Virus record (IMG/VR): IMGVR_UViG_3300042453_005014
Span: 1-30,238 of that record
From: a virus
Reading direction: 5' to 3' (one strand)
DNA length: 30,238 bases
The notes below the pieces were generated by a model. That model searched no databases. It had not been told where the DNA came from and saw only the letters and a list, made by a program, of their open reading frames with translations. Positions 1 to 30,238 of this stretch are shown piece after piece. A program made the translations under genes and the position numbers. Position 1 is the stretch's first letter; every line of letters starts with the position of its first letter.

Positions 1-116
1 GAAGCGACGCCAACCACCGCCGGACCTGGTCGGTCACCGTCCGGGCCAGCACGCTGGAGAACGCCAAGCGGGTCGCCCTGCGGCACATGATCCCGCAATC
101 GGAGGTGGCAAAGTGA
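1..116 (+). CDS. C-terminal end of an unidentified protein (partial)
   Basis: An open frame enters from the left edge (codons in phase with position 3) and stops at the TGA at 114-116. The visible 37 residues are Arg/Ala-rich and give no recognisable domain. The stop overlaps the GTG start of the next gene, the same coupling used by the next four genes, so it is probably the preceding member of one operon. Function cannot be named from this fragment. Confidence 0.5.
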   Translation, partial: SDANHRRTWSVTVRASTLENAKRVALRHMIPQSEVAK

Positions 117-439
117 GCGTTACCCTGACCACCAACGGCCGGATCGACGGCTGCCGCACGGCGCACCTCCTGCTGGGCCGCCTGCTGGGATCGGCAATCA
201 AAAACGGCCCGTGGATCATGTTCGAGCGGGAAATGAGTTGGGACGCTTACAACATCGTGCCAGACCAACGCGAAACCATTCCCGCCGATGCGATTGCCGA
301 GAGCTATCAGGTCATCAAGCGGGTGCCCGGCTGCCTGCCGGAAACCGGGGTCGTGCTGGTGCTGAACAAGATTCCTGAATTGGTCTCCCCTCCCGTCTGC
401 GAGTGGGACGAACGCGATCCCCCGGGGGGTGAAGGGTGA
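113..439 (+). CDS. hypothetical protein, 108 aa
   Basis: This is a GTG-started frame whose first codon overlaps the preceding stop and whose end overlaps the next start at 436. No signal peptide, membrane segment or catalytic motif is evident. The protein is of mixed composition with an acidic, Pro/Gly-rich C-terminus. Codon use with G/C in third positions and tight coupling on both sides support it as real. I do not recognise the family. Its place in a late-type operon suggests a phage accessory or structural role, but nothing more specific can be said. Confidence 0.55.
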   Translation: MSVTLTTNGRIDGCRTAHLLLGRLLGSAIKNGPWIMFEREMSWDAYNIVPDQRETIPADAIAESYQVIKRVPGCLPETGVVLVLNKIPELVSPPVCEWDERDPPGGEG

Positions 440-711
440 GCAACCAGCACCGCACCGCCGACTCCTGTTCCCTGTGCGCCCTGCGGGTGGTCCTGTTTCA
501 GCTCGACCACCTCCGCGACTGCCACCTGCTCACTTGGTCGCAGGGGCTGGCCCTGACCGCCATCCGGCGGCTGGCCCGGGTGCTGCTGGCCCAGGTGCTC
601 CCCATCACCCGGGCCAATGGTCCGAGCTGCACTGAGTGCGAGCGCTACAACCGCCGCCGCGGCCTCAATGTCCCCCCCACCCAAACCCCCTTCCGGATGT
701 TCCACGACTAA
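436..711 (+). CDS. small cysteine-pair protein, 91 aa
   Basis: GTG start at 436 overlaps the upstream stop (GTGA). The stop at 709-711 overlaps the ATG of the glycosyltransferase-like gene. Two CxxC pairs are visible, SCSLC near residue 11-15 and SCTEC around residues 64-68, separated by a helical, Leu-rich stretch. The spacing is compatible with a four-cysteine zinc knuckle, but no named zinc-finger family is recognised. The tail is basic (ERYNRRRG). It may be a small nucleic-acid- or protein-binding accessory factor; this is inference. Confidence 0.5.
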   Translation: MSNQHRTADSCSLCALRVVLFQLDHLRDCHLLTWSQGLALTAIRRLARVLLAQVLPITRANGPSCTECERYNRRRGLNVPPTQTPFRMFHD

Positions 712-1592
712 TGCCCCCCCCCACCAAAATCGTTTGTCTGTGTCCGACCTACTGCCGCCCCTGGCACGTGTCGTCGAGCGTCGGCCAGTGGCTGCGGCAG
801 ACGCACCCCGCCGAAGAACGCTGGCTGCTGATCGGCGACGACACCGACGCCCTCGGCGGATTGACCGCCGAGCGGCTGCGGACTGCGATCCGGGGTCAGG
901 GGTACGCCCCCGAAGTGGCCGCCCGGGTGCACTACCACAAATTCCGCAGCGACTACACACTGCCGCACAAATACAACGCGATGGCCGATTTTGCTCTCAG
1001 CACGATCTGCCGCGACGCCAATTTGCTGGTGGTCTGGGAGGACGACGACACGTATTTACCCGGCCATTTGGCGCAGATTGCCCGCTCGTGGAACAGCCGC
1101 AATCGGCCGCTCGACTGGTGGGGCCACCCCGAGCTGGTGTTGAGCGACTACACCAAGCAACTGCAGCCGGAACCTGCCCAAGGGCGGTTTCACGCCGCCC
1201 TGGCGGTCTCGGTTGACCTCTGGTGGGAACGACCGTGGGTCGAGATCTCGGACGGAAATTTCGACCAGCAGTACCTGCAGCGGCTGGCCGATCACCAACC
1301 CCGCGCCCGCTACGATCTGCGGACGGAACGCGGCCGGTGGGTCTCGACCCCGTCGTATGTGTTCCGCTGGCACACCGGCACGCCGCACGGGCAGGCGTAC
1401 ATGCCCGAGCATGGCAGACTCTGGCAATCGGCCGCCAAGCAGGCGTTGCGGGCTGAATTTGCCGCCCGCCGGGGGGCCTGGGATTGCGTGGCCCAGGTCG
1501 ACGGCCAGAGCGGCCGCCACATCGCCCACGCGACCGACAACGGCCGGTCGTCGGTGTCGCTTCCCATTCCTGTCAACCCGGGGCCGCAGTGA
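711..1592 (+). CDS. glycosyltransferase-like protein (GT-A fold, family 2-like)
   Basis: The 293-residue protein opens with a beta strand ending in PTYCRP (residues 12-17), the usual start of GT2-type transferases. It has an EDDD metal/nucleotide-sugar motif at residues 110-113 (VVWEDDDTYLPGH), preceded by the helix KYNAMADFAL. These features point to transfer of a sugar from a nucleotide-sugar donor. The acceptor is unknown; virion proteins, modified DNA or host surface glycans are possibilities for a phage enzyme. There are no membrane segments, so it should be cytosolic. Start ATG 711 is preferred over an upstream GTG at 636 because it overlaps the previous stop (TAATG). The 3' end overlaps the recombinase start, which suggests translational coupling. 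The family assignment is moderately sure; the function in the phage is inferred. Confidence 0.7.
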   Translation: MPPPTKIVCLCPTYCRPWHVSSSVGQWLRQTHPAEERWLLIGDDTDALGGLTAERLRTAIRGQGYAPEVAARVHYHKFRSDYTLPHKYNAMADFALSTICRDANLLVVWEDDDTYLPGHLAQIARSWNSRNRPLDWWGHPELVLSDYTKQLQPEPAQGRFHAALAVSVDLWWERPWVEISDGNFDQQYLQRLADHQPRARYDLRTERGRWVSTPSYVFRWHTGTPHGQAYMPEHGRLWQSAAKQALRAEFAARRGAWDCVAQVDGQSGRHIAHATDNGRSSVSLPIPVNPGPQ

Positions 1593-2443
1593 CCTACGCC
1601 AAACTGACCGAGCTGTTCCTGCAGCACCACCGCCAGAACCACTCGGCGGCCAATACGGTGGTGTTCTATCGGACGCAATTGGGCCAACTGGGCCGGGCGG
1701 GGCTGCACGGGAAAGCCATCGAGAAAATTACCCCGGCCGACATCCTGGGGGCGTTGGCCGAGGCCAACGACGGCAAATCCCCCACCACGCAGCGCAGCCG
1801 TGCGGTGGCCCTCGATCAACTGCAAAAATACGCCGTCACGCTGGGGCTGCTGGCCAAACCCTGGTGCAGCAAGCTCCCCAAACCAACCCCCCGGCAACGG
1901 GACCGGATCCCCACCGAGGCCGAAACCAAGGCGATTCTGCGGCACAGCAACGCCCGGTTCCGGCTGATCTATCAGGCCCTGCGGCTGAGCGGTGCCCGGC
2001 CGAACGAACTCTGTCGGGCGCAGATCGCCAATTTCGAGGCCGACGCCAGCGGCGAAACCGGGGTGATTGTGCTGCAGGAACACAAAACCGCCCGCAAAAG
2101 TGGCAAACCCCGGACGATTGTCGTGGGGCGAAAATTGGGCAAACTGCTGCGGCTGGCGATCGGCAAACGCAAGAGCGGCCCGCTGTTTCAGGCTCCCCGA
2201 GGAAACGGCTGGACGGTGAAAAACCTGTCGACGCAGTTTCTGCGGGCGAGAACCGCCGCGGGGCTCGACCGCGAGCTGGTGCTCTATTCCGCCCGCCACG
2301 AGGCCGGCACCGCGTTCTGCCGGGAACACGGGATCCTGCAAGCCTCGCGACTGCTGGGCCACGCCACGATCAACACCACCCAACGCTACGTGCACCCGGA
2401 CCTCGAGGAACTCAAGCAGGCCCAGGACGCCGCCCACGGGTGA
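1589..2443 (+). CDS. tyrosine recombinase/integrase (first of two)
   Basis: The 284-residue protein has a SAM-like N-terminal core-binding region (about 1-100) and a C-terminal catalytic domain. Visible active-site residues are Arg137 (SGARPNEL), Lys166 (EHKTARKSGK), Arg236-His237 (YSARHEAGT, with Tyr in place of the first box-II His, which is common), His258 (LLGHATI) and nucleophile Tyr267 (TTQRYVHPD). All residues needed for cleavage appear intact. The GTG start at 1589 overlaps the end of the glycosyltransferase-like gene, so it is expressed as part of the late-type + operon rather than next to a repressor or excisionase. That is unusual for a phage integrase; a separate integrase lies at 8855-9721. 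It may be a DNA-inversion enzyme, a resolvase or the integrase of another element. A 13-bp hairpin lies about 20 bp downstream. Confidence 0.85.
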   Translation: MTYAKLTELFLQHHRQNHSAANTVVFYRTQLGQLGRAGLHGKAIEKITPADILGALAEANDGKSPTTQRSRAVALDQLQKYAVTLGLLAKPWCSKLPKPTPRQRDRIPTEAETKAILRHSNARFRLIYQALRLSGARPNELCRAQIANFEADASGETGVIVLQEHKTARKSGKPRTIVVGRKLGKLLRLAIGKRKSGPLFQAPRGNGWTVKNLSTQFLRARTAAGLDRELVLYSARHEAGTAFCREHGILQASRLLGHATINTTQRYVHPDLEELKQAQDAAHG

Positions 2444-2463
2444 CGCGCCGGGGCCTGTGCACC

Positions 2464-2508
2464 CCACCCGCCACGGTTTTCCCGGTTCCCCGTGGCGGGT
2501 GGTAGTTT
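2464..2508 (+). repeat. REP-like hairpin with motif TGGCGGGTGGTAGTTT (copy 1)
   Basis: The arms 2464-2476 and 2490-2502 are perfect 13-bp inverted complements with a 13-nt loop. The right arm runs into TGGCGGGTGGTAGTTT (2493-2508). The same 16-mer recurs at 21041-21056, and its first 12 bases recur inverted at 10348-10359, each time outside genes and in a hairpin. It lies between the recombinase stop and the next RBS. There is no U-tract, so it may be an imperfect terminator, a regulator site or a repetitive extragenic palindrome. Confidence 0.6.
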
Positions 2509-2560
2509 CCAAAAACCGTACTGTTTCCGTCCCGTTACCTTGTTCTCAGGAGATTTGTCT

Positions 2561-2908
2561 GTGACCAACCAAGCCACCAGCGACCGCATTGAGGGGGATC
2601 TGCAGCAGCGGCTGCAGGTCGTCGGGATCGACCCGACGTTGATCCTGACGGTCGTCGAAACCATCCTCGGCCTGCTGTCGAACTGCCGGAACAAACAGGC
2701 GGCTCGCGAGGGGATGGAGGCCCCGACGTTCCGCGAACGGGTGATCGTCCGCCGCGAGCTGCAGCGGGAGCTGCGCGAACACGGCCAAGCGGTGACCCGG
2801 TCGCAGCTCGACACCTTGACCGACCAGGTCCTGCGAACCGCCCGCGAGGCCCAGCAGGCCGACCGCGACGCGCTGCTCGACTACGCCACCGAATACGCCA
2901 CGATCTGA
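2561..2908 (+). CDS. hypothetical helical protein, 115 aa
   Basis: GTG start at 2561 follows a good Shine-Dalgarno (CAGGAGA, 2547-2553). An in-frame ATG further up at 2492 falls inside the conserved hairpin and is not used here. The protein is largely alpha-helical: an N-terminal segment with a hydrophobic patch (LILTVVETILGLLSNC) is followed by long Arg/Glu/Gln-rich helices that look like coiled coil. No family is recognised. It opens the block holding the exported protein and the cysteine protease, and could be a small structural or lysis-associated factor; this is not shown by the sequence. Confidence 0.6.
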   Translation: MTNQATSDRIEGDLQQRLQVVGIDPTLILTVVETILGLLSNCRNKQAAREGMEAPTFRERVIVRRELQRELREHGQAVTRSQLDTLTDQVLRTAREAQQADRDALLDYATEYATI

Positions 2909-2919
2909 AAGGACCCGCC

Positions 2920-3768
2920 ATGCGTCTGCCGTCGCGGGTCGTCTGGCCCGGTGTGTTGCTGGCCCTGCTGCTGTCGAGCGGCTGGGCCCAGGATCCGTTT
3001 CCCCGCCAAACGTCCCCTGACGAGCTGGCGGCCCTCGAGGAGTTGCTGCTCGACGTTCCGCCGGTGTGCACCCTTTCGGTCGACGGTCCGCAAACCGCCA
3101 AGCCGGGGCAACTCGTGCGGCTCGATGCGCTGGTCGACAAAGAGGCCGCGGTGCTGTGGCACCTGGTCGGGGCGACGGCCGACGCGTGGGACACCGCCAA
3201 CGGGGGGACCACGGTGTTTTTCGCGACCCCGATCCCGGGGAGGTACACGTTTTTGGCGGTGGTGGCCTGCCAAGGGGCGGGGACGGTCCCCGAAATCCGG
3301 TCGCTGGAACACGTCGTGACCATCACGGGTCCCGCCCCCAGTCCCGCCCCCGGCCCGGGACCTTTGCCAGGACCAGGGCCCGGCCCGGCTCCCGCCCCGA
3401 CGCCCCCGCCGGCTCCGGTGTTTCCGGTCACGAAATACGGCGTCGCCCCGGTCGTGTATGCCGGCGTCTGCACGCTCCCCGAGGCCGAAAAACCCAAGGC
3501 GGCCGCAGTGGCCGAAAACTACGCCGTCGTGGCGTCGCAAATCGCCGCCGGGACGATCCGGGATTTCGAGACCGCCATCGCCACCGTCCGCCGGCGGAAC
3601 GAGGGCAAGCTCGACCCCAATCGCGAAACCCATGTGAAGGCGTGGGGCAACCCGCTGGCCCAGCAGATCGGCACACTGAAGACCGCCGGCAAACTGGCCA
3701 CCCCCGACGACTGGCGGGCGGTGATGGACGAAGCCGCCACTGCCCTGCGCACTTGGGGGGCCAACTGA
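2920..3768 (+). CDS. exported protein with Ig-like domain and Pro/Gly/Ala linker
   Basis: The 282-residue protein starts with a signal peptide (positively charged start, hydrophobic core PGVLLALLLSS, probable cleavage after residue 23 at GWAQ). A beta-rich Ig/PKD-like domain follows (about 48-137; CTLSVDGPQTAKPGQ, then GRYTFLAVVAC). Next come a roughly 30-residue linker built of Pro, Gly and Ala (about 138-168) and a helical C-terminal domain (about 180-282). RBS GAAAGGA precedes the ATG. It lies directly before, and overlaps, the papain-like protease gene, so the two may act together in the cell envelope. It may be a virion protein exposed outside, or a protein exported during infection; the sequence does not decide. 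Confidence 0.65.
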   Translation: MRLPSRVVWPGVLLALLLSSGWAQDPFPRQTSPDELAALEELLLDVPPVCTLSVDGPQTAKPGQLVRLDALVDKEAAVLWHLVGATADAWDTANGGTTVFFATPIPGRYTFLAVVACQGAGTVPEIRSLEHVVTITGPAPSPAPGPGPLPGPGPGPAPAPTPPPAPVFPVTKYGVAPVVYAGVCTLPEAEKPKAAAVAENYAVVASQIAAGTIRDFETAIATVRRRNEGKLDPNRETHVKAWGNPLAQQIGTLKTAGKLATPDDWRAVMDEAATALRTWGAN

Positions 3769-4664
3769 TGCCCACCGGACCCATGGGTTGGGACTACGAC
3801 TGGCGGGCGGTGAATCGGTATCTGGCCGAGTCGACCACCCCCGTTTTCGCTGCCTCGGCCGCCCCACTGCAGGCGACCGGCGAAAAACAGGTCAGACTGC
3901 TGTACCAGGACGTCCGGAAAATCACCGGCCGAGACATCATTCTCAACCAGACCGTCGGGGATTGCGTGTCGCAGGGCTGGGCGCAGGCCGCCGACTACGT
4001 GGCCTGCACCCAGATTGCAGCGGGCAAGCGGGAACGCTGGGTGGCTCTCTGTGCGACCGAGGCGATCTATGCCCTGTCGCGGGTTGAGATCGGTGGCAAC
4101 CGGATCCGGGGAGATGGTTCGGTCGGAGCTTGGGCGGCCAAAGCCGTCAACCAGTACGGCACGCTGCGGCGTCAGAAATACGGGTCCATCGACCTGAGCA
4201 CCTACAGCGGCGAGCGGGCCCGTCTGTGGGGGGGCCGAGGGTTGCCGGATGAGCTGGAACCGATTGCCCGCGAACGCCCGATTGAGACCGTCTCGCTGGT
4301 CACGAGCTACAACCAGGCCCGCGACGCGATCTTCAACGGGTATCCGGTCGTCGTCTGCAGCCAACAGGGATTCACCGACCGCCGGGACGCCGACGGTTTC
4401 ATGCGGGCAAGTGGCACCTGGGCCCATTGCATGATTTTCGTGGGGGTCGACGATGCGTTCCGACGGCCTGGGCTGCTCTGCCAGAATTCATGGGGCCCGA
4501 ACTGGATCGACGGACCGAAACGGCACGACCAGCCCGACGGCTCGGGGTGGGTCGACGCCGACACGTGCGACCGCATGCTGCGGATCCAGCCCGACAGTTA
4601 CGCGGTTTCCGGCTTCCGGGGATTCCCCGCGACCGACGAATGGGCCGAGTATCTCACGATCTGA
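3768..4664 (+). CDS. papain-fold (C1-like) cysteine protease
   Basis: The 298-residue protein carries the full papain-type set: oxyanion Gln61 and catalytic Cys66 in NQTVGDCVSQGWA, catalytic His220 in GTWAHCMIF and Asn240 in CQNSWGPNW. The spacing and the NSWG motif are typical of family C1A and its bacterial relatives. No signal peptide is visible, so it acts in the cytoplasm or in the virion, or is released by lysis. ATG 3768 overlaps the stop of the exported Ig-like protein (TGATG), so the pair is translationally coupled. Possible jobs are processing of virion proteins, cleavage of a host surface protein during entry, or peptidoglycan-peptide cleavage. The fold assignment is strong; the substrate is unknown. 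Confidence 0.8.
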   Translation: MPTGPMGWDYDWRAVNRYLAESTTPVFAASAAPLQATGEKQVRLLYQDVRKITGRDIILNQTVGDCVSQGWAQAADYVACTQIAAGKRERWVALCATEAIYALSRVEIGGNRIRGDGSVGAWAAKAVNQYGTLRRQKYGSIDLSTYSGERARLWGGRGLPDELEPIARERPIETVSLVTSYNQARDAIFNGYPVVVCSQQGFTDRRDADGFMRASGTWAHCMIFVGVDDAFRRPGLLCQNSWGPNWIDGPKRHDQPDGSGWVDADTCDRMLRIQPDSYAVSGFRGFPATDEWAEYLTI

Positions 4665-4680
4665 GCCACCAGGAGCTGCC

Positions 4681-5274
4681 GTGTCTGTGTCCCTCCCGCT
4701 GCCCGTGCCGACCCCGTTCACCCCGGGGCGATCGCTCCCTCTGCGATCCGGTGGTGTGCACCCCACCACCGTTCGGCACGGGCCGTGGAGTGGCACTTGG
4801 CTGACCGCTCACCCTGTGGCGGTTGGTATTTTCGTATCCGGGCTCATCTGGGGGGCTGGTAGCCTGCTGTGCCACCATTCCCCCTTCGCGAGGTCGGATT
4901 ACGTGATGCCTCTCGGTTTGCCCGACCTGCACGCCACCTTTGACGCCGTGTTCTTCGCTGCCCAGGCCATGGCGGATCAGGGGCCCCCCGCCGCAGCGGC
5001 CGCACCACCCGCCGCCCCGGCCGGCGGACTGGCCCAGTTTCCGGGGCTCGACACGATTGTGATCAATCTGGGGGGCTGGGCCGCCATCCTGTACGGGCTG
5101 GCCAGCAAAATCGGCCGCCAAGTCGACAGCCGGGTCGCCGCCATCGAGACGCAGCTCACGCACCTGTCGGAAATGCCCCGCCAAGTCCGCCTGCTGCGGC
5201 GGGAGCTGCGGCGGTACCGGATGACTCCGAACGCGCACCCGCTGCCGGGGAAACCGCCGGAGGAAACGCCGTGA
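4681..5274 (+). CDS. membrane protein with C-terminal coiled coil (holin-like candidate)
   Basis: Start GTG 4681 is chosen because it is preceded by AGGAG (4671-4675). The 197-residue product has a Pro-rich N-terminus, a hydrophobic segment around residues 46-64 (AVGIFVSGLIWGAGSLL), an Ala/Pro stretch, a second hydrophobic segment around residues 122-141 (TIVINLGGWAAILYGLAS) and then a charged helix that is probably coiled coil (SRVAAIETQLTHL ... LLRRELRRYR). Two membrane helices with a charged C-terminus, followed by another one-helix membrane protein, fit a phage lysis cassette. No holin family is recognised with certainty, so this is inference. Confidence 0.5.
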   Translation: MSVSLPLPVPTPFTPGRSLPLRSGGVHPTTVRHGPWSGTWLTAHPVAVGIFVSGLIWGAGSLLCHHSPFARSDYVMPLGLPDLHATFDAVFFAAQAMADQGPPAAAAAPPAAPAGGLAQFPGLDTIVINLGGWAAILYGLASKIGRQVDSRVAAIETQLTHLSEMPRQVRLLRRELRRYRMTPNAHPLPGKPPEETP

Positions 5275-5576
5275 CCCCCGCGCCAACTGCCACGAGTCCG
5301 ACCAGCCCGCCCCCCGTGGGAATCACGGTTGGCCTGGGCCCTGTGCAGCAGTCGCTGCTGTTTCTGTTGCTGGTCGCGCTGCTGCGACGGCTGGGAATTC
5401 TGCCGCCCCCTGACGACGACTCGCAGGATGTGCGGTACCTGTTGTCGAGTGGCACGACCGAGGCGGCGTTGACCCAACTGCGGGCGCAGATCGCCTCAAC
5501 TCGGCCCTGGTGCCTGCCGCAGTTTGACCGTTTGGTGCAGCAACTGCAGAGCACCGGCTGCACTGTGATTGTCTGA
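5271..5576 (+). CDS. small single-helix membrane protein, 101 aa
   Basis: GTG 5271 overlaps the upstream stop (GTGA) and has CGGAGGAAA just before it. Residues about 1-16 are Thr/Pro-rich. Residues about 26-43 form one strongly hydrophobic helix (QQSLLFLLLVALLRRLGIL) followed by Pro-Pro-Asp-Asp-Asp. The C-terminal half is soluble. It could be the second member of a lysis pair with the preceding membrane protein, or a virion membrane-interacting protein. No family is recognised. Confidence 0.55.
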   Translation: MTPAPTATSPTSPPPVGITVGLGPVQQSLLFLLLVALLRRLGILPPPDDDSQDVRYLLSSGTTEAALTQLRAQIASTRPWCLPQFDRLVQQLQSTGCTVIV

Positions 5577-5597
5577 CATTCGCTTGGAGACCGTGAA

Positions 5598-5816
5598 ATG
5601 CCCCGCACGCTGGCTGAACTCGACCTCGCCCTCACGCGACTCGAAAACGACAACCGGCGACTGAAAGACCAGCTTGTGGAATTCGGGACGCGGTTAACCG
5701 CTGTGGAAAAAACCGTGGCGGCCGGTCCGACGGTGGCCCAGTCGCTCGCAGCGATCGCCGTCAACACCGACCGACTGGCCGCTGCCGCGCACGGACCGTT
5801 TGGGGGTGAAAAATGA
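5598..5816 (+). CDS. short coiled-coil protein, 72 aa
   Basis: ATG 5598 is preceded by TTGGAGA at a suitable distance. Residues 5-45 show a heptad-like pattern of Leu/Val with charged positions (ELDLALTRLENDNRRLKDQL), typical of a coiled coil. The tail ends in a Gly-rich stretch that overlaps the next gene's ATGA. It is probably a small structural or oligomerising accessory protein of the late operon, of unknown specific function. Confidence 0.55.
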   Translation: MPRTLAELDLALTRLENDNRRLKDQLVEFGTRLTAVEKTVAAGPTVAQSLAAIAVNTDRLAAAAHGPFGGEK

Positions 5817-6301
5817 GTGCCACGCCCCGCGCGTATGCGGCGATCCCGTGCACGAAACGGACCAAAGCCCAGGGGGTCACCGCCTCGGTCGAAATCCCAG
5901 TTGGCACCGTGGAGCTGCAAGCCTGGCCGATCACCACGCTGGCCATGCTGCAGGCGGATCGGTTTTCAGTGCTCGTGGAACGGCGTTTCAAAGACGCCGC
6001 CGGCCGCTGGCTGGACGATGGGGGCAGTACCCGCTCGGAAGGAGATGCGATTCTGGTTCCCGCCGGGATTGTCGGGGGCCAGCCGGGGGAGATTCCCGAC
6101 ACCACGGTAAATTTCGATTTCGATCCACGCGAGTCTCCGTCCGGTGGCGGCAGCCTGCCCGACGGGGCCAGATACGTGCAGATCACGTTGATTCCCGAAG
6201 CCGGCAACAACGGCAACGACATCTGGTGCGGCTGCGTACTGACCGCCACCGACGCGGCCGGAAACTACCTGGATTTCAATCCGCTGACGCGGGGTAGTTG
6301 A
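5813..6301 (+). CDS. hypothetical beta-rich protein, 162 aa
   Basis: ATG 5813 overlaps the previous stop (ATGA), and the stop overlaps the ATG of the next gene (TGATG). The protein is rich in alternating hydrophobic/polar strands (FSVLVERRFKD; YVQITLIPEAG) without membrane segments or a signal peptide. It lies at the head of a run of beta-rich proteins that look like fibre or baseplate components, so a structural role at the tail tip is plausible. No family is recognised. Confidence 0.55.
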   Translation: MSATPRAYAAIPCTKRTKAQGVTASVEIPVGTVELQAWPITTLAMLQADRFSVLVERRFKDAAGRWLDDGGSTRSEGDAILVPAGIVGGQPGEIPDTTVNFDFDPRESPSGGGSLPDGARYVQITLIPEAGNNGNDIWCGCVLTATDAAGNYLDFNPLTRGS

Positions 6302-6987
6302 TGGCCCTGCCCGTCGTCGCCAACACCCCCGCCAACAACCTGATCAGCGGCTCGACCAGCGGTACCCAGTCGCGCACGCCGGGAGCGGGGGAGACAGCAA
6401 TCGTTTGGGGGGCCACGACCGCCGGCGGCTCGGCAGTGTCGGTTTCCGGCGCGGGAGGCACGTGGACGCAGATCGCCAGCGGCGGGGATGGCACCCGCAC
6501 CTGGTTTGTCTACCGCGGCACTGGCATCACCAGCGGGTCGAGCCAAACGGTGACGGTGTCGTTTTCGAATACGACCACCTGCCGCTGGTCGTGGGCCGCC
6601 GTGACGGGCATCAGCAGCACGACACCCGATGACCAGACCGGCAACAAAACCACCGCCAGCAGCCTGCGCGCCAGCAGTAATTGCGTTGGCACGGCCATCA
6701 CGACACCTGCCAACATTTTTGCTGTGGCCGCCATGGCGTTTTCCACGGCCCCGACGAGCATCACCGCCCCGACGGGGTGGACCATGGTCACCGCTGGGAG
6801 CAATACAACGCTCCATCTCAGTTGGCGCGTCGTGGCGGCCGGTCTGTCGGCCGATTCCGTGACAATCACACACGCGAACGTGACCGTTGCAACCACAGGA
6901 GTTGCGGCCACGTTCAACGGCGATGATCAAGGTGGAGGCGGCGGCTCCACCACCTTCCGCAATCTGTTGACTCTGGGGGTAGGCTGA
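6301..6987 (+). CDS. Thr/Ser/Gly-rich beta protein, probable virion fibre component
   Basis: ATG 6301 overlaps the upstream stop. The 228-residue product is dominated by Thr, Ser, Gly, Ala and Val in strand-like alternation, with a Gly-Gly-Gly-Gly-Gly stretch near the end (residues about 211-217). The composition resembles jelly-roll or Ig-like domains of phage fibres and adhesins. It sits immediately before the repeat-containing fibre-like gene and overlaps it by one base. I infer a surface-exposed virion protein; receptor and fold are unknown. Confidence 0.55.
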   Translation: MALPVVANTPANNLISGSTSGTQSRTPGAGETAIVWGATTAGGSAVSVSGAGGTWTQIASGGDGTRTWFVYRGTGITSGSSQTVTVSFSNTTTCRWSWAAVTGISSTTPDDQTGNKTTASSLRASSNCVGTAITTPANIFAVAAMAFSTAPTSITAPTGWTMVTAGSNTTLHLSWRVVAAGLSADSVTITHANVTVATTGVAATFNGDDQGGGGGSTTFRNLLTLGVG

Positions 6988-8324
6988 TGGCTGACAACGT
7001 GTTTCCGGAGGCAGTGGTCGCCGCGGCGCCGTTTGCGTTCCGCACCGACGATCTGGGAGGCTCAATTCAAGCCCCCGCCACGAAACTGCTGTTGGGTGGC
7101 GATGGGACCGACGACGGGTTTGTGTCGTCCGCAAACCCGCTGCCGATCTCGGTGGCCACAATCCCCAGCCATCCCGTCACCAACGCAGGAACGTTCGCCG
7201 TGCAGGCGGCCCAGAGTGGCACCTGGACGGTGACCGGCACCGGCGGCACTTTTCCGGTGACCGACTCGGGGGGCTCGCTGACGGTCGACGCCCCGGTGGG
7301 AACTCCCGTGTTTGTCCGCCTGTCGGATGGCACTTCGGCGATCACGACCTTGCCAGTCACCGCCACGCAGAGCGGCACGTGGAACGTCGCGAACACCGGG
7401 ACATTTGCCGTTCAAGCCAGCCAGGCCGGCACGTGGAACGTCGCCAACGCGGGGACGTTTGCCGTGCAGGCGGCTCAAAGCGGAACTTGGACTGTCACAG
7501 GCACCGGGGGAACGTTTCCCGTGACTGACTCGGGAGGCTCGTTGACGGTCGACGCCCCGGTCGGAACCCCAGTGTTCGTCCGCCTGTCGGATGGCACCTC
7601 CGCCATTACCACCCTGCCCGTGACCGCCACGCAGAGCGGCACGTGGAACGTGGCCAACACCGGGACGTTCGCGGTCCAGGCAGCCCAGAGCGGAACGTGG
7701 ACTGTCACTGGCACCGGCGGAACATTCCCAGTCACAGATTCGGGGGGGTCGCTGACGGTCGACGCCCCGGTCGGCACACCCGTGTTTGTCCGCCTGTCGG
7801 ATGGCACCTCGGCGATCACCAGCCTGCAGACGACCGGCAGCACGGCCCACGACGCGGTCGACGCCAACAACCCGGTCAAAATCGGCACCCGGGCGATCAG
7901 CACCCCGAGCACCTTGACGCTGGTTTCTGCGGCCGATCGGACCGATCTGTTTTCCGGAACCGACGGCATCCTGCTGGTCCGCAATCACACCACGCTTGAC
8001 GATTGCGTGCAGGGTCGCACCACCAACACCGACGGGGCCAGTACCGCGTTTACCGGGGATCTGGCGGCTCCTGGGGCGGGTGTCCGGCTTTGCATCACAG
8101 CGGTGACGATCTGCAACAGCAGTGCGACGTTTTGCACGGTCGACTTGCGCGATGGTTCGGCGGGGTCAGTCCTGTGGACCCTGCCTGTCCCGGCGACTGG
8201 GGGCGTGGTGCAGCGGTTTGACCCGCCGCTGAAACTGACAGCCAACACCGCGTTGGCATTCGACGCGTCCGCCGCCACGACGACGCTGACCATTTCCGCC
8301 AACGGGTTCAAGACCAAGCTGTGA
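6987..8324 (+). CDS. repeat-containing tail-fibre-like protein
   Basis: The 445-residue protein has a unique N-terminus (1-68), a central block of tandem repeats and a unique C-terminal domain (about 280-445). The main unit is 70 residues (TFAVQAAQSG ... VDAPVGTPVFVRLSDGTSAIT plus an 18-residue TLPVTATQSGTWNVANTG segment). Units begin at nucleotides 7191, 7455 and 7665; the third lacks the 18-residue segment, and an extra 18-residue copy lies at 7401-7454. Repeats built around T-x-SGTWNV are common in phage tail and fibre proteins. The gene lies at the end of the late block, overlapping its neighbours, as expected for a fibre. Receptor specificity cannot be read from sequence. Confidence 0.65.
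   Translation: MADNVFPEAVVAAAPFAFRTDDLGGSIQAPATKLLLGGDGTDDGFVSSANPLPISVATIPSHPVTNAGTFAVQAAQSGTWTVTGTGGTFPVTDSGGSLTVDAPVGTPVFVRLSDGTSAITTLPVTATQSGTWNVANTGTFAVQASQAGTWNVANAGTFAVQAAQSGTWTVTGTGGTFPVTDSGGSLTVDAPVGTPVFVRLSDGTSAITTLPVTATQSGTWNVANTGTFAVQAAQSGTWTVTGTGGTFPVTDSGGSLTVDAPVGTPVFVRLSDGTSAITSLQTTGSTAHDAVDANNPVKIGTRAISTPSTLTLVSAADRTDLFSGTDGILLVRNHTTLDDCVQGRTTNTDGASTAFTGDLAAPGAGVRLCITAVTICNSSATFCTVDLRDGSAGSVLWTLPVPATGGVVQRFDPPLKLTANTALAFDASAATTTLTISANGFKTKL
7191..7820 (+). repeat. tandem 210-bp coding repeats in the fibre-like gene
   Basis: Three in-frame units start at 7191, 7455 and 7665. The first two are 210 bp; the third stops after 156 bp. An extra 54-bp sub-unit fills 7401-7454. Protein copies are nearly identical, while the DNA differs mostly at third codon positions, so the duplication is not brand new and protein sequence is under selection. 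Confidence 0.85.
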
Positions 8325-8512
8325 CGACGATCCTGTGGTATTTCTTCCGGGCCTTCGGTTTCGGTTCGGCCCCTCCCACCAGCAGCCAACCGACCGCGTT
8401 GGTCCGGTTTGGCCCGCGCGACAACGTGGCCCGTCTCCCTGCCCGCGACAACGTCGGCCGGTTTGGTCCCCGTTCCAACACCGCTGTGTTCCCCATTCGA
8501 GGTGCCGAATGA
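8321..8512 (+). CDS. small basic repeat protein, 63 aa
   Basis: GTG 8321 overlaps the fibre gene stop (GTGA), and the end overlaps the next ATG (ATGA). Residues 1-15 are aromatic and hydrophobic (MTTILWYFFRAFGFG). Residues about 28-57 contain a degenerate repeat, RFGPRDNVARLPARDNVGRF followed by GPRSNTAVF. Coupling on both sides supports translation. It may be a fibre chaperone or small tail component; no family is recognised. Confidence 0.5.
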   Translation: MTTILWYFFRAFGFGSAPPTSSQPTALVRFGPRDNVARLPARDNVGRFGPRSNTAVFPIRGAE

Positions 8513-8853
8513 ATCTCGATACAGTCCGAGCCCTGCGACCGCTGACCAAACTGGCGGGCGAGGCGGTCCCCACCTGCGTCGATTTCACGGCGTTGTTGGC
8601 GACGGCCGAAACGCTGTCGGGCAGCCCCACGGTCACCGTCTCGCCGGCGGGGCTTTCGGCCGCCAGTGCGGCGGTCTTGACCGCGGCGTTCACCCCGTTG
8701 GCGGGAGGGGACGACGTGGCGATCGGCAAGGGGGTTTCGGTGCTGCTCTCCGCAGGCAGCTCGGGGCAGCGGTACACCCTGACGATCACCTGCGCCACCA
8801 CCACGGCCGGTCGAATTGTCGGCGGGCAGGTGATCGTCCTGGTCGACGCGTGA
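8509..8853 (+). CDS. hypothetical beta-rich protein, 114 aa
   Basis: ATG 8509 overlaps the upstream stop. The sequence begins with a helical stretch (LDTVRALRPLTKLAGEAVP) followed by Thr/Val/Ser-rich strands resembling an Ig-like module (LTITCATTTAGRIVGGQVIVLV). It is the last + gene of the left block and converges with the integrase gene, with a single base between the two stops. It is probably a small virion component; the function is unknown. Confidence 0.55.
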   Translation: MNLDTVRALRPLTKLAGEAVPTCVDFTALLATAETLSGSPTVTVSPAGLSAASAAVLTAAFTPLAGGDDVAIGKGVSVLLSAGSSGQRYTLTITCATTTAGRIVGGQVIVLVDA

Positions 8854-8854
8854 C

Positions 8855-9721
8855 CTACGGCACGCGCGTCGGATCGGGCAGCCGATCGCCGTGGTCAATC
8901 GCCCCGACAATCTGCGGGTCGAGGTAGTGCTCGTAAGTCACCAGCGGCGAGCTGTGACCCAGGGCCCGCGACGCGTCGACCCCGGCCGCCGCCAGGTGTG
9001 ACGCGTGGGATTTCCGCAGGGCGTGGGTTTTGTGGTACCGGTCGGCGGGCAGCCCGGCGTATTTGAGCAGCCGGTCCCAGTGGTGGAAATACGAGGCCTC
9101 GCTGCGATCCCACGGCAGGATCAGCGGACCCGTGCGGGGCAGCTCGGCCAACATCCGCAGACACCACGGGGGGACCTGGTACAGCCGGTCCCGATCCCTC
9201 CCTTTCCGATTCTCGGCCCGGGCGATCAACCGCCCGGTGACCGGATCCCAGTCGGCCCAGCGGAACCCCAGCAGAGCGGTTCGCCTTTCCCCCGTGGCCC
9301 ACCCGAGGAGCAGCAGTCCCCGCCACCAGTCGGCAGCGGGAATCCCCGCGACCGCCCCGGGCATTTTCCCCGAGGCGTCGAGCAGGGCCCGGAACTGATC
9401 GACCCGCCAGGCGACGGGCAACCGGACCGGGGCCGGAACCTTCTGGACGTCGGGCCAAACGTCAGTCAAACCCTGACGCGCGGCGTAGTTCCAGAGCGCG
9501 ACGAGTTTGGCCCGCGACTCGTTCACCGTGTGCGGTGAGCGGCCCGGTGTCAGCCAGGCCAGAAAATCCAGCACAGTGTCCGCCTGAAAATCCCCGATCT
9601 GCGGCTCTCGCCCCAAAAACTCCTTGAACCGGTCGAGCACCCGCCGATACTTGACGACGGTCAACCGACCCGCAAACCGCAGTTTCCTGCGACAATACTC
9701 CTCCGCCAGCGTGTAAATCAT
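8855..9721 (-). CDS. int: tyrosine recombinase, probable phage integrase (second of two)
   Basis: The 288-residue protein has an N-terminal core-binding region (about 1-100) with AEEYCRRKLRF ... YRRVLDRFKEFLG and a catalytic domain. Active-site residues are visible: Arg146 (ATGERRTAL), Lys173 (ENRKGRDRD), His233 and Arg236 (HALRKSH), His256 (ALGHSS) and nucleophile Tyr266 (YEHYLDP). The start at 9721 is preceded on its strand by GAGGAG. It is divergently oriented to an excisionase-like HTH gene with a palindromic region between them, the usual lysogeny-control layout, so it is the better candidate for the phage's own integrase. Its 3' end abuts the preceding + gene, leaving no separate attachment-site space there. 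Confidence 0.88.
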   Translation of the reverse strand: MIYTLAEEYCRRKLRFAGRLTVVKYRRVLDRFKEFLGREPQIGDFQADTVLDFLAWLTPGRSPHTVNESRAKLVALWNYAARQGLTDVWPDVQKVPAPVRLPVAWRVDQFRALLDASGKMPGAVAGIPAADWWRGLLLLGWATGERRTALLGFRWADWDPVTGRLIARAENRKGRDRDRLYQVPPWCLRMLAELPRTGPLILPWDRSEASYFHHWDRLLKYAGLPADRYHKTHALRKSHASHLAAAGVDASRALGHSSPLVTYEHYLDPQIVGAIDHGDRLPDPTRVP

Positions 9722-9884
9722 GGTGACTCCTCAGAAAAAAACTGACTCAATACCGATCCGTGGCAGTGAAAGGATAGACACTGTTGTTGGAGTACCCTTG
9801 GGGGTACGTTTTGTGCCTGCTGCGGCGGCGTCGTGTCGCCGCAGCAGGTTTCCTAAAAGATGCGTCGTCGAATATGATTCGGAC
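9722..9884. promoter_or_regulatory. divergent control region between integrase and HTH gene
   Basis: This 163-bp spacer separates the leftward integrase from the rightward excisionase-like gene. It holds a 6-bp inverted repeat GTACCC-TTGG-GGGTAC (9792-9807), suitable as an operator. It also holds a perfect 12-bp inverted repeat (9816-9827 with 9837-9848, 9-nt loop) followed by TTTCC. TATGAT at 9873-9878 could be a -10 box that would start transcription near the ATG at 9885. A phage attachment site could also lie here, but I see no proof of one. Confidence 0.5.
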
Positions 9885-10103
9885 ATGGTCGTGATGGATC
9901 AACAGAAAAAAATCACCGACGCAATCAGCGTCGAAGAGGCCGCCGAATTGATCGGTTGTAGCGCAGGTCACGTCCGCAAACTGCTGCGCGATGGTGATTT
10001 AGTCGGCCGCAAGATTTCCGCTCGAGTATGGGTCGTCAGCCAGCGGGCTGCCAGCCATTTTGCCAAGCATCGTCCCACGCTCGGAAGACCGCCGCAGCAA
10101 TGA
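9885..10103 (+). CDS. excisionase-like helix-turn-helix DNA-binding protein
   Basis: The 72-residue protein has a MerR/HTH_17-type fold: ISVEEAAELIGCSAGHVRKLLRDG (helix-turn-helix, residues about 14-37) followed by a wing with VGRKISARVWVV and a basic C-terminus. Start is ATG 9885 or ATG 9894; neither has a strong ribosome site, and an upstream -10-like box would make the mRNA almost leaderless. Position next to a divergent integrase suggests a recombination directionality factor or a regulator of the lysogeny switch. The last bases overlap the start of a membrane protein gene (ATGA). Confidence 0.7.
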   Translation: MVVMDQQKKITDAISVEEAAELIGCSAGHVRKLLRDGDLVGRKISARVWVVSQRAASHFAKHRPTLGRPPQQ

Positions 10104-10318
10104 GACGGTTTGCCTTGGTGGCCTGTCGCTGGGCAATCCTGACCAATTTGGTCGCGACTCCTCTTGCGTTGGCTGTCGTCGTGCATGCGGCGTGGAAGCA
10201 GAAAATTCCACTGCACGCAGCCGCGTTGATTGTGTGTTTTCTCGCATTCATCGCAACGCTCGGTCTGGCGATTGCGTCAGCAACTACAGCACTGATCGAA
10301 AAAAAACGATCCGAGTGA
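10100..10318 (+). CDS. small two-helix membrane protein, 72 aa
   Basis: ATG 10100 overlaps the preceding stop. Two hydrophobic segments (about residues 12-31, AILTNLVATPLALAVVVHAA, and 39-62, HAAALIVCFLAFIATLGLAI) are separated by a short basic loop (WKQKIPL), and the C-terminus is charged (EKKRSE). This is a small inner-membrane protein coupled to an HTH gene in the early region. A superinfection-exclusion role would be typical for such phage genes, but the sequence alone does not show it. Confidence 0.55.
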   Translation: MRRFALVACRWAILTNLVATPLALAVVVHAAWKQKIPLHAAALIVCFLAFIATLGLAIASATTALIEKKRSE

Positions 10319-10347
10319 CTTGCGAAGTGGAATGTTAACGCATATTT

Positions 10348-10378
10348 TACCACCCGCCAGACGATCTGGCAGGGTGGT
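10348..10378. repeat. REP-like hairpin, inverted copy of the TGGCGGGTGGTA motif (copy 2)
   Basis: ACCACCCGCCAGA (10349-10361) pairs with 10365-10378 through a 13-bp stem with one bulged A and a 3-nt loop. Read on the - strand, 10348-10359 is TGGCGGGTGGTA, the motif also found at 2493 and 21041. It stands in the 123-bp gap between the membrane-protein gene and the csrA-like gene. There is no U-tract on either strand. Confidence 0.6.
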
Positions 10379-10441
10379 CGCTGCGTCGCAGCTCGCTCCG
10401 ATCCCCGCATTTTCTGTGCTGCCTGTGGGACGGACTCTACT

Positions 10442-10627
10442 GTGGACGAACGCGGAAATTTGGTGATTACTCGGGAAGTCGGCGACTCTCTGCAGATCGG
10501 CGACAACGTGACTGTCGAGATCGTGGAGGTCAACAGACAGGGCAGAGTTCGGATCGGGATCCGTGCACCGCGCGAGGTGCAGATACTGCGACACGACGCC
10601 AAATCAACAGTCGCAAAACACGGTTGA
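10442..10627 (+). CDS. csrA: CsrA/RsmA-family RNA-binding translational regulator
   Basis: The 61-residue protein matches the CsrA pattern along its length: LVITREVGDSLQIGDNVTV (residues 7-25) then GRVRIGIRAPREVQILR (34-50). The RNA-contacting arginines equivalent to Arg6 and Arg44 are kept (Arg11 and Arg50). CsrA dimers bind GGA motifs in hairpin loops near ribosome sites and block or stabilise mRNAs. This copy has a 5-6 residue N-terminal extension from the GTG at 10442; a shorter TTG start at 10460 is possible. Three GGA motifs lie at 10428-10430, 10432-10434 and 10444-10446, over the start region, which suggests self-regulation. A phage copy could redirect host or phage translation. Family assignment is confident; targets are not known. 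Confidence 0.88.
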   Translation: MDERGNLVITREVGDSLQIGDNVTVEIVEVNRQGRVRIGIRAPREVQILRHDAKSTVAKHG

Positions 10628-10631
10628 AACA

Positions 10632-11228
10632 ATGCAGGTTTTGACACGTTCACACCGCAGTCTCGACCTGACGACCATCACCGCAGAGCAGATTCAAAAA
10701 ATCGATCTGCGAGCAGTCGTCGACATCGGACGCTTTGCCGCCCAGACCTCAAAATTCTGGAGCGTGGCCCAGCACTCGATGAACGTCGCAAGAGTCACCA
10801 GCAATTTGGGCGGCAGCGCCAACGCCCAGGCATGGGCCCTGCTACACGATGCCCATGAGGCGTATTTCGGCGATGTGATCAGACCGCTGGTCGATTTTCT
10901 CGGCCAAAAAGCCGGTGACGCAATCGACGGACTACGAAGACGCATCGATGCGGCGATTGCAGAACGGTTTGAGCTGACTTTAGACGCCGAAACTTTGACC
11001 GTTGTGCAGCAAGCGGACGACATTGTGCTGGCCGCAGAAATCATTGCGTTTTTTCCGGCTGACACCAAGACATTGTTGACCATTCCCGCAGTGGCCAGAC
11101 ATTGGCCCCTGATCCAATACGTCACGATTGAAGCGGTAAATCCCAAACTGTGGGTGGATCAAGTCGACGCACTTTGGCCTGTGTCGTTGACCTCACCGCA
11201 GAGCGAAACACCTGTCGGCGCGGCGTAG
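10632..11228 (+). CDS. HD-domain phosphohydrolase (YfbR-like)
   Basis: The 198-residue protein begins at ATG 10632, 4 bases after the csrA-like stop. Metal-binding HD residues are seen: His48 (WSVAQHSMNVA), His72-Asp73 (ALLHDAHEAYFGD) and a later Asp in QQADDIVLA (about residue 134-137). This pattern is typical of phage and bacterial 5'-deoxynucleotidase/HD hydrolases such as YfbR. Such enzymes remove phosphate from nucleoside monophosphates, which can adjust deoxynucleotide pools for phage DNA synthesis. The FGDVIRPLV stretch after the HD motif agrees with that group. The exact substrate is not known. A strong hairpin follows the gene. Confidence 0.78.
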   Translation: MQVLTRSHRSLDLTTITAEQIQKIDLRAVVDIGRFAAQTSKFWSVAQHSMNVARVTSNLGGSANAQAWALLHDAHEAYFGDVIRPLVDFLGQKAGDAIDGLRRRIDAAIAERFELTLDAETLTVVQQADDIVLAAEIIAFFPADTKTLLTIPAVARHWPLIQYVTIEAVNPKLWVDQVDALWPVSLTSPQSETPVGAA

Positions 11229-11237
11229 CGTCGATTG

Positions 11238-11267
11238 CCCCGGCGGTGTGTCCAGACACCGCCGGGG
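11238..11267 (+). terminator. strong intergenic hairpin (terminator-like or mRNA stability element)
   Basis: The arms 11238-11249 and 11256-11267 are a perfect 12-bp GC-rich inverted repeat with a 6-nt loop. It fills the gap between the HD gene stop and the RBS (AGGA, 11269-11272) of the next gene. No U-tract follows, so it may only attenuate or protect the transcript rather than end it. Confidence 0.5.
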
Positions 11268-11279
11268 TAGGAACACACG

Positions 11280-11684
11280 ATGGCGACCACCAAACCCCGC
11301 CGCAGAGCAACCGAGGCACCACCTGTGCCGCAGCAGATTGTTGTGCTGAGTCGGGTGCACTGGGGCCAATTGATTCGGCTGCACCATTGCTGGGCGAGGT
11401 CGACCATGGTCCGTGATACACCAGCCCAGATGCTGGCAGCTTTGCCACAAGCTGTGGCCCGCGTTGAAATTGAGCTGCAGGCCGAAGACCGCCGCAAGGT
11501 CGATCCGTTGCCTGTGTCTGGTTCGGAACCTGGTTGGGGGTTGGTCAGCTCGTGGCTGCTGCGGATCTGCACGGCGACGGCCTTGCCAGAGCTGCCCAGG
11601 CAATGGGCTGTTTTCCTTGGCTACCAAATCGCGTGCCAAACCGGTGGCGTTGGTCTGCCACAACCTGAAATAGGTGAACCATGA
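11280..11684 (+). CDS. hypothetical protein, 134 aa
   Basis: ATG 11280 has AGGA eight bases upstream. The sequence starts with a basic, Pro-rich segment (TTKPRRRATEAPPVPQQ) and continues with helical stretches (MLAALPQAVARVEIELQAEDRRK; WGLVSSWLLRICTATALP). No domain is recognised. The stop overlaps the ATG of the replication-initiator-like gene, which suggests they are translated together and that it may serve early DNA metabolism. Confidence 0.55.
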   Translation: MATTKPRRRATEAPPVPQQIVVLSRVHWGQLIRLHHCWARSTMVRDTPAQMLAALPQAVARVEIELQAEDRRKVDPLPVSGSEPGWGLVSSWLLRICTATALPELPRQWAVFLGYQIACQTGGVGLPQPEIGEP

Positions 11685-12517
11685 ACTGGTTCAAATTCGA
11701 ACATGCGACGCTCCGGAAACCCGAGGTCTATCGGGTCGCGGAGCGGCTGCAAGTCCACCGCCACCACGCAGTCGGCATGCTCTGCGAGTGGTTCGCGTGG
11801 GTCGATCAAAATGCCATCGATGGTCACGCTCCCTACGTGACGGAGAGTAGCATCGATGACATTGCTGGTCACGTCGGTTTCGCCTCGGCGCTCCTCGAAT
11901 GCGGCTGGTTGCAAGTCCGCTCCGGCTCACTTGTGATCCCCCGATTCGATCGGCACCTCTCACAAGGCTCGAAAACTCGGGCGTTGTCCGGGGAACGACA
12001 GCGAAAACGACGGTCGGAATCTGTCACGAAAGTGTCACGCTCGCAGCGTGACAAAACTGTGACCAGAGAAGAGAAGAGGAGAGAAGATTTATTGGAAGAG
12101 CGCAGCAACGCGACGCAGGCGGAACCGGAGAACACCGACTGGCTTGACGTCGATCCAGACGCCGACTGGTCGGTTCGGAAGTCTGATTTCGTTGCCATCT
12201 GGAACCAATCGACTGAGACCTGCCATCTGGCGACAGCCGATCTGCCGCACCTGTACGAGGCCCGCTTTCGCGAGTGCTGGCGAGATCCCGAGTGGGGGAC
12301 CAAGGCCGCATCGGCCCTCGGTCGGATCGCTCGGACGCCGTTGTGGCACGGCAGGAAGTTGCGTTTGGACGAGTTTTTGAAACCCACCTTCGCCCAGGAA
12401 ATTCTCGATGGAGCGCACGATGCCCGCACGACTCCGAGACGTGCTCAGGCCACCCGCCAAACAGCCCACCTCACAGCAGGAGCCCACGACGAAGCCCCCG
12501 ACCCTCGCCTCGGCTGA
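11681..12517 (+). CDS. phage replication initiator-like protein (winged-helix N-terminus)
   Basis: The 278-residue protein opens with WFKFEHATLRKPEVYRVAERL and continues through VGMLCEWFAWVDQ, an alpha-helical winged-helix-like domain (1-100) seen in phage replisome-organiser proteins. Its IDDIAGHVGFASALLECGWL and LVIPRFDRHL segments are typical of those families. A basic linker follows (about 100-118), then an acidic segment and a C-terminal domain (about 165-250). It is followed by, and overlaps by 110 bp, a DnaC-like loader, which supports a role in opening the phage origin and recruiting helicase. I place it among DnaD/primosome-type proteins by pattern, not by a definite match. Confidence 0.65.
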   Translation: MNWFKFEHATLRKPEVYRVAERLQVHRHHAVGMLCEWFAWVDQNAIDGHAPYVTESSIDDIAGHVGFASALLECGWLQVRSGSLVIPRFDRHLSQGSKTRALSGERQRKRRSESVTKVSRSQRDKTVTREEKRREDLLEERSNATQAEPENTDWLDVDPDADWSVRKSDFVAIWNQSTETCHLATADLPHLYEARFRECWRDPEWGTKAASALGRIARTPLWHGRKLRLDEFLKPTFAQEILDGAHDARTTPRRAQATRQTAHLTAGAHDEAPDPRLG

Positions 12518-13136
12518 ACCGACTCCGTGGCCCCGCGGAGTCCCACCGGTCACCCCGGGGCAATGTGCACCGGACGTGCAGCACGCGGTGCTGGAAACTT
12601 TGCTGGCCCTCGGCAATCGACAGACGCCTGTTGTTCTGGCAGGGCGGGTCGGTGTGGGCAAATCGACCGTGGCGGCGCTGGTGGCTCGGTCGTTTTCATC
12701 GTGGGTGTGGTTCGGCTGCGATGAGCTCCTGACGACGCTGATGGACTGTCGCAGAGAGGGGGGCGTGCAACGCTGGGACGCCCAAGGGTATGCCACGCAT
12801 ACCACTGAGCAACAACTGCTGCGACGAATTGAACAGTGCGGTGTGCTTGTGCTGGACGATGTTGGCACACGCCAATTGAGTGAGGCACAAGCCGAATCTC
12901 TTCGCGCGGTGCTTGACGCCAGAGTGCGAAAGGCTGTGATCTGCACAACGAACTGCGACACGCAGCAACTGATCGAGTCGGTAGGCGCTCGTAATCGCTC
13001 CCGTCTGCTGGCTGGAGCGGTCGTAAAAATCGCAGGCTCAGACCGCCGCCAAGAGATGGCCCTGGCCCCCCCTCCCACCCCGCCCGGAACCCCCCTGAAA
13101 ATGGGTGGCACGGACCCACCTTCCTCCTACAAATGA
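12408..13136 (+). CDS. DnaC-like AAA+ helicase loader
   Basis: The 242-residue protein has Walker A GRVGVGKS (79-86), Walker B VLVLDD (146-151), a sensor-1 region (VICTTNCD, about 195-202) and RNRSRLL near the end, as in DnaC/IstB-type loaders. Loaders place the replicative helicase on DNA and are usually encoded next to the initiator, as here. Start ATG 12408 lies 7 bases after CAGGAA; ATG 12420 is an alternative. The first about 110 bp overlap the end of the initiator-like gene in a different frame. The C-terminus is Pro-rich. Confident about the ATPase class, somewhat less about helicase loading. Confidence 0.8.
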   Translation: MERTMPARLRDVLRPPAKQPTSQQEPTTKPPTLASAEPTPWPRGVPPVTPGQCAPDVQHAVLETLLALGNRQTPVVLAGRVGVGKSTVAALVARSFSSWVWFGCDELLTTLMDCRREGGVQRWDAQGYATHTTEQQLLRRIEQCGVLVLDDVGTRQLSEAQAESLRAVLDARVRKAVICTTNCDTQQLIESVGARNRSRLLAGAVVKIAGSDRRQEMALAPPPTPPGTPLKMGGTDPPSSYK

Positions 13137-13244
13137 ACAGGTGTCCGGACGGGGGGGTCCCCCCCCCATGGGGGGGGGCTGAGGGTCCGGACGGCTCACG
13201 GCTTTTTCGCCCGTCGAACTTTTTGGAGGTGACATACTACTACC
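13137..13244. promoter_or_regulatory. G/C homopolymer palindrome flanked by GTCCGGAC repeats
   Basis: The spacer before the ParB-like gene contains GTCCGGAC at 13143-13150 and again at 13185-13192. Between them are a 7-G run (13151-13157) and a perfect palindrome of nine C, AT, nine G (13159-13178). The outer repeats can pair to enclose the inner structure, and the G runs could form four-stranded DNA. A T-rich stretch (13202-13206) and GGAGG (13225-13229) follow. It may be a terminator, an origin element or a protein-binding site. Confidence 0.5.
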
Positions 13245-13901
13245 ATGGCCAAAAAAGCCTCTAGGAGCCCTGAAAAGACGGGTCGGAACGATCCGGTGGC
13301 TTCCCAGTCGCCAGACCTTTCGCACGTCGCAGAAAGGCTGCGGGGGTTGGTCGAGCCGATCGACCACCTCGTGTCTGATCCGGCGAATGCCCGTACACAT
13401 GGACGGAAAAATCTTGACTCGATCAAGGGTGCGCTGCGGCAGTTTGGGCAGGTCGCCCCGCTGATCGTGCAGGCGGACAACGGGGTGGTACGGGCGGGGA
13501 ACGGGCGGTTGGCGGCGGCGCGGGAGCTGCTGGCTGAGGGTGATGGGCGGTGGTCGCAGATGGCGGTGGTGCGGGTGCCGTGGGACAACGCCACCGCCAT
13601 GGCCTTTGGGATCGCCGACAACCGCACCGCAGAGCTGGCCGAGTGGGATGATGGGGCGGTGGAGAAAATCTTGCGGGAGATCAACGTCGGGGACGAAGAT
13701 CTGTCGCAGATGTTTGCGGACCTGGCCGAAGATCTGGAGTTGATCGTCGCCGACACGGTTGACGACCCGGAGGAACAGCCGGCGTTGGATGTGCCGGAGC
13801 GGTTTCAGGTGATAGTCACCTGCACCGACCAAACCCACCAGAAGATTCTCTTGGAGGAACTGGAAGGAAGGGGGATTGAGTGCCGCGCCATCGTATCGTA
13901 A
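13245..13901 (+). CDS. ParB-like N-terminal domain protein
   Basis: The 218-residue protein has the ParB/Srx-type core: IDHLVSDPANARTHGRKNLDSIKGALRQFGQ (about 39-69), APLIV, then the nucleotide-binding box VVRAGNGRLAAARELL (about 81-96) and IADNRTAELAEWDD. In phages this domain often sits on, or next to, DNA-modifying enzymes and can act as a nuclease or CTP-dependent DNA-binding switch. Here it stands alone, with a C-terminal part rich in Asp and Glu. Its stop overlaps the following ABC/GNAT gene by 22 bases, so the two are probably made together. GGAGG lies 15 bases before the ATG, a rather long spacing. Confidence 0.75.
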   Translation: MAKKASRSPEKTGRNDPVASQSPDLSHVAERLRGLVEPIDHLVSDPANARTHGRKNLDSIKGALRQFGQVAPLIVQADNGVVRAGNGRLAAARELLAEGDGRWSQMAVVRVPWDNATAMAFGIADNRTAELAEWDDGAVEKILREINVGDEDLSQMFADLAEDLELIVADTVDDPEEQPALDVPERFQVIVTCTDQTHQKILLEELEGRGIECRAIVS

Positions 13902-15181
13902 GGACCTCCCCAGTGGCCCGGTCGGCCCGGGTCAAACAGCTCGAGGGGATGTTCGATCTGCCCCCCTCGAAACGGTCGGAGGTGAGCTGGGATGTTGACC
14001 TGCCGCTTGACCAAAAACCGTGGCAGATCGGGCTGATCCATGGCCCCTCGGGCTGCGGCAAATCGACGATCGCCAAGACGTTTTTTGGCGACCGGTTGAT
14101 CGCCGGTTTTCCGTGGACGGAGGGCCGGGCGATTGTGGATGATTTTCCCGAAACCATGGGGATCAAAGACATTACGGCGCTGTTGTCGTCGGTCGGGTTT
14201 TCGTCGCCCCCGGCGTGGCTGCGGCCGTTTTCCTGCCTGTCGAATGGCGAGCAGTTTCGGGTGACGCTGGCCCGGGCCCTAGCCGAGTCGCCCGACCTGG
14301 CGGTGATCGATGAGTTCACCTCGGTGGTTGACCGCACCGTGGCCCGGATCGGCTCGGCCGCAGTGGCGAAAGCGATCCGGGCGCGGCCGGGAACCCGGTT
14401 CGTCGCGGTCGCCTGCCACGACGATATCGTGGACTGGCTGCAGCCGGACTGGACCTACGAACCCCATACCGGAGAATTCCGTTGGAGGTCGGTTCAACCC
14501 CGACCACGCATCACCCTGCGGATCGAGCGGGTCTCGGTGGAGGCTTGGGGCCAGTTCGCACACCATCACTATCTGAACGCCAGTTTGAAACCGCAGGCGG
14601 AATGCTTTCTGGGGACGGTCGACGGCCGGCCCGCGACCTTCGCCGCGGTGATCAGTTCGCCCAACGGGGTCGGGCAGTGGCGCGAAAGTCGGTTGGTGTG
14701 TCTGCCGGACTTTCAGGGGGTCGGGTTGGGGCAGGCCATGTCGGCGGCGGTCGGCTCCATCTTCCGGGGGATGGGGGAGCGGTATTACAGCCGCACCGGA
14801 CACCCGGCGATGATCGCCCACCGGTACAAATCGCCGCACTGGCGGATCACCCAGCACGCCACCGCGATGCCGACCGCCCGATTGTTCACCGGCGGGAAGA
14901 ACGCTCACTACCGGACGTCGCACGGGCGGCAAACCGCCGGTTTCGAGTACGTCGGCCCGGCCCTCGACGCCGAGCTGGCCCGCCGGGTGCGGCGGGTCGA
15001 CCTGACCGAGTTGGTCCGCACCTACCCGCACCGCACGCGGGAAAAATACCTCGAACTGGCCCGGATCCCCCTGTCGCTGTTCCAGCGGTGGGAGCGGGAA
15101 GAGCTGGCCGCGGGCGGGTTGCGGCGGCTCGGGTCGGGGCGGGGGAAAGACCGCTACACCTACAGGCTGGCCGATGGATGA
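13880..15181 (+). CDS. ABC-type ATPase fused to a Mom-like GNAT domain
   Basis: The 433-residue protein starts at GTG 13880 after a strong GGAAGGAAG. The N-terminal half is an ABC ATPase: Walker A GPSGCGKS (55-62), signature LSNGEQ (120-125), Walker B LAVIDE (140-145) and H-loop His180. Residues about 213-360 look like a GNAT fold with the acyl-CoA loop QGVGLG (279-284) after strand ESRLVCLPDF, an HHHYL start and YYSRTGHPAMIAHRY. The layout and the HGR motif near its end (348-350) resemble phage Mu Mom, which makes N6-carbamoylmethyladenine in DNA. A basic C-terminal region follows. With ParB upstream and terminase downstream it may modify phage DNA before packaging. ATPase is sure, GNAT likely, Mom-like function inferred. 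Confidence 0.72.
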   Translation: MPRHRIVRTSPVARSARVKQLEGMFDLPPSKRSEVSWDVDLPLDQKPWQIGLIHGPSGCGKSTIAKTFFGDRLIAGFPWTEGRAIVDDFPETMGIKDITALLSSVGFSSPPAWLRPFSCLSNGEQFRVTLARALAESPDLAVIDEFTSVVDRTVARIGSAAVAKAIRARPGTRFVAVACHDDIVDWLQPDWTYEPHTGEFRWRSVQPRPRITLRIERVSVEAWGQFAHHHYLNASLKPQAECFLGTVDGRPATFAAVISSPNGVGQWRESRLVCLPDFQGVGLGQAMSAAVGSIFRGMGERYYSRTGHPAMIAHRYKSPHWRITQHATAMPTARLFTGGKNAHYRTSHGRQTAGFEYVGPALDAELARRVRRVDLTELVRTYPHRTREKYLELARIPLSLFQRWEREELAAGGLRRLGSGRGKDRYTYRLADG

Positions 15182-15572
15182 TCCGTCTTCGCCGTGCACG
15201 TGGCAGATCACTCCCCAGATGTTGGAGGTCGTGCCGAAAGTGCTGCTGCAGATTGCAGCCGACCGCGAGGCCCCGCCGGCCGCCCGGGTCAAAGCCGCCT
15301 CCGCCCTGGTCGAGATGAATGAGCAGAACGCGCGGCTCTCCCGCCAAACCCCGGAGTCTGTTCCCGGATCCCCCTCCCCAGGAACCACCCCCGCCGTCCG
15401 GATCGAACTCTCGGCCGACGGGCTCGAAGCCCTGCGCGGGAATTTCCTTGGCCGACTGGCTGCAGCAGGCCAGCCCGCAGGATCTGCTGGCCCTGCAATC
15501 GCTGATCGAGTCGTCGACGCCCCCGCCGCCACCGTCCGCCCCCGGTCGCGTCGTGGTGCGGACCCTCGGTGA
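15174..15572 (+). CDS. small terminase-adjacent protein, 132 aa
   Basis: ATG 15174 overlaps the ABC/GNAT stop by 8 bases. The convincing part is the N-terminal half, with helix LEVVPKVLLQIAADREAPPAARVKAASALVEMN (residues about 18-50), a pattern common in short proteins before phage terminases. The C-terminal third is Ala/Pro/Arg-rich and overlaps the next gene in another frame; it looks like read-through into that gene's coding sequence. It may be a packaging accessory or DNA-binding subunit; no family is certain. Confidence 0.55.
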   Translation: MDDPSSPCTWQITPQMLEVVPKVLLQIAADREAPPAARVKAASALVEMNEQNARLSRQTPESVPGSPSPGTTPAVRIELSADGLEALRGNFLGRLAAAGQPAGSAGPAIADRVVDAPAATVRPRSRRGADPR

Positions 15573-16059
15573 GGTGGCCGAGTGGTTTGGGTTGGAGCTC
15601 CAAACCGTCAAACAGTGGCGAGTCGGTCCGCAGGGCTGCCCGGGGGAGGAGGGGCAATACGACGTGCAGGCCATCGCCCGCTGGCGACTGGCCCGCCCGA
15701 CCTCCCGGGGGCCCAGCCAGGCGAAAGCGGACCTCGAGGAGGAGTCGTTGCGGCTGAACAACGCCCGGGCGAACCTCAAACTCCAACGCGAGGCGGGCGA
15801 GCTGGTCAGCCGGGCGGCCGCCAAGTCGGCGATTCGGGGAATCTTCGGGCGGCTAAAGGCCCAGATCGAACAACTGCCCGACGCGCTGGCCCCGCTGGTG
15901 CCGACCGAGGTCCGCACCGACTTCCGCCGGGATTGCGTCGAGCGACTGCGGATCTTTCTGTCGCAGCTCGCCAACTTCCGGTTTGAACGGGACGTTTCGG
16001 GAGCGGATCGGGGGGCCGAATCGCTCCCAGATCAGTCCGATCAGGAGGGAAAAGGGTGA
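15448..16059 (+). CDS. terminase small subunit (Nu1-like, DNA-binding)
   Basis: A winged-helix/HTH segment is visible: VRTLGEVAEWFGLELQTVKQW followed by EEGQYDVQAIARWRL, as in lambda Nu1-type small subunits that recognise the packaging site. Next come a charged coiled coil (KADLEEESLRLNNARANLKL) and a helical C-terminus. The frame is open from 15319, but the first 43 residues there are shadow-like (Arg/Pro-rich). I choose TTG 15448 because good coding character begins there (ADWLQQASPQDLLALQSL); GTG 15553 is another option. The length of 203 aa suits the family. The end overlaps the large subunit start. Confidence 0.72.
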   Translation: MADWLQQASPQDLLALQSLIESSTPPPPPSAPGRVVVRTLGEVAEWFGLELQTVKQWRVGPQGCPGEEGQYDVQAIARWRLARPTSRGPSQAKADLEEESLRLNNARANLKLQREAGELVSRAAAKSAIRGIFGRLKAQIEQLPDALAPLVPTEVRTDFRRDCVERLRIFLSQLANFRFERDVSGADRGAESLPDQSDQEGKG

Positions 16060-17996
16060 ATCTGCTCGAAAACACGACCGATTTCGCCGACTGCTGGGAC
16101 ACGTTTGAGCCCATAAAACCGCTGAATTTCGCGGATTGGGCGGCCAAATACGTCGTGACGGACACGGGAAAGCCCTATGACGCTCTGTTCTATCCGCATA
16201 TCACGGCACCGGGGGGGCCGGGGGATGCGTTCGACGATCACCGGGTGCGGGTGATCGTGCTGCAGTGGGGCGTCCGGCTGGGAAAAACCTTCTTCGGATC
16301 GTGTGCTCTGCTCAACGCGGCCCACCAGAGCCCCTCGCCCATGATGCTGGCGTCGTCGCGGGAGAAACTTTCGATCGATGTGACCGCCCGGCTGTACGAA
16401 ATGTTGCGCCGCGGTCCGCTGTCGGACCTGCTGGTCCAACCCGAGCACCTCCAAAAGCGGGACCTGGTCGAGTTCGAGGCGGCCCGCTGCTATGTCGCCT
16501 GGTCGCGCTCGCCGTCCAGCCTGGCGGACAAAAACTGCCGGGTGGGGCATGCAAACGAGGTCGACAAATGGGAACAGGCCGGGACCTCGACCGAGGGGGA
16601 CCCGCTCGACCTGTTCCTCGACCGGTTTAACGACTTCCTCCCGTCGCGAAAGGTGGTCATCGAGGGAACTCCCTCGGTCAAACACCGCTCCCGGGTCGAG
16701 CGGTGGCGGCTGTTGGGGTCGAATTGCCGGCTCTGGGTGCCGTGCCGGCGGTGCGGGCGGTACCAGGTGCTGATCCTGGGGAACGAAAAACTCCCCCACG
16801 GGATCAAATGGGCGGCCGGGCCCGACGGGCGGACCGATCTCGACACCGCCGTGGCCACCGCCCGGTACGTCTGCGAGCATTGCCACGGGGATTTGCAGTC
16901 GGAGGACCGCCCGTGGATGCTGCGGCGGGGGGTCTGGGTGCCGGAGGGGTGCGGGGTCGACGATGCGGCGGCCCTCGAGGTGGCGACCGCCGAGACCCGG
17001 CCCGCTTGGCGGGGCTGGTCCGAAGCGTCGTGGATCACCGGGACCCCGTTGCGGGTCGGGGAGGTGGCGTCGTACCAGCTTGCCTCGTGGTATGCGCAGG
17101 CGATCCCCGGCTGGGGCGACTTCGCCAGGCGATTCCTCACGGTCAAATCCCGGCCGCAGTCGCTGCGGGCGTTCATCAATCAGTGGGCGGCCGAGACGTG
17201 GGAGGCGAGCGAGCGGCGCGAGACTTGGGAGAAACTGGGGCAGCGGCTGATCGATCCCGAGCTGGCCGAGGGGGTCGCCCCGGGTTCGTCGGTCGTGATC
17301 ACCGCGGGGATCGACAAACAGCTTGACCACTACGTGTGGTTAATTGTCGCCTGGGACCATCGAGAAATGGCGCACGTGGTCACCTATGGCACGTGCAAAA
17401 CTCTGGACCAACTGGACGCAGCCGTTTTCAACCGGACGATCCCAACAGGCCATTCCATGCCGCAGCGGGTGCGACTGGCCCTGATCGACTCTGGGTTCCG
17501 GAACTCGGTGGTGTATCGCTTTTGTCGTTCGCGCATCCGAAGGGGGCGTGTGTATCCCTGCAAAGGGGCCAGCAGCCCGCTGGGGACGTTTGTGCAAAAA
17601 CGCATTCTCAGCAAAAACACCTCGTCCCCCGGGCAGAAAATTGTGTTGGTCGACACGGTCTCGACGCAGGACTGGATCGATGGAGTCATTGCCGGGGATG
17701 AGGCGGGGGGCTCGACCGCGAGCCTGTTTGCCGGGTCGCTCGGTCAACACCAGGACTTCCTCGAGCAGTTGCTGAACGACGGCCCGGTAGGGTCGATCGC
17801 AAAAGACGGAAACTACCGGGAACGCTGGGAACGATTGGACCCGAACATTCCCAACGATTACCGGGACGCCTGGCGGTATGCGTTCGCCGCGATGAAACTG
17901 CTCAACCGTGGGGCTGCCATGCGTCCCCGGCCTGTGGTACACTCTGACGCACCTACGACGCCCGACGCTGGAACCGTGCGCGTCGTCGAGCTGTAA
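16056..17996 (+). CDS. terminase large subunit (lambda GpA family)
   Basis: The 646-residue protein carries an ATPase motor with WGVRLGKT (71-78, Walker A-like), NEVDKW (167-172, Walker B-like) and EGTPSV (motif III region). A zinc-ribbon insert has Cys230/Cys233 and Cys273/Cys276. The C-terminal nuclease has Asp420 in ITAGIDKQ, LIDSGFRN and a late acidic DYRDAWRYAF. This order is that of GpA-type terminases, which cut concatemers at cos and pump DNA into proheads. GTG 16056 follows a perfect AGGAGG (16043-16048) and overlaps the small-subunit stop. The Nu1-GpA pair suggests cos packaging. Confidence 0.92.
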   Translation: MNLLENTTDFADCWDTFEPIKPLNFADWAAKYVVTDTGKPYDALFYPHITAPGGPGDAFDDHRVRVIVLQWGVRLGKTFFGSCALLNAAHQSPSPMMLASSREKLSIDVTARLYEMLRRGPLSDLLVQPEHLQKRDLVEFEAARCYVAWSRSPSSLADKNCRVGHANEVDKWEQAGTSTEGDPLDLFLDRFNDFLPSRKVVIEGTPSVKHRSRVERWRLLGSNCRLWVPCRRCGRYQVLILGNEKLPHGIKWAAGPDGRTDLDTAVATARYVCEHCHGDLQSEDRPWMLRRGVWVPEGCGVDDAAALEVATAETRPAWRGWSEASWITGTPLRVGEVASYQLASWYAQAIPGWGDFARRFLTVKSRPQSLRAFINQWAAETWEASERRETWEKLGQRLIDPELAEGVAPGSSVVITAGIDKQLDHYVWLIVAWDHREMAHVVTYGTCKTLDQLDAAVFNRTIPTGHSMPQRVRLALIDSGFRNSVVYRFCRSRIRRGRVYPCKGASSPLGTFVQKRILSKNTSSPGQKIVLVDTVSTQDWIDGVIAGDEAGGSTASLFAGSLGQHQDFLEQLLNDGPVGSIAKDGNYRERWERLDPNIPNDYRDAWRYAFAAMKLLNRGAAMRPRPVVHSDAPTTPDAGTVRVVEL

Positions 17997-17999
17997 GCG

Positions 18000-18392
18000 A
18001 TGGCCAAACAATTGCTCCCGGACACCGCCCCGACTTCCGCCCCCCCTGCAGTGCCACCCACGCCGACCGACAGCGACGTGGGGACAAACAACCGGATGCG
18101 GCGGGCGGTCTGCCCCGTCAATCCCGAGCACGGCGGGGCCACGGTCTACAGCACCAAAGGCCGCACCCGCTGGTGCAAGTGCAACACGTGCGGCAAGACG
18201 TGGAAACAGACCGCCCCGGCCTATACCAAATCGCAGGAATGGGCGGCGGAACTGGCCGATAACCTCGAGCGGGAGGCGGGCCGCCCGTCGCAGGTGGGAA
18301 CCCGCGCGGTCGTCGTGCTCGACCTGGCGTCTTGCAAAGCGATCGTCGCCCGGTTGCGCGAAATCGCCGGGGCCGAGGAGTCGTCGGCCTGA
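18000..18392 (+). CDS. zinc-ribbon protein, 130 aa
   Basis: ATG 18000 follows the terminase stop by three bases. After a Pro/Thr-rich N-terminus, residues about 38-68 form a zinc ribbon: CPVNPEHGG, then WCKCNTCGKTWKQ, giving one Cys plus a CxCxxC cluster. The rest is helical and ends acidic (GAEESSA). It probably binds nucleic acid; the place between terminase and an SNase-type nuclease suggests DNA processing, but the exact function is unknown. Confidence 0.6.
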   Translation: MAKQLLPDTAPTSAPPAVPPTPTDSDVGTNNRMRRAVCPVNPEHGGATVYSTKGRTRWCKCNTCGKTWKQTAPAYTKSQEWAAELADNLEREAGRPSQVGTRAVVVLDLASCKAIVARLREIAGAEESSA

Positions 18393-18427
18393 GCCGCTGT
18401 TGAATCCCTCTCCGCAGGAACACCCCG

Positions 18428-18799
18428 ATGAGCACCAGACCGAACTACGTGTACGCCGCCAAACTGGAACGGGTCGTGGATGGGGACACGTATGAACTGA
18501 TGGTCGATCTCGGCTGTTCAGTCTGGCACAAACTGACGGTGCGACTGCTGGGGGTCAACACGCCCGAGACCAAGGGGGAGACCCGCGAGGCGGGACTGGC
18601 CGCCACCCGCGAGGCGGAACGCTGGTTTGCGGAGCACCACACGCTGGTGGTGGAACTGCGGAAGGAACCAAAACGCCAGACCGACTCGTTCCGCCGGTAT
18701 CTGGCCCTGATCTACGGGACCAATTTTGCGGGCCACCAAGAAAGCCTGTCGGAACATCTGCTGGCGACGCATCACGCCGTTTTGTTCCGAACCGAATAA
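18428..18799 (+). CDS. staphylococcal nuclease-like (SNase) protein
   Basis: The 123-residue protein shows the SNase OB-fold motifs VVDGDTYELMV (Asp18, Asp20), VRLLGVNTPETKG (Arg39, Glu47) and TDSFRRYLALIY (Arg90), equivalent to the catalytic Arg35, Glu43 and Arg87 of the S. aureus enzyme. The calcium ligand Asp40 position is Asn44 here. There is no signal peptide, so it would act inside the cell on DNA or RNA. AGGAA precedes ATG 18428. It closes the + operon and is followed by a terminator. It may degrade host nucleic acid or process replication intermediates. Confidence 0.8.
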   Translation: MSTRPNYVYAAKLERVVDGDTYELMVDLGCSVWHKLTVRLLGVNTPETKGETREAGLAATREAERWFAEHHTLVVELRKEPKRQTDSFRRYLALIYGTNFAGHQESLSEHLLATHHAVLFRTE

Positions 18800-18840
18800 C
18801 GGCACAACGGTCGCGGGTGTATCTTCTGGCACCTGCGGCC

Positions 18841-18889
18841 GGGGGAGGTGTGCGGCGGCTAAACGCCCCTCCCTGTGCCGTGTTTTTTT
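18841..18889 (+). terminator. rho-independent terminator after the SNase gene
   Basis: GGGAGG and a GGCG/CGCC stem with loop GCTAAA (18842-18873 region) are followed at 18883-18889 by seven T residues. It ends the + packaging operon just before the convergent - strand ASCH gene. Confidence 0.65.
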
Positions 18890-18891
18890 CA

Positions 18892-19338
18892 TCAGCCGAC
18901 CGAAGAATGAGTGCGCCAACTGGTCGGGTCACTCTCCCAGTGCCAGAGCCCCAGCTTGCCCGGCAGGCGGGGCATTTCGCGGGGGGCATACGCCCGCAGT
19001 GGCCGGACCAGCCAGCAGTACGGGCCGATTCTCCACGGTTGGTCGATGGGGGCGGTGATCTGCTCGACAAGGACGACGTCCAGCAACTCAACGACCCCCA
19101 CAATCGCCCCGGCCGGAAGGGTATCGCCCAAGCGGTACCGCTCGACGTCGCTGTCTGCCAGCGGGTAACCGAGCGACCGCTCGATCATCGCCCGGGCGTT
19201 CCGCTCGACCCCCTGGCCGGCGTGGATCGCGAGCGGCCCCCGGTAGTTGGTCGACCAGGACCTGTTTTCGATCGTCTTGATTCCCGCAACCAGCAAGGAG
19301 GCCCAGGGCTGTTTGACGGTGAGCGCGCGGTAAATCAT
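18892..19338 (-). CDS. ASCH-domain protein
   Basis: On the - strand, ATG at 19338 gives 148 residues opening IYRALTVKQPWASLLVAGIKTIENRSW. It contains the ASCH signature GxKxxExR (Gly19, Lys21, Glu24, Arg26) and the following YRGPLAIHAGQG. ASCH domains are PUA-like RNA-binding folds, and one bacterial group (YqfB) hydrolyses N4-acetylcytidine. Phage copies often lie in accessory regions. The start overlaps the end of the HTH gene (ATGA), so the two are co-transcribed; the reading frame stays open further upstream, but that part is antisense shadow. Exact activity is unknown. Confidence 0.75.
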   Translation of the reverse strand: MIYRALTVKQPWASLLVAGIKTIENRSWSTNYRGPLAIHAGQGVERNARAMIERSLGYPLADSDVERYRLGDTLPAGAIVGVVELLDVVLVEQITAPIDQPWRIGPYCWLVRPLRAYAPREMPRLPGKLGLWHWESDPTSWRTHSSVG

Positions 19339-19556
19339 CGGCTCGCCTCCCGCCCGCTGCGGTCGTAGGTGCCGACGCGGGGCCGCTGCCGCATCCGGTC
19401 GAGGTCCTGCTGGGTGAACAGCCAGTCGCGCCCCTTGCGGGTGCCAAGCTGGTGCAGCCGGGCCAGCCGGCGGACGGTCGGTTCGGAAATGCCGACCGCT
19501 TGGGCGGCCTCGGCAGTCGAGTAGAGTTTCAGCGGGGCGGATCGTTTGCGGGGCAT
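19335..19556 (-). CDS. HTH_17/excisionase-family DNA-binding protein
   Basis: The 73-residue protein contains LYSTAEAAQAVGISEPTVRRL (helix-turn-helix, residues about 11-31) and RKGRDWLFTQQDLDRM (wing plus following helix), the usual plan of small excisionase/MerR-type proteins. It is encoded in the - strand accessory operon together with small unknown genes and just before the ASCH gene. The place fits an operon autoregulator, as small HTH proteins do in anti-CRISPR loci, or a second directionality factor; this is inference. Confidence 0.72.
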   Translation of the reverse strand: MPRKRSAPLKLYSTAEAAQAVGISEPTVRRLARLHQLGTRKGRDWLFTQQDLDRMRQRPRVGTYDRSGREASR

Positions 19557-19652
19557 GATGTTCCTGAACTGAACACCCCGGCAGCATTTTGCCGGGGTCG
19601 AACAAATGGCCCGCCGCGACGTGCGGCGGTCGGGAGGGGTGGGGTGTGGGGT
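19557..19652 (-). promoter_or_regulatory. intergenic double hairpin upstream of the HTH gene
   Basis: It contains two perfect inverted repeats: ACCCCGGC/GCCGGGGT (19575-19598, 8 bp, 8-nt loop) and CCGCCGC/GCGGCGG (19611-19629, 7 bp, 5-nt loop). The 17-mer at 19610-19626 is repeated at 20435-20451, the next-but-one spacer of this operon. These could be attenuators or operators for the HTH protein. Confidence 0.55.
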
Positions 19653-19940
19653 CTAGACTTCAGCTTCCCAATCGGCAACCGCCTTTTCCCATTCCGATTG
19701 AGAAACGTAGGCGGTCACTTTCAAAATGGTGTTACCACGCTCGTCGCGGGGGTCTCCCTCGCTGTCCCATTGCCAGTCGCCTTGGCTGTCGACATGGCCT
19801 TCCAGTTCAGTCAGGCCGATTCGTTCGACAAAATCCATATCGGGGTGTCCAGCCGGTTCGGTCATTTCGCCAAACGTGCCAGCTTTGAACACGTACACCA
19901 TCACGTGAGAGTGAGCGCTGACGTAGTCTTGCAGTGTCAT
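19653..19940 (-). CDS. very acidic small protein, 95 aa
   Basis: The start is ATG at 19940, preceded by GGAGCCCCTGAA. The same leader, with one base change, precedes the gene starting at 20401. The reading frame stays open further upstream, but that part overlaps hairpins. By my count about 20 Asp/Glu against 6 Lys/Arg give a strongly negative protein, a property of DNA mimics and of several anti-restriction and anti-CRISPR proteins. No family is recognised. Tryptophans and acidic residues cluster at the C-terminus (SEWEKAVADWEAEV). Confidence 0.6.
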   Translation of the reverse strand: MTLQDYVSAHSHVMVYVFKAGTFGEMTEPAGHPDMDFVERIGLTELEGHVDSQGDWQWDSEGDPRDERGNTILKVTAYVSQSEWEKAVADWEAEV

Positions 19941-19990
19941 TTCAGGGGCTCCAGTGGATTTGACGAACGGGAATGGGGTGAGTATGCTCC

Positions 19991-20082
19991 GGCGTCCCCA
20001 CATCTGTGGGGGTGAACCGCTGTTAGTCCAAGCAACTGGACTTGTCGCCTGAGCTTGTCCCCACGTCAGTGGGGGTGTGTGA
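19991..20082. repeat. pair of type I-E CRISPR-repeat-like hairpins with a palindromic spacer
   Basis: 19991-20019 is 29 nt long with CCCCAC-ATCT-GTGGGG inside GT...GGTGAACCG, the form of type I-E repeats (compare the E. coli end ATAAACCG). A second, degenerate unit at 20054-20082 has CCCCAC-GTCA-GTGGGG followed by GTGTGTGAG. The units are 63 nt apart (34-nt spacer). The spacer holds its own perfect hairpin AGTCCA-AGCAAC-TGGACT (20024-20041). No cas genes are in the window. It could be CRISPR-repeat mimicry or a three-hairpin RNA leader of the - strand operon. Confidence 0.5.
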
Positions 20083-20092
20083 GCTTCGAGAA

Positions 20093-20401
20093 TCAATCGA
20101 TTTTGCTTACGTGCACCAACCCCTCGTAGAGGTTCTGTGCGCATCCGGCGGAGTTGTGCCAGAACCCAAAACAGCCGGGCATGTTGTATTCTCCGGTCTG
20201 CCGCATGGCATACACCTTCGGGCCTCCGGTCGGTCCGTCCCCGCGTCCTGAGATTTGTCGGAGCTTTGGCCGAGCTTTTCTCGCGGCGTCTTCGTAGCTG
20301 TCTGCCAACCCTTCCCAGAGGACTTCGCGGGTGTTGGCCTCTCGCACAACGTAGCGGGAGCGGGTGTTGGCGGCGGTGGTGGTGGCTGTCTGTCCGGTCA
20401 T
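20093..20401 (-). CDS. hypothetical protein, 102 aa
   Basis: The start is ATG at 20401 behind TGGAGCCACTGAA, nearly the leader of the 19940 gene. The N-terminus is Thr/Ala-rich, followed by SRYVVREANTREVLWEGLADSYEDAARKARPKL, which reads like a small alpha/beta domain of the type that modifies or binds a partner. The remainder has Gly-rich and Tyr/Asn segments (YAMRQTGEYNMPG). It is slightly basic, in contrast to its acidic neighbours. No family is recognised. Confidence 0.55.
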   Translation of the reverse strand: MTGQTATTTAANTRSRYVVREANTREVLWEGLADSYEDAARKARPKLRQISGRGDGPTGGPKVYAMRQTGEYNMPGCFGFWHNSAGCAQNLYEGLVHVSKID

Positions 20402-20470
20402 TTCAGTGGCTCCAGGAACGCAAGAGGAAAAGAGCCCGCCGCGACGTGCGGAGAGGGGGGGTGGCAGAAA
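20402..20470 (-). promoter_or_regulatory. intergenic leader with repeated CCCGCCGCGACGTGCGG element
   Basis: The spacer holds the 17-mer at 20435-20451, identical to 19610-19626, and the start-proximal TGGAGCCACTGAA. Both elements recur elsewhere in this - strand operon, suggesting shared regulation or duplication of gene cassettes. Confidence 0.5.
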
Positions 20471-20821
20471 CTAATACGACACGGCCGTCTGCACGTAGCA
20501 CTGGCGGCCGTCGACCAAGATGATTCCCTCGGCACCGGCCAGCAGCGATTCGCACAGCTCGTCGACCGTGGCGTCGCGGATGTCATCGTTGGTGCGGGAA
20601 TCGGCCAGCATGTAGACCGCCTCGTCGAACAGCGACAGCAGCACCTGCAGTTTGCGGCAGTCGTCGATGGTCAGGTCGGCATCGCCGCCCGGCCTCAGAG
20701 TTGCCAGCACCGCTTCCAGCTTGTTCTTGGTGCCAACGGCCTCGACGTCATCCCATAGGCAACCGCAGATTTCGCGGGCGGTCAGGGCAATCGTGTTCAA
20801 TTCGCTGCGGGTCAAGGCCAT
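20471..20821 (-). CDS. acidic helical protein, 116 aa
   Basis: The start is ATG at 20821 with GAGGAG at good distance. The protein is mainly helical (LTRSELNTIALTAREICGCL; LQVLLSLFDEAVYMLAD), with about 21 Asp/Glu and 10 Lys/Arg. It ends in a short beta segment (EGIILVDGRQCYVQTAV). It is the first gene of the leftward accessory operon. Function is unknown; small acidic phage proteins often counter host defences, but this is only a guess from composition. Confidence 0.6.
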   Translation of the reverse strand: MALTRSELNTIALTAREICGCLWDDVEAVGTKNKLEAVLATLRPGGDADLTIDDCRKLQVLLSLFDEAVYMLADSRTNDDIRDATVDELCESLLAGAEGIILVDGRQCYVQTAVSY

Positions 20822-21076
20822 GATTCGAACTCCTCGGGCAAGTGGTGTCGTCGTTCGCGTTGTGCGTTCGACATGGTGTTATAATAAACGCTATCGATCA
20901 CAATGCAACCCCCCCACCACCAAATTCTTGCCGTTTTTTGGGTTCGGCCGGGGGTCGGGTGTGGATCGGAGCGACGCCGGAAGCTCCGTTCCATTGCCGA
21001 AAAATTTCCGGAATTCCGCCGGGCCGGGGTGGTTTCCGGCTGGCGGGTGGTAGTTTGCCGTCGTTTTCTGCTGGCG
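20822..21076. promoter_or_regulatory. divergent promoter region between accessory and head operons
   Basis: This 255-bp spacer separates the leftward accessory operon from the rightward head genes, so both should start transcription here. An AT-rich stretch (20877-20905, ATGGTGTTATAATAAACG) contains TATAAT at 20880-20885, a perfect -10 hexamer on +; on - it reads ATTATA. The copy of the REP-like hairpin at 21016-21056 stands nearer the head genes. Confidence 0.5.
21016..21056 (+). repeat. REP-like hairpin with TGGCGGGTGGTAGTTT (copy 3)
   Basis: CCGCCGGGCCGG (21016-21027) pairs with 21036-21046 with one bulge and one G-T wobble. The 16-mer at 21041-21056 is identical to 2493-2508, and bases before it are also similar (GGTTTCC against GGTTCCC). 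Both copies stand shortly upstream of a + gene, so a promoter-linked or transcript-processing role is possible. Confidence 0.6.
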
Positions 21077-21097
21077 ATGGGGGACCATATCGACTCC

Positions 21098-21331
21098 ATG
21101 TCCGCCAGCGACTTACTGACCCAGACCGAGGCCGCGATCAGCGGGCTGCTCAGCAGCCTTGCGGATGCGAACTGCCAAGAGTACCGGCTGCCCGACGGGC
21201 GGTCGGTGCGGCGGGCCGAGTTTGCCACCACCCTGACCAGCCTGCAGCAGTTGCGGCAGGTGCTCCAGCGCGAGGTCGCGTTGCAGCAGCGGGGCGGCAA
21301 GGTGCGGTTGGGTCGGATCGTGCGGCGGTGA
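21098..21331 (+). CDS. gpW-like head-to-tail joining protein
   Basis: From ATG 21098 the protein has 77 residues: two helices around a short hairpin, DLLTQTEAAISGLLSSL, then YRLPDGRSVRRAEFATTLTSLQQLRQVLQREVALQQR. That is the plan of lambda gpW (helix - beta hairpin with DGR - helix). It stands before the portal gene, as W does in lambda. An ATG at 21077 would add seven residues. gpW plugs the filled head so that tails can attach. Confidence 0.7.
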   Translation: MSASDLLTQTEAAISGLLSSLADANCQEYRLPDGRSVRRAEFATTLTSLQQLRQVLQREVALQQRGGKVRLGRIVRR

Positions 21332-21360
21332 CGGTTTCCCGTTCCTGATGTGAGCCCTTT

Positions 21361-21564
21361 ATGAAAACCTCGACGTTCTTGGCCGCGTTGCTGTGTCTCT
21401 GCGTGCTGCTGGTCACCAGTTGGGCCGACGCCGCCGTGCACCGCTCCCGCAGCCGGTCGACCTGCAGTTCCGGCACCTGCCAGCAGGCGAGCCCCGCCGG
21501 CCGCGTGACCCGCTCGACCCAAAGCACCCGCACCACGACCACGGTCGTTCGCCGCAGCCGCTGA
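21361..21564 (+). CDS. small exported Arg/Ser/Thr-rich protein, 67 aa
   Basis: The N-terminus is a clear signal peptide (KTSTFLAALLCLCVLLVTSWADA, cleavage likely after residue 24-25). The mature part of about 42 residues is full of Arg, Ser and Thr (HRSRSRSTC; TRTTTTVVRRSR) with two cysteines. It lies between the gpW-like and portal genes, where no exported protein is expected, so it is probably an inserted extra gene. It could alter the host surface or be membrane-active; its function is unknown. Confidence 0.55.
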   Translation: MKTSTFLAALLCLCVLLVTSWADAAVHRSRSRSTCSSGTCQQASPAGRVTRSTQSTRTTTTVVRRSR

Positions 21565-21571
21565 CCGGCCG

Positions 21572-23272
21572 GTGCCAGACCACCTCGACGACCCCTTCCG
21601 TCCAGCCAGACCCAGCCCCGTTCCACCCGTGGCCACCGACGACGCCGCCACCCGCCAGTTCCTGCGACACCTCGAGCGCCGCCACCGCGCCGCCGATCGA
21701 GCCGCAGCCGTGCGTGCGCATTCCGGGTCGCCCTGGTCGGAACCTGGCTGGCACGGAGCGGGGTACGACGCGGGCGAAATGGGCCGCCTGACTGGGGACT
21801 GGAACCCCGGGACCATCGGTCCCAACCGCCTGCACCAACTGCACGCCCGGACCATCCGCGAGCGGGTCCGGGACCTCGAGCGGAACAATCCCAAGGCGGT
21901 CTCGGCGATCAATGCGTTCCTGCGAAACGTGATCAGCCAGGGGATCACCCCCAAACCGCAGATCGCCAACGCCACCCTCCGCAGCGAATGGGAGGATGAA
22001 TGGGAGCACTGGGCAGGGGTGGTCCCCGGCAGTGACTTCCACTGCGATCTGGCCCAACGACAAACCCTGTACGGGATCCAGACCCAGATCCTCCGCGAAA
22101 TCATTGTGGCGGGCGGGGTGCTGGTGGTGTTCAACTCCTCCGAACGGATCGGCAACGGCCGCCGCCACCCGCTGGCGATTGAGCTGGTCCCCGAAGAGCG
22201 GATCGCCGAGGAGAACGACAGTTGGACCAGTGGGGCGTGGGTGGCCCCTCGGTCGGGCAACCCGATCGTCCGGGGAGTGGAACTCGACCGCCGCACCGGC
22301 CGGCACCTGGCGTACTGGGTCAAGCCCGCGCAGGTGAACGACGTCGGCGGGGACGAAGGCCGCCCGGTCCGGATCGACGCGAGCCGCTGCCGCTATCTGT
22401 CGCTGCTGACCCTGACCGGCCAGGTCCGCGGCATCAGCCTGCTCGCCCCGATTGTGCTGTCGACGCAGCGGTTGGGGGGCTACCTCGACAGCGAACTGGT
22501 CGCGGCCGAAATGAAAGCCCAATGGGCCTACATGGTCCAGTCGAGCGACGACGCCCCCGACCTGGTCAGTACGCTGGCCGATGATGCCTCGGTCGCAGTG
22601 GTCGACGCCGACGGGAACAAGCTCGAAAGGATGTCCCCGGGCTCGGTCTACTACGGCCGGCCGGGGGACAAGATTTCGGCAGTGGGGCCCAACGTCCCGC
22701 AAAGCGACTCGGTCCCGTGGATCGCCCTGATCGAACAGTCAATCGCGCAGGGGCTCGACCTGTCGGCGATCGAACTCAGCCGCGACTACAGCCGGGTGAA
22801 TTTCAGTTCCGCCCGGGCTGCGATGAACCGCGACCGCAAGACCTTCCGGTTTTTGCAGAGCTACCTGATCGATCACATCCTCAACCGGGTGTGGTACGAG
22901 TGGGTCCGCGGCGCGGTGCTGGTGGGGCGGCCGGGCTTCCCCGCCGCGCAGGCGTTCCTGGACGACCCCGATCAATATCTGAAAGTCCGCTGGCGAACCC
23001 CCGGGTGGGACACCGTCAACCCGGTCGACGACGCCCAGGCCCAGCGGATCATGCTGCAAGACGGCACCATCACCCGCGAAGAAATCTGCGCGGCCCGCGG
23101 TGTCGACTGGGAGGAAACCCAGCGGCAATGGGAACTGGAAAACAGCGTCTTCGGCATGGCGGGAGACCCCGCCAAAAACGCCGCGATCGACCAGACCGAC
23201 GACGACTCGAGCCGGGCGGATGACCCGCCCCCCGTGGAGCCGCTCGAGGATCCTCCGGGAGATGACACGTAA
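21572..23272 (+). CDS. portal protein (lambda gpB-like)
   Basis: The 566-residue protein has the gpB-type plan. An N-terminal region holds GWHGAGYDAGEMGRLTGDWNPG, NRLHQLHARTIRERVRDLERNNPKAVSAINAFLRNVISQG is the typical start of the portal clip/stem domain, and DYSRVNFSSARAAMNRDRKTF is a strongly conserved portal segment. The C-terminus is acidic. Portals form the 12-fold ring through which DNA enters the prohead. GTG 21572 is used; GTG 21629 is another candidate. The stop overlaps the next gene (TAATG). Confidence 0.9.
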   Translation: MPDHLDDPFRPARPSPVPPVATDDAATRQFLRHLERRHRAADRAAAVRAHSGSPWSEPGWHGAGYDAGEMGRLTGDWNPGTIGPNRLHQLHARTIRERVRDLERNNPKAVSAINAFLRNVISQGITPKPQIANATLRSEWEDEWEHWAGVVPGSDFHCDLAQRQTLYGIQTQILREIIVAGGVLVVFNSSERIGNGRRHPLAIELVPEERIAEENDSWTSGAWVAPRSGNPIVRGVELDRRTGRHLAYWVKPAQVNDVGGDEGRPVRIDASRCRYLSLLTLTGQVRGISLLAPIVLSTQRLGGYLDSELVAAEMKAQWAYMVQSSDDAPDLVSTLADDASVAVVDADGNKLERMSPGSVYYGRPGDKISAVGPNVPQSDSVPWIALIEQSIAQGLDLSAIELSRDYSRVNFSSARAAMNRDRKTFRFLQSYLIDHILNRVWYEWVRGAVLVGRPGFPAAQAFLDDPDQYLKVRWRTPGWDTVNPVDDAQAQRIMLQDGTITREEICAARGVDWEETQRQWELENSVFGMAGDPAKNAAIDQTDDDSSRADDPPPVEPLEDPPGDDT

Positions 23273-25929
23273 TGCCCGCTGCCCGCAAACACCAACTCCG
23301 GCATTTGACCGCGCAGGCACTCGGGACCGCGTGGGCCATTCTGCCTGACCGGCTCGCCGCGATCTGTGAGATCCTGTCGCTGCGGCGGGCGGGGCAGGGG
23401 TTCGATGCCGACGAAATCGAAACCCGCCTCGAGGGGCTGCGGGACCGCTCGGTCGCGGCCGATTCGCTGGTGGACCTGCTGTATACGGCCCTGCCTGGCC
23501 GGTCCCCCGCAGGCCAGTCCCCCGCCCCGACCCACGGGCAGGCGGTCGCCGTGCTGTCGATTCTGGGGACGCTCGTTCCGCGCCGGATCGACGCCGCCAA
23601 CGCAAGCGGCGGGGGCTTTGTCTCGGCCGAGGCGATCGCCCAAGCGTTCCGCCAGACCGCCGCCAACCCCGATGTCAGCACCATCGTCCTGGACATCAAC
23701 AGCCCCGGCGGGGCAGTCGCCGGCATCCCAGAACTGGCCGCCACCATCGCCGAGGCAGTCGCCAACGGGACCCGCGTGATCGCCGTCGCCAATCATCTGA
23801 TGGCCTCGGCTGCCTATTGGATCGGCTCGCAGGCCTCCGAGGTCGTTGCCAGTCCGTCGGCCGACGTGGGGTCGGTCGGGGTGCTGGCGATCCATCAGGA
23901 GACCAGCCAGGCGGACGCCGAAAACGGGATTACCACCACGGTGTTCCGCTCGGTCGCCCACAAGGCGGAACTCAACTCCGTCGAACCGCTGACGGCCGAG
24001 GCCCGCGCCCGGGTCGAGCAGCGGATCGCGGCGGTGCACCAAGATTTTCTGGCGGCCCTCGCACGGGGCCGCAATCTGTCTGCGTCGGTCGTGGCGTCGA
24101 CGTTTGGTTCCGGGCGGGTGTTGTCCGCCGCGGAAGCTCTCGCCGCCGGCATGATCGACCGCGTCGCCACCCTGGATCAGGTGCTGGCGGAATTGTTGGG
24201 CGGACACGGCACCCCGGCTGGGGTCACGCCGACCACCACCGGGGCCACCGCCCGCCCCGCACTTCCCCCCGTTTTGGAGAACCACTCGATGGACCCCCAG
24301 TTGCTCACCGCGTTGATCCGGCTCGGAGCGATCACCGCCGCCGCCACCCCCGAGCAGGCCGAGAGCGCCCGACAGACTCTGCTGACGATGGCGGGCTGCG
24401 ATCTCGCCGCCTCGGTGGCCGACCAGTTGGCCGCCCTCAAGCGGGTCGGCGGGCCGGTCGCCCAGGTCAGTGCCACTCCGGCCCCCGCTCCCGCGCAGGC
24501 GATCTCCACCCCCGCGGCGGCGGCTCCTGTGGCGAACACCTCCGGAACGCTGTCGGTCCAGGACGCGATCGCCATGGTCCGGGTCTCGGCCCTCGACGCG
24601 GCGGCCCAGCTCGACCTGATCGGCCAATTGACCAGCAGCGCCGACCCGCTCACCCCGCAAGCCGTGCTCGGCCGGATCCAGCAGCAGACGCAGGCCAGCC
24701 AGCCCGCCGCCGGGGTGCGGATCGGAGTGGCCGAGGCCGAAGCCGACAAATTCCTGACCGCCGGCCGCGATGCTCTCTTGCAACGGGCCTGGGGGGGCAA
24801 TCTCCCCCAGCAACTCTGGAGCAACGCCGCGCAGGATTTCGTCGCGTGGCAGGCTCCCCGCCGGACCAATCACCACCTGGCCAGCCTGCCCAACCTGGCC
24901 CGGCAAAGCCTGATCGTCGCCGGGTTCGATGCCCGCACCGTCAACACGCTGGCGAATTCCGAAGTCGCCCGCCTGGCGATGGGGGCCGACCCGGCCGATT
25001 TCGGGATTTTGCGGGCCGAGGGGGCGGCGTTCAATGGTCGCGCCCAGTTCACCAACCTCTTGTACGACGCGGCGAACGTGATGCTGCGGCGGTCGTATGC
25101 CGAGGCGACCAGCACGTTTCAGGCGTGGGCCCGCCGCGGCGAGAGCCTGCCGGACTTCAAGCCGGTGAACAAAGTGATCGCCGGGGAACTCTCCGACCCG
25201 CAGGTCATTCCCGACAACGGCACCTTTGAGGAGACGACTATGCTGGATGGTCGTGAGCCGTACTCGCTCAACACCTGGGGCGAGCGGTTCAGCATCACCT
25301 GGCAGACGATCGTCGACGATCGGCTGTCGGCCCTCACCGACATCCCCGCCAAGCAAGGCGCGGCGATGCGGCGCAAACAAAACCGCATCGTCTACCAGAT
25401 TTTAAAAGACAACGCGGCGTTGGTGAACGACGGCATCGCGCTGTTCAACGCCAGCCACAACAACCTGACCGCGACCGGCACGGCCCTGAGCGTGGCGGCG
25501 TTCAACGTGGCGTACAACCTGATGGCCAAACAGACCGGGCTGAACAGTTCGGTGTTTGTCGCCGTCGAGCCGCGGTACCTGCTGGTTCCGCCGGCGATCC
25601 GGGGAACGGCCATCGAACTGCTGGCGTCGTCGACCAACCCGGCGTCGTCCAACAGCAATGTCCCGAACATCTGGCAGAACAGTCTGCAGCCAATTGTGGA
25701 CGTCGAGCTGTCGGCGGCCGCCCCCGCTGGTTCCGATACCGCCTGGTATCTGGCGGCCGATCCGAACACCGTCGACACCGTCGAATACGCGTACCTGCAG
25801 GGGCTGGAAACCCCGGCGTTTGAACGCCAGACGATGTTTGACCGGCTGGCGGTGGCGTTTCGCGTGTACCAGTCGTTCGCCGCCAAGGCGATTGACTTCC
25901 GCGGGCTCTACAAAAACAACGGAGCGTAA
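23272..25929 (+). CDS. prohead protease / scaffold / major capsid fusion protein
   Basis: The 885-residue polyprotein starts with an S49/ClpP-like protease (about 85-300): DINSPGGAVAG (oxyanion loop, 141-151), nucleophile Ser179 in LMASAAYWIG and general-base Lys231 in AHKAEL. It continues with an Ala/Pro/Gln-rich scaffold-like region (about 340-470) and a capsid domain (about 490-885) resembling HK97-fold proteins, including RRGESLPDFKPVNK and GEXFSITWQTIVDD-type segments. In lambda these are separate genes (C, Nu3, E). An internal ATG at 24289 with GGAGA eight bases before it could make a 546-residue scaffold-capsid without protease. The protease is expected to release mature capsid protein. 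Function confident, cleavage sites unknown. Confidence 0.88.
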   Translation: MPAARKHQLRHLTAQALGTAWAILPDRLAAICEILSLRRAGQGFDADEIETRLEGLRDRSVAADSLVDLLYTALPGRSPAGQSPAPTHGQAVAVLSILGTLVPRRIDAANASGGGFVSAEAIAQAFRQTAANPDVSTIVLDINSPGGAVAGIPELAATIAEAVANGTRVIAVANHLMASAAYWIGSQASEVVASPSADVGSVGVLAIHQETSQADAENGITTTVFRSVAHKAELNSVEPLTAEARARVEQRIAAVHQDFLAALARGRNLSASVVASTFGSGRVLSAAEALAAGMIDRVATLDQVLAELLGGHGTPAGVTPTTTGATARPALPPVLENHSMDPQLLTALIRLGAITAAATPEQAESARQTLLTMAGCDLAASVADQLAALKRVGGPVAQVSATPAPAPAQAISTPAAAAPVANTSGTLSVQDAIAMVRVSALDAAAQLDLIGQLTSSADPLTPQAVLGRIQQQTQASQPAAGVRIGVAEAEADKFLTAGRDALLQRAWGGNLPQQLWSNAAQDFVAWQAPRRTNHHLASLPNLARQSLIVAGFDARTVNTLANSEVARLAMGADPADFGILRAEGAAFNGRAQFTNLLYDAANVMLRRSYAEATSTFQAWARRGESLPDFKPVNKVIAGELSDPQVIPDNGTFEETTMLDGREPYSLNTWGERFSITWQTIVDDRLSALTDIPAKQGAAMRRKQNRIVYQILKDNAALVNDGIALFNASHNNLTATGTALSVAAFNVAYNLMAKQTGLNSSVFVAVEPRYLLVPPAIRGTAIELLASSTNPASSNSNVPNIWQNSLQPIVDVELSAAAPAGSDTAWYLAADPNTVDTVEYAYLQGLETPAFERQTMFDRLAVAFRVYQSFAAKAIDFRGLYKNNGA
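24276..24291 (+). promoter_or_regulatory. internal ribosome-binding site and ATG in the protease-capsid gene
   Basis: GGAGA at 24276-24280 and an in-frame ATG at 24289 (residue 340, context ENHSMDPQLLTAL) have ideal spacing. The arrangement mirrors the nested C/Nu3 start of lambda and would give a shorter product without the protease domain. Confidence 0.6.
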
Positions 25930-25934
25930 CGCCA

Positions 25935-26001
25935 GCGTTGCGTGCAACGCCGTGGTAACGCTTGCCCCGTGACACCGTTGGGGGACGACGTGTCCCCCAA
26001 C
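25935..26001 (+). terminator. two tandem hairpins after the capsid gene
   Basis: GCGTTGC-GT-GCAACGC (25935-25950) and GTTGGGGGAC-GACGT-GTCCCCCAAC (25977-26001) are perfect inverted repeats of 7 and 10 bp. They lie between the capsid gene and the next RBS. There is no long U-tract, so processing or attenuation is as likely as termination. Confidence 0.5.
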
Positions 26002-26038
26002 CCACTCTCTTCGACTACCACTCTCAGGAGTTTTGAAT

Positions 26039-26716
26039 ATGTCGGTTGCTGCCGGCGTCATCGAAGTCATCGACCATTTCAACCGGGCGCAAGCCCTGAC
26101 CACGACCCCCGGCATGAACGGCTGGACGGTCAAAGACACCAGCTCGGCCGGCACGCCGACCTACCTGTGCGCCACCGAAGATGGCGGGGCCATGGTGCTG
26201 ACGCTGGCCGCCACCAGCGAGGCCGAAATCGTCACCATGTACCAGAACGACGTCTTGCCGTACGACCTGCGGCAGATCCAGCGGTGCTGGTGGATCTGCA
26301 AGGTCTCCGGCGTCGACTCCGCGACCCAGATCGCCTGGGGGCTGGCCTCGGGCCAGAACGACACACTCGACAGCGTGTCGGTCCACGCCTGGTTCCGGAT
26401 CGACGGCACCGCCGATCTGGACGATGTGGTCATCGAGACCGACGACAACGTCACCGACGACAACGACAACGCCACCGGCGTCACCCTCGGCAGCACCTAC
26501 AAGAAATTCGAGATCGATTTCGGCAAGGGGCTGTCGGACATCCGGTTCTACATCGACGGCCAGCCGGTCGGCTCGCAGACGTTTTCGTTGGCGGGAGTCG
26601 CCGCCGGCCAGAACGTGCAACCGTTCGTGCAGATCCAGAAGGCCAGCGGCACCGGCACTCCGGCGATCACCATTGCCCAGTTCGGGATCCAGTCGCAGTA
26701 CTCCTACGGCTCGTAA
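26039..26716 (+). CDS. probable head decoration or minor head protein, 225 aa
   Basis: ATG 26039 follows CAGGAG at good distance (a TTG at 26033 is less likely). The protein is beta-rich, with DHFNRAQALTTTPGMNGWTVKDTS near the start and FEIDFGKGLSDIRFYIDGQPVGSQTFSL in the second half, a pattern seen in LamG/jelly-roll proteins. It follows the capsid gene between hairpins, the place of a decoration protein in many phages. Asp-rich residues 130-145 could bind metal. No named family is certain. Confidence 0.6.
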   Translation: MSVAAGVIEVIDHFNRAQALTTTPGMNGWTVKDTSSAGTPTYLCATEDGGAMVLTLAATSEAEIVTMYQNDVLPYDLRQIQRCWWICKVSGVDSATQIAWGLASGQNDTLDSVSVHAWFRIDGTADLDDVVIETDDNVTDDNDNATGVTLGSTYKKFEIDFGKGLSDIRFYIDGQPVGSQTFSLAGVAAGQNVQPFVQIQKASGTGTPAITIAQFGIQSQYSYGS

Positions 26717-26724
26717 TTTAGTCC

Positions 26725-26769
26725 CCCGGCCGGCGGTGGGAGTCCCTGACGCTCCCGCCGTCGGCCGGG
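26725..26769 (+). terminator. rho-independent-type terminator after the decoration-like gene
   Basis: An 18-bp stem with two G-U pairs (26725-26742 with 26752-26769, 9-nt loop) is followed by CGGTTTCCTTCC. The short T-rich tail and position after the stop at 26716 favour at least partial termination, limiting expression of downstream head-completion genes relative to capsid. Confidence 0.65.
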
Positions 26770-26791
26770 CGGTTTCCTTCCTGCAGCGCCC

Positions 26792-27175
26792 ATGTCATTC
26801 GCCAGCGAACTCGCCGCCGACGTCGGAACCGTGTTCCTCAACGCGGCCGAATTCGCCGAAACGATCACCTACTACCGCAAGACCGAACCGGGCAAACCGC
26901 GCTCGGTCACTGCCGTGGTCGACCGGGGCCTGACCCGCGACGAATCGCAGCAGTACCGCACCGAGACCCGCGGGATGCTGCTCGTGCAGTGTCGCAGCGA
27001 CGCCGCCACCGGGATCAGTGACCCCCAAATCGGCGACGCCATCCGCCTGGCCGAAGATTCCCCCGAGGTGCGGCACCCGTTCGTCGCCCTGAAACACACC
27101 GCCGCCGGGATGGTCACCCTCGAGTTCCGCCGGCTGGAACTGGTGCGGGCCGGGGACAAAGCCCGGGTCCGTTAG
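26792..27175 (+). CDS. head-tail joining/stopper protein (FII-like)
   Basis: The 127-residue protein has VFLNAAEFAETITYYRKTEPGKPRSV, the typical early motif of phage head-tail joining proteins (F-L-x-x-x-E-F-A-E-x-x-x-Y), and continues with beta strands (GMLLVQC; MVTLEFRRLELVRAG). Such proteins form the ring at the neck that stops DNA leakage and receives the tail. It comes after the capsid and decoration genes as in lambda-type genomes. Confidence 0.65.
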   Translation: MSFASELAADVGTVFLNAAEFAETITYYRKTEPGKPRSVTAVVDRGLTRDESQQYRTETRGMLLVQCRSDAATGISDPQIGDAIRLAEDSPEVRHPFVALKHTAAGMVTLEFRRLELVRAGDKARVR

Positions 27176-27220
27176 TTCCCTGCGTTCCCAACTCTTCGAA
27201 ATTTCCGAACACTTCCCCCG

Positions 27221-27736
27221 ATGTCCACCCCTCCGGCCACTCTCCCCACGACGTTCAGCGCCCCGCGGCAGGCGGCTGCGCTCTTGTCGCGGATGCTGGC
27301 CGCCTCGGCCCAGTGGCAGGCCCTGATCGACGGCCACCGGGTGCACTACCCCGAGGATGTCCCCGACGGCGTGTTCCTGCGGCAGGTGGACGGCGTGGTC
27401 CCCGCCCCGTGGGCCTGCATCCAGCTCGCCCAGGACCTGCAATACCGGCTGGTCGCGGGCGGTTCGCAGAACCACTTGCGGCCCAATGGGTCGCTGCTGC
27501 TCATCCTGCAGACCCCCACCCCCCCCGAATTGACCGATGTGATTGAGGCGGAACACTACGGGGTCGACGCCCACGCCACGGTGATTCAGGACCTGATCGA
27601 TCAGTCCGCCCAGGATGAGCTGTTGACCATTGTCGAGTGCAACCTGCTGGCGTTCGGGCCCCCGCCGGTCGAGGATCAGCCGGCGGTGGGGATGGACTTC
27701 GAGTCGGTCTGGCAGATCCGCTGGGGGGATGAATAA
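27221..27736 (+). CDS. probable neck or tail-completion protein, 171 aa
   Basis: ATG 27221 has no strong RBS. The sequence shows RQAAALLSRMLAASAQWQALID, VPAPWACIQLAQDLQYRLVAGG and LLLILQTPTPPELTDVIEAEHYGVDAHATVIQDLIDQS. This mix of strands and helices, between FII-like and tail-tube genes, fits a tail terminator or minor tail protein (the lambda Z/U position). No exact family can be confirmed. Its stop overlaps the following start. Confidence 0.6.
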   Translation: MSTPPATLPTTFSAPRQAAALLSRMLAASAQWQALIDGHRVHYPEDVPDGVFLRQVDGVVPAPWACIQLAQDLQYRLVAGGSQNHLRPNGSLLLILQTPTPPELTDVIEAEHYGVDAHATVIQDLIDQSAQDELLTIVECNLLAFGPPPVEDQPAVGMDFESVWQIRWGDE

Positions 27737-28260
27737 TGCCCGCCGTGATTCTCGACCTGCAGACCCGCCCCCGCAAACGGCTGGTCGGATTGCAGCAGAG
27801 CTACAGCAAACTGATCGCCGAGGTCGTCCGCCGGACGGCCGAACACTGGCACCGCGAGATTTTTCCCCGCCACTTCGGGGCGCGCAACCGGGGCAAATAC
27901 CAGTTTGCTCCCCGGTCGCGGCTGTACACCGAGAAGATCAAGAAATTTCAGGGCCAGGGGGTCGGCAAGTTCCGCGACATGGTGCTGAAGGGGTCGTCTC
28001 AGTTCCAAATGAAAAACCTGGTGCAGTTCACCGGCACCAGTCGCCGGATCGTGGTCCGCATGCAGGCCCCGCCGTACTTCGACAAACCGTTCATCGGCTC
28101 GTGGGTCGACCCCAAAACGGGCAAACGGAAGACCGTCCGCCGACAGCCCGACAAGCCTGGGGAAGTCACCCGCGTCGACGCCGAAGACGCCGCCGACATC
28201 CGCCAGTTTGCCGCAGACCGGCTGCAGAACGCCCTCGACCTCAACGACCGGCTCTCCTGA
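27736..28260 (+). CDS. probable neck/tail protein, 174 aa, basic
   Basis: ATG 27736 overlaps the preceding stop with GGGGGATGA before it. The protein is basic, with RRTAEHWHREIFPRHFGARNRGKYQF, and contains VDPKTGKRKTVRRQ. It ends in a helix (DAADIRQFAADRLQNAL). The order (neck protein, then major tail protein) fits a tail-completion component. The specific family is not recognised. Confidence 0.55.
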   Translation: MPAVILDLQTRPRKRLVGLQQSYSKLIAEVVRRTAEHWHREIFPRHFGARNRGKYQFAPRSRLYTEKIKKFQGQGVGKFRDMVLKGSSQFQMKNLVQFTGTSRRIVVRMQAPPYFDKPFIGSWVDPKTGKRKTVRRQPDKPGEVTRVDAEDAADIRQFAADRLQNALDLNDRLS

Positions 28261-28272
28261 AAGGATCACCCC

Positions 28273-29190
28273 GTGGCACTCAGCGGCATCACCAAGCTCG
28301 ACAAAATCATCCTGCCGGGGTCGGTCGCGATCGACGTGCTGACCAACGCCACGATCGACGCCGGCGTCAGCAACATGACCGAGCGGCCCGCGGGGCATGT
28401 GTCGCCGATGTTCACTGCCAACCAGAACCAGCGGCCGATGGTGGAATTCACCACGCCGCAGCTGGACCAGGTGCTGGGGGCGGTCACCTTGGCGGGGCTG
28501 TCGGCCGGAACGATCAGTTGTTTTTTGAAAACGGGGAGCGTAACCGGCAACACCGCCCGGGCCAGCTCGGCCCACAAAAAACTCGACATCGCCTCGAGCT
28601 GCGTCTACTGGACCAGCCTGCGGCTGCCGCACAACGGGATGGGGGAAATTACCGTCCGCATTCAGGCGGCCTACGACGGGACGAACGACCCGTTTGTGTA
28701 CACGGGTTCGGTCGCCCTGAGTGGCACCCTGTCGGCCGGGAATTTCTTCGGGGCGGGTCCCGTCTCGATCAACGGCACCACCCTCGGCGGCGTGCAGTCG
28801 ATCACCGTCGATTCGGGGATCAACATGATCCAGGCGGGGGGGGAGTCGGAAGAGTTCGACACCTTCGTCGGGATCCAGGACAGCGCTCCCGTGGTCACGA
28901 TCCAGTTCCTGCAGGAATACAACTGGTCGTCGGTCGGTCTCCGCGGGACTACCCTGAACGGCACCACCGGGCTGGTGTTCTACGGCCGCAAATACAGCAA
29001 CCGGGGCAGCCGCGTCGCCAACGCCACGGCCGAGCACATTAAATTCACCGGCCTGAACGGCATCGTGAACCCGGTCAACACCACCGGCCAGCGCTCCAGC
29101 CCGATCAGCGACACGATCCGGGTGACACTGGTCTCCGGGTCCGATTCGGTGTTGCCCCTGACCCTCTCGACCGCCTCGGCCATCACCTGA
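28273..29190 (+). CDS. probable major tail tube protein
   Basis: The 305-residue protein starts at GTG 28273 after GAAAGG. It is beta-rich with many Thr, Ser, Gly and Val residues, and has segments such as TAGLSAGTISCFLKTGSVTGN and GTTLGGVQSITVDSGINMIQAGGE. Size, composition and position (after neck proteins and before the chaperone-like gene) are typical of tail tube proteins of siphophages. A fold match was not possible by eye, so this rests mainly on context. Confidence 0.6.
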   Translation: MALSGITKLDKIILPGSVAIDVLTNATIDAGVSNMTERPAGHVSPMFTANQNQRPMVEFTTPQLDQVLGAVTLAGLSAGTISCFLKTGSVTGNTARASSAHKKLDIASSCVYWTSLRLPHNGMGEITVRIQAAYDGTNDPFVYTGSVALSGTLSAGNFFGAGPVSINGTTLGGVQSITVDSGINMIQAGGESEEFDTFVGIQDSAPVVTIQFLQEYNWSSVGLRGTTLNGTTGLVFYGRKYSNRGSRVANATAEHIKFTGLNGIVNPVNTTGQRSSPISDTIRVTLVSGSDSVLPLTLSTASAIT

Positions 29191-29393
29191 TGCCCCACTA
29201 CAGCCACGACCCCGCGATCACCGACCCCGACCACCCCTCCGCGTCGGGGGGGGTGGGCCCGCTCCCCGGCCAGATCGGGCGGTGCGATCCACCGCCGGCC
29301 GTCCCGGCCCCCCCGGCCTACCCGACCGATCCGCCGCCGGCGGTCGAGCGGCCTGACGATCTCAGCTACCCCGATCCACATTTGCCCGAGTGA
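29190..29393 (+). CDS. Pro/Asp-rich small protein, 67 aa
   Basis: ATG 29190 overlaps the tail gene stop (TGATG). The protein is about one quarter proline (PAPPAYPTDPPPAVERPDD) and acidic, with no predicted structure. It is probably a disordered linker or chaperone peptide of the tail operon. Translation is supported by the coupling; a function cannot be named. Confidence 0.45.
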   Translation: MPHYSHDPAITDPDHPSASGGVGPLPGQIGRCDPPPAVPAPPAYPTDPPPAVERPDDLSYPDPHLPE

Positions 29394-29402
29394 CCCGCGC
29401 CG

Positions 29403-30170
29403 ATGGCCGCCCCCCTTTACTTCCTGCCAGGCGAAACGCTGGAGCACCTGACCCCGCAGCGGATGCGCACGCTCGGCCTGGGAGACGTGCTGGCCGATTG
29501 CCTCGACGGACCCCAGGAGTTCGCCCGGCGGCTGGCGTTGCGGTCGGTCGTCAACCGGGGTCCCGATGGGGGCCGCGGCGTGGTGCTGCAGGCGATCCCG
29601 GTCTCCGGCCAAGCTCACCGCGTGGGCTTTTTCCCGGACCAGCAGCACTGGACGGAACTGGCGGACGACAATCCCGAAGATCTGCCCCTGTGGTGGGGCT
29701 GGAACCACACTGCCCCGGTGACCCCCGAAGATCTGCGACGGCCGGGAGCCTTGCCCGGTCACGACGTGCGGCTGGGGGAACACGTCTGGACGGTGCCGAT
29801 CATCCGCCGGGGGGGGATCCGCCCGGCCCTGCCGCAGACCCTCGTGCGGCGGAATGGCCGCCTCGAGCTGCGGCTGCGGAAAGAATTCGACCATGTCTGG
29901 GCGGCCGCCGGCCGGGCCTGGGATCTGCTGACGACCGTCCCCACCGCCGAGTGGGACGAAGTCTACGACCTGTGCCGGACGATCCTGCAGGTCAACTACC
30001 GGGTCGGCGACCCCGAGCTGGAACTGCTGGCGGCCCTCGACACCGACAACTTCCGCGAGGTGCTGCAGGCGGCCTGCGACTGGCCCTTGGTCGAAACCCT
30101 GCTGACCGGAAATCTGCCCGGGGAGGACGCCCCGACGGACCCTCCCGAGGCGGCCCCCGCGGCCGCCTGA
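29403..30170 (+). CDS. probable tail assembly chaperone (G-like)
   Basis: The 255-residue protein, from ATG 29403, has helical segments (LTPQRMRTLGLGDVLADCLDGPQEFARRLAL; ILQVNYRVGDPELELLAALDTDNFREVLQAACDWPLV) and an acidic Pro/Ala-rich end (EDAPTDPPEAAPAAA). It follows the tail tube gene, where lambda-type phages have G/GT chaperones that guide the tape-measure protein. The -1 frame continues open past its stop with coding-like sequence. The assignment is mainly from context. Confidence 0.55.
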   Translation: MAAPLYFLPGETLEHLTPQRMRTLGLGDVLADCLDGPQEFARRLALRSVVNRGPDGGRGVVLQAIPVSGQAHRVGFFPDQQHWTELADDNPEDLPLWWGWNHTAPVTPEDLRRPGALPGHDVRLGEHVWTVPIIRRGGIRPALPQTLVRRNGRLELRLRKEFDHVWAAAGRAWDLLTTVPTAEWDEVYDLCRTILQVNYRVGDPELELLAALDTDNFREVLQAACDWPLVETLLTGNLPGEDAPTDPPEAAPAAA

Positions 30171-30238
30171 TCGCCCGGGGAATCGAGCTGCAGGCGTTCG
30201 CCCGCGGTTTGCTGCCCGACTACCAGCCCTCGCGGGCT
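30167..30238 (+). CDS. downstream -1 frame of the tail chaperone (T-like part, partial)
   Basis: After the stop of the preceding gene the frame one base back reads on as LIARGIELQAFARGLLPDYQ and remains open to the window edge. No ATG, GTG or TTG occurs in this frame within the overlap, so it is best explained as the GT-type extension made by -1 frameshifting, or by a rare start. A run of five C (30154-30158) is one possible slip site. Confidence 0.4.
   Translation, partial: MIARGIELQAFARGLLPDYQPSRA

Follow-up and report, generated by a model that had tools for sequence, protein, structure and literature searches.

Coupling of a GNAT acyltransferase to an ABC ATPase in phages has been described before. 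In the passage of PMC7824862 that cites Iyer et al. 2013, the function predicted for such a GNAT is an acyl modification, as yet uncharacterised, of a base in DNA, and phage pT24 is named as a carrier. Proteins with the ParB fold are likewise associated with DNA modification: fusions of the fold to DNA methyltransferases are frequent in phages (PMC12704722), and ParB-domain proteins adjoin the modification genes of carboxymethylcytosine phages (PMC12783734). The searchable literature yielded no measured modified base for any member of the family joining the two domains (here, ABC-GNAT), and a literature search for COG2401 returned nothing. Phage Mu Mom, another GNAT-superfamily phage enzyme, differs from ABC-GNAT in having no ATPase and a different CoA loop.

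The locus reported here shares with the pT24 system, as presented in PMC7824862, both the domain pairing and the predicted role. The homologue in Tenacibaculum phage pT24 is 38% identical (E 2e-54) and consists of two adjacent genes, whereas the present gene encodes one protein, which is extended at the C-terminus by an HTH-like region and has ParB as its partner. The architecture and role proposed in the original prediction are thus not new, an ABC-coupled GNAT acting as a DNA-base acyl modifier having been predicted in that source; what is added here is the functional context of the ABC-GNAT cassette.

The window, i.e. the whole stretch of DNA analysed, is a virus record of 30,238 bases and may be a fragment. 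On its plus strand, two open reading frames at the coordinates originally given encode a ParB/Srx-like protein of 218 aa (13245..13901, ATG start) and the ABC ATPase-GNAT fusion protein of 433 aa (13880..15181, GTG start). A purine-rich ribosome-binding stretch lies immediately 5' of both, and no sigma-70 promoter-like site was found at the operon. The two genes overlap by exactly 22 nt (13880..13901, plus strand), an arrangement that suggests translational coupling. They lie just 5' of the terminase genes on the same strand, namely the small subunit at 15319..16059 (PHROG 57, E 5e-15) and the GpA-type large subunit at 16056..17996 (Pfam and PHROGs), so that both the overlap and the position had been described correctly. 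The closest relatives in bacterial contigs, from a genome-contig scan, are mainly from planctomycetes, which makes a planctomycete host for the window virus plausible.

Three other features of the window were recorded. Long G and C runs (GGGGGGG TCCCCCCCCC ATGGGGGGGGGG) upstream of the ParB-like gene at 13150-13185 could form a hairpin or possibly reflect a homopolymer assembly problem. An HD-domain protein at 10563-11228 resembles deoxyribonucleoside 5'-monophosphate phosphatases (PHROG 318, E 2e-26) and is possibly a nucleotide-pool enzyme. A stretch of about 180-200 bases at approximately 20825-21023 recurs in relatives (L327 at 7111, 9241 and 10320; L326 at 4383) and is possibly a repeated element before the portal gene.

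The ParB-like identity of the 218-aa protein was confirmed by its match to PHROG 620 (E 7e-28), which places it in the ParB/Srx superfamily, with further PHROGs matches to 498, 723 and 8071 and a GNGR box visible in the sequence. No ParB-related Pfam match was obtained at E<=1, and among NCBIfam models only ICE ParB matched, at E 0.003. No partition-type HTH or dimerisation domain was recognised in the protein using Pfam, PHROGs and NCBIfam; its C-terminal tail is conserved and ends at the overlap with ABC-GNAT. The gene is flanked by ABC-GNAT and a gene for a DnaC-like helicase loader, and ParA is not among its immediate neighbours.

The 433-aa protein matches PHROG 11143 nearly end to end (residues 5-361, E 1.5e-104), a family with no assigned function in PHROGs and not named there as DNA modification. 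Membership is borne out by the two-domain profile, the intact ABC motifs and the GNAT fold with its acyl-CoA loop. The ABC ATPase domain (residues 1-206; 13880..14497, plus strand) was identified from a Pfam ABC_tran match (E 1.6e-10) and from a fold match to MJ0796, transporter NBDs and other ABC domains (Z about 15). Complete ABC motifs had been claimed, and the key residues of Walker A (residues 55-62), the signature LSNGE (120-124), Walker B (142-145), the D-loop (148-151) and the H-loop (H180) are 100% conserved in 68 aligned relatives. In the Q-loop region (D87/F89) the glutamine position is apparently taken by the invariant D87, so the ATPase mechanism may differ; with this exception, the invariant residues are those of an active ATPase. 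PADLOC gave partial matches only, of the protein to mad3/mad8 ABC regions and of the ParB-like protein to an MTase_II model, and these do not amount to a defence-system assignment.

The GNAT acyltransferase domain (residues 209-360; 14504..14959, plus strand) gave only sub-threshold matches in Pfam and was assigned from the structural model, the fold match and conservation. AlphaFold modelled the full-length protein (68 sequences) with pLDDT 92.2 and residues 200-377 alone with pLDDT 90.6. Compared with the GNAT 1y9k, the isolated model gave a VIA Z of 14.0 (rmsd 3.0, 134 residues aligned) and the domain within the full-length model a Z of 14.5. The region is therefore modelled confidently as a GNAT fold with an acyl-CoA loop, as had been anticipated. 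The proposed QGVGLG core is also upheld: the acyl-CoA pyrophosphate loop, Q279-G284, retains QGxGxG in the 68 relatives (Q279 and G280 100%, G282 97%, G284 91%). W223, F226, H230, Y231, R271, W321 and R350 are invariant in the same set; some of these aromatic and polar residues would lie at acceptor-binding positions, with W223, F226, H230 and Y231 on the putative acceptor side. The C-terminal extension (residues 375-431; 15002..15172, plus strand) has a helix-turn-helix and beta-wing-like secondary structure in the predicted model. It is variable and, among 161 close relatives, is found in a minority, in a few close relatives only.

The original prediction had further described the GNAT domain as Mom-like. 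A rival reading along these lines would make the protein a true Mom relative producing N6-carbamoylmethyladenine, in which the ABC domain plays an accessory part. Mom and ABC-GNAT are both GNATs in which an HY motif comes early and a core strand carries an arginine, and the proposed HHYL and R-x-V strand are indeed conserved in the ABC-GNAT family. The third mark, HGR, does not hold, as G349 is conserved in 18% and R350 alone is invariant. Using 65 GNAT domains as the query, hhalign produced a collinear, near full-length but weak alignment with Mom (166 columns), at a probability of 0.2-0.5% against two Mom alignments of 7 and 46 sequences (0.5% with the latter). The controls RimI and remote family members gave 27% and 99.9%, showing the comparison to be valid on this domain. 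No match was obtained to the Mom models PF25680 (E<=1) or PHROG 1384 (E<=0.1), for which Mu Mom itself scored 2e-75 and 8e-84, and the QGxGxG loop of ABC-GNAT is missing from the Mom alignment. A PDB profile search with the GNAT profile (E<=10) returned ordinary GNATs, the best being a weak match to 2ozh (E 0.004), and Mom 8bv8 was absent though present in the same collection. In the fold search 8bv8 lay outside the best 50 entries listed, which is not evidence against relatedness.

Mom thus has no family-level sequence similarity to ABC-GNAT that could be detected. By profile the GNAT domain is nearer to RimI-type protein acetyltransferases, and the "Mom-like" designation lacks support at the sequence level; kinship beyond the GNAT superfamily is unproven. 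The failure of this kinship in the profile comparisons removes any pointer to N6-carbamoylmethyladenine specifically, and we regard a true Mom relative as very improbable, even though a Mom homologue occupies the same slot as ABC-GNAT in the Porphyromonas gingivalis phages described below. ABC-GNAT may work as Mom does, by acyl transfer to a base, and not be Mom. The Mom label should be dropped and the DNA-modification label, well supported but unproven, kept.

Proximity to RimI also counts against the DNA-modification reading, and the GNAT and ABC folds by themselves do not specify DNA. Another reading is a protein- or RNA-acetylating effector of the RimI or TmcA type, reprogramming the host and present in a variable operon only by chance. 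TmcA is itself an ATPase linked to a GNAT, and the nearest solved folds among the best 50 entries listed are protein N-acetyltransferases, e.g. RimI and Naa50. Phage RimI-like GNATs are moreover presumed to target proteins (PMC5512222). The genomic surroundings of the family bear on this alternative.

ABC-GNAT relatives are numerous. A tblastn search of a phage collection gave 60 records with a match, a viral scan at least 593 confirmed relatives, and bacterial and archaeal genome contigs 464 matching stretches, and hundreds of metagenomic loci carry a protein of the PHROG 11143 type. Separate adjacent genes, with ParB before them, encode the ABC and GNAT domains in Streptococcus phage MismyG, Lactococcus phage P335 and Oenococcus phages. 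Linked ParB-ABC-GNAT sets, which had been suggested as a check, were counted in 161 close relatives, 150 of which had sufficient upstream DNA. A ParB gene lay within 400 nt upstream of ABC-GNAT at 137 of the 150 loci, further upstream (>400 nt) at nine and nowhere upstream at one; at the remaining three (L006, L173 and L211) ParB is fused to ABC-GNAT in one frame. These counts are of loci and not of independent events, as some are near duplicates (e.g. L119 and L189). The exact 22-nt overlap recurs in 38 of the 137 relatives with an adjacent ParB. In the more distant members from T4-like, Mu-like and flavobacterial phages, no ParB is annotated beside ABC-GNAT.

Functional context comes from the exchange of cassettes at one position. 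In Gordonia phages of the genus Sourvirus, ParB is gene 1 and the terminase follows the cassette. The cassette of Sour contains ParB, a queuine tRNA-ribosyltransferase homologue, QueC, QueD, QueE and a GTP cyclohydrolase. That of CaiB and CloverMinnie contains ParB, a TET/JBP-like oxygenase (E 5.6e-4, too weak for the Pfam threshold), an amino acid:DNA transferase (E 5e-27) and a kinase, genes that have been read as nucleotide modification genes (PMC9302106). In Axumite and NHagos, ParB is instead followed by ABC-GNAT and a formyltransferase. Pairwise identities among the Sourvirus phages are 66-81% for the terminases and 55-65% for the ParBs; ABC-GNAT and the formyltransferase of Axumite and NHagos are 88-89% identical compared with only 67% for their terminases, which suggests that the two genes were transferred as a unit.

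A comparable slot is found in P. gingivalis phages, where phage008a carries ABC-GNAT and a formyltransferase and phage015a a Mom homologue, the left flank matching at 86% identity across 3.1 kb and the right flank at 82% across 93 nt. Interchange with known DNA-modification cassettes at one locus is thus seen in Sourvirus and P. gingivalis phages, not in the window phage itself. In the terminase lineage of the latter, the distant relative L335 (TerL 43% identical to that of the window) carries in the pre-terminase slot, at 4768-5430, a ParB that continues, as a fusion, into the first part of a DNA methyltransferase (CGD...DPPYN motif; PHROG 498, E 2e-32) and is then cut short. The close relative L328 (IMGVR_UViG_3300025585_002054, TerL 80%) has at 62-1060 a ParB whose direct successor is the terminase small-subunit region, ABC-GNAT being absent there. 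This counts against the DNA-modification reading, though the contig is short and ABC-GNAT may lie outside it; where the gene would once have begun there is a short reading frame, possibly what is left of it. L328 and the distant members with no annotated neighbouring ParB show that the pair is not obligatory.

ParB also precedes Mom, overlapping a Mom homologue in Microbacterium phage MenE. The ParB-associated cassettes (Dpd/Que in Sour, TET/JBP with ADDT in CaiB, ParB-MTase fusions and CmoX, PMC12783734) resemble the present module in having a related ParB first and in often lying before the terminase, and differ in the modification chemistry downstream of ParB. DNA modification would be the common thread of these exchanges, with ParB as a general partner, and this genomic context gives strong circumstantial support for a DNA-marking role. 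ABC-GNAT is exchanged for DNA-modification cassettes in three separate cases, in one of them for Mom itself, and it stays coupled to a ParB found with other DNA-modification genes too; both points argue against an effector of proteins or RNA, which we consider unlikely.

Two observations concern genes found together with ABC-GNAT. A small protein of formyltransferase type follows it in Gordonia, Porphyromonas and Pseudomonas phages (L024:1805-2452, L020:6128-6601 and L022:6068-6685), the first two proteins matching PF00551, and may add a second modification step. No such partner was found near any of the 161 close relatives and the terminase genes adjoin ABC-GNAT in the window, hence the formyltransferase lies outside the module there. 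An ABC-GNAT gene and a Mom homologue coexist in Aeromonas phage PX29 (GU396103.1), at 53335 and 36309, which suggests that the two are not redundant.

The terminase neighbourhood itself, seen in the window, Leptospira phage LE4, Pmp13, P335, MismyG and Axumite, would also fit a packaging or segregation factor, with ParB and the clamp of the ABC domain arranging DNA for the neighbouring terminase and the GNAT domain being regulatory. In Mu-like and T4-like carriers, however, the ABC-GNAT gene lies away from the terminase, among tail or other genes, while L328 has an otherwise similar terminase without ABC-GNAT next to it, and the GNAT motif residues are invariant. We rate this explanation the least probable of those weighed, and a most improbable one.

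Taken with the ParB linkage (adjacent at 137 of 150 loci and fused at three), the cassette exchanges support the DNA base modification originally proposed. We judge it likely that ParB and ABC-GNAT make up a cassette for the hypermodification of phage DNA, and the pair is probably a real and functional DNA-marking module of the kind described. For such a cassette we infer a course of events in which ParB would bind nucleotide and DNA and recruit ABC-GNAT, serving as a nucleotide-dependent DNA loader or targeting factor that further DNA-modification systems of phages would also use. The ABC domain is an NBD lacking a membrane partner; it would form an ATP-driven dimer that closes around DNA, and this clamp would expose a base to the GNAT site. 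The GNAT domain would then acylate an exocyclic amine of that base, with an acyl-CoA as donor, and the mark would shield the phage DNA from restriction by the host, either ahead of packaging or while it proceeds. Beside the minimal cassettes of LE4, Pmp13 and P335, no gene is annotated for an enzyme that would prepare an unusual base, so that a canonical base is the more likely acceptor. A broader proposal, plausible if somewhat doubtful, is that ABC-GNAT proteins constitute a widespread class of ATP-gated DNA acyltransferases in which the ABC clamp presents a flipped base, the product is a non-momyl acylated (in some lineages further formylated) base, and ParB is the common loader.

The family is large, with its at least 593 viral relatives and its many bacterial and archaeal counterparts, and its chemistry has so far only been predicted. 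Exchange with Mom, deazaguanine and TET/JBP cassettes makes this domain-based prediction testable: if it is true, closely related phages within a single genus that carry different cassettes should show correspondingly different virion nucleosides. A new acylated DNA base would then add to the counter-restriction strategies of phages, and could help to explain why ParB is found beside so many phage DNA-modification systems.
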